DNA from: Chlorella sorokiniana
Lineage: Eukaryota > Chlorophyta > Trebouxiophyceae > Chlorellales > Chlorellaceae
Assembly (NCBI GenBank): GCA_025917655.1
Contig: CP084614.1
Location: forward strand, 1,116,001 to 1,180,000
Reading direction: 5' to 3'
Length of the DNA stretch: 64,000 nt
How positions within the stretch are numbered: the first letter of the stretch is position 1; each line of letters begins with the position of its first letter. Both the position numbers and the translations under genes were made by a program. This document shows, one piece after another, positions 1 to 64,000 of the stretch. The notes below the pieces were generated by a model. The model made no database searches. It was not told where the DNA came from and saw only the letters and a program-made list of their open reading frames with translations.

Positions 1-1196
1 CGCCCCAGACGCGCCCGCGCTGCTGCAGCTGCAGCTCACCCACAGCACCAGCCCCTGGGCCGTGCTGGACCCCGCCCTGCTGCCGCCCCCCACCAGGCAG
101 GCAGCGACGGCAGCGCCAGCATGGCAGCAGCCCTGCGCGAGGGCCTGCCGCCGGAGGTCAGCCGCGCGCTGCGCCGCCGCTACTACCTGGTGCAGCGGGC
201 GCGGGAGGCGCGGGTGGTGGGCATCCTGGTGGGCACGCTGGGCGCGGCGGGGTACGGCGACGCGGTGGCCGCGCGCTGCGCGCGCGGCGGCGGCGGCGGG
301 CAAGAAGACCTACACGCTGCTCATGGGCAAGCCCAGCCCGGCCAAGCTGGCCAATTTTCCGGAGATCGAGGTGAGCCTGGGGCCGTGGCGCTGTGTGTTG
401 CTGGGCAGGCAGAAGAAGGGGCAGCGTGCGGGCTGGCCGCCGTTTCTGCCCCGGCCAGCTGTCCTCTCCTGCTGTTTGCGCGGGCCTGAGGCAGCCGCCG
501 CCGCCTCGTGCCGCCGCCCCACGCAGGTGTTTGTGCTGGTGGCGGATCCGCAGGGCCAGATCCTGGACAGCAAGGAGTACCTGGCCCCCATCATCACGCC
601 GCACGAGGCCGCCCTGGCCTTTGCGCCGGGCGGCGGCGAGGGCCAGTGGGACGAACGCGCCTACCGCCTCGACTTTGATGGGGTGGTGCGGCAGGCGGCG
701 GGCAGCGCGGCGGCAGGCGGGCCCAGCAGCCAACGTGGGCAGCCGCGCTTTTCGCTGGTCGCAGGGGGCCGCTACACCGGCGACGGCGGCGGCGGCAGCA
801 GCGGCAGCGATGACGACGAGGGCGGACTGGGGGGGGGCTGCCGCCGCCGACCCCGGCGCCGCGCTGGCGTTGCGCGCGCAGCAGGCGCTGCAGGTCAGCG
901 CGGCACCTGCAGGGCGCTCCGACCTGGTGGAGCACCGCTCGGCGGCAGACTACCTGCTGCACAAGCGGAGCTGGACGGGCGTGGAGGCGCCGCTGGTGGG
1001 CGCGCCGCACAAGGCTGCCGAGCTGGCGGCTGAGGGCGCAGCGGCAGGGCGGCGGGGTATGCCGATGAGCCGGGCCGCCCCACGCCAGAACAGCAGCAGG
1101 GGCTGGTGGGGGAAGGAGGAGCAGCAGCACCCAGGCAAGGCAGCTAGCTGTTGCTGCCCATCAATCTTCTGCGACAGAAGCCTACCCTTGCTGTAA
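1..1196 (+). CDS. DPH2: 2-(3-amino-3-carboxypropyl)histidine synthase subunit 2 (DPH2), 5' end missing
   Basis: DPH2 pairs with DPH1 in the first step of diphthamide formation, moving the aminocarboxypropyl group of S-adenosylmethionine onto a histidine of elongation factor 2 in the cytosol. The family signature is clear: a VGTLGAAGYGDAV segment at 211-270, KKTYTLLMGKPSPAKLANFPEIE at about 303-370 (GK..PAKLANFPEI is diagnostic), then FVLVADPQGQILDSKEYLAP at 530-588. The C-terminal HRSAADYLLHKRSW lies at 933-976. One intron (371-526, gtgagc...cgcag) separates the PEIE and FVLVA exons. The frame changes near 110-120, near 290-300 in a GGC run, and at the G9 run around 829-837. These are most likely sequence errors. 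The open frame closes at 1194-1196 inside the TGTAA poly(A) signal, so the true stop is probably earlier (1033 or 1068 in other frames). The gene starts before base 1. Confidence 0.85.
1192..1196 (+). terminator. TGTAA polyadenylation signal for DPH2
   Basis: TGTAA is the usual green-algal polyadenylation signal. It sits just after the DPH2 coding region, before the convergent RWP-RK gene. Confidence 0.5.
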
Positions 1197-1321
1197 AATC
1201 GCAGTGCTACACTCGTTTCACCTTGAGCACTAATCAAGGGCAAGCGCAGGCATGGACAGCAGCATTTGTGGGTAGTGACCGCTTCGTGTGTCCAGCCAGT
1301 GGCACTCTGGCGCGCGTGTGT

Positions 1322-2812
1322 TCAGCTGCATTGGCACTTCCGCTCGGAGCTGGAGCCTGGGGCGTTGCTGCCCGGCCTGCTCCTGGGCCAGCGCGCGACG
1401 CCCAACGTGCGGCACAGCCGGCGGAAGCTTGTGGTGGAGCACCCCAGTGCGGCTGCGGCCTGTGATGCTGACAGGTGCATCAGGCCCTGCACCTGGCGCA
1501 GCAAGGCGCCCTGCCGAACCGCCTGCTCCAGCTGGCTGGCCTGGGCGTGCCTTTTGCGAGCGCTGCTGGCAGGTGCGGGTGCGCGGATGAAGGGCGGTAT
1601 GCTTCCCTCGCCCTTGCCCTCTCCCTTGTTCGTTCCCCTGCGGTCAGCGGCGCTGTCGGTGCAGCGCCAGCTGCTCAGTGTGAACGTTCCATCTGCAGCA
1701 TTGTTGGTTGGCCTGGCCCATGGACCCCCCCCCCCCTCCCCCTTCTCAGCCACTGCTTACCTGCCATGCACGTCCGCCTTAGCCTCCTCATCAGTGCTCC
1801 AATAAAAGTCCTGCGACTGCACGCGCTGCCGCCGCGCCCGCTGAAAGCGCTCACGAGGCTCAGAGCCTTGGTGTTCTGGGTAGCTCACTCCCACTGGCTG
1901 TTGGGCTGGCGCCACAGTGGGCCACACAGCCACCGCACCCTGCTCAGAGAGTGGCAGGAACACTGTGTTGTCGGTTGCGGCCTTAGGGCGGTGGCTGGCA
2001 CCTTGGCTGCAGCCTCTGCGGCAGCACCTACCGGCGTCTTGTATGCAGTCATGGATGGCAGCAGGGGTGAAACCAGCATGTGTGGGTGCTGCTCGTGCGC
2101 TGCAACGGACAGAGACTGGGGCACTGCAGGTGTCAGGCGCAAGTGGGTGCCATGTGGTGCCCAGGGAATGGGGCGCTGCCGGCTGTGCCAGCTGTCCTTG
2201 GTGTTCGGTGGCACAGCAGGCCCCCAAAATCCAAAAACTCTGGGGTGGGCAGCACGCGCAGTTGAGACACTGGGGTACCCAGCAGGTGCAACTGGAGCAG
2301 CGCTGCAGGCGTGGGGGCACGCTGGGCAGGCGGGGCGTAGCGATGCCAACTGGCCACCCATAGCCCGGTGCCTCCAACTCTGGCTGGAGCTGGTGCAGGT
2401 CAGTGAGCGGGGACAAGCACATGTCCGCCAGCCAGCGCCCCTCCTCGCCCGTGCATGTGATGGGTGCTGGTCTGGAGCCATCTGGCGTCACCTGCAGTTG
2501 CCGCCTGGTCGAGTTGCCATGCCTGCCGAAGCTGGCTAGCAGCAGCAGGGCAGCTTGGGCCTCGTCCTCATCTGTCTCTGGCTGGTTTGACCTGGTGCTG
2601 CCTGCCGCTGTCGCCGATGTGTCAGCAGTGGTCCGCGGTGCACACCCATTAGGTTGCTGCGACCTCAAGCCTCGAGGAGGGCGCTGGTGCAACTTGGGCA
2701 GGTTGACTGGTGCCTCATCTGGTTGATAGTGCTTACTGCTGCTGCGGCCTGCTGTGCCATTCTCCTTGTCATCGCAGGGCGCTCGCTGAGCGAGCTTGGC
2801 CTTTAATCGCAT
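1322..2812 (-). CDS. RWP-RK domain protein (putative transcription factor)
   Basis: The last exon (about 1322-1574) encodes LSASQAAAALGCSTT, then SFRRLCRTLGVARWP and R-S-R. This fits the plant RWP-RK DNA-binding motif (AA..LG...T..(K/R)(K/R).CR..G(I/V).RWP). RWP-RK proteins are nuclear regulators of nitrogen response or gametogenesis in plants and algae. The motif is degenerate at its end, with RWPRSR where RWP.RK is usual. A long open frame from 2812 downwards (MRLKAKLAQRAPCDDKEN...) is the likely 5' exon. It is polar, rich in Gln, Ser and Pro, with an acidic stretch followed by AQAALLLLASFGR, and shows no recognisable domain. The splice path between the two parts is not fixed; possible donors are near 2495 (cag|gtgacg) and 2029 (gccg|gtaggt), and the acceptor is near 1575. 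Joining the two parts into one gene is inference; the RWP-RK exon is the firm part. Confidence 0.65.
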
Positions 2813-3282
2813 GCTTCTTAGATGTTTGAAAGCGATGTAAGGCTAGGGAAGAAGACTTCTTTAGAGTTGACCGCAGATACATCGCCCGATGTACTGCAGT
2901 TTTGGTTTGGACAGAGCCGGCCCCACCATTCAGACAAATTTAGCACTGAATCACTTGCGAATGAGGCTAAGGGCGGAATGGGTGCCGCGAGGGCTCCGTT
3001 CCGGACGGCGCTCACCTGCCTGTTGTTTCGCGCCTTTGTAGCCGCTAATGAAGCATACATAGGTGCAGAAGGACCTGAGGAGACCTGTAAACCGTGCAAC
3101 TTCCGCCAGGTGTAATGTGGTTTATGTCCAGGAGTGGCCCGGGTTGCAGCGCTCCTCCGTCCTGTCCTGTCATATAAGAACAGCCAGTAAATTGTTCAAC
3201 GTACTGCCTGGCCCGGGTGCGTCACCTCCACCCCCACCTGCCACCCCCGCCAAATGAGCGCTGGCTAAGTCCTTGGCTGCAG
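2813..3282. other. Divergent spacer between the RWP-RK and GINT1-like genes
   Basis: This stretch separates two genes read in opposite directions. It is lower in GC than its surroundings and probably holds both promoters plus the unidentified 5' exon of the GINT1-like gene. A short open frame with ATG at 2978 (MGAARAPFRTALTCLLFR, mildly hydrophobic) could be that first exon. I could not join it in phase to the acceptor at 3282, so I do not call it. Confidence 0.4.
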
Positions 3283-6200
3283 GGTGCCGCCTCCTTTGGA
3301 GTCTTGTTTGGCGGCGATGCAGGGCCGCTCAAACTGCAGCCCATCGACCTTCTTGGCGTGGAGACTGAGCATGCATTGCCCCTGGCTAACCCAGTGCTCA
3401 CACCGCTGGAGCTCACTGAGCAGCTGTCCTCTGGCGGCGGCACGGGAGACAACTCCACCGGCAGGCTGGCCGCCGTGGATGCCCTCTCTCACCCCACACT
3501 GGTGGCCACCCCCGACAACCGGCTGCTGCTGTTCTTTGCGGCGCACGCATGCGGGCGGGACCGGTGGGGCATCGCCGCGGCGGAGTCGCCGGACGGCAGC
3601 GGGCTGACCTGGCGAGGGCTGGGCATGGTGGCAGAGGACGAAGCCCGCGACCTGCACGCCCCCGCCCTGTTCCAGCACGACGGCCAGGTGGGGCGCACGT
3701 GGTGCATGGCCCTCTACCTCTGGCTCGCCCTGGTGGCGCAGCAGCACCGAGCGCCAGGGACCCCGCTCAGCAGAGCCAGGGTTTTCAGTCCCAGTCGCCG
3801 CTGCGCATTGCGCCGACCCTGCACTGGTGCCAGCTGCCCCCCCCGCCCCCGGCCTCCCCCTCTGACTGGTCCGCAGTGGTACCTGGTGCCGGAGGCGGAG
3901 GGACAGCAGGAGGTGCGGCTCCTCGCCGCCGACCGCTTCCCTGTGAGCTGGCGGCCGGCCGGCACGCTGCTGCGGCAGCCCCTGTCTGGGGTGCGCGTGG
4001 CGCAGCACGGGGGCGCCTGGTGGCTCGTGGGGCACAGGCGCAGCGCTGGCGCCAGCGAGGCAGACCGCCTGGCGGTGTTCACTGCACGCTCGCCGCTGGG
4101 GCCCTGGGAGGAGCACCCGGCGGCGGCGGCCCCCACCACGCGCCCACCAGCGCCGGCAGCCTGCTCTCCTGGAACGACAGCCTGCTGCGGGTGGGCCGCT
4201 CCTGCCGCGGCGGCGTGTGCGGCGCGGGCTGGCCGCTGTGGAGATGCAGGCGGCGGGAGGGGGCCTGCAGGAGCGGCGGGTGCCGCTGGATGTGGGGAGC
4301 GTCTGTGGCGCCAGCGCACCGCCTGGGACTCGGCGGGCTGGACCCACCTGGCGGTCGCCCGCCGCCCCGACGGCGCCTGGCTGGCGGTGGTACAGGGCTC
4401 GCAGCTGCCGCCAGAGGCGCCCGCGCTGTCGCGCCAGCTGCAGGCGGCAATCGCAGCGCTGCGCGCCTGCGCCTTGGCCTGCATCCTGATGCTGCTGCTC
4501 AGCGCGGCGGTGCGGCTGCCGCCGCTGCGTGCCGCCCTGCGCCGGCGGCGCTGGGGACGGCTTCTGCTGGGCTGTGCGGGCGGGTCGGTGCCTCGCAAGG
4601 CGGGCCAAGCAGAGGGCAGGGCGGATGGCGCCACCCTGCTGCCCACCGTGTTTGTCCAGCTGCTGGGAGCGCAGGCTGCCCACGCCAAGCTCACATCCCG
4701 GCCGCGCAGCACCGGCAGCGCCACGCAGCACCAGGCGGGCGGCGGCAGCGCCCGACCGCAGGCAGCGGCCGAGCCGCGGCGCGCGGCGGCGCCCTGGCGC
4801 GACTGCGCCGCCACCTGCCGCCCTGGCGCGTTGCGCTGGCGTCGCTCGCTCTGGTTGCCGCGCTGGGCGGGATGTCAGCAACGCGCCGCGTGCAGCGCAT
4901 CGCGCAGCCCTTCTTTGTGCCGCCGCACGCGCTGCCTGTGGGCGGCCAGTGGAGCCGCTTCACTCTGATGGTGATGAGCTACGACGCGCGCCTGCGCCAG
5001 CTGCGCTGGTACGTCAGCCACTACTCGCGCTGCCCCTCGGTTGGTGAGTGTGCAGCGTGTGCTTTTTGCTGTGCGTTGGGACCACATTGCGCGGCCTGAC
5101 GCCCATCCTGCCAGCTGCAGCTGCCTCAGCGCGCCTGCCGGCGGGGTGTCAAGAGCCTCCGCCGCCGCTGCTGCCCAGGCGAGATACTGGTGGTGTGGAA
5201 CCGCGGGCGCCGCCCCGCCCCGCCGACCTGGGCAGCGCGGTGCCGGTGCGGGTTCGGCGCGAGGCGGCCAACTCCATGAACAACCGCTTCCGCCCCGACC
5301 CGGACATGCGGTTCAGGTGCGGGAGCGGGGGTGGGGGTGTGAGGGCGGGGGCCAGCCCGGGCCAGGGCCTGTTGCTGTGCAGGCGGCGTCCCCGCAAGCG
5401 TGCGGACAGCACCTGTAGGGCCAGTCCAGGGCCCTGTCAACCAACTGTGCTGTGGCTGAGCAGCCGCTCAGCAGCTGCCCCCTGCGAGCTGTGCTGTGCC
5501 CCCCCCAAACACACACAGGGCGGTGCTGTCCCTGGACGACGACATCATGATGCCCTGCACCACCATAGAGGCTGCCTTTGCGCGGTGGCGCCGCACGCCG
5601 CACACGCTGCTGGGGTTCTACCCGCGCCTGCTGCTGCCCCAGGGGGCGGGACGCGCCGGGGCCTCCCGTGTACCGCTTTGAGGACAGCGTGTTTGAGCAG
5701 GTGCGCTCCCGGCAGGCCTGACCGCCCGGATCCTGCGTTCGAACCGCACCCTCCAACGGTGCTGCCGGGTGCGCTGCCAACGGCCCTCCCCGCTCGCTCC
5801 ATGCCGCCGCGCTGCTGCGCCCTCAGGGCGCGTACAACGCCATCCTGGCGGGGGCGGCCTTCATGGACAGCGCCGCCCTGTTCCCGCTCTACTCCTCCCC
5901 GGCTCTGGGCGCTGCGCGCGCTTTGGTGGATGAGGGTGAGGTGTGGGGGGGGTGGGGGGCAGGTTGTGGGGATGGGTCGTGTGGGTGGGGGCCAGGCAGG
6001 ACAAGGAGGAGCAGTTGACAAGTAAATCTGTTCCATGTTCCATGATTAAACAGCAAAGCAAGGGGGGTGGCGTCCTGGAGGCATCTGTGCTTGAGTAGCC
6101 GCCGCCCACCACCTCCCCACCCCCACATTGGCGCTGCTGTGTGCACGGTGGTGCGGCCAATGCCGCAATCGCCTGCCGCCTCCCACCCTTCTTTTGCCAG

Positions 6201-6693
6201 TGTTCAATTGCGACGATTTGCTGCTCAACTATGTGGCTGCAAACTGGTCGAGCACGCTGGCAACAGCAAGCCAAACCGGCGACGGGAGCAGCGCCGCAGC
6301 GGCAAGCGGGCAGCGCCGCCAGCTGTGCAGCTGGTGCGCCCCGAGCGTCGCATCGACGTCAGCCGGCTGAGCGGCGTCGGTGAGTGCGCGCGCGCCCTGC
6401 TGCCCTGGCTGCTGCCTGCCCGCTTTTTTTTTTGAACGACGGCCACCAGCATGTGCAGCCGACTGGCTGCTCAACACTCCTGCTCGCCTTCCAAGCGTGG
6501 TGAGCTCTTGCCCTGCCTGCACGCAGGCATCAGCCACAATATGGCGAGGTTCAAGGCCGCCGCCGACCGCTGCCTCGCCGACTTTACGGCGCTGTTTGGC
6601 GGCTCGCCGATGCGTGTGCGCATGCTGGAGGCGCACTATGGGCCTCCGCCCAACTGCCGTTTGTGGCCTCTTGACTGCATGTACCTGGGATGA
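3283..6693 (+). CDS. GINT1: GINT1-like inositolphosphorylceramide glycosyltransferase: GH43-like domain fused to GT64
   Basis: Plant GINT1 adds glucosamine or N-acetylglucosamine to glycosyl inositolphosphorylceramides in the Golgi. It combines a GH43-like domain with an exostosin-type GT64 domain, and both are visible here. GH43-like part: ALSHPTLVATPDNRLLLFFA (3484-3543), then after an intron (3688-3876) WYLVPEAEG, RWPAGTLLRQPL-like and FTARSPLGPWEEHP blocks (3877-4110). A hydrophobic segment (CALACILMLLLSAAV, about 4470-4515) follows. GT64 part: RFTLMVMSYDARLRQLRWYV (4954-5013), EILVVWNRG (5181-5207), NSMNNRFRPDPDMRF, and LSLDDDIMMPC with its DDD metal motif (5526-5560). The end is FNCDDLLLNYVAANW and a final exon 6527-6693. 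Introns fit 5044-5178, 5317-5518, 5701-5826, 5936-6200 and 6380-6526. Frames shift near 4115, 4210, 4300, 4800, 5210 and 5650, probably from sequence errors. The 5' end is not determined. Confidence 0.82.
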
Positions 6694-7035
6694 AACGGAC
6701 TGCATGCTTTTTGCGTCAACAGTTCCATCTGCACATGCGCTCATGCCGTCAAGGTCTGACGCCGCGCTCATAGTCTGCCTGGGCGCTGGCCGCTATGCCT
6801 CCCTGACTCCTGCGTCCTCCCAGGGCCGGCAGAGGCCTGCTTAAACACACTAAACGCTGTGTGTCATTGATGTTCACTCGGAAAAGCAGCTTCCTGGCAA
6901 GAGGCGTGTACCACATGTACTCGCGCATAAGTCGCCGACCTCCACGGCAACCCTGGTGTCGCGTCTGATTGATCACCACATGCGTTCAACCGTCCGTCGG
7001 CAATTTTCACCACGGAGCCCGAGGACGCGCTTGGT
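6694..7035. other. Spacer: 3' end of GINT1-like gene and promoter of FkbM gene
   Basis: The spacer runs between two genes in the same direction. It has no long frame with family similarity and no TGTAA that I can see. It must hold the end of the upstream transcript and the promoter of the next gene. Confidence 0.4.
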
Positions 7036-9427
7036 ATGAAGCCCCCATCGCCATCGTTAATTAGACCGACCCTGCGCAGCAAAATCCGCATTCTGCTCCT
7101 TGCAGCAGTCGTAGTTGCGGCAGTGGTGGCAGTGAAAGGTGCGAACGCACTGCTTGGCGTTGGCGGCCAGCGCGCCCTCTGGGTGCAGCCGCTTGGTTCA
7201 CAGGCAGTTGGCTCTGGCCGCCCTGCGTTGCTCCCAGTCAGCCACCCCTCCTCCTTTGCTGCCCTACAGGAAGGTTCTCGCTGCAGAAGCAACGACAGCC
7301 TGCACCGCAAGCAGCGGCTGATGCAGGTGTTGCTTCTGCTGGCATTTCCGCGTCCAAGGGCCTGCGAACCGCTGCCGCCTGCCAGCTGACGCGCCGTGCA
7401 CCTCACGACCACAATATCTTGCTTCGCAGGAGGAAAGAGCGAAGGGCAGGATGGGGGGATGGGCGGGTTCTTTCCTGCACCGCGAGGCCGACCCGCAGCT
7501 CAACACCCTGCTGGACCGCAGCAGCCGGCTGTCGCCGGTGGTGCGCTGCACTGCTGACGTTCACTTCACCAAGCTGGCCGCGAGCCAGCTGAGCCAGTTG
7601 AACGAGGCAATTGAGCGGGCGGTTAAGTCCAACCAGACGATGCGGCCCCCAGGGGTTGCCTTTGCTGCGCAGCGAATGCCATGCCAGTGAGTCGCTGGTG
7701 TGGGCTCGCGCTGGCCGGCACCCAGCGGCACATGCCCAAGCGATGCATGTGACCGGACTTTGGCTTCATGCGCTGGTCTGTTGCGAGCAGGCCCGCAGCT
7801 CCCGCTGTTGACCCTGTGCTCGGCTGCCTGCAGGGCGGGCACCATCGCCGCGCAGAAGGGCAAGTGCTGCGCGCAGCCGGTGCACTTCCGCCTCGGCTCC
7901 ACCGACTTCTCCGTCTTCCAGCAGGTGGGCGCCGTGCGCGCTGCTGGCTGCTGCCTGGCATGCATGCCACGCCGCCGCTGCTGCTGGTGCTTGGGTCCCT
8001 GCCAGCTGACCTGGCCGGGCCGCCCTCCACCCTCCGCAGGTGTTTCAGTACCACTACATGCGCTACCTGTACACCCTGTTTGCGGAAGAGCCGCCGCAGT
8101 ACATCCTGGACGCGGGTGGGCGGTGCTGCCTGGCCAGCGGCCAGCGCGGCCTGCCAAACACTGCTGCTGTCCCAGCCCCACCGGACCTCTGCGGCCGCCG
8201 CCCTCACATGCATGTGCCGCTCGCGGGCCCTGTCCTGCCTCTGCCCTGTAGGCGCCAACGCCGGCTTTGCCAGCCTGCTGTTCAAGCTGCTGTGGCCCAA
8301 CACCACCGTCGTCTCGCTGGAGCCAGACGCCTCGAACTTTGCCATGCTGCAGGCCAACACCAGGGGTGCGCAGGGCCGCGTTTTGATCTTTGTGTTTCGA
8401 CTTTTCCTGTATATGTGTGTGGGGGGGAGGTGCGCGGCGCGGCGGTGCGATTGCACTGGCTGGGGCAGGAACGGGTGTATGTGCATGCCGAGTGGCGGCA
8501 GGCGGCGTGCGCAGCGCGTGTGTGGGTAGCAGCCCTGAGGGAGCCAAGCATCGCGTTTCCCGTGTCGCCTCACCTCCTCCCCTGCTCCCTGCCTGCCCTG
8601 TGCACCTCCCCTGGCCTGGCCGCAGCTTCAGGGGGCTGCATGCGCTGAACGCGGGGCTGTGGGGCCACAAGGCCAACATCACCGTGAAGACCACCCAGCA
8701 CGGCAACTGGGGCCGCGTGTTCCGTGAGGCCGAGGCCGGCGAGAGCGGCATGCCCGCATACTCGGTCGCTGACGTGGCCGCCATGCTGAACATCCCTGCC
8801 TTTGACTTTGTGAAGATTGACATCGAGGGTAGGGCTCGCATGCCCCGTGTGTGTGTGTGTGCGTGTGAGAGGGTGGTGTTGGGGGATGCGGGGTGGAGGG
8901 CCATGCCACAAGCAGCAGACGGGCCTGCTGCACCTGCCTGCAAAGATCTGTGCTGGTGGCCAACCGCTGCCCTACACCTGTCCCTTCCTCCCGCGCCGCC
9001 CGCAGGCGCGGAGGGCATGGTGTTTGAGCCCAGCGCCGACTTTGGCTGGATCAAGCAGGCCCGCGCCGTGTCCCTGGAGATCCACGACTACTTTGCCGAC
9101 TACTTTGGGCTGGGCCCCACCTCGGAGCAGGTGGTGTCCAAGCGCATCGCAGCCGCCTTTGCCCCTACCGGCTACCGCTCCGCCTCCGACAACGAGCACG
9201 TCCTCTTCATCCAACCCGCCCACCTGGACTCCTTGATGGCCTCCCCCGCCATGGCCGGCGCCAAGAAGGCCGCCGAGGCGGCGGAAGCAGCCGCAAAGAA
9301 GGCAGCAGCCGCAAAAACGCGCCCAAAGGAGACGGACCGTAGCGCTGCGGTGCACTTGCTTCTGCTGTATGCGCAATGCCTGCCTCGCATGTATGCCTGG
9401 TCCAGCTTTCGAACATGCAGTGATTGA
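7036..9427 (+). CDS. FkbM-family S-adenosylmethionine methyltransferase with N-terminal signal anchor
   Basis: The protein is a Methyltransf_21 (FkbM) type enzyme, an O-methyltransferase family with varied or unknown substrates. The start at 7036 gives a short basic N-terminus and a hydrophobic anchor (IRILLLAAVVVAAVVAV), so a type II protein of the secretory pathway is likely. The SAM-binding core is split over exons: ILDAGANAGFASLLFKLLWP with VVSLEPDASNFAMLQANT (8103-8365), FRGLHALNAGLWGHKANITV (8627-8686) and FDFVKIDIEGAEGMVFEP (8811-9033). Exons fit roughly 7036-7138, 7270-7326, 7430-7682, 7834-7924, 8040-8115, 8252-8365, 8626-8828 and 9006-9427. Phases at two early junctions do not close, so the 5' exons are approximate. 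The C-terminus is a Lys/Ala-rich tail. The substrate is unknown; glycan methylation is a guess from the anchor. Confidence 0.8.
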
Positions 9428-9527
9428 ACCGATTTCATGCTGTTTTCTGCCACTCTGCATGAAACGGCTGCACCATGCAGCAAAGCTGCCGGCGTGTCGC
9501 TCATTTTCCATCGCCCATGGCCGCTGC

Positions 9528-9532
9528 TGTAA
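9528..9532 (+). terminator. TGTAA polyadenylation signal for the FkbM gene
   Basis: TGTAA lies 101 bases after the FkbM stop codon and before the next ATG at 9628. Confidence 0.55.
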
Positions 9533-9627
9533 ACGAATGGACTCTGACGGCTGTCGTTGGCCAAGCGGTTTTTCTGCATCCTTTGATCTATGAGCCTCTC
9601 ACTGGCCCCAGACCGGCAACGACCAAC

Positions 9628-11137
9628 ATGAACGAGGTGCAGTTCTTTGTGACGGGGTTCAGTTCGTTTGCTGGAGTGGAGGAGAATCCAACAGAGCGAC
9701 TGATTGGTTTGCTGGACGACTGCCTCGAAGGCGGCTCCCCGGGTGCGTCGTGTTCTTGCCGACAGTGGCGCTCTGACTTGTGAGTGCCTGCACCCGGTCT
9801 CCAGAATCATCAGTACAACAGCGAGCTGCTCTGGCTGAGCTGCAAGCAGAGACCGTGTGCCTGTCGCTGCAAGCAACAACCATGTTGTTGCAACGCCCGT
9901 CCAAAGCCGCTCCCTGCTTTGTGCGGCTTCAACTGCAGATCCCAGCTACCGGGTGCTTGGCACCAAAGTGCTTCCATGCATGGGGCATGCGGTTCGGGAA
10001 TGGCTGGTGCGCCTGTACAGCGTGCGCCTGCCTGGGGCAGCAGCACCCGACGCTCCCGTCGTTCTGGTGAGCAAGGGGTGGTGGCCACCTGGCCGCTTCT
10101 ATCGCTCCTCCAGCAGCATTCACCGCCCGCACTGATGCGCCACGGCGCCAGTCAGGCTCACGTCCACACCCAGACCGGTGCCCCCTGCAGCGCACCTGGG
10201 GGCCGCACCCAGCGCCCTGCCCCCCACTAGGCGCCCTGCCGTGCCCTCCTTGCTTGCAGCTGCACCTGGGAGTGGACGTGGGCGGGCGCCACTTCAAGCT
10301 GGAGCAGCAGGCGGTGAACGAAGCGTCGTTCCGCGTGCCGGATGAAGCCGGGTGGCAGCCGCAGCGGCAGCGGGTGGACACGCACCCCGGCCTCACCCTC
10401 TCCTCCCGCCTCCTCACAGACCTGGACGCGGCGGCGCTGGCAGGTGCGGGTGCATTCGCCTGGCCTGCACTGGGCACCTCCGCAGCGCGCTGGCACGCTG
10501 CCGTGTGGGACATGCGTAGGCAAGGGCGTAGCCAGCTGCAGCCGTGCAAGCCTGAGGTGGGCATGTGCGGCGGCTCCGCACCCTTGCCCCTACCCACCCA
10601 CGGCCCCACACCCCGCCCCATCCCAACCCGCAGCCAAGCTGACGCGGCGGGGGCACGAGGTGCAGCCCAGCCTGGACGCGGGGCGCTTTGTGTGCAACCT
10701 CACCTACTACCTCTCCCTGCTGCACAGCCAGCTGGGGCGGGAGCGGGACGGGCGCCCCCTGCACTCCCTCTTCCTGCACGTCCCCCCCCGCCGAGGTGGT
10801 GCCCCTGCACCGCCAGCTGCACCTCCTGCTGGACCTCATGCACGAGGTGGCCGCCCAACTCGCTGCACAATCAGCAGCAACCCCTGCAGCAGCGGAAGCA
10901 GCAGCAGCGGAAGAACAAGCACAGGCAACAGCGGCAGTGGATGGCGGGGCATCGCCATCGCTTGCAGCGGCGGCAGACGAGGCAGCGCTGCCCAACGGGG
11001 CCACAAGCAACACGATGCTGGTTCGTGAAACCGCCGCTGTGCAGGCGGTGGCAGTCACTGAGGCGGCCACGAGAAGCAGCGGAGCATCAGCAGCGGGACA
11101 ACCGCGGGCTCCACAGGTTGCAGCCAGGCCGGACTGA
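9628..11137 (+). CDS. Pyroglutamyl-peptidase I (peptidase C15)
   Basis: This cytosolic cysteine peptidase removes N-terminal pyroglutamate from peptides. The start at 9628 gives MNEVQFFVTGFSSFAGVEEN followed by PTE, matching the family N-terminus (TGF..F.GV.ENPTE). Later blocks are PSYRVLGTKVLP (9941-9976), LHLGVDVGGRHFKLEQQAVN (10260-10319, with the catalytic-Glu region) and AGRFVCNLTYY (about 10677-10709), which carries the catalytic Cys. FLHVP (about 10771-10785) carries the catalytic His. Clear introns are 10067-10259 and 10444-10633. The exons between 9743 and 9938 are uncertain. The C8 run at 10782-10789 has one C too many: deleting one restores HVPPAEVVPLHRQLHLLLDL. After the peptidase fold the frame continues about 90 residues as an Ala/Gln/Thr-rich tail that the family normally lacks. 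Confidence 0.88.
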
Positions 11138-11216
11138 GCAGCATGTTTTCATTCGGTGAGTCTGCTTCCCAACAGAGGAGCTCCAAAGAGGGGTTTGCAT
11201 TGTTGGCATTGCACCC

Positions 11217-11221
11217 TGTAA
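11217..11221 (+). terminator. TGTAA polyadenylation signal for pyroglutamyl-peptidase gene
   Basis: TGTAA lies 80 bases after the stop codon, inside the 160-base gap before the end of the convergent UGGT gene. Confidence 0.6.
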
Positions 11222-11297
11222 AATGTGTGAATCGCGTTGGCGACCACGCCTCAGGCTTGCAAGGAAAACACGCTGCAGCCGCCAGCGGGGCCAGGGC

Positions 11298-14200
11298 TCA
11301 CAGCTCGCTGGCGTCGTGGCCCTCGGCGGCGCCGCCCGCCCCGGGGTCTGCTGGCGAGTTTGCGTCGCCGCCTTCGCTGGTCCAGGTGCTGCCCTCCACC
11401 ATGGGGGCCAGCCGCACGTGGAACAGCGACTGGTCGGCCAGCAGGGCCTCCCGCGACAGCTCGCCACGCTGCACAGGCAGGAGGGGGAGGCGGAGGCGTG
11501 TGGATGGAAGCGGGCGCTGGTGCTTGAGCCAGCCCTGCAGCAACCAGGCAGGCCCGGCCGGCAGACCGTCGGGCGGTGGCAGCGCAGCCAGGGGCCCCAC
11601 CTGCACGCGCTCCGCCGCCGCGGTAAACTCCTGGGCCTCGCGGTCCAGGTGGGGCCACTCCGCGATGATGCGGCGCGCGGACTGCAGCTTGGGCTCCTTG
11701 GTCAGCGGGTTGTTGCACAGGTCGATGGTCTTGGCCTGAGGAGGCGGCGAGGGGGGGGGTGCAGGGTTGAGGGTTGCTTGCTGGGAGGGGGAGGGGGCCG
11801 CCAGCCAACAGGCGGAGGGCGCAAGCCCAGGGGGAGCAGCAGGGCTGCACGCCGCCCGACGGATGAGCCAGCGCCGTGCCGGCCGGCCCACCAGCGACCC
11901 CACCTGGGGCCGTGTCTCGCTGCCGCACCACGTCTCGCACCACAGCCACTCGCGCGGCAGGCTGAAGATGGGCACGCCGTGCTGCGGGGCGGGGAGCGGG
12001 GAGCGGCAGGGACACAAAAACAAGGGGTGGGCTGCAGCGCCAGGCTCGCCCGGCATGCTCCTGCTGCCCGGCATTGCGCCGCTAGCATAGACACATAGCG
12101 TGGCCGCGCCCCCGGGGGCCCCCCGCCCCCACACGCGCACCACCACCGACTCCACACACACACCCGCCCACCTCCCCACACAAACACACACACACACACA
12201 CACACCCCACCACCACCGACACCACACACACACAAACCTGCGCGTAGTTGGGCAGGTCCTGGTCCAGGTTGGCCAGGGAGTTGGGGTCCTTGGACAGGCC
12301 GTCGTAAATCACACGCAGGCGGTCCCCCGCAGCCATCTGCCTGCACGGGGGCGGGCCAGCAACCCGGCCGCGTCTCAGCAGCCCGACCACGACCGTCGTG
12401 GACGCCCGGCAGCCCTGCCCTCGACGCGCCCTCACACATGCGCAACCACCCAGCCGCCAGCCCCACCTGAAGCGCTCCAGGTCCACTACGTACAGCGGAA
12501 ATGTGGTACGGCCGGCCCTGCAGGTGGTCCTTCCAGAAGCCCTGCGAGGCACGCGGCAGGTGGGTAGGGCAGGGCCGTGGATGGGTGGCCAGAGCATGCT
12601 GCAGGAGGCAGGAGGGGCCGCAGGGAAGCTGTAGGGGGCATCAATGCCAGGTGGCGGCCCCCTCTCACCGTCTTCCAGAAGCGGAAGCCCTCCATGTCCT
12701 GGTTGTTGTCGCAGAAGGGCGTGTAGCCATAAGGGGCGCCCTGGAGGCGGGGGAAGCGGGGAGGGGTTGGTAGGATGGGGGCTGGGGTTTTGCAAGCCTG
12801 GGGCCAGCTCCATTGGCAGGCAGCACCGCCGGCACACCAGGCAGGCAGTGCACGCGGGCGCTTCCCCGCCCGCATGCCACCCCCTGCCCCCTGCTGCCCC
12901 CGCCGCCCCCCCCAACCTCCACCCACCTGCAGGTCCATGTGCCACAGCTCCCGCAGGTCTGCCCGCACCACCTGGTCGCTGTCGCAGAAGATGACCTGGG
13001 GGGAGAGGGGGGGTGGGTGTGTGTGTGGGGGGGGGGGGGCAATGTAGAAGAACGAGCGCGGGCCAACCCCAGCCACCACAATTAAGGCCTTGCAGCAGGC
13101 CCCGGGCAGCTGTGGACCGGCGGCCGTGTGACTGAGTGGGTGCAGGGGTTGGAAGGCCAGCAGGCGCGCACCTTCTTGAGGCCCAGGGGGAAGAGGACGT
13201 CCAGGAAGAGGATCTTGTAGGCCCAGATGATGCGCTGCTTCTCAGTCTGCTTGTGCAGCCAGCTGGGCCACTTGTAGGTGACAAACCTGGGCGGCGTGGT
13301 GAGAGGGGGAGCAGGTGCGGGGCGGGTCAGGCACGTGGCCAAGCAATGCCAGTGGGTTGCCATGCCTGTAAGCTCAGCGCCGTCTCTGCCACCAGTTTCA
13401 CACGCAAGGGCTGTGCCTGCAAGGCAGCAGCCCTGCAGCGCTCACTCGTAGTCGAAGCCGTACTTCTCGGCCATGAGGGGCACAAAGGCCTTCATCTGCG
13501 GGCCGCAGGGCAGACGCACTGGGCTGCCTGATTGGCAAACGACGCATGCTGGGGCACGCTTGCGCGCAGCCCGCCGCGACGAAACTGTGTCCCAGCGCAA
13601 GCCCTGCCCCCACCTGCGGCGACATGTAGTTCTTGATGAACCAGAACTTGATGCGGGCGGGGGTGCGCTTGATGGCCGACAGCACCATGATCTTCTGCAG
13701 CCGCTCATACCTGCAGTTGGGCGAGGAGGGGGGGGGGGGCTCTTGACGCCAGTGGAACCCCAGGCAAAGGCAAGCAGGCCTGCAGCTCAACAAATCGGCT
13801 TCAAGCGCCTCCGCGCCCCGCGCCCCACCGCCCCCATCACACACATGTGGCCCGAAGCCACGGTGAAGACGTGGATGGTCTCCCGCTCTTCTCCCTCGAC
13901 CGCGGGCGCCGCCACGCCGCTGCCGCCCGTCCAGGAGCTGACCTTGCTCCACAGCGAGCCCTTGCCTGCAGCCAGAAGCCGGGGGGCACGGCCCGGGCAA
14001 AGGTGGGAGCTTGATTCCGGGAGGTTTGGCTTTGGCTGGCGAGCGAGCGAGCTGCGCTGCAGAGGCCACCCTGCCTCTGGCCCGCCTGCCTCGCCCCCAC
14101 CCCCCGCACACACCCTGCCCCTCGTCCTCGTCGCTCTGCAGCACGTCCTCTCGCAGCCGGTCAGCGTGCTTGCGCAGGAAGAGGTGCATGTGCTTGCCGC

Positions 14201-17200
14201 CGAAGCTGGACAGCGCCACAGGCACCTGCGCGCGCGGGGAGCAAGGGGCAGGACTCGCAAAGCGGGCGCAACACGAGCATAAGCCACTTGCTGGGCAGAC
14301 GGATGGCGTGGCAGCGCAGAGGAAAGGTTAAGAGGAGCAGCGTGCCGGCAGCAGGGGCAGACCTGGTGCGAGTCGGCGCCGGCCACCGCCGCCTCGGCGC
14401 GCTGGCCGGAGGAGGAGGCGCCCGTGGAGGAGGCCACCGAGTAGAGCTCGCGGGAGCGGCCTGCAGGGGAGGGCGCAAGCAGGTGGTGACAGGGCGCATG
14501 TGAGGGGCTGAGGGGAGGCGGGCTGCCACGCAGGCACATGAGGGGCCGCTCATCCGCCAGCACATATCTGCGTCTTCAAGGAGAGGCTACCTGGGGCCAG
14601 CTTGAGCTTCCACAGGCCCGGCCGGCTCTTGAGCTGGAAGTAGCCGAGGTTGGACATGACGAGGGTGTCCACAAGCGGCGGCGCATCCTCCGGGGCCGAA
14701 CGCGGGGCCAGCTGGAGCTGCACGCCGCGGGGGTGGATCTGCAGGGGGCAGAGCGGATTCGGTTCGACAACAGTGGGGTAGGGAGCATCAGGCCAGCTCA
14801 AACACAAACAATCATCGTAGATTATAAGCTGGTTAACGAAGGGAGAGAGGGTCGAATCGAAACGTTTGGCGACAATCACGCGTTCTTCAGGAACACTACT
14901 CGTTTGCAGGAAGTAGGGGGATAATCTATAGCAGCAACATTCTCAAGAAAATCTTCTCACTCACGACAGCTCCACCACACTGGTTCAGGTCAACCATGAC
15001 CCCCTGCTCCCCCATTGCATGTTCCTCCCCGCGGCCCGCCCACCTGGTCCCGCATGCGCGCCGCCAGCGAGGCGAGGTCCAGGCACATGCCCGTCAGCAT
15101 GAGCGCCTCCAGCTCAAAGGTGGCCTCCATGGCGCCCCGCCCCCCACCTCCTCCAGTCGCAGGTTGTCGAGGTCGTGCTCCGCCCGCACCGGCTCCACCA
15201 GCCCGCACAGGCAGGGCAGCGGGGGCGATGCGATCAGAGGAGGCGGTGCTGGGTGACACCCAGCCCAGTAAGCAGCAGCGGGGCGTGCGGGAGGGGAGCC
15301 CGTGCCTGCCTCACACGCTTGCAGCTCTCCATCCTCCCCCTCCCTTCCCCCTCCCTTGCCCTCCCCCCCCTTCCGCCGCCCCTTCCTCACCACGGCTCCG
15401 GCTCGTCCATGCCCAGCGTGAGCACCTTGTCAGGGGGCAGCCCCGCAAAGGAGGCGGCCGCAGGCTGTGGCAGGCCCTCGCCGTCTAGGGCGGGCAGCAC
15501 GTAGCGGTAGAAGGTCTTGAGGGGCAGGCTCTCGTGGTCGCGCTGCGCTCGGGGGCGGGGGGGGCAGACAGGTGCGGCGTGAGGCGAGCGCTGCGCCCTG
15601 CACACGGTTTGCCCCGCCAAGCACGCGGCGGAGCTCCCAAGGCGCGTGCACCGGGGCCTGCCGCTGGCACGCCCCAGGTGGTGCGGGAGGCGGGCGCCTT
15701 GCCTGCGGGTTGAGCAGCAGGTCCACCTCAGCGCCCAGCACGGAGCGCAGGAAGGAGAGGAGGGGGCCAGCCGCTGCGCGCCCTGGCTCAGCGGGTTGAG
15801 CACCGCCTGCACCAGCAGCGGCGACGCGCCGTCGTCCCCGGGCGCCGCCAGGTGCACGTGGTTCTTCTGGGTAGCGCGGGCGGAGATGAGCTCGGAGACG
15901 CGGCCGGAGCGGGCATCAACCTTGGGGGGAGTGGAGAGGGGGACAGGCGGAGGCAGGCAGGGGTGCAGGCTTGAAATCGTTGGAGACCAACAGCATGCAG
16001 CCAGCGGCAGGGTTGTGCTGCTGCGGGTGAGAACGCAGCCAGCACCGAGGCCAGGATCACGTGGCAGCAGGCGGGCATGGCGAGGAAAGAAGCGCGGAGC
16101 AGGCACACGCGGGGTGCGGGGGCGCCCGCTCACCTCCACGGGCTTTGCGGCCGCCAGGGCGCTGGACACGGCCGCCACCACGGCCGAGGGGTCGGCGCCG
16201 GGCAGCGCCGCGCCGCCCTGCACAGCCCCCCGCACCAGCTCCAGCGCGCGGCCGCTGAACTGGTTGCGCTGGGCAAACAGCTCCAGCAGCTCAAAGTCGT
16301 GGGGCTCCAGCTCGGGGCCGCGCCGCCCTCGCCCTCGCCCTCGCCCTCGCCGCCCGGCAGCTCCAGCAGGCGCCCGTTGCTGACCACCGCGTTGGCTCCC
16401 GGGCCCAGGCGCAGGCCGGCGCGCACCAGGCGCGCCTGCGAGGCGGCGGCGGCGCCCAGCACCGGGTCCAGGTCGGCCAGCAGGCGGGGCAGGCGCCCCT
16501 CGTACCCCATCGCCTCGTCCAGCTGGGCCAGGCCGAGGGCGGCGGGGGCTGGGGCTGGCGCAGAACCTCGTCCAGCTGCTCCACAAAGTCGATGGGGCCT
16601 GCGATAATATTTAGCTTGTTGATTAGATTGCTGGGGGCGGCAGGCAGGCAGGCAGGGGTACCAGCTGAGTGAGAGGACTTGTCACCCAGAGCGCAGCCTC
16701 CTCTTGCATCCAAACCACCGCACAGCAGCGTCTGTGCGGAAGCTGGGGCGGCGCGGCTCACTTGCGGGGAGCAGGCCGGTGCACACCGCCACCACCACGC
16801 TCTCAATGGGCAGCAGCACATCGGCGGGGCCGCTGCCCGGGCGGGCGCCGCCGCGCCGGTGTTGGCCAGCACCGCCACCCGCCCCGCTGCGCTGCGGTGC
16901 TGCAGCGCGGACGCCACGAGGCGCAGGCCGCGCCGGCTGCGAGCGTCGGCCACCACCCAGTGGGTGACGGCGGCCAGGGGCGCTGCGCCCTGCTGGTCGT
17001 CGTCGTCCGATGCCGCCGCCGCCGCCATGCTGGCCTCCGGCCCAAAGTACTTGAGGAACGCGCCGCCGGCTGCGGGCGGCACGCCCACAGCGGCGATGCC
17101 CAGCAGCGGGCCCGTCAGCGACAGCTGGCGCGCCGGGTACTCGTCTGGCCGGGGGAAGGGGGAGGGAGGGGAGGATGGTGGTCAGGGCCAGCACGGGTGT

Positions 17201-19187
17201 GTTAGCATCCAGGCTGGCGCCCGAGCAGGCACAGCAGGGAGGGAGCAAGGGTGGCAATCGCATGCCACAGAAGGGGGAGGGGGCGCACCAGTCTCCCCTG
17301 AGATGCGCACGTAGCCGGCGGCGGCGTCCAATGGCAGGATGCGCGGGTTGTAGCGCGGGATGGAGCCGTGCAGGCGCAGGATGTCTGCGGGGGGGGCGGG
17401 GGCCGGTGCGGCAGGGTCCCAGGGGGCTTCAGGGCGGCGGCGAGGCAAGCTGTGGGCGCGCCTGCCAATGGTGCCACCTGCCCTGCTCAACCGCTCTTCA
17501 GCAGTTTGCAGCAGCACTGGGCCCCCAATCCGCTCAGGCGCTCTGCATCAACCGCAGCCCCCACCTGCCCAGGCCCCCTTTGTTCCCCCTAAAAATAAAA
17601 ACCAAAAACAACAACAGCCCCACCCACCCTCGTGCAGGTCTGTGCTGTCGTCCGCCAGCCGCTGCATGTAAACATCCTCCTGCACCTGCTGCAGCGCCGC
17701 CTGCACCGCCCCCAGCGTCACCCCCTGCCACCCGCCGCCGCCGTCGTTGGTGGACACGGCGCCGTTGAAGACGAGCACCCCGGCGCGGGCGGGGCCCGCC
17801 AGCCCCGTGGACCCCGCCAGCTCGGCGGCGGCGTCCAGCAGAGCCGACACCTCGGGGAGGCGCAGTGGCCGGGGGCCTCCGCCAGCGCGATGGCCTGAAG
17901 GGTGGGCGGTGACGGGGAGGGGGATCAGGCGGGGCAGGAAGTGTGTGATGTGTGTGTGGTGGTGGTGGGAGGGGGGAGCATTAGGCGGGGCAGGCAGTGT
18001 GTGTGCTTGGGTGGGGGCGAAAGCGCTGGCCGAGGGGAGAAAGCAGAGACAGGGTTAACGCGCAGGTTCCAGTTCCTGCTTCGGGTGCCCCGCGTCGCCT
18101 ACACTGCCTGCACAGCATTGCGGCCAGGCGGTCGACCTGCTGCCCACCTCCGCCGCCGAGCCCTCCACCTCGGCTGCCGTCTGCTCCTGGAGTGCCGCCC
18201 ACTGCTCCTCCGCCGCCTGCCTGGCCGCCGCCCACAGGCGCTCGCCGTAGTCGGCCTGGTCCTCGGCGCCGGCAGGCAGGTGCAGGCGCGCGGCGTACAG
18301 CACGTGCGTGACGGCGCGCCCGCCCAGCGTGGTGTGCAGCAGCGCCAGCAGGCGGCCCATGCGCTCAGACAGCGACGGCGGCTCGTCGGGCCGGGGCCCT
18401 GCGTCGGGCGGGGTGGGGAGGCCAGGCACGTGGGCGGTTGCCTGGTGCTGCCGGGCTCGCCTGCAGCGCCACCCCATAAGCAGCCCCTGCAAGAGGGCGA
18501 TGCGGCGGCGCATGCCCTGGCCGGCGGCTGTACAACGCCGCGAGTAAGCCATGCAGCAGGGCCCTCACCCGCACCGCCGCGCGCCCTGGCCACCCGCTCC
18601 GCCACCACCGGCACCACGCCCATGCGCAGCGGCCAGCTCTGGCCCTCCAGCTGGCCGAGCAGCGCGCCAATCTCAAGGGCGGCGGGGCGGCGGGGTCGAA
18701 CGCGTAGATGGCGTTCAGAACGTTGCGCCGAATCTTGGGCAGGCGGCCTGCTGGCAGGAAGCGCAGCAGGGGCGGAGCAGGCAGGTGGGGGCGCAGCGAT
18801 GGAGGGCGTCAAACGGGCATCGAGCGGCGGGTGGCAGGCAGACGGGGGTGGGGGAGGGGGCGCACACCTGGGTACACCGGCATCAACAGGCTCTGCAGCT
18901 CCCGAGGCCATCGTGCGTACTGCTGGTCCCGCTCCAGGTCGTTGATCTGAAGGGGGAGGGGGCGGCAGCGGGGAGCACGCTGGGTCAACCGGCCGCCAGG
19001 GTGGAGCAGCACCGGCACTACGGCCCTCCAGCGTGTGCAGACAAGCACAAGCTCGTGCGCTGCGCCCTCACGCAGCATGCCCGCCGGCCACCCTGGGGCC
19101 TGCTGCAGGCCCAGGCGCACACTGCACTGCTGCAGGCCCAGGCGCACACTGCACTGCTGCAGGCCCAGGCGCACACTGTACCACACC

Positions 19188-19218
<31 letters not shown>

Positions 19219-19395
19219 CGTGGCGGGGAGGGCTCACCCACGCGATGCCGTCGCCCGCCAGGCGCAGGCGCGGCGCCTCGTCCGCCCCGCCGCCTGGCCC
19301 CGCGCCAGCACCGCCTCCCGCACCTCACTGGGGGCAGCCCCAGCGCGGTCAGCGCGTCGTGCAGGCGCACCTGGTCAAGGGAGGGGGGGCGGGCA

Positions 19396-19429
<34 letters not shown>

Positions 19430-21538
19430 CAAGCAAGCCAGGTGTGTATGCCAGGTGTGAACCAGGGCCGGGCGGGAGGTGCGCTCCTGCACCCGCCACC
19501 CAGCAGCCCGCGCAGCCAATCAACATGCGTAGGCATGCGAGCCGCAGCCCCGGCCGCCCAGCCTGCTTGCGCGGCCTGCCCCCGGCCGCTGTGCGGCCCA
19601 AGCCGCCCTGTTGCCTCCCCCCGCCTGCGGCGCCGCACCTCCCGCGCAGCGTGTCCAGCAGGTTGTGCAGGGAGAGATCGCGGGCGTCGTGCAGCAGGCC
19701 GTTGAGCAGAAGGAAGGATGCGCCCGGAGGAATGTAGCGCTGCAGGCCCTCCACTGCGGGCAGAAAAGCGGGGGCCGTGTGGAGGGGGCAGCTTGTTGGG
19801 TGAGGGGGAGCTAAAGGCGCCAAGGGAGGCGGGAAGCAAGGGATGTGCTGTGCGCAGGCTGCCGCCCCCACCGCCGCACGGCCCCTGCCTCGCCGCCCAC
19901 CTGCCACGCGCAGGCTCTTGCCGTACTTCATCTGTGACAGCTGGCGGGCCAGGCGGGGGAGTCCTGCGCCACCTCCTGCAGCGCGGCCAGCGGGTCGGCG
20001 CCGAAGCTGGCGTTGGCCGCAGCGTTGACGATACGCTGCGCTGCCTGCAGGCCCAGGTTCTTCAGCTTGATCTGCGCAGGAGGAGGGAGGCCCGCAGGCT
20101 GCGGTGAGGTGAACGGTGACCTAGGCAGGCAGCGGGCAAGCCACCTGTGCACCGCTGCCTCTCGACCAGAAGCACAGCACAGCACAGCACAGCACATGAA
20201 ACGGTGGGCCAGCCGAGGCAGCAAGCCAGGCGAGCGATGCGGCTTGCCTGCAAGACGCCGTTGTCCTCTTCCTCCTCCGCCTCCTCCCCCTCCGCCTCGC
20301 CCTCCGCCTCCTCGTCGCCCGCCTCCTCCCCCGGCGCCCTGCTGTCAGCCTGCGGCGGGGCGGCAGCAGGCAAGCTCGCACCGCTGGTCCCGCCACGCTG
20401 CTCGGACCCGTTGCCCAGTCGACCTGCAGCCTCGGCCCTGTGCGGGAGGGGGGTGCTGCACCCAAAGTGCCCGCCCACCTTCTTGCTGTCGTCCTGCGCG
20501 TTGTACTCCATGTTCTTCAGCGCCAGCTCCACGCCGTACCCAGGGATGACCAGCCGCCCCTCGCTGCCCAGCGCGGTGCAGGGGCGCAGCCCGTCAGCGG
20601 CGGCGCAGCCTCCTGCGGGCAACAGCGGGCGCCACGCGTACGCCACGCGCGGCACGATGCCCAGCGCGCCGCCGGCGGCGGCGGCCGCCGCGTCTGTGCG
20701 GGCGGCCGCCGCGGCCAGCACGGCATGCAGTTGGCCGCCGCAGCGGCTGCCCAGCGGGGCGTACAGCTCCACTGAGAGGGCGGCGGGGGAGGAGAGGTTG
20801 AGGGGGGCGCCAGGCTGGCGGGGGGCGCATACACGTGGTCAAACGGGTACACGGCGCCCGCGCCGCCCTCCACCCCCTCCCCGCCGCTCTCCAACAGCTG
20901 CGCCGCCCTGGCCTCCAGCGCCTGTGCTAACGCGACCTCCAGCTCCGCGGCGGCGGTGCACGCGCGCGGCCGCCCAGCAGCGCCCAGCAGCAGGCGCCGC
21001 CGCCGCCTGCACCCGCGTGGCTCTCCTGCGCCAGCTGGCGGAACATCTCCAGGCGGGGGAGTACTGGCGCGCTGCCAGGGACACGGCAAAGAGGCGGGCC
21101 ATGTTGGGGGAGAGATGGGCCACTGCCGCGGCATGGATGCCGGCCCAGCACTGGTGCGGCGTGGGCGCGTCGCCCGCGGCAGGCGCGTCGCGCTGCCAAG
21201 CCTCCACAAACTGCCAAAACAGCGCCGGGTCTTCATCAGCCTGCAAACCCAGGCACATTGTACAACGTTAGCTGGATGGCTCGTCTGCAGAGTTGCACGG
21301 GGTGGCTCCGGCACCAGGGCTCAGCCCAGCAACCCACCAGGAACTCGGCAGCCTCATGAACAAGTGGCGTGCCCTGCCACTTGGCCTGGAGCGTAATTTT
21401 GGCTCCTTTCTTCTCCTTGCGGGCAGCGCGCGCTGCAGAAGGGGCCACAACGATGAGGAGGAGCAGCAGAAGTGCCGTTGCCGCCGCTCCCGTTGGCCTG
21501 CGCCGCACGAGCTTGCATGATCCCAGGGCCGGCGCCAT
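11298..21538 (-). CDS. UGGT: UDP-glucose:glycoprotein glucosyltransferase (UGGT)
   Basis: UGGT is the ER folding sensor that puts one glucose back on N-glycans of misfolded glycoproteins so that they re-enter the calnexin/calreticulin cycle. The start at 21538 gives a signal peptide ([10 protein letters not shown]... with hydrophobic [10 protein letters not shown]), then [18 protein letters not shown], typical of the UGGT N-terminus. The folding-sensor region (thioredoxin-like and beta domains) spreads over many exons, with blocks such as [20 protein letters not shown] (near 20500), [17 protein letters not shown] (near 18720) and [19 protein letters not shown] (near 17350). The GT24 catalytic domain is at 11940-13720. 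Its marks are [51 protein letters not shown] (DxD metal motif), [27 protein letters not shown] and WLWCETWC. The protein ends in HDASEL, not HDEL or KDEL. An acidic Glu/Ala insert lies near 20260-20340. Several one-base frame breaks occur. About 25 exons. Confidence 0.93.
12175..12236. repeat. (CA)n-rich microsatellite in a UGGT intron
   Basis: An imperfect CA/CCA tract on the + strand. On the coding (minus) strand it is a GT tract that begins exactly at the 5' splice site after the [10 protein letters not shown] exon. Confidence 0.85.
19101..19181. repeat. 27-bp tandem repeat, three copies, in a UGGT intron
   Basis: Three head-to-tail copies of a 27-base unit that starts tgctgcaggcccaggcgcac. 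Copies lie at 19101-19127, 19128-19154 and 19155-19181, and the third has one change. It falls between two UGGT exons and is followed at once by an AGCC array. Confidence 0.9.
19189..19216. repeat. (AGCC)n tetranucleotide array
   Basis: Six to seven AGCC units directly after the 27-bp repeat, in the same UGGT intron next to a 5' splice site on the minus strand. Confidence 0.85.
19399..19428. repeat. (GT)15 microsatellite in a UGGT intron
   Basis: A pure GT tract on the + strand. On the UGGT coding strand it is a CA tract about 30 bases upstream of an acceptor. Confidence 0.9.
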
Positions 21539-21855
21539 TGCGGCGCTGCTAAGAAGGGAAGCCCAGGATTTCCCAAGGTGCGCAAGGAGAGCAGAAGCCG
21601 ACTTCCTGAAGCAGCTTGATCGCAACTTTCGTGAACGGAGAGCGATGAATCGGCAGGCTCTTGTGCGTTCAATTGCTGCTGTAGGATCGGTAATGCCACC
21701 TCTTGCCGGGTTGTGGAGTGCAGTTTGAGGTGAGTGTACTGCTGCGGTCGGGCCCAAATGACCATGACGATGGATGCGCATTGCTGTTTGGGAGCAAGAC
21801 ATACCGGCGACGAAAATACCATCTATAGGATTTGATAAACCTCGGAAAACTCAAT
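21539..21855. promoter_or_regulatory. Divergent promoter region, UGGT / eIF2-beta
   Basis: 317 bases separate the two start codons, so both promoters must overlap here. Base composition is more AT-rich than the coding flanks. I see no clear TATA box and no ACGT-core stress element on the UGGT side. Confidence 0.5.
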
Positions 21856-23551
21856 ATGTCGGTGCGTAGGGCCAAGAGCAGGGTGGTGAGCGCCCAAGGA
21901 GCTGATTTATGTATCGATTTAACGCTGTGAATGCACTGTCCGCAGGCCGAGGAGGTGGCAGCAGCGGCTGCAGAGGTGGACAAGCTCACAGGTGATGCTG
22001 GCGGCATGGGCCCGCCTCCGGGCTCGCCCGCAAGTCTTTCAACTTATCATAGGCTCACAGTGGCCGCGGGAGCCGCAGGCTCGCTGCTGTTGCACAGGGC
22101 CTGGCAGAGGCAGGAGGCGGTAGCGGCGGCTGGCAAGTCTCACCGGCTCACCGCAACTTTAGGCTGAGATCTGGAGTTGCCCCGCTTCCCTGACGCAGTG
22201 GAGGAAGATGATGCACTGAACCTAGATTTTGGCAAGAAGAAGAAGAAGAAGAGCAAGGCCAAGGACGCCGAGGCGCCGGCTGAGGGGGCAGAGGGCGCCG
22301 CGCCGCCGCCGCCCGAGGAGGAGGACGACCTGAACCTGGACCTCAGCCTGGGCAAGAAGAAGAAGAAGAAGAAGGCCAAGGCGCGGGCGGAGGACGACTT
22401 TGGCGGCCTGGATGCCGAGGGCGGCGAGGAGGGGACGCAGCGCGCGGGCGGGCTGCCCTGGGAGGGGTCTGACCGCGACTACACGTATGAGGAGCTGCTG
22501 GGTGAGCGCGGCCGGCAGGAATGGGTGCCAACGGCGCTGACCTGGCAAAGCCGCTGCCCTGGCGAGGTGGCCGCCAAAGAACGGCAAGTGGATGTGGGGC
22601 AGCAGCACTGCGCAACGTTGCCGCCGCCGCTCTCTCCCATTGCCGCTCGCTCGCATGTGATGCGCCCGCAGACCGCGTGTTTGGCATCCTCAAGGCCCAC
22701 AACCCGGAGCTGACGGGCGAGCGGCGGCGCACTACGCTGAAGCCGCCGCAGGTGGCGCGTGAGGGCACCAAGAAGACTGTCTTCACCAACTTCATGGAGC
22801 TCTGCAAGTCGATGAACCGCAACCACGAGCACGTGCTGGTGGGTGGGGCCGCGCGCGGCCAAGCAGGGCGCAGACCCCGCCCTTTGTGGCCCCCCAGCGC
22901 TGCTGAGGCTCCTGTTCTTGAACCCGTCCACTTTGTCGGCATTGGCAGCTGGATGCCAGCTGCACCCCGCCCCACCCCCCGCCGCCCCGCCGCCCCCGCA
23001 GCAATTCCTGCTGTCCGAGCTGGGAACCAGCGGCTCCCTGGACGGCACGCAGCGGCTGGTGGTGAAGGGCCGCTTCCTGCCCAAGGCCTTTGAGACCGTG
23101 CTGCGCAGGTGGGGCGCTGCCCCCCGCCACGCAGACTCCACGCACCCAGCTGCGCCCAGCGTGGCCCGGCCTCGCTTGGCTGACTCGCGCTGCCCCGACG
23201 CCCAGCCTGCCTGCCCGCCCCTCCCCTCCCGCGCGCAGGTACATCAACGACTACGTGCTGTGCAACAGCTGCAAGAGCGTGGACACGCTGCTGGACCGCG
23301 ACTCCTCCACCCGCATCATGTTCCTGCGCTGCCAGCAGTGCTCCGCCTCGCGCACCGTGTCGGGTGCGCGCCGCGCCGCCGCTGCGCGCTGCCCGCGGGC
23401 CGGGGCTGTCTGGCCAGCCGCCTGCAGTCTCCAGCTCAGGTTGCTGTGCAAGCCACGGCTAACTATTCCTTCACCCCCGCCCCGCCTTGCAGCCATCAAG
23501 ACCGGTTTCCAGGCGCGCACGGTGTCGCGCAAGAGCCAGCAGACGGGCTGA
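21856..23551 (+). CDS. EIF2S2: Translation initiation factor eIF2 subunit beta
   Basis: eIF2-beta is part of the GTP-dependent complex that brings initiator Met-tRNA to the 40S subunit. Exons 21856-21861 (MS), 21946-21991, 22199-22501, 22672-22838, 23002-23108, 23239-23363 and 23493-23551 join in phase without a frame break. The N-terminal part has two lysine blocks, each preceded by an acidic DDLNLDL-type segment (22213-22278 and 22322-22386); lysine blocks contact eIF5 and eIF2B-epsilon. The core follows: [59 protein letters not shown] and [20 protein letters not shown]. The C2-C2 zinc finger is CNSC (in YVLCNSCKS) and CQQC (in FLRCQQCSA). It ends [19 protein letters not shown]. Two rather than three lysine blocks are visible. 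Confidence 0.96.
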
Positions 23552-24101
23552 GGTGGCGCGTTGTCATGCAGGGCAGGGAAATCTCATGCTTGCCTTGCAT
23601 TGTTTGCTGCCTCATGGTGTCATCCATGCTGCCTGCGGCTCTGGTTGTAATGTGACCAAGCGAAGAAAGGCGGAATGCTGAGGTTGCCTGCTGGCCGTGC
23701 CACAGCCAGCAATCTGACAAGTGAAGATGCCAGAAACTTTGTGGGAACTCCTGTGCCGCTTGCAACGTGTCCTTCTTGCAGAGTGAGTCAGGCAGAAATG
23801 ACGTCCGCCGAATGACGCAGAGCAGGACAGTGCAGGCCAGTCTCATGCTCCCTATATTGTGGCGCGCCCAATTTCAGTAAATTGTTGTGTCATTCGCAGT
23901 TTCCGATTGTTTCCTGTTGCCCGTCGCCGCTCTGTGCCTCCTGCGAAGGGCATAAGGCCTGGCCTTCTTGGTTGCAAGCACGACCTGTTGGCTGTGTGAA
24001 AGTACTTGATCTACCCCTTTTTGTTGTATCCACAGTGTGATCGAACGCTGCCGTGATCGTTCTTTTGCCGGCCACTGTCGCCGCCCATCACCGCACATTT
24101 C
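23552..24101. other. Spacer between eIF2-beta and the RS/KH/J gene
   Basis: This spacer holds the 3' untranslated end of eIF2-beta with a TGTAA at 23646-23650 (95 bases after the stop) and then about 450 bases upstream of the next start. It is more AT-rich than the coding flanks. No gene is seen. Confidence 0.5.
23646..23650 (+). terminator. TGTAA polyadenylation signal for eIF2-beta
   Basis: TGTAA 95 bases downstream of the stop codon, the expected place for a green-algal poly(A) signal. Confidence 0.65.
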
Positions 24102-26672
24102 ATGGGCCGCAGCCGTAGCAGAAGTCGCAGCAGGGATAGGGACAGGCGGCGGCGCAGCAGGAGCAGGTCGCGCGACCGCCGCCGCCGCTCACACAGCCGC
24201 CGTCGCGACAGGAGCAGGAGCCGCGACAGAAATCAGCGGCGGCGTGACAGCAGCAGGAGCCGCGAAAGAGAGAGACGGCGCGACAGGAGCAGGAGCCGGA
24301 ACAGGGATAGACGGCGCAGCCGCAGTCGCAGCCGGCAGGCTGAGCAGCTGCTCACGGCTCATCCCACAGAGGCCTTTGAAACTCCAGCAACTGCTGCGTT
24401 TGCGCAGGCTGCTGCAGGCCAGCCAGCACCAGCAGCGGCTGTGCCGCAGGCAGCTGCCCCAGCGGCCGCGGCCGTGCCCTCCCAGCCATCAGGCGGCGAG
24501 ACAGCCGAGGACAAGAAGGCGGCACGCCTCGCCAAGCTGGCTGCATGGCGGCAGCAGGCTGCTGCTGCCCCCACATCCCCGCAGCAGCCGCAGCCGCCCT
24601 TGCCTGCTGCAGCTCCTGCGCCCCAGGCTCCGCAAGTGCCACATGAGGAGCAGGGAGGGGCAGCCGAGGAGGAGGAGGAGGTTGACCCTCTGGATGCCTT
24701 CATGGCGGCAGAGGTGCGGCCAAACGTCTCTCTGCGGGCTTTGCTTTCTTGCATGGGCCTGCTCCGCTGCAGCCGCCAGCGTCCTCGGCCTCGTGTTGCC
24801 CGGGCAAGCCAGCACTCATCTGCTGCTGTGGAATGCGTTGAATGGCTGGCCAGCAGCATGCGAATGTGTGCTGCACGGCTGACTCCCCCTCCCCCTGCAC
24901 TCCTCCAGGTGCTGCCCGAGGTAAAGGCCAAGGAGGCGGAGGAGCGGCGGCGTGCTGAGGAAGAGCGAGCAAAGCTGCAGGAGCTGCTGAAGGCAAGCAG
25001 GGATGCTCTGGGGGCGCGGCGGGGGCATAGTTGAGCAGGGGGAGGAGGGGGTGGGGTGCGGGGTTGGGGGGTGGGGGAGGCACGGCGCGGGGTCGCCACA
25101 TTCAGCAGGCCGAGAGGGCATGAGGCAGCCTCAGCAAGTGCCTGAGTATGCAGATATCGAAGGCCAGCAGGGGCTGGCAGGTGACTTTTCTTGCAGCTGA
25201 CGCCTGCTGTGCCGGTTTCGTTGGGCTTGCAGGGCGGCAAGTGCCCAAGGCTCTTGAGGAGCTGATCAAGGACGAGGATGAGGAGAAGGCGGACATGGAG
25301 CTGCAGGTGTGTATGTGTGTGTGTATGTGTGTGTCTGTGTGCGCGCAAGGGGGTCGTCTTCGCTTGCAGCCCCGGGGGCGCGCGGGGGCGGCGGCCGCCT
25401 GCTCGACTGAATGAGCTGCCGTCTGTATCTCAGAAAGGCCATGCCGGTGATGCCGATCTGACAGGTGTGCCCCACTGCCTGCAGATTCCTGCTCACAAGA
25501 TAAAGCTGATGGTGGGGCCGGGCGGGGAGAAGATTAAGTTCATCCAGCGCAAGACCAAGTGCCGCATCCAGGTGGGGCGCTGGTGGAGTCAGTCGCAGTC
25601 TTGAGTTGCTCCTCTGTGCGGAATGCGGCCGTGTGCCAGGATGGGGCATACAGTGAGAGCGTGCTACTCCCTTGTATCATTCGGTTGCTGCTGCTGCTGC
25701 AGGTGAAGAAGGACGAGAAGGAACTGACCGTGGGCTGGGGCGCGGGACCAACCTTTGACCTGCCCAAGCGCGGCCCGCAGCTGGACGCGGACGGCAAGCA
25801 GGTGGGCTGCGGGGCATGTTCATCGGGGAATAACACAATACTGTCTGTTGTGGACTAATCATTCAGCCAACAGAACTGCTGCCAGATCCGTCCCAAGCAG
25901 CCTCGGCGTCTGTGGCGGATGGGCCTGCCGTGCCGGGTCAGGCTGGGCTGCCGCCTCCACCAGCCTCCCTCTGGCATTGCATCTGCGCCGCAGGTCAAGA
26001 TGACGACGGTGCAGCTGTTTGGGTCTGACGAGCAGTGCGCCGCCGCCGTGGCCATGATTGAGGAGGCGGTGGACAACCGGGAGCAGAAGGCCAAGCAGCG
26101 GCAGAAGGAATACGACAAGAAGAAGGAGGTGTGTGCACATGGGGGCTGGGGTGTGTGTCGGGGACAGCACACAACGTGCGGGTGTGGGCCTGTGGCTGCC
26201 CATCGTCACATGTCGCAAGTGCAAGGAAAGGCGTCGCTGCACCAAACTTGAGCGCTGCGGTTCCCTGTTCCATGCCGCTTGCCCCCAACCCCCACACCAC
26301 CCACCCCATCCGTGCAGTCCAAGCGGCTTGAGCGCCAGCTGTACCACATGCGCCACGCCCGCGACTACGAGGCCCTGGGGGTACCCATGGGCACATCCAA
26401 GGCCGACTGCAAGTCTGCCTACCGCAAGCTGGCCCTCAAGTGGCACCCCGACAAGAACCCGAGTGCGTGCCCGCCCGCCACCCCTTGCTGCCGCCCTGCT
26501 GCAAGCCCCGCAGCACCGCCTCGGCCTGTGCCTTTCTTAAACCACCCCCGGCCCCTTTGCCGCCGCAGACAACCGCGATGAGGCTGAGAAGAAGTTCCAG
26601 GAGATCAGCCAGGCGTACGAGCGGCTGATGAGCACTGACGAGGATGCGCGCGTGGAGCAGCTGGGCATGTGA
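24102..26672 (+). CDS. RS-domain, KH-domain and C-terminal J-domain protein (putative splicing/RNA factor)
   Basis: I do not know a named protein with this order of domains. Residues 1-80 form an RS domain ([18 protein letters not shown]...), typical of nuclear speckle splicing factors. An Ala/Pro/Gln-rich region then ends in [16 protein letters not shown] (24668-24713), a motif also found in Prp5/DDX46, but no helicase follows. Next come a charged helix ([20 protein letters not shown]) and [22 protein letters not shown] (to 25306). A KH domain follows: [18 protein letters not shown] with its GPGG loop (25485-25571), [15 protein letters not shown] (25703-25801) and [20 protein letters not shown] (25994-26128). 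The C-terminal J domain is [20 protein letters not shown] with WHPDKNP (26318-26462, 26569-26672), so the HPD motif that activates Hsp70 is intact. Exons from 25485 join in phase. The junction 24992/25233 looks like a GC-AG intron plus one missing base. Confidence 0.85.
25307..25341. repeat. (GT)n microsatellite at a 5' splice site
   Basis: The GT tract (gtgtgtatgtgtgtgtgtat...) starts exactly at the intron donor after the exon ending ...MELQ in the RS/KH/J gene. Confidence 0.8.
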
Positions 26673-26990
26673 CGCGGCGCCGCCGCCGCAGCGCAACCCG
26701 CTGCGTTGCGTCGGTGCCTGTGTGCATGCGTGGTGCCTCTTGCTTGAGGCAATATGTGAATCGGTTGAAATGGCGGCCCAGCTCAGTCAAGCATTCCTGC
26801 GTCGCCCACGCTTACAAATTGACAGTCGAGCATCTGAACGGGGCAAGCACAGCAGACGGGGGCTGCGCATGGGATGGAGCTGAGCTCTGTCGCCGCTGGG
26901 GCCAAGATGCCTGGGTGCCGTCGCTCGGTCCCTCATGCCACAAGCGCCGAAGCGGGGCTGCCCTGGCGGGCATGCAGGGCGCCCCCGCTG
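26673..26990. other. Convergent 3' ends of RS/KH/J gene and histone deacetylase gene
   Basis: The spacer joins two gene ends and should hold both 3' untranslated ends. A TGTAA on the minus strand (26812-26816) serves the deacetylase. No clear signal is seen for the plus-strand gene. Confidence 0.5.
26812..26816 (-). terminator. TGTAA polyadenylation signal for the histone deacetylase gene
   Basis: TTACA on the + strand, i.e. TGTAA on the minus strand, about 175 bases after the deacetylase stop. Confidence 0.55.
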
Positions 26991-29080
26991 CTAGCTCAAG
27001 CCGTGGATGGCCCGCAGCCGCTGCACCAGCGCCTCCACTTCCAGCAGCGGCTCCGGGTGCGGCAGGCTCAGCGGCTGCGCGGCCTCCACGCTGGGCCGCC
27101 CCAGCAGCGCCAGGAACACCTCGCCCACCGACTCGCCCACCGCCGCCGGCTCGTACCCTCCCTCCAGCACAAACAGCAGGCGCCCGCCGCACAGCGCCGC
27201 CGCCAGGCCCTGCAGGCCCGCCGCCAGCTGGTGGTAGGTGCTGCTCCTGCGGCGGCGGCGAGGGGGCAGGCAGCGCGCTGCTTGGTCCCAGCGGTTGCAG
27301 CGCCTGGGCTGGCAGTACAGCTGACAGCCGCGGATGCGGCCTAGCCTCACCGTGGCGCCCCAGGGTACGGGAGAGCTGCAGTCCATGCCCAAGCCAGCAC
27401 GGTGTCGGCCCGCAGCCCACGCCCCTGCCGCCAGCCCCCCTCCTCCTCCCCCACACACAGCGGGTTCCCCACCTGAACTGCAGCTGCTGGAACGGGTCCC
27501 GCCAGTGCGCGTCAAAGCCGGCCGAGACGAGGATGATGTCTGGGCGGAAGCGCTCGGCGGCGGGTGCCACCAGCGCATCAAACACGCTGAGCACGCTGCG
27601 CTCCCCGCGTACCCTGCACAGCACGCGCAGCGGGACCAGGTTGCTGGACGATACAGTCAGATCTCTGTTAACAGGCGCCTGGCCGCGATGAGCAGGCGGT
27701 GTTTGGCCGGCTACGTCAGCCTGCTGCGACTCCCCCCTCCACAGCATAACCGCGCACCGGCTGCCCTGCGCGCTGTGCAAGCACCGGCGTCCTCAGGCCC
27801 CCACCCCCGCATCCCTGCCCCCAGCTCACGCGGCAGCGGCACGTTGATGGTGGTCCCCGCCCCTGCGCCCTCGCCCACGTCGGTGGCGGCGGCCCCGCGT
27901 AGGGCGGCGGGTAGACCGACCCCTCCTCGTGCGTGTCTATGAACAGCACAGAGGGGTCGTCTGCAAAGATGGCGGCGGTGCCGTTGCCGTGGTGCAGGTC
28001 AAAGTCCAGGATGAGCACCTTTAGGGGGAGGGGGCGCGTGCGCGAGAACGCAGGCTGTGAGGCGTGTGTGGAAGCAAAAGCAGAGGCACCGCGGGGCCAA
28101 GGGGCAGAGGGGTAGGCAAGTGGCTGCCTGGGCGACCTGGGGGCGCCGCACCCGGGGCACACAAGGTGCAGAGCCGCACCTTGGCCAGGCCGTGGGCGCG
28201 CTGTGCATGCCGCGCCGCCAGCGCCACGTTGTTGAGCAGGCAGTAACCAAGCGGGGTGTGGGGCGTGGCATGGTGCCCCGGCGGGCGGGAGATGCAGAAG
28301 GCGGCGGCGCCGCCCGCCGCGACCGCGTCCACCAGCGATAAGGCGGCGCCCGCGGCGAGCAGCGCGTCGTCAAAGGAGGTGGTGGTGACGTAGGTCACGC
28401 CGTCTGAGGGGGCCACAGCAGAGCTGCCGTCAGAGCAGGGTAGTTGGGTGCAAGGTGTGCCGCTGTGCAGGGCGGCATGCATGCTGTTTGGTGGCAGATC
28501 TACCCAGCCTCCCCAGCACGCACGGCAGGGCAGCTGCACGGTTTGCGCCGCCCACCTGGGTCCCCCACATCGGCCACCGCCTTGGGCGCCTCCTCTGCCG
28601 CCACCCGCTGCAGCTCATCCACGTAGCCGTGCACAGCACGCACAGCATCCAGCGGCGCCGGAGCTGACACTGGTACCTGGTGCAGCTGCAGGAAGCCAAG
28701 CACGGGCAGCATGCGCGTTTGCAACTTGCAGCAACTGCTAGCCGGTGCTGAGGCTCGCCAGGCGCAGGCGCCGTGGCCTCGTCATGGCCGGCACGTCTCA
28801 CCTGCCCCTCAAAGGCTGATGCTGTGATGCCAGCGATCTTGAGCTGCTGCATGATGCCTTCAACACGAGCTGGCTGCTCGACGTGCCCCGGGAGCGAGTG
28901 GCCAGGGGCAGAGGCGACAGCGTACAACAGCTGCGGCCGTTCCGCCGGCGCCGGGCCGACTGCCCTGCTGCTGCTGCTGCTCGCTGCCTTGCCCGTCGCC
29001 GCTGCTGCGACCCTTTGAGTTCTACCACGGTTGAATACTGAGGGCAGGGCCTCCAAAGCGGCAGACGGTGGCGGCGCCAT
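26991..29080 (-). CDS. HDA14: Class II (HDA14-like) histone deacetylase family protein
   Basis: The protein is a zinc-dependent lysine deacetylase. Active-site blocks are all present: [20 protein letters not shown] (the HH pair), [17 protein letters not shown] (zinc Asp and His), [14 protein letters not shown] (zinc Asp) and [11 protein letters not shown] (catalytic Tyr). [20 protein letters not shown] near the start resembles the plant HDA14 type rather than RPD3. Exons fit 28802-29080, 28556-28676, 28180-28403, 27830-28018, about 27473-27620 and 26991-27246. The frame shifts once near 27905 (after EGSVYP) and probably once near 27620. The N-terminus from 29080 ([20 protein letters not shown], then basic and Ser/Ala-rich) looks like an organelle transit peptide, and plant HDA14 is organellar. 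An upstream in-frame ATG at 29170 would add 30 residues. The substrate may not be histone. Confidence 0.88.
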
Positions 29081-29768
29081 GAAGGAAAATGCTGAAAGCA
29101 GGCTCTCTGCTACCCTCCACGCGCTTGTAATTTCGTAGAAACGTTGCACAGCAAACCTAGCCTCTCGCAAGGTTCACGCCTCCGACTCGCAGATGCGGTG
29201 GGTCAGATGCGACTCAGACGGGCCTTGCAAGCAGCATAATGGCTTGGGGCGAAAGTTATAGTTGGAAGCAAAAAAATGGGAACGCGTGGGATCGAATCAA
29301 AGGCTTCGGCCAGAGCGGCACTGTATTGCCACCGCAGCCGGTGGCATCCTCTGCCACCTCCCGACCGCTTCAGACTGACATTACAACAGTGGCTGTTGGA
29401 CTGCATTGTGTTAGATAAGGGACGTGCATGGTCAAGGCTAAAAGAAACAAGGGGCCGGCAATGACAACAAGGGGGAGCATCGATATTCGGCATACCTGAC
29501 GAGGGCGCCGCGGAAAGAAGTACACGTTGGGCTGGAAAAGCTGTTGCCCATGCACGGCAGGCTTGGTTTGATGGCCACCGATGATGAGCCAGGCAAGCGC
29601 AGGAGCGGAGCAGTACAGAGTAGCAAGCGTGGCTGGGAGGGCAGTGACGCGGTGAAAGAATAGGCCAAGGCATTGGGTTGGGGCCAGCGTCGTTGGAGCG
29701 TTGGTACGGGGACGTGGGGTTGGCGGCGCGCACAGCACAGGGTTGGCTGGTTGCTGGGCGGTGGCTCC
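29081..29768. other. Spacer between UVR/TPR gene 3' end and deacetylase promoter
   Basis: About 690 bases between two minus-strand genes. It holds a TGTAA on the minus strand (29381-29385), which fits the 3' end of the UVR/TPR gene, then the deacetylase promoter region. A short hairpin (gccacc...ggtggc, 29329-29346) and a T7 run on the minus strand (near 29270) are present. I see no gene. Confidence 0.45.
29381..29385 (-). terminator. Candidate TGTAA polyadenylation signal for the UVR/TPR gene
   Basis: TGTAA on the minus strand, 384 bases after the stop, farther than in neighbouring genes. Tentative. Confidence 0.35.
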
Positions 29769-31101
29769 TCACTCGTTGCTCTGGCCCTCCTCCTGCTGCA
29801 GGCGCTGGCGCAGCTGGCTGATGTGCTGGCGCAGGTGGGACAGGCGAGGGTTCAGGGCCACCTGGGGGGCGGGTGGGGGAGGTGGTTGACATCCTCTCAG
29901 CATGCGCAGCGGGGTCACCTGGGGCAAGCCTGCAGCCAGACCGCTGCACCGCGGCGCCTCACCGCGTGCTCGAACGCGGCGACCGCGCCCTTGGCGTCTC
30001 CCACGGCGCTGCAGCACATGCCCATGCCGGAGGCGGCGGCAAAGTGGAAGGGGTTGAACTGCAGGGTGACGCGGCAGTCCACCACGGCGGCATGGTACCG
30101 CTGCAGCTGGTAGTACACGGTCTGCGCGGGGAGCATGCCGGGGGAGGGGGGAGGCAAGGGTCAGCAAGCGCCAGAGCGGCGATGGCAAAGCAAGCGCTCT
30201 CAGATTTAGGGTGTCCCAGGCCTGGCCTCCTGTGTGCCAGCGCACCGCGCGCTTGTTGTATGCCTCTGCAAACATGGGCGCCTTGTCAATCAGCTCCGTG
30301 AACACGTCCAGCGCCGCCTCCCACTGCTCTGGCCGCTGCATCATCAGCACGCCCTGCTGCATGAGCAGCTCCATCTCCGGGGTGGGGCACCTGGGGGGGT
30401 GCGGGGTGCCCAGCGGGTGTCGCACAACAGCTGCAGCCCACGCCAAGCACCCCCCACCCTTGCATGCCCATGCTCAGATGACGGCTTTGCCGGCGAGCCC
30501 CACGGCGGCGGCGACGCACCGCATGAACACCGCCCACAGCGCATTCTCCGCCGCCTCGGCCACCGCGGGCTCGCCGTCGTGCAGGCAGCCGGCGAGGGCG
30601 GGCGCGGCCGCCATGTCGCCCAGGTCCCCCAGCTGCCGGATGGCCGTCATGCGCTCCTTGTCGCTGACCGGCAGGCGCGTCTCCAGCTTGTCCAGCAGCG
30701 AGGCCAGCAGCATCTTGTCAGAGGGCAGCCGCTCCCGCAGCATGTCCACCTCGGCCTTGGCCTCGGCGGCGGTGGCGTAGTCCTCCTCCCTCACAGCCAG
30801 CTCCATTTTGCTGCAAACGGAGACTTGCACGATGGATGGATGGCAGGCAGGGGTCCCATGCAGTCCAGTCGCCAGCGAAGGGCAGTAGACGGCGGCAGGG
30901 TTTGACAACGCTGGACTGAGGCAACCCCTTGGCTGCCCCCGCTCCCCAGCCCCGGTCGCACCGTTTAGCAAGGCACAGGCGCTCCCATGAGTCCATGGAA
31001 GGGTGGCCTGAGATAGCAGACGCTCCGCAGCGTGAGCGAGTTCGGAGTGCGGGCGCTGCAGGCCTCCAGCCCGCCGCTTGTAGGTTCCCGAATCTCGACA
31101 T
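29769..31101 (-). CDS. UVR-motif, HEAT-like and TPR protein, probably chloroplast-targeted
   Basis: Five exons join in phase: 30962-31101, 30520-30810, 30246-30390, 29963-30121 and 29769-29861. The start at 31101 gives a likely chloroplast transit peptide (MSRFGNLQAAGWRPAAPALR, then basic and Ser-rich). A UVR motif follows (AVREEDYATAAEAKAEVDML), a helical hairpin known from UvrB/UvrC and from plastid Clp-related proteins. Next is a HEAT/PBS-lyase-like pair of helices (LGDLGDMAAAPALAGCLHDG, AVAEAAENALWAVFMR). The rest is TPR: WEAALDVFTELIDKAPMFAE with AYNKRA, YYQLQRYHAAVVDCRVTLQF with NPFHFAAASGMG, AVGDAKGAVAAFEHAV and VALNPRLSHL. It has no catalytic domain, so an adaptor or scaffold role in the plastid is the likely reading. 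The start codons of this gene and DHX37 are only 164 bases apart. Confidence 0.8.
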
Positions 31102-31265
31102 GGCTACAGCTGCTGGGTGTGAGGCTCCCCGTGGCCTGCAACTCACGTTTCAAAGTGGCACGCCTGCCAGGGTGGAAGGGCGCAAGAGTTCGGTTTGGGT
31201 GGCCCTTTGACCTGCATGCATTTGCTACTTGTCAACTGATATGTTTTCAGCGTTGTGAAGCTACC
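31102..31265. promoter_or_regulatory. Compact bidirectional promoter, UVR/TPR gene and DHX37
   Basis: Only 164 bases lie between the two start codons, which include both 5' untranslated regions. No TATA box is seen. Shared regulation of the two genes is possible but unproven. Confidence 0.5.
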
Positions 31266-34200
31266 ATGGGGAAGCAGAAGGGCGGCAGGAGCAAGCGGGA
31301 CAGGAAGCACCGTGAGGTGCAGAGCCTGAAGTTCAAGCATGGCAATTCAAGTATAGAAGCGCTAGCTGATGATGACATCGACAGGTCGGCGCAACACCAG
31401 CAGCGGTCGCTTCCTTGGCACTTGCTGTTGCAGCGCTCGGGGCTCACAAGTTTGCTGCTGCCTTTTACTTCCGGCACAGGTTGATCGAGGACAGCAATGC
31501 ACTGATCCTGCCCGCCAAGGCCGACAAGGCTGCCGCCGCCGCCGACGGCACAAACCCGGAGTCGGCGCCACCCCCAGAGAAGCACCTCAGCAAGTCGCAG
31601 CTTCGCAAGCTGCGTCGCATTCAGGAAGAAAAGGAGAAGCGCGAGAAGCGGGCTGATGTGCTGCAGACGCTGGCGCGGCACCAGGTGAGGCAGCGTGGCG
31701 CAAAGGCGGGCGGGTCGGGCCCGCCGCTGCGAGCAGAGCTGGCTGCCCTGGGCTGCCAGGCAATGACCACGCTCCTCCCTGCTGCCGCAGCTCAAGCAGG
31801 AGGAGCTGCAGCTGCTGCGACCTGTCGCGGCACGAGGTCAGCGGGAAACAAAGAAGCAGGCGCTGAGGCGGGCGCTGCAGCTGCAGCGCGCCGGCGTCAG
31901 CCTGCCCAGCACGGTGCGCCTCTACCAGGAGAGGCAGCGCCCGGAGGCCATGCCAGAAGACTCGTCCGAGGAGGAAGACGAGGACGCAGGCAGCGAAAGC
32001 AGCGGCAGCAGCAGCGACAGCGACGACCCCTCCGCCATCGGCCCCAGGGCAGCAGGCGGGCAGGCTGTGCGCCCCCTGCCAAGAAGCAGCGCACCGGGGC
32101 CCAGCCTGGAGCGGCGCAGCCAGCAGCCGGCGAGCCCGCTGAGATGGCGGCAGCCCGGCAGCAGAGCAAGGAAGTCGGCGAGCGGGAGGCGGCAGCGGCG
32201 CGTGAGCAGCGGGCGCAGGAGCTGCGCCGCGCGGCCGAGCAGGCCAAGCAGCAGCTGGGGGTCAGCGACAGCCGAGACGACGAGGGCCCTGCCCCGGCGC
32301 TGCGACCAAAGCAGGCCGCTCCAGCCGGCAAGCCGCGCGTGGTGCTGGTGGAACGGCGGCCAGATATCCAGGCAGCCAGGTGGGGGTGGGGGGTGGGGGC
32401 GGGGGGGGCACTGAGCATTTTGCTTGCTTGCTTCCACGGGGGACCGAGTGCGTTATGCGCTTGCGCTGTCCTCCGCCGCTCTCGGGATACAGCTCGCACC
32501 GCGTTGCCTGCCGTTCTGATTCGATCCGATGGCAGACAATCGCTTGCGGGCCTGCTCCTCGGTCGTGCCCAGCTGACCGCCGCGCCCCTCTGCTCTCCCG
32601 CTCCACGCTGCAGGGAGGGGCTGCCCATCCTGGGGATGGAGCAGGAGGTGATGGAGGCGGTCAGCCAGAGCGATGTGGTGGTGCTGTGCGGAGAGACGGG
32701 CTGCGGCAAGACCACGCAGGCAAGGGCGGCGCCTCCAAGCCTGCCAGCAGCGGCAGCGCGGCGGCAACAAGCCGGGCATGTGGACTGGGCCGTGCGGGGG
32801 CGCGCGTGCCGCGTCGTGCCCACACCCCAGCGCCGCGCCGGCTGCCGCCCTGCCCGCCCGCTGACGCGTTGTGCCGTGTACCGCCGTACCGCCACCTTCC
32901 CCGCAGGTTCCTCAGTTCCTGTACGAGGCCGGCTACGGCTGCCGCCTGTTCCCGGAGCGCGCGGGGCGGTGGGGTGACGCAGCCGCGCCGCGTGGCCGCC
33001 GTGTCCACCGCGCAGCGCGTCGCCGACGAGCTGGACGGCAAGCTGGGGGCGGTGGTGGGGTACCAGGTGGGCCGCCCCTGCTGCTGCTGCCCCTGCTGCT
33101 GCCCCTGCTGCAGCTGGTCTTGGTCAGCGTGGCCGCGGGACTGATGGCAGCTGCCTGCGCCCCCACCCGCTCGCTGGCCCCCTGCCGCCGGGCCGCAGGT
33201 TCGCTACGACAAGCGCGTGGGGAACAACACCGCCATCAAGTTCATGACCGACGGCATCCTGCTCAGGTGGGCTGGTGGTGAGTGTGTGTGTGTGTGTGCG
33301 TGCGTGTGTGTGTGTATGTGTGTGTGTGTGCATGTGTGTGCGTGTTTGTGTGTGGGTGGGTGTGGGGGTGGGTGGGTGGGTGTGTGTGTGGAGGCGGGGG
33401 CGACTGGCCAATGGGACATGTGCCCTGGTCCAGCCATGAGCTGCCCCCTGAACGCTGCTCCATGGCCGCTCGCCTGGCTGCAATCAACACCGTCCGCGCC
33501 TGCGGCCCCCTCCACCCCCGCAGGGAGGTGCAGGAGGACTTTCTGCTGCGCCGCTACTCCGCCCTGGTGGTGGACGAGGCGCACGAGCGCTCCCTCAACA
33601 CCGACATCCTGTGCGGCCTGCTGTCGCGCGTGGTGGCGCTGCGCCGCCGCCTGGCGGACGCTGGGGCGGGGGCGGGAACCGACGGGCAGGCCGTGCACCC
33701 CCTCAAGCTCATCATCATGAGCGCCACGCTGCGGTGAGGTGGCAGGGGTGGGGTGGCGGCGAGCCCACTGGGGAGGGGCAAGCCGTGCATCGGGAGGGGA
33801 GTGCGTGGCGCCGGAAGCGCCCCTGCCCAGCCTCATTCGTACGACGGCCCAGCCTTCCCTCACGCCGGCGCCCCTACATGCCCACCCACCCCTGCAGCAC
33901 CGACGACTTTGTGCAGAACGCGCGGCTGTTCCCGGAGCCGCCCCCGTGGTGCGGGTGCCGGCGCGCCAGTTCCCCGTCACCGTCCACTTCAGCCGCCGCA
34001 CCGAGCTGCACGATTACGTGGGGGCGGCCTTCAAGAAGGTGGGCAAGGGGGGCCCACAAGGGATGCTGCGCTGTCGACCTGGGCCTGCCGAGCAGCGTGT
34101 GTGGCGGGGTGCGGGCGAGCGGCCAACCAGCTGCCTACGGATCTCCCCCAGGGCACGCCCACACGCGCCCTCACACGCCCGCTGCCTGTCACACACTGAC

Positions 34201-37200
34201 ACCCGGCCCGCTCTGCCCGCCTGCGCTGCGCAGGTCAGCCAGATCCACCGCTCGCTGCCCCCGGCGGCGTGCTCGTCTTCCTGACGGGGCAGCGCGAGGT
34301 GGAGCACCTGTGCCGCAGGCTGCGCGCCGCCTTCAACCGCAGGCGCGGCGCGGGCAGCAGCAGCAGCAGGGGGTTTTGGGGGCGGCAGGCGGCGGGGAGC
34401 AGCAGCAGCGGGGGCAGGATGCGGGCGGCGCCGCCGACGCGGCAGACCTGGAGGCGGCGGCGGCGGCGGCGCGGGAGGAGGCAGCGGGGGTGGACGCGTT
34501 CAGCTGCGACGCAGCCGAGGCGGGCGAGGAGGCGGCGCTGCTGGATGCGCTGCTGGAGGAGGACCGGGCGGCGGGGGAGGGTGCCGCGCACGACGACTAC
34601 GAAGACGAGTCATCGGGTGGGTCGGTGGGCGGAGTGGGTGGGTCCGCCGCGCTGCGGCACCCGAGACGCTGAGGCCTTGCTGGCCCTGGGTTACGTGAGC
34701 GCTGGACGCGATGCTGTGTCGCGCGCTGCTATGTCCAAGGAAGGCGGGGCCTCCGCTCGGCGGATGGATCACCCCCAGCAGACGGCATGTGCTGATGACG
34801 CCCTCCTCCCCCACACCCACACAGGTGACGAGGAGGAGGTGGTCGTTCTGGGCGGCGAGGGCTTCACCCCCAGCAGATTGCCGAGGCGGAGGCCGACTTT
34901 GAGCGGCGGCTGGGCATCAACCTTGCGGGTGGGTGGGGCTGGGTGGCCTGCAGCACCCCTCGCAGCCTCCTGCAACCAGCCGCCTGCCAGGGTTGAGGTC
35001 GGTCAGGGGCCCATCCGCCTCCTTGCAGCCACACCCCACTAACGCCAGGCCTGTGCTCTCCGCGCAGACCTCAAGGGCGGCGACGGGCAGGCGGCGGGCG
35101 ATGCCAGCGAGGGCCCCGGCCCCCTCCACGTCCTGCCGCTGTACGCGATGCTGCCGCCCGCGGCGCAGGCGCGCGTGTTCGGCCCACCCCGCCCGGCCAC
35201 CGCTTTGTGGTCGTGGCCACCAACGTGGCGGAGACGAGCCTGACGATACCGGGTGGGGGGCTGTGGGGGCTGCGGGGCAGCTGAGCTGTGGTTGGTTCAA
35301 AGCGGGCTTGCTGCAGCTGCGTCGGAGGACAATCTTCCTCGAGATGACCGTGTTGGGTCAACAGCTTTGGGCCCTCTCTCATGCCTCTTGCCCCCCCCCC
35401 TCCCCCTCTTCCCCCTCCACCCCCAACACAAACACCCAGGCATCCGTTACGTCGTGGATGCCGGCCGCTCCAAGCAGCGCCTGCTGGAGAGCGCGGCGGG
35501 GCTGTCACGCTTCGAGGTGCGCTGGGTGAGCAAGGCGTCTGCGGAGCAGCGGGCGGGACGGGCGGGACGCACCGGCCCCGGACACTGCTACAGGTGCGCT
35601 GGCCGGGCAGAGTGGGCCAAGTGGGCCAAGTGGGCCAAGTGGGGGGGTCGGTCGCCCTCCCGCCCACCCTGTGCACCCTGCTCTGCTGCGGCGCTTGCTC
35701 CCAGCCATGTTCATCTGCCTGCCTGCTGCCGCTTGGTGCATGTGCCCCTCTCCATCAAACACCCACACCACAAACACGCACTCACATACACATTGCCGCC
35801 GCCATCCCCCTGCCAGGCTCTACTCCTCCGCCCACTACAACGACACCTTCCCCCAGCACACCCCCGAGATCCGCAACGCACCCCTGGAGGGCGTGGTGCT
35901 GTCTCTCAAGGCCCTGGGGGTGGACAAGCCCCGCGGCTTCCCCTTCCCCACACCCCCAGAGCCCGAGGCGCTGGCCGCCGCCGAGCGCTGCCTGCTGGCG
36001 CTGGCAGGTGGGCCCTTAAAGGGGGGGCCGGAGCGTGGCACTGGACAAGTTTGGGCGCATGTTGGCGCTGGCTGTTGAAAGGCGGGGGGAGGGGGCAGCA
36101 TGCCCAGGGGTGCCGTGACCGGCCCCCTGCAGCTGCGCTCTTGAAACTGGTGCAATGTGCCCTGCCCCTACCCACCCACCCACCCACATGCAGCCCTGGA
36201 CGGCGCCAGCGGGCAGCTGACGGCGCTGGGGCGGGCCATGGCGGCGTACCCCGTCAGCCCGCGCCACGCCCGAATGCTGCTGGAGGCGGCGGCGGCGGAG
36301 GAGGAGCGGGAGGCGGCGGGCGGCGGCGGCGGCGCGGGGGCGCGCCGCGCGCTGCCCTACGCTGTGGCCCTGGCCGCCGTGCTCAGCGTGGACAGCCCCT
36401 TTGTGCACGTGGACTCCATAGCGGCGGCGGAGGGCGGGGAGGCTGAGGGGGAGCAGGGGCGGGGGCAGGGCGGCGAGGAGGCTGGGGCAGCGGCGCAGCA
36501 GAAGGAGGCGGCAAAGAAGCGGCGGGCGGCGGCGCGCCAGGCACACGCGGCGTTCCGGGTGGTGGACAGCGACGCGCTGAGCGCGCTGCGTGCGCTGTGC
36601 GCCTTTGAGGCGGCGGGCGAGGGCGAGGCCTTCTGCCGCCGCTCCTTCCTGCACTTCAAAAACCTGCGGGAGGCGGCGGCCCTGCACAGGCAGCTGGCAC
36701 GCGCGCTGGAGGCCCAGGCGGGGCGGCCCCGGCAACGGCGCCGCAGCGCCGCCGCGCCTGTCCGCCGCGGCCCTCGCGCCCGCCGGCGGCCTGCCGCCGC
36801 CGCCGCCCGGCGTGGCCGAGGCGCTGCGCCGTGCGCTGGCGGCGGGGTGGGCCGACCAGGTGGCGCGCCGCGTGCGCTCGCTGGACCACATCCGCGCCCA
36901 GGGGGGCAGGGCAGCCGCAGCCGCGCGGTGCGGTACCGTCCCGCCGCCCCGCTGGACGAAGACGTCTTCCTGCACCCCGCCTCCGCCCTGCACTCGGCCG
37001 CCCCGAGCTGGCGGTGTACACAGAGCTGGTGCGCACCGCCAAGCGGCCCTACATGGCGGGGCTGACGGCGGTGGAGCCGCGCTGGCTGGCCGAGGTGGCG
37101 GCGCCGCTCTGCGCCTTCTCGCCGCCGCTGGCCGACCCGCCGCCCTTCTACGCGCCCGCCAGGGACGAGGTGCGCCCGCTGGCAGGCAGCCCCTGCTGCG

Positions 37201-37945
37201 GCCCTGCACAGCGCGGCGTGAGCCGCAGCCGGCGCTGCCCTCCATCTCCCTCTGCCTGGCCAGGCCAGCGGTCCCAGCTGCCCAACTCAACCACTCACAC
37301 TTGTTTCGCTGCGCTTGCCGTGCCCCGCAGGTGCTGTGCTGGCACGACGTCACGTTTGGGCGGCACAGCTGGCCGCTGCCCGCGCCGCGCGGCGCCACCC
37401 GGACCCCGCCGAGCGCTGCGCCGTGTTTGGGGCGGCGCTGCTGGAGGGCAAAGTGCTGCCCAGCTTTGCAGGTACCCCGATGGGGCTCTAGGGGTCTTTG
37501 GCGTTGCCGGGCATAGCATGAGTTGAAGAAAGGGGGCGATCATTGTGTCCTGCACACAGCAGTGCCCAGGCCAGCCTGCCGCCCTGTGCCGCCCCCACAC
37601 CACCGCCTGTACCCCCTCCCTCCCCCTCCCCCATCTGCAGGCCTGCGCCAGGGGCTGGCTGTGCCCCCCACATGCTGCTGCGCCCGGAGCTGCGCGTGCA
37701 CCGCCGTGCCGCCGACCTGCTGGCGGCGCTGGCTGCTGCGCAGGTGGACAGCCGCGCAGCGCTGGCGCGCGCTGGGCCGCCAGCCCAGGCCTGCTGCGCC
37801 CGAACTGGCGGCGTGCATGCAGAAGGGGCTGGGCGGGGCGCTGCTGGCGGCGTGGGACGCGCTGCGCGCAGAGGCGGCGGCGCAGGAGACGCCCGCCGCG
37901 GCGGCCCCCAAGGGCGGCAAGAAGAAGCGGCAGCGCGAAGGCTGA
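31266..37945 (+). CDS. DHX37: DEAH-box RNA helicase DHX37 (yeast Dhr1/Ecm16 type)
   Basis: DHX37/Dhr1 is a nucleolar helicase that releases U3 snoRNA during small-subunit rRNA processing. The N-terminus ([20 protein letters not shown]) and [20 protein letters not shown] with an acidic Ser block ([13 protein letters not shown]) fit this family. Helicase motifs: [12 protein letters not shown] (32690-32719); Ia, [23 protein letters not shown] (33250-33266); II, DEAH in [18 protein letters not shown] (33560-33615); III, SAT in [44 protein letters not shown]. The HA2/OB part follows ([64 protein letters not shown]-like) and the end is [11 protein letters not shown]. An acidic Ala/Glu insert (34400-34920) splits the RecA2 region. 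The intron 32720-32906 starts GCAAGG, not GT. Frames shift near 32070, 32960, 33945, 34280, 35190, 36730, 36990, 37380 and 37760. Confidence 0.93.
33282..33394. repeat. Long imperfect (GT)n tract in a DHX37 intron
   Basis: GT/GC/GGGT dinucleotide-rich tract of about 110 bases that starts 15 bases after the 5' splice site at 33267. Confidence 0.85.
35612..35644. repeat. 9-bp tandem repeat in a DHX37 intron
   Basis: Three exact copies of gtgggccaa plus a partial fourth, close to the 5' splice site after the GHCYR exon. Confidence 0.85.
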
Positions 37946-38298
37946 GAGGGCCTCTTGCGGACCTTGCTTTGCAAGTCGTGTTCTGGTTTTACTTTATTGT
38001 GATCTCTTCAGTAAGAACAGAAATGAACAGGTGCAAGCAGAAGCTGTGGGCATGCGGGGTGTGCCTGCGTAGTCACGCAGCCCGCTGCACTGCGGCGGCA
38101 GTGCCACGTTGTGCTGTCGCAGTGCAGCAGCTAGGGCTGGCCTGCTTGAACATTGAGGAATCGGTCCAAACCACAGAAAAATACCAGCAATCATGAAACA
38201 TGTAATATCGACTGTCTTGCGTGCCGACAAGAAGCGCTGCGCTGCGGGCTGCAGCCCAGAGTGCAGCAGACAGAGGCCGGCCGTGCCTGCACCGTCCT
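37946..38298. other. Convergent 3' ends of DHX37 and glucosidase II alpha
   Basis: About 350 bases between two stop codons. It is AT-richer than its flanks and has a TGTAA for DHX37 at 38201-38205. No gene is seen. Confidence 0.5.
38201..38205 (+). terminator. TGTAA polyadenylation signal for DHX37
   Basis: TGTAA 256 bases after the DHX37 stop and 93 bases before the glucosidase II stop, so the two transcripts probably overlap at their ends. Confidence 0.55.
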
Positions 38299-41200
38299 TC
38301 AGCTGACGCTGCCTGCAGTGCCGGCGGCGGGTGAGAAGCGTATGCTCCAGCTGCCCCCTGCAGGCAGCGCCGCCCTGCGCACCACCAGCGCTGCATCCGG
38401 CAGGCCCTCCCTGTTGTACAGCGGCCCCGGCGCCGCCTCCAGCTGCCGCTGCTGCGCGCCATCGGCGCCCACCACCGCCGCCGACCAGCGGGCGGGGCCG
38501 CCGGGCAGGCCCAGCACCACCAGCCGGTCGATGGCCACGCCGGGATCGTAGCCGGCCGTTGGCGGAGGCAGGTGCGCCGCCGCGTGGTCGCCCGCGCTGC
38601 TGGTCAGCAGGCCGTCGGCGCTGAAGCGGAAGGAGCGGAAGGCGTACTCTCCGCGCTGCACAGGGGGAGCGTGCGCCGCACAAACAGAGAGGTCAACCGG
38701 GCGAGCGCGAGGCGGAGGTGCCTTGCTGCCGGCCAATGTCAGATCGAAGCCTGGGCTGCCGGGTGGCATGCTTGGCGGCAGGGCGAGGCCGAGGCCGCTG
38801 TCCGCGGGCGTCAGGCATTGGCACAGGCAGGCGGTGGCACAGGCCCCCCCACCCACCCAACACCCGCCCACCTGGAAGGCGAAGCTGCGGCCGTCGTCCA
38901 GGTAGAGGCCGCCGGCGGCCTGCCCCTCGCGGTCCAGGGCCACCACCAGGGTGATCGGGTCCCGCGCCATCTGCAGCACACCAAGGCGCACGACGGGGGT
39001 GAGATGAGCGGGTGCCGGGCGGGTGCCAGAGCGCACAAGGCTCTGGGTGCCCAGCTCTGTGCATGAGCAGGGGGCGGGCGGGCGGGAGGGCGGTGGGAGG
39101 GCGGAGGGCGGGTCGGCGCACCCACCCACCTGTGCGGTGGAGCGGCGGGGGCGCTCCTTCAGCGTCAGCATGGTGCCGCCGCGCAGGTAGGAGCGGATGA
39201 AGTCCAGGGTGACGGGGGCGCTGCGGGCGGTGGCGGGCGGCGCAGGGCAGCGCGTGCGCCTGTCAGGTCACCAGCCTCTGGGGGGATGCCTGATGGGAGG
39301 GCCCGACCAAGGGCCGGCAGTTGACCGCGGCGCCTCCTCCCCGCGAAACCTTCCTCCCCTCCCGGGTGGCCGCGCCTCCACTAGGCGGGCGCCGCCCCAG
39401 GCGCACCTGAAGTTGCGGTGCTCGGGGTGGGCGGCGTCGATGGCGGCTCCGTCCAGGTTGTCGTACCACAGGCCCCCGCCCGGCAGCACCACTCCCACCT
39501 CGGTGGCACCCTCATCCAGCACGGGCGCCACCAGCAGGGAGGGGCCTGCAGAGCAGGCGGAGGGCGGCCCAGGGCGGCCCGGATGGACATGCGACCGTGG
39601 CATGGCTTCGCCGCAGCGCAGCGCAGCGGGCAGGAAAAGCAGTGTGGCACGCCAGGCCGATCAGCCAGCTGTCTGAGACACCACGCAGCCTGCCCAATCC
39701 CACTGCAACCCCACCCCAGCCTTGTGTGCTCCCCCAGGCTGCTGCCCTGCCCCTGCCCACCCACCCACCCACCCAGCATGAAGTTGTGCTGCTCGGCAAA
39801 GAAGTCGGGCTCCTCGGGAACTCGTAGAAGAGGGGGCGCATGACGGGTGCGCCGCTGGCGTTGGCCGCCAGGAACTGGGTGTAGAGGTAGGGCAGCAGCG
39901 CGTACCTGGCGGTACAGCGGAACGGCTGGCGTGGGCGGTGTGTGTGTGTTTTTGGGGGGGAGGCTTGTGGGCAATCACTGCCCAGAGAGAGTGTGGGGAG
40001 CAAGTTGTCAACATGGACTGCGGCTGCCGCAGGGGAGGCCGCGTGCGGGGCAAGGTTCAGTCCGTCCCCACCGCCGCCGCCCCAGCTGCCGCCGCCAGCC
40101 CACCTCTGGCGGATGGCGTCCCGCATGCGCGCCGTGTTGTCCTCGCCAAACAGCCAGGGCTCCCGCCGCTTGGCCTCCAGGTGGGCGTGGCCGCGCATGA
40201 AGGGGTAGAAGGCGGCCAGCTGGTACCAGCGCACCAGCAGCTCGGGGCCGGGGTTGCCGAAGAAGCCGCCGATGTCGGCACCTGTGTTTGGGGGAGGGGC
40301 AAGCCAGCGCGCTGCGCATGAGGCTCCGGCTCCCGGACAGAAGCCAGCAGGCCGTGACGGCAGCCTCAGCACTGCTGCAGGCGGGCACAGCAAGCGGTGC
40401 CAGGCGGCCCAGCCTGGCGGGAAGCTCACCCGAGAAGGGCAGCCCCGCCACGTTGATGGCCAGCAGCATGGGCACAGAAACCTTCAGGTGCTCCCAGCTG
40501 GCTGCAGCGGGTGCAGCGGGGGCAGGGCGGCGCGGTCAACGTGGGTGCTGCATGCCCGCAGGCGCGGCTGCGAAATGTGGAGGTCTGAGAAGAGGTCCAA
40601 AGCCCAGCCAAGGCGCAGCCAGGCGCTGGGAATGCGGGGGCGCTGCCCACCTTCGTTGTCGCCCGTCCAGATGGCGCCGATGCGCTGCGTGCCGGCAAAG
40701 AAGGCGCGCGACAGCACAAAGGGGCGGTCGCCGTCGGGGCCCCACTCCTCAAAGCCGCGCTTCCTGCGGGCGTGGCCGGGGGCCAAGAGGCAGGGGCGGC
40801 GGCGGGTCGGGCAGACGCTGACACCCCAGCAACCGTTTGCGGCTTGGGCAGGCTGGCAGCCACGCGCACACCGCCATGTCCGCCCCCTCGCCCCCCTCTT
40901 CGCAGCGTCCCCACCTCAGCCCGTCTGCCGTTGCCATGTGGTAGAAGTAGCCGTACACGTTGTGCACGTCGCGGTGCTCGGCGGTGCCGTTGAGGTGCAG
41001 GTTGTCCTTGTGCATGGTGATCTGCGGGCGGCGGGTGAGGCAGCCAGGACGCGGCGGGGGCCGCTGTTGGCTCCTGCCTTGACACAAGGGCACCACATGG
41101 CTGCAACCGAGGGCAGCCCGGCGGTATGTCACTTGCTCTTTCCCCCTTTTCCCCCCCGCCACCACACAGAGACACACACCTCCGGGCCGTTGAACACGGA

Positions 41201-43875
41201 CGGCTCGTTCATGTCGTTCCAGATGTAGAGGCTGCGGGTGCTGCCCTCGTACACGCGCGTGGAGAACTGCTGCGCCCACCAGTCGCGCACCGCGGGGCTC
41301 ACCATGTCGAGGTAGGAGGAGGAGCCGGGCCAGCACCAGCTGCGGGGTGGCGGCGGCAGCAGGCAGGTGCAGGCAGGGTGAGCGGCGGGGGCGGGGCAGG
41401 CAGGAGCGCCACCACAGGCAGACAGGCAAGGCGAGCAGGCGCGCACGTGGTGACAGAAGCGCAGAGAGCGGTGAGCGCTCTCCTCGGCAGACGGGCGGGG
41501 GCCTGGAAGGAAGCTGAAAAGAGCGCGGCCCCCCCCCCCCACCCCCTTTCACCCGTCAAAGTCGGCGCCGTCCTTGTTCTTCACGTACAGCCCCTTCTCC
41601 TCCGCCTCCTTGAACACCCGCCAGGCGGAGTCCCGCTTGATGTGGGGGTCCACGATGGTCACCATCTGGGGCAAGGAAGGGGCGCAGCAGGAACAAAAAC
41701 AGCATAATGAGGCGGTGAACACGTGTGTGTGTTGGAATGGGGGAGGTGGCAAGGGGGATGCACATGCACGCGTGGCGGTGTCGCAACAGCCCAGGCTGTA
41801 GGCACTCCCAACCGGCCGGCGCATTGCTGGAGGCCACCCACCTTGCGACCCCGGGAGGCGAGGTCGTCCTGCATGCGCACCGGGGTGGGGAAGTAGCTCT
41901 TGTCCCTGCGGGGGTGGGTGGGTGGGGGTCTTACATCACGGGGAAAAGGTGGGCGGCACTTCTTCCCTGGCTCGTGGGGCACGCCAGCAGGCACCCGCCC
42001 GCCCGCGCGCCCCCTCCCTCCCCCGGCCGCTAGCCGTTTGCCTCACCAAGTGAAGTAGCGCTTGCCGTCGGTGTGCTCAATGTCCAGCCACAGCACGTCG
42101 TAGGGGATGTTGTGGGCGTCAAACCCGCCGTCCACGGCAGCCACATCTGGGCGGGGGAGGGGAGGCGGCAACCAAGCTCTCATGCCTGATCGTCGCGAGC
42201 GCGCACACGCAAACGAAGACTGGGCAGCACGCGCCCCTCACCCCCTGCGCCTCACCCTGCTCATCCTTGTAGTTCCAGCGGCACTGGTGGTAGCCCAGCG
42301 CAAACATCTGGGGCAGCGCGGAGCCGCCGGTGAGCGCGGCAAACTGGCGCGCCACGTCAGCTGGGCGGGGGCCCACAAACACAAACAGGTCCAGCACGCC
42401 GCTCTCGGCAATCCACTGGGTGGAGGCGCCGCCCTCGCCCTGCGCCACGTCCACATACATCTCCGCAGCGTTCAGCCTGGGATGGGGGAGGAAGGGAAGG
42501 GGCACGCGACGCAACACAGAGGAGTGAGAGGCAGGCTTGGCAGGCGGCGGGAGGGCAGCGAGGGTAGGGGCGGAGCGAGGGGGTGCGGCGCCGCCGCCCA
42601 CCAGAAGGCGCCGATGGTCTGGTCCGCGCGGTGCGCCAGCACAAGGGGGATGGAGCCGTACAGGCCAAAGGGCGAGTCGTGCAGGTACTCAAACACGTCC
42701 AGGTTGTACAGGCGGTACGGGTCTGGGGAAAGGAAGGGAGGGATGGAGGGTGGGTGGGGGGCTGCTGAGATATCCACTGGCGCATGTCTTGAGCAGGGCC
42801 GTCGGGCCGCACATCATGCAGGCACACCGGCGATCAAGCTGCACAGGGCCAAGCAGAGGGCTGCCTGCACGGTGCGGGCGCCGCTGCGGGTGCCGCACCC
42901 GAGATGGGGCCCTCCGGGCCCATCGTGGGGCGCAGCGCCAGGTCGGTGGCATGCTGCGGGATGCCGTACAGGTGGCGGGACCCGGGAACTGGAGGTCAAA
43001 GGAGATGGCGGTGGGGCCCTTGGGCTTGGAGTCGTGGTGGCTCTTAAAGTTCTCCGCCCACCAGCCCTCCGGGTCATCCTCCCGCCGCTCGCGCTGGTGC
43101 TCGAAGATGAACTGCTGGCCGCCGTTCCACACCAGCACCGGCGAGCCGCCCACGCTGACCTCCAGCTGGGCGGGCGCCGTGCGCAGCTCCGCCTCGGCAG
43201 ACCCCATGCGCAGCCTCAGCTTGGTGTGGCTCTTCTTCACGACCTCCCAGGCCTGCGGGGCAGCAAGCGGCACAGCATGCTGTAAGCAGGATTCACATTG
43301 TAAACTCTGTCGAGAAGATGAAGCACACAATGGGCATAATAAAGGCAGAGTCTGAGAGAGCTGTGCTGGGTGGAGGCTGCTCTCCCTGTCGCGCCGACCG
43401 GGCCCCACCTGCTCCCGCTGCTCCAGCCCCGGCAGCAGCACGTCAGGGACCTCCCAGCGCCCCTTCTCGGCAGCTTCGTTGACAAACAGGCGCAGGGTGT
43501 CGCCGTAGGCAGTCAGCACGAGATAGAAGGTGCCGTTGGTGTCCTGCACGTTCTGCACGGTGGCAGTGACGCTGGGGCCGTCCACAGCCACCGTCTCCGG
43601 CAGCAGCACGAACGCATCGCTGGTGTTGCCGCGCAGACGTGTACAGAATGCAGATTCCTCGCACTTCTGCGGCAGGCAACGGAGCAGCGGGGCGTGGGCA
43701 GAGGGGGTGATAAATCGCGAGCACACTGCAGCACACCCAGCTATCTGATTGGATTGATGGTCCGATGGGATGATGGTGCGCCGGTGTTGCACACCTTAAA
43801 CTCTTCGGCCTTGAAGCCCCAGCCGGAGCCCACCGCCGCAGCCAGCAGCAAGGCAAGCAGCACGGAGGGTGCCAT
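38299..43875 (-). CDS. GANAB: ER glucosidase II catalytic alpha subunit (GH31)
   Basis: Glucosidase II trims the two inner glucoses of N-glycans in the ER and so releases glycoproteins from calnexin/calreticulin, opposing UGGT. Exon 1 (43795-43875) encodes exactly 27 residues with a signal peptide ([20 protein letters not shown], then FKAEEFK). Exon 2 starts at 43666 with [11 protein letters not shown] and carries the N-terminal beta domain. Then come [31 protein letters not shown]-like, [47 protein letters not shown] and [42 protein letters not shown], the nucleophile block [15 protein letters not shown] (41190-41235) and YGYFYHMAT follow. The acid/base block is [11 protein letters not shown], followed by [40 protein letters not shown] and [11 protein letters not shown]. 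The protein ends [17 protein letters not shown]. Some one-base frame breaks occur (e.g. near 42960). Confidence 0.94.
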
Positions 43876-44256
43876 CGACACGTCAATAAGTATTGAACGA
43901 CGTGAAGGAGTTCATAAAGACACTAACAAAGGAGAGGCGAAGCTGGGTTGATCTCTTCGGCACAGGGCCCCGCTTCACGCCCCTCCGGATGCCCTCAATC
44001 GATCTCAAACGTCTTCAAGGAAACCACTATCAGAGGACGCCACATGAGCCACAAACTGGCAAAAGTACAGCCACTGTACAGCGGCGGAGGATGCGGCATG
44101 CTTCGTCACCAGCCTTCCCTCTGTGTCGAAAGCTGATAATCTCATATGTATTGCAATGATGTGCATATATTGAAGCAGCATGCAGAGGGCTGGCAGATGC
44201 AAGCATACAGAAGGGAAAACAGTTCGGTCACTGAGAGGCAGATGCCGGCACTGCCA
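43876..44256. other. Spacer: glucosidase II promoter and 3' end of the GT31 gene
   Basis: About 380 AT-richer bases between two minus-strand genes. It holds the presumed promoter of glucosidase II alpha next to 43876 and the 3' end of the GT31 transcript next to 44256. No gene is seen. Confidence 0.45.
43878..43906 (-). promoter_or_regulatory. Two ACGT-core motifs directly upstream of glucosidase II alpha
   Basis: On the minus strand, TGACGTGT (43878-43885) ends two bases before the ATG, and TTCACGTC (43899-43906) lies about 20 bases further upstream. ACGT cores bind bZIP factors, and TGACGTGT resembles ER-stress (UPR) elements. This is suggestive for an ER-folding gene, but the motif is short and could be chance. 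Confidence 0.25.
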
Positions 44257-45903
44257 TCACAACGGCTGCGTGGTGTCGTATTCCTTCCGCGGGTGGATGC
44301 CCTTTGCCGCCCTCTCTCGCTTGGCGCGAAGCTGCCTCACCGCCTCCGCATCCCAGGCAGGGTCGGAGCGGCGCTCAAAGCTGAAGATGGGCGCCCTCAG
44401 CGGCAGTGCGCCGGTGGGGTCGGTGGGCGGCAGGTGGCAGAGTTCCGAAGCTGCAAGCTGCGGCAGCGCTGCTGCAGCGTCGCACAGGCCGGCGCAGACG
44501 GGAATGTCGTAGACTGCCAGGGAGGTGGCGCTGCAGTTTGTCTCACACAGTCGGCGGTCGTCGTAATGGTTTGCGTTGAAGGCCAGCAGCCAGCTGCCAA
44601 TCGTCACGTCTGCGCAGCACAGCGAGCCGATGAGGCACCGAAACAGCGGTTGAGCATGCTGCCTGGCCCACAGGCAGCGCGCAGGTGGAGGCGGCCCGTC
44701 GCGGTGCCCACCTTCATTGGCAAACTGGCGCAGGCTGCCGTCACGCATGGCGGCCAGGTCCCGCGCCACGCGCCCGCTCAGCACGTAGATGCTGCCCCAG
44801 GCGTGTGTGAAGTAGGAGGAGCCGCCCAGCAGCTGGTGCTGCGGCTCGTACCATCTGTACCGAGGCGATTTGATGATCTGCCCCGTCTTCATGCAGCCAA
44901 CGTAGTCTGCACACAAGCCAGCCGACGCGGGTGAGGGATGGGTGGTGAGGCGCTGAAGACCCGCCAAACACCGCCTGGACGGGCAGCGCCAGCCACAGAG
45001 CGCCGGTGTGCAGAGCACATGCATGCAGGCATCCCACCCGCTGAGATGTCATGCCACTGCGCCACCGCGTGCGGCAGACGGTCCAGCCGCAGGTACACGT
45101 CGTCGTCGACCTTCACGATGTACTGCGGATTGTACTGCTCGGTCACAGCCTGCTCGATGAGTGCATCGAACGCAGGTCGATGAAGGATTCAGCGCTGTGC
45201 AGCTGCGGCCGGCAGCCTGCCAAGGGTTCCCCGTGGTGTGCACCCACCCTGAGGAACATCAGAGTCTTGGTGGGCAAGCTGTTGTAGGCCTCTGTGAGGT
45301 CCAGGCGCAGGAAGTCGCCATGTGCTGCCTCCTCCGCCTCAATGGCTGCCTTCTGTGCGGGGTCGGTCGAATGGCCGATTACAAAGCGCACTCGGATGCC
45401 CTGCTCCAGCTCCAGAGCAGCCAGCGCCGCGGTGCTGCTGGGCACCCATGATGACCGCAGCGCCTGCCGCCGTGCCTCGTAATTGTACTTGACTTCCTGG
45501 CTTGTTGTGAAGCCGGTCTGCACACTAAGAGTAGTGCCGTTGAGCTAGTGTATTGAGGCTGGCCAGCCCCAGTTAGAAATGGGCCAGGGTGCGGTTAGCG
45601 CCGCAGCGGGCGGGAGGCAGATTGGGAGAGCGGGCTCGCCTGGACCCCAACGAACGCCAGAAGGGGCGTGTGCCGGCGATGGGCGCCCTTCAGGCTGCCC
45701 GCCTGCCCTTCCAAGGCACCCCGCTCGGTGTTGGCTGTGCCAACACTGTCGAGTGAACCCGGAACGTCGCTTGCTGCTGATATAAGGGTTCTGATTATCC
45801 ATCCGAGCGCCAAGCCCAGCACCAGAGGCGCCAGCTGCCCGGCCATCGCTCGCCCGCTCCCATTCCTCAGCTGAGGCCTGCCGCTGTGTCGCGGCAACAT
45901 CAA
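44257..45903 (-). CDS. GT31 family beta-1,3-galactosyltransferase-like type II membrane protein
   Basis: GT31 enzymes add beta-1,3-linked galactose or N-acetylglucosamine in the Golgi. The N-terminus has one hydrophobic anchor (LAPLVLGLALGWIIRTLIS) and a stem. The domain follows: YEARRQALRSSWVPS, RVRFVIGHS, EEAAHGDFLRLDLTEAYNSL, PTKTLMFLR, QYIVKVDDDVYLRLDRLPHA (DDD metal motif), YRWYEPQHQLLGGSSYFTHA, WGSIYVLSGRVARDLA and DVTIGSWLLAFNANHYDDRR. The end is Cys-rich with a basic tail. Exon 1 ends at 45640 with CAG|GCGAGC, a GC-type donor, and exon 2 starts at 45517 so that V-Q-T-G-F is continuous. Further junctions: 45248 to about 45151, then near 45052, 44907 and 44609. The start could be 45903 or the in-frame ATG at 45846, which puts the anchor nearer the N-terminus. 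The acceptor sugar is unknown. Confidence 0.87.
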
Positions 45904-47173
45904 TCATGCAAATCAGGTCATGTGTGTCATTGTAACGGGAGCTTTCAATCGAGGACAAGCGTTCGCCAGAGGTGAGGTGGTACAGCAGTGTGCCGCAGCA
46001 GCGTTGGTTTAGCAGCCATCGATTTCTTGCCCAGACTGCTGTGTTTAAACAGTGTCATGACGGATTCTTCAACGCTGTAGTCGTCGTAGAGACGATTTTA
46101 TGTGAATTGCTTACTCCTGTCCGGCATCTCAACCAGGAACAGTCAAACAGTGAGCGCCGTGCCGCAAAACCGCCGCTTGGTGCGTCTGTCGAGAAGGCTC
46201 GTGAGACTTTCTACTTAACATCACATGAAACTCTTGATCTGCTATTGTTGACTGTCTGCTGCACGCAGAGGGATCAGCGGCAATATGTCAAGGCGACGTG
46301 CCTGAAGCCGACTGTGACGCTGGGACTGGGGGACATGGTTTGGCGATCACCTGCGACTGTTAGGCCTGCCAAAGACACACTCACATATTTATGTAACTGT
46401 GTACGCATGATGAGTGCCGAAGCACGGCTAAACTTTGGAAATAATTCATTTGTCACGAGCAGTCGGCGGCGGCGGGCGGGCGCAGCCCTTGCCTGGGCCT
46501 CCCGGGAGGTGCTGGTTGGTCCCGCAGGAGAAGTGGCCAACAATGCATGTATGAATGGCGAGGAATCCGGTCGCGATTCGAGGCCCGGGGACTCTCGTCT
46601 TGCTGCGCTGGCGGCTTGCCCTTCCCCACCACGAAATTCGGATGGGGACGTGAAACGGTCATTACTGTCGGTGCAGCGCTCGTTTCGACTTTGTACCTCG
46701 TTATATTCTCGAATGGGACACTAGACGCACCTTGCAAGCCTGAATGCAGTTCCAGACGGCCTTCACCCAGGGGCCCGGCCCCCGGGCCTGCAGCAGTTCT
46801 ATCAGCCCTGCAGTCCCTCCCTGCATGCTGATAGCGCCAGCAGCGGCAGCTGGAGCAACGTCAGCTGGAGCGGGGAAGACTCGCTGGGGGTACCCAGCCG
46901 CGACTCCCCCTGCGGGCCTGCAGCGCACCCATCAACCTTGCAGCGGTGCATATGGCATCCTTGTCCATCGAGGATGCAATGGCTTTGCAAAAGGTGGGGC
47001 CTTGCGCGCCCATCTCGCCCCAACAGCCTTGACCGACTGGCTGGGGCTCACCAGCCTTGGCTGCACACGCCCCGGGACGCTTGCGCCGCGCTGATCCATC
47101 GCATTACCGCCCTCTCGACACCTGTATCCGCCCGCAGGCCGCCTCGCTCGGCGTTCAGCAGGCTGCCACTACA
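45904..47173. other. Divergent spacer between GT31 and PPR-SMR-cyclin genes, with a possible 5' exon
   Basis: This 1.27-kb stretch is AT-richer than its flanks up to about 46450. It contains a 250-codon frame without an ATG start (45972-46724) that resembles no family I know, so I read it as non-coding. At 46791-46995 a frame reads FYQPCSPSLHADSASS and then WSNVSWSGEDSLGVPSRDSP, which looks like protein and could be an upstream exon of the PPR gene. Confidence 0.4.
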
Positions 47174-48332
47174 ATGTCCGTGGGCTGGGGAGGCGCCCCC
47201 TTGCAGCAACAGCAAATGGGGCACCCGGCACCGCGTTTCAGACAGCACCCGCAAGACGACGGCAGCTACAGTGGCGGCGGCGCCGCTGGGGGCGCGCCCT
47301 ACGCCGCCGGTCCCGCTTTCCAGCGCGGCCGCAACGGCGGTGGCCGTGGCAGGCCCCCTCCGCAGCAGCAGCATGTGAATCTCCACCAGCGTCAGGGTCG
47401 GCAGCATGGTGTCGATCCACGACAGAAGAACCAGGGCTATCGCCGTCTGTGGCAGCAGGTCACTCAGGTGAACTTCTGGGCTGCAGGGAGGGAGGGGGCA
47501 GGGGGTGGCATGCATGCAGGCAGGAGTTGTGTGCTGCCTTTGGCCCTCGCATGTTGGCTGCTGGATGTCACAAACTCTCGGGGCACCTGCGCATGGGCTG
47601 GCCAGCTAGTTTTTGGGGTGTTGCACGACACAGCTCTGTAATCTGATGGAGCTGGCGGCGACAACAGCGACCCAGTTGGGGCCGTACTGTTGGCCACGTC
47701 CCGCTGTTTGCATTTTGCCACTCTATGCCAGCTCTCCTCATCAGTCTCACCCAGCTCCCTCTCTTGTTTCTGTCGCTGCGTGCAGGTGAGCCGCGGCCAG
47801 AAGCTGGGCAACGGCGAGGGTGGCGGCCTCTCGGAGATGACTGTGGAGGACCTGCTGGAGGTGGGTGGGGAGGGAGCGGGGCGGCGGCCAACCCATGCTT
47901 CACGTGGCTGCACACGCCCGGCAACGTTGCTGCGTACCCGCTGAGCGGCATCGACACCCGCCGACGCCCAGCCGCTGCCCCCTGCCCCTCGCCTATTGTC
48001 AGGTGGTGCGCCGCCTGCCGCCCGAGGCGTCTGCTGTGAAGGCCATCAACCAGGGCCTCTACTACCTGGACTCCGGCGCCCTGGCCGCGCTGCTCAAGGA
48101 GCTGAACAAGAGCGGGCACGTGCGGCGTGCGCAGGAGGTGCGTGCCTGGGCGGCTGTCCTGGGCGGGGTGCGAGGGGCCTCGCTGCGCAAGGCCTGTTCC
48201 TTGTGCCCGTTTGAGCAGCAGGCTTGTAAATATTCTTGTGCGTGTGCCAGACCATCTGCAACTTGAGGTCGCATGCCCTGCCTACGGCCAGCCTCTGCGC
48301 AACCCTTGCATACCCCTGCGGTTCAGTATCCC

Positions 48333-48368
<36 letters not shown>

Positions 48369-51300
48369 GCCAGATCTTTGACTGGCTGCGCACCCTGGAC
48401 GACACGCACGACCTCTACCACCTGTGCAACACCATGACCTTCACCACCGCCATCAGCCAGGTCAGCGCACGAGCCGCGCTGAAGGTCCCTGGGCCTGGCA
48501 GTGCCGCCAGCCGAGCGCACATTGCCGCACGCACCAAGCTGCACCAACTCGAGCTCCAGCTCTGCCTGCCAACTCTTCTTGCTCCGCTCCCTGCCCTCCC
48601 TGCCTTGCAGTGCGGCTCGCAGCAGCAGCTGCGCGCGCGCTGGAGCTGGTGGCGGAGATGCGGTCCCGCGGCATCCAGTGCAACGTGCACACCTACTCCG
48701 CCCTCATGAACGTGTGCATCAAGGGCAACGAGCTGGACCTGGCCCTGGACGTGTACCGCCAGATGCTGGCTGAGGGCTGCACGCCCAACCTCGTCACATG
48801 TGAGCCGCTGCCGGGCAGGCGCCGCCCGCCCAGCGCAATTCCCCCTTGGCGCTGCGCCTCTGCCCGCATGGATGGTACAGCTTGGCGGTGCGCTGATGGG
48901 AAATACCCCCCCCTTGACCCCCCAGACAACACCCTGATTGACGTGTATGGCAAGACGGGGGCGTGGGAGGAGGCGATCCGCGTGCTGGACGCGCTGGAGG
49001 CCCAGGGCATAGACCCCGAGATTCGCACCTACAACACGGGTGGGTGGGGGAGCAGGGAAGTGCCGCCTGCACTGCGCAGCCGCTCGACCACACCCCCGAC
49101 GACGGCCGCCACGCTCACCACCCGACCCCTCCCTGCCCTGCGCAGTCATCATTGCGTGCAACATGAGCGGCCAGGCGCAGGAGGCTCTGCGCATCTATGA
49201 GCGCATGCTGGCGGCGGGGGCGCAGGTGGGTCAGGGTGGCGGTGTTTCCTGTGCACCCGCAGCCTGGCCTTGCAGCGACGTGTCTTCCCGCCGTGTGCAC
49301 TGCCCACCGCGCAACCCCTCCTGCTCCTCGCGCTGCGCAGCCCACCTCCACCACCATGACTGCCCTCATCTCCGCCTATGGCAAGAACGGGCAGCTGGAC
49401 CGCGCGCTGCAGATCTTCCAGGTGTGTGGCGGGGATGATCCGGGGGCCGGGGCACGATCGCCTCAGCACTTGCTTTGGCAGAAGCAGGGTGTGCTTCCTG
49501 CCCTCCTTCCCAACTCAGCCTGTCCCTCACGCGCCCCCCTTTGACTTCCTCCTCTGCAGGACATGGTGCGGCGCGGGTGCGAGCGCAACGTCATCACCTA
49601 CTCCTCCCTCATCTCCGCCTGCGAGAAGGCGGGGCGGTGGGAGCTTGCGCTGGAGCTGTTCCGAGAGATGCACACAGAGGGCTGCCGCCCCAACGTGGTT
49701 ACCTGTGAGCCCAGCCTGCCGGCTGCCGCTGGGGGGCTGCCTGCACTGGCCTGCCTCTGCACGCCTGGCGGCACCCCCCGTGGCAGCGCTGCGTCCGATT
49801 GCTGCATCGGCCCCACCTGCCCCTCTCGCCTTTGAGCCCCTGCCTCACTTGCACCGCGCCCACCCCGCCCCTTCCTGCAGTCAACTCTCTGATTGCGGCA
49901 TGCGCCCAGGGTGCTCAGTGGGAGAAGGCGCAGGAGCTGTTTGAGCAGATGCAGCACCGCGGCTGCAAGCCCGACTCGGTCACCTTTGTGAGTGGGCGGG
50001 TGGGGGCGCCCGGCGCTGGAGGAGGGCCCGCTGCAGCACGGGCTGTTTGTCGCTGCGCAGCGCATGCTGATGCCCCCTGCCCCCCCCCCCCAGGGCGGCC
50101 TCATCTCGGCGTACGACCGCGCAGGTCAGTGGCGCCGCGCCCTCGCCGCCTTTGAGCAGATGAAGGGGTACGGGTGCCGCCCCGACAGCGTGGTGTACAA
50201 CACCGTGGTGGGGGCGCTGTGGAGGACGGGCCTCGTGTGGGCGCAGGTGCGTGTGGGGGGGAGGAGAGGCGGGCGGGAGGGGGCCTGGCTGGGAGCAGGT
50301 GTGCTGGCCTCGGCGCAGATGACCCAGCCCCTGCAGGCCCCTCTGTCATCCAGCTTGATGCGGAGTGGCGGCGCCTGTACAGCCCACAGGCTACCGACCT
50401 CACCCGTCCCGCCTCCCCTGCGCACCCCCACCCCTCTCCCCTCCCCCTGCAGGCCAAGGCGACGCAGATCTTCCACGCAGCCTGCCGCCAGGGCCACTTC
50501 CGCCTCACGGTGCACACGCTGGACGCGGCGGCGGCCGCCGCCCCTCTGCCGCACCCTCCCCGCTGGTCGCGGGCGGCCTCCCCCGCTCCTCCTCCCTGTC
50601 GTCCGCCCTGGCGCAGGAGGCGGCGGCCGCCCTGCCCGTCACCGCCGCCGGCCCCGCCAGCTGCGGCGGCTTTGGCCGCGCCAGCGCCGCGCCCTCCCGA
50701 CCTGCCCCGCCCGCCGACGCTGTCGCTGGGCAGCGGGGGCAGCGGCGACCTGTGCAGCGGCCCCTGCGGCGGCAGCGGATCGTGCGGCGCTCACTGCGAC
50801 GGGCCCTCCCCCTCCCCCGACCTCCTCTCCCCGCTGTCCTGCGCCACCCCCGCCCTGCCGGCCACCCCCACCGCCACCCTCACCTCCGCCTACCCCGCCC
50901 GGGCAGCCCCAGCCCCAGCGGCAGCCCCCTCTCGGAGGCCGCGCTGGCCGCCGCCGCGGCCTGTGGCGGCGCTGTCCCAGGCAGCGGCGCGGGCACCCTC
51001 ATCGAGTTTGGCATGCACGCCTTCACCGTCGGCTCCGCCGTGCTCTCCCTGCTGCGCTGGGTGGCGGAGCTGCGGGAGCGGCTGCCGCGGGAGCCGGCCA
51101 AGGACCTGCAGCAGCAGGTGGGTGTGGAGGGGTTGGGGGGGTGGGGGCTGGGCCGTGGCGCCGCTGCCAGGTGCCCCCTGCCTGTGCTTCCTCCTCCCCC
51201 GCTGATACCAGGCCGCCCCCACACCCCCACACCCCCACACGCGCACATCTTTCCCCCGCAGGTCTGCCTGGTGCTGAACAAGGGCAAGCCGAGCCGCGAG

Positions 51301-52934
51301 CACACATACCCGTCCATCCGCGCCGCGCTGCTCTCCCTGCTCACCGCCTGGCGCTCGCCCTTTGCCCTGGCAGACGTGCCGCAGGGCTGCCGCATCCAGG
51401 CCACAGCCTGCGACATCACCGGTGCGCGGCCTGGCTTGCCCAGCGCGCCCCGCTGCCGCTTGGCTGGCTGATTTGGCGCCCCTGCTACGCCGCACCGCCC
51501 CTGCTGCTGCGGGTCGGGCCGGGGCGCCCTCACCTCGTCCCCAGCCCCACCCCCACGCGGCCCCCTGCCTCCCCCCGCAGACTGGCTCCACACCGCCGAG
51601 GCCGACCGCGCCCTGGCTGCCTACTGCGCCAAGGGCGAGTGCGGCGGGCGCCCCTGGCCAAGGAGGCTTTCTTCCAGGACGATGTGGCGGCGGAGGTGCG
51701 GCGGCGGCGCGCTGCGCAACCCCCTGCCCTGCCTGGCTGTTGGTTTTGGGGGGCCCAGAAGGGGGCTGTTCTGCCTTGGGACGGTTGGTGGTGGTCCAGG
51801 GCGGGCCGCTGTACGCCAGCGGGGCAGCAGATGCCTTGCCAGCACCCCAACAGCCAGCGGCTGCTCACACCTCCCAGCCCCCTCCTTTCCTCCCCCTGGT
51901 GCAGGCCCGCTGCATGGAGGCCTTCTGCGCGGTGCGCGCCTTTGAGGCGCGCTACTGCGTGCCCGACGCCGCGCTGCCGCCCGCCTACCTGGCGGGCCGG
52001 GCGACTGGTTTGCCACGGGGGCCACCTTTGCCGCCGCCTTCTCCCTCAAGGGCGAGGTGCTGCACGACGCGCTGCTGCTGCTGGACCGCGCCGTGGCGGC
52101 GGGCGGCGAGCAGCTGCTGGGGCTCAACGCCGCCGCCCTGCTGGTGGCCTGCCTCCTCATCTCCGCGCGCCAGGGTGAGCGCCGGCGGGCACCCGACCCC
52201 GCCCCGCCGTGCGGCGCCGCACGCCAGCCAGCCTGGCTCCGTCTGCTTGGCTGCCATGCCGCCCTGCCCTTGCCCGCGGACACCCCCAGCCCACACTTCA
52301 CACCTTTCGTCGCCTCTCCCCGCGAGTGCAGCCGGCGAGCACCCCGACCGCCTGCCAGCGCCCGCCCAGCTGGAGCAAGCTACTGGGCTGTCGGGGCGGC
52401 GGTGGAGGCCACCCAGGCCACCGTGCGCGCGGTACTGCAGGGAGACACCTCCGCCATCTCGGGTGAGGGCGGCGGGGGGCGGCGGGTCGGGGGGGGGGGT
52501 CGGGAAAGGGGGACAGCCTCTGTAGGTGCACATGGCCGCGGGGCTTGCTGCGGTTGCACCAGCTGTTTTGATCAGCGGCCGTGCCACTGGCTCATCACTC
52601 GCACCCCTGGTCCCCGCTGTTGCCGCCGCAGCCCTGCGCGTGCTGAAGCTGATGCTGGAGCGTCTGGGCGCCGACTTTGGCAACCAGAGGGTGGGCCACG
52701 CGCTGGCCGCCCTCAACCAGGCCGCCTGCCAGCCGGCGCTGCGCGCCATGCGCCCTCCGCCCTCGCCGCCGCCGTGCTGCTGGCCAGCCGCAAGGCCACG
52801 GGCGCCACCCCTTCTGGCCCTCCACCCTGGCCGGGCTGACGGGCTGCATGGATGCCGAAGGCTCCCAGCTCAGCGCCGACTGCGACCAGGTGGTGGCGGC
52901 GCTGGCCGACGCCACCCTGCCTGCCATGGCTTGA
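47174..52934 (+). CDS. PPR protein with SMR-like domain and C-terminal cyclin fold
   Basis: PPR proteins bind organelle RNA. Gly/Gln-rich N-terminus (MSVGWGGAPLQQQQMGHPAP), then about eight P-type PPR repeats, many one per exon: CNVHTYSALMNVCIKGNELD (48680-48739), YNTLIDVYGKTGAWEEAIRV, VIIACNMSGQAQEALRIYER, TALISAYGKNGQLDRALQIF, NVITYSSLISACEKAGRWEL, FNSLIAACAQGAQWEKAQEL and GGLISAYDRAGQWRRALAAF (50094-50153). A Pro/Ala/Ser-rich linker follows. An SMR-like domain (50998-51420) reads IEFGMHAFTVGSAVLSLLRW and CLVLNKGKPSREHTYPSIRA. The C-terminal 300 residues have a cyclin pattern: LLLLDRAVAAGGEQLLGLNA, LLVACLLISARQ (52071-52173), LEQATGLS.AAVEATQATVR, then a second lobe with ALAAAVLLASRKATGATPFW and PSTLAGLTG (about 52768-52841). 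Exons to 51117 join in phase except near 48635; frames break near 50540, 51645, 52000, 52395 and 52800. No obvious transit peptide at this start. Confidence 0.85.
48335..48367. repeat. (CA)n microsatellite just before a 3' splice site
   Basis: CA tract that ends six bases before the acceptor at 48373 in the PPR gene. Confidence 0.9.
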
Positions 52935-54227
52935 GCCCCGCTCCCACCCAGCCGCCCTGGTTTAAGGGCAGCGGGCGCGGTGGGGATGCGCGTCCGCCCT
53001 GCTGGCCAGCCCCGCCATGCAAACCAAACCACCCCAAACACGCATGGAGTCGTTTCCGCGCCGAGTTTTGTCCCCCTCTCATTGCCGCTGCAGGCAAACA
53101 GTTTTCAGGTCTGCATGCCCACCCTGCCTGTTCTTCGCTCCCAACGCCGGCTTTTCCCCTCTGCCCCATCTCCAGGCCGCGGCTGTGCCGGCTGCGCCGC
53201 GTGCCCGGTTTTTCATTCCGTTTTGCCGCCGCTTTCCTGGCCCCCAGGCGCTTGCACCAACGCATCGCCGCCTGCTTCATTGCGTCTTGACCGCCTCGGC
53301 AGCCTTCCCCGTGCTGCCGTGCACCCTTCCGCATGCGGACCCTGTCCCCGCTGGCGGCCCCGAGAATCCCTCCCCAACCCACCACATCGCTGCTCTTTCC
53401 ACTCACCCCAAACGAATGGTCACTCCGATTGGTTGCTGGCGAGCGCGCGTTTGGGCGCCGCCCCCTGCCCCTGCCCACCCCCTCCCTTCAGCCCCGCGAC
53501 GCCATGCTCCGCCCCTTTGCGGCGCAGCCGCGGGCCGCTTGAGTGAATCCCTGGCCTTTGCTTTGCGGCCACTTCATCCATCGCGCACACACTGCTGTTG
53601 TTTTGGCTGCCCCGACCGCCCTCCCGCCCAGCCTTTGCGTGGGCGGCGGTGCAGGTGCAGCCTGTGCCCGGTCCCCCGGGCCTGAACCCCACCCCACCCC
53701 TTGCCGAGTCCGATGGCTGCCCCGCGCCAGCCTGCCTTTCGTTTCTCCGTCTTGGAGCAGCCTCTTCTTTGCCCCGTGTCACCGTTGCGTCGACAGGATT
53801 GCGAGTCGCCGCCGCGTCATGGTCGGCGTCGCCTCACGTGTACCCACCTTTGCACATGGCTGCCTGCCTGGGCCTGGCCCCAAGCGCTGCCACCGCACAT
53901 TGCTCATTCTTTCCTGCCCTAAACGCACCGCCCCGTGCGCGGCTCCAGCGGCATGCCCCCTTCCCTGCCGCTGTTCACCCACCGCATGTGGGCCGGTGTG
54001 GGCCCCCAGCCCCACAGACCGTACAGTCCGCCCAATTTTTCCAGAGACCGGCATTCTTTTGGCTTCCTGCACAAACTAAAACCATCCGAATCAACGGCAT
54101 CCCCACCCACCCCCTTTTACCCGACAATGTGTTTTTGTGCCTCCTTGTTCTGTGGCCGCTTACCCCGGCCGCGCAAGTCGTTTTGAGTGAAGCAGTGTTG
54201 TTGTTTTTTGTTTTCAAGCGCTTGTAA
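52935..54227 (+). other. Long pyrimidine-rich 3' region of the PPR-SMR-cyclin gene
   Basis: About 1.3 kb follow the stop codon with strong C and T excess on the coding strand and no recognisable gene. Open frames here (e.g. 53543-54079) are rich in Pro, Ala, Cys and Ser and resemble no family. The first TGTAA after the stop is at 54223-54227, so I read the stretch as an unusually long 3' untranslated region. Confidence 0.5.
54223..54227 (+). terminator. TGTAA polyadenylation signal, probable end of the PPR-SMR-cyclin transcript
   Basis: First TGTAA after the stop at 52934. It sits where the pyrimidine-rich stretch ends. Confidence 0.5.
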
Positions 54228-54725
54228 TTTCAGGACTTGGTGTGCACTGGCAGCGAGCGGGTGGCTTGCCAGCGAGCATCCTGAGTTCACGAGCTGTGCA
54301 GCAGAGGGGAATCTTGCTGCGACTAGCTGCACGATCATACATACATACCGACCTCAATCCAGCAGACATCTGGGTGCAAACCCTGCTGCGCACCTGGCTG
54401 CAGAGGAGGCCCGGAATGAGCATCCAGCGTGTGGCGCCAGCGCCGCCAAGGTCGCGGCGGCTTTCCTGGACGCCTCTTCCGTTCGTCCTGTCCTTAAATA
54501 ATCTTCGAAGACGCGGATAGTAACTTCCCGGTATGCAGACACGCTAGAGCCACCACACCGGCCTCGTCATCGGCGCGGCTGTCCCAAGCTTTCGGTCAAC
54601 ACGCCCTTCGCAGCGTGTACGCAGCGTGTACGCGTGGCCACCCTCTAACACCTCGAGCACGGTGCCCCAACAGCGGCGATCGCTTCCCCCTCCTGCCCGC
54701 CCTCTCCGCGGGCAGTTTACATTCC
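54228..54725. other. Spacer upstream of the SRPBCC gene
   Basis: About 500 bases with only short frames on either strand. None resembles a known protein. It presumably contains the promoter of the SRPBCC gene. Confidence 0.4.
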
Positions 54726-55834
54726 ATGGCTGATAAGATAAAGGTGGAGCATCTGGGGCGCCAGCACCTCCAGGTGCGCCAAGACGACTTGGGTGTCTCT
54801 ACCGCCGCTGTTTGCTTGGGCGAACTCTCCCTGTGCCTGGCGCAGATATCTGCATCGACGGTGCTTCCCATTTCTGCCAAGCTGGCCTTCCAACTAATTA
54901 CGCACGCTGAGAACGAGAAGGTAGGAGTGCGCGTTGCTGCCTGGCTGCGTCCTTCCGCCGCGCCGCCTGCTCGTCGAGCAGCTGTGCCACCTCAGTTGTT
55001 GCTGTCCCCTCCCATTGCTGGGCGGACCCACAGATCTTCCGCCACCTGGAGCGCTGCACACACCACGAGGTGCTGGAGCGGGACGACGTGGCGGGGCGGG
55101 TGGTGGTGGAGAGCGAGCACGAGGCCACCTGGCGCTTCTTCGCGCTCAGCGGGCGCCTGCACACCCGGCTGCGCGTTGAGCAGGACCGCCGCGCCCTGGT
55201 GTCCAGGTTCCAGCTGGTGCACGGCAGGTGGGTGCAGGCAGCACAGGGCCCCGCAGCGCATCTCTGCGGTGTCGGGCCGGGCCTTGCCTGGCGCAACTTG
55301 CCTTGCTGCCTTCTGTCCGCAATGGGGCTGGTGCCGCTGCTGCTGCAGGTTCAACCTCCTGCAGACCTTTGGCGGCCAGTGGGCGGTGCTGGAGCAGCCG
55401 CCAGCAGAGGACGGCGGGCAGTTCTGCCTGCTGTCGTTGGAGCAGGTGGGAGGGAGGGCTGCTTGGGTGCACGCCTCACGACTGTGCTGAGTTTAAGTGC
55501 AGGCTTCGATTGGATCAAAGGAAGAAGGATGGGTTGTCCTATGCAGCGTGTGTGTGCCTCAAGCCCAGACGCTCAAGCCCCTGCCGGCCCCCAAACCTCC
55601 CCGTCTGCGCAGGAGATGCAGCCGGCGGTGTTCCTGCCGCCCCCGCTGGGCGCCATCCTGCGCCAGCTGGCCTGTCGGCAGCTGCGCGGCATCTTCCAAG
55701 ACCTGAGGGAAGAAGCTGCGCGCATCAATGCGGGTCGCCCCACGCTGTGGCCCGCTGACGCTTCAGCTGCAGCAGACAGCTGCCATCGGCCGCTCACGCC
55801 GCACGCGGAGGAGCCGCCGCTACATGCACACTAG
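54726..55834 (+). CDS. SRPBCC (START-like, polyketide cyclase/dehydrase type) protein
   Basis: Four exons (54726-54920, 55034-55227, 55349-55445, 55613-55834) join without a frame break. The protein has the SRPBCC fold pattern: an initial strand and helix (SASTVLPISAKLAFQLITHA), FRHLERCTHHEVLERDD, VVVESEHEATWRFFALSGRL, HTRLRVEQDRRALVSRFQLV, a GGQWAVLEQP strand and a closing helix (FLPPPLGAILRQLACRQLRG). Many plant and algal members bind lipids, quinones or other hydrophobic ligands, often in plastids. The ligand cannot be told from sequence. The start at 54726 (MADKIKVEHLGRQHLQVRQD) is the only ATG in frame before the domain. It lacks an obvious transit peptide. Confidence 0.68.
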
Positions 55835-56081
55835 GGCGGCATTGCCGCAACGCTGCTGCGCAGCTGTACAAACAGTCACAGTCATTTTTGCTGAAATGGA
55901 TTGCTTGCATCAGGTCGATCTGTACTCTGTTTCATTGAGCGCACGCCCACACCTGCGCCCGTTCTGCACATTGCTGCTTCACAGATTTTCCAGTGCAGTT
56001 GCATTGCAGTTGCATTGAACCACAACTCAATTCGGCATTGCCTTGACCCACGCATGCAACCCCATGCCCCCACGAACGGCA

Positions 56082-58952
56082 TCACCAGCGCTGCTGCCGG
56101 CGCTGCTCAGCGCGCTGCGCCAGCTGCGCCTTGCGTTCCTTGCGGGGTTCGGCGGGGCCCTCTGCGCCTCGCGGCACGTACTGTCCGTACTTCCTGAGCT
56201 TCTTGCGGAAGGAGCGCTTGCGGGAGAAGGCGCCCTCCACTGGCTGGCCTGCAGCACGCGGGTGGGTGGGCGGGTGGGTTAGGGTGGCCAGGAGGGGGGC
56301 AGAGCGGTGCTGGGCAGCCTGGGGACATTCTGGGGTTCCAGGGCAACCCCAACAATGGCCGCAGGAGGCTCCAGACTGACTGGGAGGTCCCTGTCATCCA
56401 TCCAGCTTTGGCACCATCAAAGAGCAGGCAGGGCTCAGGCGCCAGCAGCAGCTGGCCGCCAATCGGAGTGCCGCACTGCCGGATTGCACCCACGCGCCGG
56501 CGGCCAGGCAACCAGGGGCCGAGCGCACCCGCGGCTATCGCATCCCGGATGGCGTCCACCAGCGGCTCTGCCTCGGGTGTGTAGAGCGAGGTGACACGCC
56601 CGCCCCGCCCCGCCCGCCCCGTGCGCCCCACTCGGTGCAGGAAGTCGACGGCTGACTGCGCAAAGTCGGCCTGCGGGGGTTGGGGCGGCGGGGTGGGGTG
56701 TTGGGCTGGCCTGGAGGCGTGGGGGCGAAGCCGGGGACCCAGCTGACAGAGGCGAAAGGCGCCGTGCTGAGCCGAACGCTGCAAGCGGCCCGGCCTAGGG
56801 CTGGCCAGGGCAGCGGGCCAGCCTCCTCGCACCTGCACCACATGCGTCACCTCCGGCACATCCAGCCCCCTCGCCGCCGCGTCGGTGCACACCATCACCA
56901 GCCCTCGCTGGGATGACATGCGCGCCAGCGCAGCAGCTCGCTCCCCCGCCGGCACGCCCTTGTGGTACAGCAGCACGGGATGCCGCCGCTGCCGCTGCCG
57001 CTGTTGTCGCCGGCGGCTGCCGCTGGAAGCTGGGCGCCCTGCTGCAACGCCGCAGCGGTGGCCTCCGCGGAGGCGACGTCCCGCGCAAAGACGAGCATGC
57101 GGCCCTGGCCCCCCGCAGCTCCGTGTCCGCTGCCAGCACCTCCCGCAGGGCGGCGGCGCGCTGCTGGGGCCCCTCCACGCGGCGCCACTCGTGCGACACC
57201 GCGCGCTTGCTCTGGTGCAGCTGCCGCCCCGACAGCCAGGCCGCCTCCGGGAAGCGAGCCGCAATCTCGGCCCCCACCGACCGCTCGCCCTCAGCCGGCA
57301 TCGTGGCCGCCACAAACACGTACTGGCGCCGCCAGGCCGGGACGCGCACCCGGCCGCGGCGTCGCCGTCGCCGCCCTCCTCCCGCCCCTGCCCCTCCGCC
57401 TGCCGCGGCTGCTGCTGCGCGGGCGGCCGCGGCTTGAACCCCGCCTCCAGCAGGCCCTCGGCACCGCCCCGCAGCGCCGCCTGCTTCAGGTGCCGCGGCA
57501 GCTCCGCAAACTCGTCCTCGGTGAGGCTCACCTGGGGAAAGGGGGAGCATGAGCAGATGGAGCCAGGGGAAAAGACACACAGCCGCCAGCCTGCCCCTGC
57601 GGCCGGCCTGGGCCTCCAACACGCCCAGCAGGCATCCCCTGGGCTGCTCCCGCTGGTTTGGTAGGAACCAAAAGATCCTCCTCACACCTGGAGGCACACG
57701 CGGCGGGCGGCGGCGGCGCGGTCCCCGCCCGCAGTGCGTCCCACACGATGCGCATCTGTGCGCCGTAGCCCCCGACAGCAGCAGGTCGGCCTCGTCAAAC
57801 ACCACCCGCCGCGCCCACACAGGCAGGCCTGCAGCACACAGGCGGGGTGGAGGGGGGCTGAGCGCTGGGCGGCCAGCTGCTGCTGCAGGCGCGATGCACG
57901 CAGCGGTGCATCCCGGCACTGCGCTGCACGCAGCCACGGCCCTCTGCTGCTCCTGCTGGCGCAGCCGGCTGGATGCGCTCAGCACGCCAGGTTGCCAGCT
58001 GATTTCAACCGCAAGAAAGCGCGCAAGCGCGTGCGCATGCCCCCTCTTTGGTACCCCCCAAACAACACAAGCGCGGCGCCTCACCCGCCCGCGTCCACTC
58101 AGAACCGTAGGCTGGCCCTGCCCCATCCAGCAGCGACACCAGGCCGCCCGGCGTGCTCACCACAATATCGGGCAGGTGCTGCGGCGGCGGGCTCTGCGCG
58201 GACACAAACGCGGCGGCTGCCAGTGGCGCGCCGCTGGCAGGGTCGCGCAGCGCCGCCGCCCGCCCGTCACCTGTTCGCACAGCGCTGCGTTGGGGCACAG
58301 CACGAGTGCTGCGGTGGGGTGGCGCCGGGGGCCCCGCCGCTCCTCATAGGTCCCAGCGGCGAGGGCATCAGCCACGGCATCATCCACCCTGGCGGCAGCC
58401 TCAGCCTGCCTGCTGCGCCGTGCCAGGCTGACCAGCGGCGCAATGTAGGCGAGCGTCTTGCCGCTGCCCGTCTCCGCTGCCAGCACTGCGTCCTGGCCCG
58501 CCAGGATGGCTGGCACAGCAAGCTCCTGTGGCAGGTAGCCAGGCCACAAGCAGGGAAGTGGGCATGCACGGCAGGGACCCGCCTTCAACAGCCGTGAGGT
58601 CTCCCTTGCCCCCGTGCCACTGTCGCACCTGCGCATGGGCGGGCCGTGAGTACCCTGCACTTTCGAGTGCTCTGCAAACCTCCTCATCCAGTCCCAAGCC
58701 GCTAAAATCGACGCTTTTGGTGGCAAAGAAGTCCTCTGCTGCAGCGGGCACGGCAGAAAGTGCATGTGCGCTGCGTAGCCCGCTGCTTGCTGCAGTGGAG
58801 ACGGCAGATAACTGCGAGAACAGTTGCTTGTACGGTATCGATTGCATGCCATATGCCCGAGGCTCCCCAAGCAGCCGCTGCAGCGGGCGGCAGGGTGCGG
58901 CTGCCTGCCTGGGCAGTTTAGACAGTACACATGCGTCTACCAACGATAACAT
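56082..58952 (-). CDS. RH22: DEAD-box RNA helicase RH22-like, chloroplast
   Basis: Plant RH22 is a plastid helicase needed for assembly of the 50S ribosomal subunit. The N-terminus from 58952 (MLSLVDACVLSKLPRQAAAP) can serve as a transit peptide. Motifs: Q region DFSGLGLDEEVCRALESAGY; I, AETGSGKT; ALVLCPNAALCEQV; LPDIVVSTPGGLVSLLDG; II, VVFDEADLLLSG; III-like, YVFVAATMPAEG (AAT where SAT is usual, as in RH22); WLSGRQLHQ; GRMLVFARDVASAEATAAAL; LLYHKGVPAGERAAALARM; V, VCTDAAARGLDVPEVTHVVQ; VI, DFAQSAVDFLHRVGRTGRAG; then SLYTPEAEPLVDAIRDAIAA. The end (GQPVEGAFSRKRSFRKKLRK, YGQYVPRGAE...) also matches RH22. Between motifs II and III lies a region of low conservation with several frame breaks (57350-57780). 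Confidence 0.9.
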
Positions 58953-59659
58953 GATTACTATAAGCTGACAGATGGAAGCCGTGGTGCATGCACCTGCATT
59001 CCGCTAGTGGCGGCGCCGCCAGCGGATGCCAGCCTAGCAGGCGGTTTCCCTGGTGCAGAGGACAGCGTAGCAGAGGCTGGTAACGACAGAAAATATATGA
59101 TACAGACCTCACATATGCAGCCAGAGCCGCGGTAACTTTTGCGTTTGATTTCCCTATTCCTTCCGTTCCTGCCCGATGCCCAGGCATGATCAGTGTGCCA
59201 GCTGCAGCCAAAGATGCACTTTGCGATTTCGTTTACGAAGACTGCGGCAAGGGAGGCAGCATGTCAGTCAGGACCCTATGATCAAGTCCTGCACGGGCAG
59301 CGGGGTCTCAGCTACGGAACAATTCTTGCGTTGCCGTCAGCTGTCAGCCAAACCATCGCCTTGCGCCCCTGAATTGCCTTGAACCCACACAACATTTGTG
59401 TAATTGTGTACTTGATGCAAGAGGGTGCTCGGGCATGAGCGCCGCTTGGTCAACCTTTGGACGCCAACAAGCAGCATCCTGTCGTGCACGACTTGCTACT
59501 GCCATGCCTTTAAGCGCGTGCCGGAGCTGGGGCCCTTCCAACTTCCGCAGGCATCAGACGATGCCATATCATCTTCATACGCTTTCATTGGGCTAGCGGC
59601 ACGCAGCAACCCTGGAGGAGCACTCCCCGCCTCACCACCCCCTGGCGCCTATCAAGACC
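58953..59659. other. Divergent spacer, RH22 / zinc transporter
   Basis: About 700 bases between two start codons in opposite directions. It is clearly more AT-rich than the coding flanks. Only short frames are present and none resembles a known protein. It should hold both promoters. Confidence 0.45.
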
Positions 59660-62440
59660 ATGGTTGACGGCGCTGAGGGAGAGGATGAGAAAAGCTCGCC
59701 GTTGCTGCAGAACGAGCGCCCGTTGCAGCCCGAGGGGGACAGCCCTCGAGCGCTACCTGCGCAGGCATCGCCTGGGCTCACCCCTCGCTCATTGAGCTCT
59801 TTCAGCTACCGTATGCGTGAGTGTGGGAAATTGGGCGGCGCCAGCGGTGCAGGCCCCCGGAAGGCCACAACCGCCGCTTCCTCTGCTGGTCACTGCCTGC
59901 TGCAGCTGTTGTCCCAGCAACCGCCTGCCTGCCCCTGCAGCCACTTTCCCGCGCAATGTTAGCGTCTGCCAGCTGGCCGGTGGCGCGTCTGAGGAGGAGA
60001 GCAAGCAGCACAAACGGGTGCGGGATGGGGCCCCGACTGCAGCTGCCGCCTCCAGTAAGCTGGCGCAGGGCGTTTGCACAGGCAACCATAAGCACGCATT
60101 CCGGCCCTGCTGCAGATCCAGCGAAAGCTGATTGCGGCCCTGATTCTGGCATTCATCTTCATGCTGGTCGAGGTGGTGGGCGGCGTGATGGCCCACTCCT
60201 CGCCATCATCACCGACGCGGCGCACCTGCTGTCGGATGTGTCGGGCTTTGCCGTCGCCGTGCTGGCGGCCTTCTGGGCCAAGCGCAAGTCGCAGGAGCAC
60301 TTCAGCTATGGATACCACCGGGTGGAGGTGCGCAGCGCAGAGGAGTTCACTGCCGCTGGGCCTGCCGTTGCGGTTGGCAGCCAACACCTCGGCAACGGGG
60401 CTCCGCCCTGGCGCCGCAGCCATGACTGCTCTCAGGCACGCTGTTGCATCCTGCGCCGACCCTCCGTGTGACGCCTCGGCCTCACCCTGGCCACGCAGGT
60501 GCTGGGCGCGCTGGCGTCAGTGATGACGGTGTGGCTGGTCACCGGCATCCTGCTGTTTGAGGCGGTGCAGCGCATCATCACGCCAGAGGTGCGCCCTGGG
60601 CAGGCGTGGCTTTTCCCGCGGCGGATTGCTGCTGGGGCCCCGTGTCTGCAGGCCTGCTTACAGGAGCATGGCAGCAATGAGATGATTAGCAGCCTGCTGA
60701 ACCCCGCCGTCCCCCCCCTTCCCCTGTTGTGGCTGCAGCCAGTGGACGGCAAACGTGGGTGCTGGCTGGGGTTGGTGGCAGGCTGGGGCTGGGCTGGGCT
60801 GGGCTGCTGCTGCGATGTACAGGCTCTGCGCTGTCCCTCTGCCGTGGATTGATTCCTGGCCGGCGGCCTGTTGCCTCCCCCTCCCCCTTGCATGTACCGC
60901 AGTGATGTTCATCATCGCCGTCATTGGTGAGTGCGCCGCTGTTGCTGACAGAACCTCGTTGTCTGCATCGCTGCGGCTGGCATGCGCGGCGCAGCGGCGA
61001 GCGCCGCTGGACCCTGACGCGGAGTGCTCGCTGTTTGGGACCCTGCAGGCGTGGGTGTCAACATATTGATGATGGCCGTGCTGGGCCACAACCACGGGGG
61101 CAGCCCTGCAGCCACAGCCACGGCCACAGCCATGACCACAGCCACAGCCACGCCCCGGGCACGGTTGCGGCGGGCACAGCCACGCTCACGGCAAGTCTTG
61201 CAGCAAGCGCCAGCTGGCGCCAGCGCTGGAGGTGGCTGCGGAGATGAGCCGCAGCAACTCTCGGGCCGGCGGCTGCTGCAACGGCCACGGCCACGGCCAC
61301 ACGCACGCGCACAAGTGCTCGGAGGATGCTGACCTGGAGGCGGGCCACGCTGGGCATGCCCACGCCCACAGCCCGCACGGCAGCGAGCGCATCAAGAGCA
61401 GACACCACAACCACCACCACTGCAGCAGCGAGGAGCACGGGCACACGCACGTCCACGACCACAGCGATGACGGCTGCGCCGACCACCACCACCACTGCTC
61501 TTCGGACGAGGAGGAGGCGGAGCTGCTGGCCAGCGGACGCGCCCCCATCTTGGCGGGGGGCCTCGCTCCCACGAGGCCAACGGCCAGGAGCGGGGCCCTC
61601 CCAGGGCCATGCCCACAGCCACGACCACGGCAAGCCTCACGGCGGCGGCGGCGACCACTCGCAGGCCAACCTGAACATGCGGGGCGCCATCATCCACGTC
61701 ATCGGCGACTTTGTGCAGTCCATCGGCGTGGCCATCGCGGGGCGCTCATCTGGTGGCACCAGGTGGGCAGAGCGGGTGTGGGCAAGCCCGTCGTTGTGGG
61801 TGGCTGGTTGACGTGCTTGTGGGAGAGGGGGGCTGCAGCACCGCCGGGCAACAGCACGGGCTGCAGGCACGTACACTCACATCACCCATCCTTCACCGAC
61901 CACACATCTCCCTCTTCTCCCCACCCACCCATGCAGGACGATCCTCGCTGGTACATCGCCGACCCCATCTGCACCTTCCTGTTTGCAATCCTGGTGCTGT
62001 GGACCACGCGCGCCATCCTGCGCGACATCTCCGACGTGCTGATGGAGCGCGTGCCCCGCGGCTTCTGCATCAAGACGCTGCACGACGACCTGTCGCGGGT
62101 GGGGCCTGCAGGGGCAGCGCTCGCCGGTGGCAGCGGGGGAAGGGCTGCACGCTCCCCAGGCGGCGGCCCTGCCCTGCCGCGCCCGTGCACCGTCCCGACC
62201 CCAACCCTGCGCATGTCGTGCTTTACCGGGGCGTAGGTGCCAGGCGTGGAGTCTGTGGCCGACCTGCACGTGTGGTCCCTCACCCCCGGCATCCCGCTGC
62301 TCTGCGCGCACGTGGGCGTGGCCGACGGCGCCGACCCCACCGATGTGCTGCACGCCCTCACGGCCCACTGCCGCTCCCTGGGCATCGAACACTCCACCAT
62401 CCAGCTCATGTCCTGCGGTGCTGCTTGTGATGCCTGCTAG
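59660..62440 (+). CDS. Cation diffusion facilitator (ZnT/MTP-type) zinc transporter with long His-rich loop
   Basis: CDF proteins export Zn2+ from the cytosol in exchange for protons. The cytosolic N-terminus starts MVDGAEGEDEKSSPLLQNER. TM1 is LIAALILAFIFMLVEVVGG (60127-60183). TM2 holds the zinc-site HxxxD (LAIITDAAHLLSDVSGFAVA, about 60200-60260). FSYGYHRVE follows, then TM3 (VLGALASVMTVWLVTGILLF, 60500-60559), MFIIAVIGVGVNILMMAVLG (TM4), and a His-rich loop of about 200 residues (61085-61660; GHGHGHTHAHKC, HSPHGSERIKSRHHNHHHCS, HGHTHVHDHSDD, ADHHHHC). TM5 has the second HxxxD (AIIHVIGDFVQSIGVAIAGA), TM6 is YIADPICTFLFAILVLW, and the C-terminal domain contains VESVADLHVWSLTPG. Frames shift near 60196, 61120, 61590 and 61745, and phases around the second exon do not close. 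The subcellular membrane cannot be told. Confidence 0.9.
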
Positions 62441-62827
62441 CGCTGGCATGAGGCACACGGCACAGGAAGACGCGGGCGCGGCTGCACCCTCGTGAAAGCC
62501 TCCTCAGCAACCTCTTGACTCTTGACTACGAAAAGGAACAAATCGAGCTTAACATTGTGTTCCTGCTTCCAACGCATGATCTTCTAGTACTGACTCTGAC
62601 TGTATCGATCTGCTGCCCACCCGTCGCAAGCCTGTGCGTATGGGGTGGAGGCTGCGTGCCTGCCTAAGCGCAGCTGTAACCTATGGCCGCTGCCTGCGCT
62701 AAGCCAGTTGTTGAACTGAGGTGAAGAAGCGTGAGGTGTAGCTGGCTCCAGCAGCGGTGGTCATCCCATGCCCTGGCTGCTCCTGCTGGGCCGGGCAGGT
62801 GTGACCGCCCTGCTTGGCCCACTGTCG
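62441..62827. other. Convergent 3' ends of zinc transporter and thioredoxin genes
   Basis: About 390 bases between two stop codons, with a TGTAA for the transporter at 62675-62679. No gene is seen and no clear signal for the thioredoxin gene. Confidence 0.5.
62675..62679 (+). terminator. TGTAA polyadenylation signal for the zinc transporter
   Basis: TGTAA 235 bases after the stop codon of the CDF gene. Confidence 0.5.
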
Positions 62828-63663
62828 TCAGCGGCAGAAGTACTGGAGGCGGTTGCGCAGGTCCTGGGCCGCCACCACGCCCTCTATGCGGTCCACGGGC
62901 TGGCCTTCCTTGAACAGAATCAGCGTGGGCAGTGCTGCAGGAGTGGCAGGGGCAATGGGAAGCAAGGAGGCTGGGACAGCAAGGCAGGACTGGCAGTGGA
63001 CAGGCAGTGCAGCGAGTATTCCAAGAGCACATCCAGTGCACATCGCTGCCAGGTCAGGGGCCGCAGACCGGGCCCTGCGTCCCGCGCTGCTCCGCCTCGG
63101 CACCCACCCACCTCCGATGCGGAACTCGCTGGACACGGTGGGGTAGCGCTCCGTGTCCACCTTGACAAATCGGACCCGGCCGCGCAAGGAGGGGGCCACC
63201 TCGTCCAGGATGCCCCCATCATCTGGCAGGGCCTGCGGGAGTGCAGGCAGGGGGAAGCGGTTGATGCGGCAGGCAACTCAAGGTGCACAGGGTGGGCCAA
63301 CTTCGAGACCAATGGCCGTACATGTAGGCGATGCAGCCGCCAATGGAGCTGCGGGTGTTGCAGCTTGCAAACCCTGGCAGGGGAAGCACTCAGGTGCACG
63401 GGCGGTCAGGCTTGTGCCCACGACTTACCCGCACCACGTGGCGTAAAACTCGACAAGCACGGGCTCTTTGCTTTGATGAATCATGTCATGGAAGCTTCTG
63501 TACACCTTCTTCTGGGCAGCACGCACCGCTGCAGATGTCGCAGCTGCTGGACGGCGCGGCAAGCGGGGTGCCGCTGCTGCAGGGAGGGGAACGCGGCTGG
63601 GGGCCGCGACACCAAGGCTGTCCGTTTCTGTTGTAGGGTGTGACAGTATACAACGGATGCCAT
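62828..63663 (-). CDS. TRXY: Chloroplast thioredoxin y-like protein
   Basis: Thioredoxin y is a plastid disulfide reductase that mainly serves peroxiredoxin Q and methionine sulfoxide reductases. Exon 1 runs from 63663 to 63429. Its start (MASVVYCHTLQQKRTALVSR) looks like a transit peptide, and it ends FHDMIHQSKEPVLVEFYATW-CG. Exon 2 (63112-63232) opens PCQMM, which completes the WCGPC active site across the intron. It continues ILDEVAPSLRGRVRFVKVDT, ERYPTVSSEFRIG. Exon 3 (62828-62934) encodes ALPTLILFKEGQPVDRIEGV, with the conserved cis-Pro. KVDTE.YP and DRIEG favour the y type over m or x. One base is missing in the G run after PCQMM (63215-63219), and the frame also changes once in the transit region. 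An alternative acceptor would break WCGPC, so this path is preferred. Confidence 0.87.
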
Positions 63664-63932
63664 CGGCAGCGCGGCAATGGGGCTTGGGTGTGCGGTCGAT
63701 CTCGCTCCTGAGGACTGGGCGCGCAATTGAGGTTACGGCGGGTTGTTTGGATGTTTAAGATATGGTGTAGTATGCGATGCAAGGATAGGAAGCAATGAGT
63801 CACAGCCCCGAAACATCTGTTGTCATGGAATCGCGTGCACTACAGTTCAGTACGGCTGCAGCTGCAGCGCATTGTTTCTACCGTTTTCGGGGCTTCAAGG
63901 GGCGGAGGTACTCCTGATTGCGCTCAGAAACC
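63664..63932. promoter_or_regulatory. Divergent promoter region, thioredoxin y / next gene
   Basis: 269 bases between two opposed start codons, AT-richer than the flanks. No clear TATA box. Confidence 0.4.
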
Positions 63933-64000
63933 ATGGCTACCACAGCGGGGCCTGCTCTGCGGGCCAAGCTGTTTGGAGGAAGCAGCGCGAGCACAAACGC
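63933..64000 (+). CDS. Start of an unidentified gene, cut by the window end
   Basis: An ATG at 63933 in a favourable context (aaaccATGGCT) opens MATTAGPALRAKLFGGSSAS. The Ala/Ser/Thr-rich basic start could be a transit peptide or a plain cytosolic N-terminus. There is too little sequence to name it. Confidence 0.4.
   Translation, partial: MATTAGPALRAKLFGGSSASTN

Follow-up and report, generated by a model that had tools for sequence, protein, structure and literature searches.

Among the PPR proteins of Chlamydomonas, PPR3, PPR4 and PPR6 are PPR-cyclins with an SmR domain and PPR31 is an OPR-RAP PPR-cyclin, as reportedly set out by Tourasse et al. in 2013. A table in PMC9368121 labels PPR4 (Cre12.g511400) and PPR6 (Cre10.g437150) as "PPR-Cyclin protein", and the former appears in the gene list of PMC8448359 as "Cyclin-related protein with PPR domain". 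According to the PPR entries of a 2021 review, PPR3, PPR4 and PPR6 possess 9, 10 and 10 repeats, respectively, with rps4 suggested by the PPR code as target of PPR3 and psbF as target of PPR6, and all three are "Not studied yet" (PMC8635915), yet in a screen of acetate-requiring mutants published in the same year PPR4 is among 253 higher-confidence candidate genes for photosynthesis (PMC8448359). The link of PPR4 to a mutant phenotype is a candidate call. Its entry in that list carries the localisation mark "O" (other), meaning that the targeting prediction is not chloroplast, and is also marked for maize and Arabidopsis mutant libraries (PMC8448359). The table of PMC9368121 sets PPR4 and PPR6 opposite Arabidopsis SMR11 and SMR4, a pairing in which SIAMESE-RELATED may have been mixed up with small MutS-related. 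In the parts of PMC8635915, PMC13126933, PMC6662315, PMC9368121 and PMC8448359 that we covered, and speaking of these five papers rather than of the literature at large, no mechanism is given for the fusion of PPR repeats with a cyclin.

The stretch analysed here, referred to as the window, comprises 64,000 nucleotides of Chlorella sorokiniana and belongs to an assembly of 38.8 Mb in 15 contigs. An earlier note on this DNA had assigned PPR repeats, an SMR-like domain and both lobes of a cyclin fold to one protein and had asked whether such fusions are already described. As the label "PPR-cyclin" exists in Chlamydomonas, the architecture is known, and the gene in the window is a further member. 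A model of 18 exons with GT-AG introns was built from the window sequence on the + strand (46952-52934). The beginning of the gene at 47174, as given in the note, was not confirmed by this model: an ATG at 46952 is in frame, and the stretch further upstream, from 46744, is protein-like in other frames, so that the ATG at 46744 is possibly the true start if further frame breaks exist. Exons 1 and 2 (46952-46993 and 47138-47467; open frame, GT-AG, phase 0) encode a Q/G-rich N-terminal part of low complexity, which is followed by exons 3 and 4 (47786..48137; open frame, GT-AG) in a region ahead of the PPR array that matches the paralog L018. The tandem PPR array noticed before in 48374-50246 proved to be real; exons 5-12 (48374..50246) carry approximately nine repeats by manual count and match Pfam PPR_2 in eight stretches (2.9e-87). 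Exon 13 (50453..51117), delimited by codon-position statistics and an SMR-like profile, comprises the end of the last PPR, a low-complexity linker and the first half of the SMR-like segment; by the same statistics it is read in frame 2 and then in frame 1, with an ambiguous part at about 50600-50900. The second half of the SMR-like segment lies in exons 14 and 15 (51262-51421 and 51581-51695). The cyclin-like N-lobe is encoded by exon 16 (51905..52174), the end of the N-lobe and the start of the C-lobe by exon 17 (52332..52462), and the C-lobe together with the stop codon by exon 18 (52632..52934). With frame breaks allowed for, the intron phases, worked out manually, are consistent at all joins across exons 12-18. 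A galactosyltransferase (PF01762) gene on the minus strand (44257-45544) adjoins the PPR-cyclin gene.

Codon-position statistics revealed seven clear frame breaks at about 48640 (in the PPR exons, -1), 50520, 51650, 51995 (exon 16), 52370 (exon 17), 52740 and 52785 (both exon 18), and the ambiguous linker at 50600-50900 may hold two more. Such a number of breaks might be explained by a window copy decaying into a pseudogene. We regard this as improbable, as each of the seven breaks reads as if a single base were missing from a G/C-rich stretch, and the first stop in the joined frames is the last codon, the linker being left unjoined with two of its frames open. Moreover, frame changes within an exon occur in each of the three paralogs described below, in L017 within 5741-5755 and again within 7358-7373, in L018 within 7064-7073 (all in reverse-complement coordinates) and in L019 near 5068. 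Plastid rbcL of the same assembly (L045, C15:29500-32500) is likewise split across two frames in a stretch without N, which points to uncorrected indels in the assembly. In the neighbouring galactosyltransferase gene, no frame break was found in the pieces inspected. The breaks in the window gene are most probably assembly errors, which is the simplest account.

Taken alone, the cyclin-like domain of the window scored below the Pfam cut-offs with two cyclin-fold families, TFIIB (0.0078) and Cyclin_C (0.068), and as sole query in a PDB search it yielded no match. A genome search detected the cyclin-like segment again at C2:3182640-3183440, C3:4021347-4021979 and C2:1463300-1463446. All three of these paralogs passed the Pfam cut-off for Cyclin_C (2.5e-7, 1e-7 and 3.9e-7); Cyclin_N passed in one (3.3e-6), remained below the cut-off in another (0.036) and was absent in the third. 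The C-terminal cyclin domain of a PPR-cyclin is hence recognised by Pfam through the paralogs. With a profile of the four copies, 65 distinct PDB sequences were recovered at E<=1; cyclin A2 ranked first with 6.9e-8, and the best 60 of the 65 were all cyclins of types A2, D1, D3, B1 or E1. The top alignments span both lobes (profile positions 36-218) and therefore cover the two-lobed cyclin box of CDK-activating cyclins, in agreement with the fold proposed in the earlier note. Profile against profile, the relationship to the A- and B-type cyclins of the same genome was weak (34% probability, E 4.2e-4).

To recognise the window copy independently, a profile was made from the three paralogs only, leaving the window sequence out. 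The joined window domain (51905-52934) matched this profile with E=1.1e-46; the best-scoring of 200 shuffled sequences reached 0.23. Both the N-lobe exons and the C-lobe exon are covered by the profile. The same signal was evident without any joining of frames: among 1069 six-frame ORFs of the window (>=30 aa), the four top-scoring ones are all located on the + strand at 51278-53287 and follow the order of the profile (2.8e-10, 5.2e-6, 7.6e-4 and 5.8e-3), the next ORF reaching E=1. Both lobes thus lie where they had been seen, in 51900-52934; of the further proposal that the cyclin part extends from 51580, its presence held and its start did not, as it begins at about 51905 and 51581-51695 belongs to the SMR-like region.

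With frame breaks inside exons and a gene model drawn from sequence alone, the locus might also consist of two adjacent genes, with the PPR and SMR parts in the first and the cyclin-like part in the second, or the fusion might be an artefact of joining frames. This is extremely unlikely in our view. Every paralogous cyclin segment has PPR matches nearby on the same strand and, in between, an SMR-like segment that aligns to that of the window, so that the order PPR, SMR-like, cyclin is shared by three paralogs, each on one strand. In addition, the phases agree at every join of exons 12-18, the cyclin signal is carried by unjoined ORFs, and PPR-cyclin fusions are listed for Chlamydomonas in the tables cited above. 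The fitting phases, the domain order repeated by the paralogs and the cyclin matches support a single + strand gene at about 46952-52934, in which the PPR repeats, the SMR-like segment and the two-lobed cyclin-like domain belong to one protein, as the note had suggested.

Pfam detected no SMR domain in any of the four copies, and NCBIfam none in the two copies searched. Compared with the PDB, the SMR-like profile gave two matches below E 10, the better of which was the SMR region of a pTAC2-like PPR-SMR protein (8w9z_E, E=0.048); the relationship is suggestive and statistically not significant. The motifs of SMR domains are LDxH and TGxG (PMC6662315). None of the four copies contains either motif intact, as would be required of an SMR endonuclease, and the H of LDxH is retained in three; in the window copy the two positions read FGMH and NKGK. 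The string that the note had quoted as SMR-like is in frame within exon 14 (51262-51421).

For the cyclin domain, we take two buried cyclin-box residues, R and D, to correspond to R211 and D240 of cyclin A, and the residues contacting the CDK to be the equivalents of K266 and E295. The buried R and D are conserved in all four copies. At the contact pair, the window copy has R/Q and the paralogs have K/E, R/E and E/H, so that both contacts are present in only one of four copies (paralog C2:3.18M). As this paralog keeps K and E, it could still bind a CDK. One suggestion of the note was a coupling between organelle RNA metabolism and the cell or day cycle, for which the domain would have to be a working CDK-binding cyclin. 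In line with this, the fold matches cell-cycle cyclins, cyclin A2 above all, one paralog retains both contact residues, and one Chlamydomonas relative carries the prediction "other" instead of chloroplast. Nevertheless, we consider such a coupling very unlikely and found no support for it in the present data: the pair is substituted by R/Q in the window copy and by E/H in one paralog, and PPR proteins usually act in organelles, a compartment in which, to our knowledge, no CDK is known. The loss of most CDK-contact and SMR motif residues argues against a role in the cell cycle or in nicking.

We favour, as the likely explanation, a nuclear green-algal PPR-cyclin whose array binds organelle RNA, whose SMR-like part is probably non-cutting and whose cyclin fold serves as a protein-binding platform. 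What the sequence itself establishes is the single model with consistent phases, the order of the domains, the cyclin relationship, the degenerate motifs and the three paralogs; plastid location, RNA binding, the platform role and the placement among Chlorella-like algae are inferred. In favour of this explanation speak the plastid targets that the code suggests for PPR3 and PPR6 and the place of PPR4 among the photosynthesis candidates; against it stand the "O" mark of PPR4, the low scores of the window domain by itself, the weak comparison with the genome's A- and B-type cyclins and the non-significant SMR match. The PPR array would bind one organelle RNA, most likely a plastid one. The SMR-like domain would be related to the SMR domain of pTAC2 type but degenerate and probably unable to cut. 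Instead of activating a CDK, the cyclin fold at the C-terminus might attach a protein partner to the RNA held by the array, and the whole protein would then act in RNA stability or in translation. Reuse of the cyclin fold as a binding platform, the second possibility raised in the note, fits these observations better than coupling to the cycle, and as a conjecture it retains its conditional character.

To characterise the putative binding site, the PPR code was read from the residues at positions 5 and 35 in each of repeats 1-8, with a few junction residues read across introns and with weights of our own choice. The code of the four paralogous copies reads A A ? ? x A U (G), where x stands for A in two copies, that of the window and C3:4.02M, and for C in the remaining two; for repeat 8 of the window copy (G/D) the code gives no base. 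The site indicated by this code would end in A-U-(G). Contig C15 (117,793 bases, of which 109,293 are called and the remainder are N) is the plastid and carries rbcL, psbE and psbF, as named from their translations. In a scan of this contig, the start of psbF, AAACCATG (L046, C15:57595), fitted the code of L017 and L019 perfectly with the top score, which is reached at 24 of 218556 plastid positions and at 3 of 254 ORF starts, psbF included. The same gene had been named as a code-suggested target of Chlamydomonas PPR6 in the review (PMC8635915) before the scan was made. As the code is short, ATG is common to all start sites and orthology to PPR6 is not established, the match is a lead only. 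As target of the window protein psbF was rejected, 12 of the 254 plastid ORF starts scoring as well or better, and for L018 (C3:4.02M) it was equally unremarkable (12/254). A search for plastid rps4 with PF00163 returned two matches, neither of them on C15. It is conceivable, and in our opinion rather unlikely, that PPR-cyclins are plastid translation regulators recognising start codons, with two paralogs fitting the psbF start and the CDK-free cyclin fold recruiting or displacing a translation partner.

A fifth locus was found through one paralog, whose cyclin part matches C3:3445701-3446857 (2.9e-9 and 0.039). At this locus (L040, C3:3443500-3453400, minus strand), a RAP domain (3.3e-16) and weak PPRs (PPR_long 1.8e-6, barely above the cut-off) lie upstream of the cyclin-like part on the same strand, the end scores below the cut-off with Cyclin_C (0.0095), and the repeats appear OPR-like by eye. 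L040 thus looks like an OPR-RAP-PPR-cyclin composite, and this is the main sign in the genome of a Chlorella-like alga. With its RAP domain, weak PPRs and PPR-cyclin-like C-terminus it resembles the OPR-RAP/PPR composites of Chlorella and Micractinium as presented in the main text of PMC13126933 (2026), where the word "cyclin" is absent; the window gene differs from these composites, no OPR or RAP part being seen in it.

The genes described here extend the class of PPR-cyclins, which was reportedly named in 2013, and they provide points that can be tested, namely the loss of contact pair and SMR motifs, the A-U-(G) code and psbF as candidate site for two paralogs. Like the Chlamydomonas PPR-cyclins as these are described, the window protein has a PPR array and a cyclin domain, and what lies between the two is a putative SMR-type domain. 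The present genome contains at least four such genes and one composite. The number of repeats, approximately nine, is similar to the 9-10 given in the review for Chlamydomonas (PMC8635915). With PPR-SMR proteins of the pTAC2/GUN1 type the window protein shares the array followed by a putative SMR-type domain, as suggested by the weak profile match to the pTAC2-like chain, and differs from them by the lost LDxH and TGxG motifs and the added cyclin domain. Compared to the cell-cycle cyclins A, B, D and E, it appears related over both lobes, whereas the fusion to PPR repeats and the lost CDK-contact residues set it apart.
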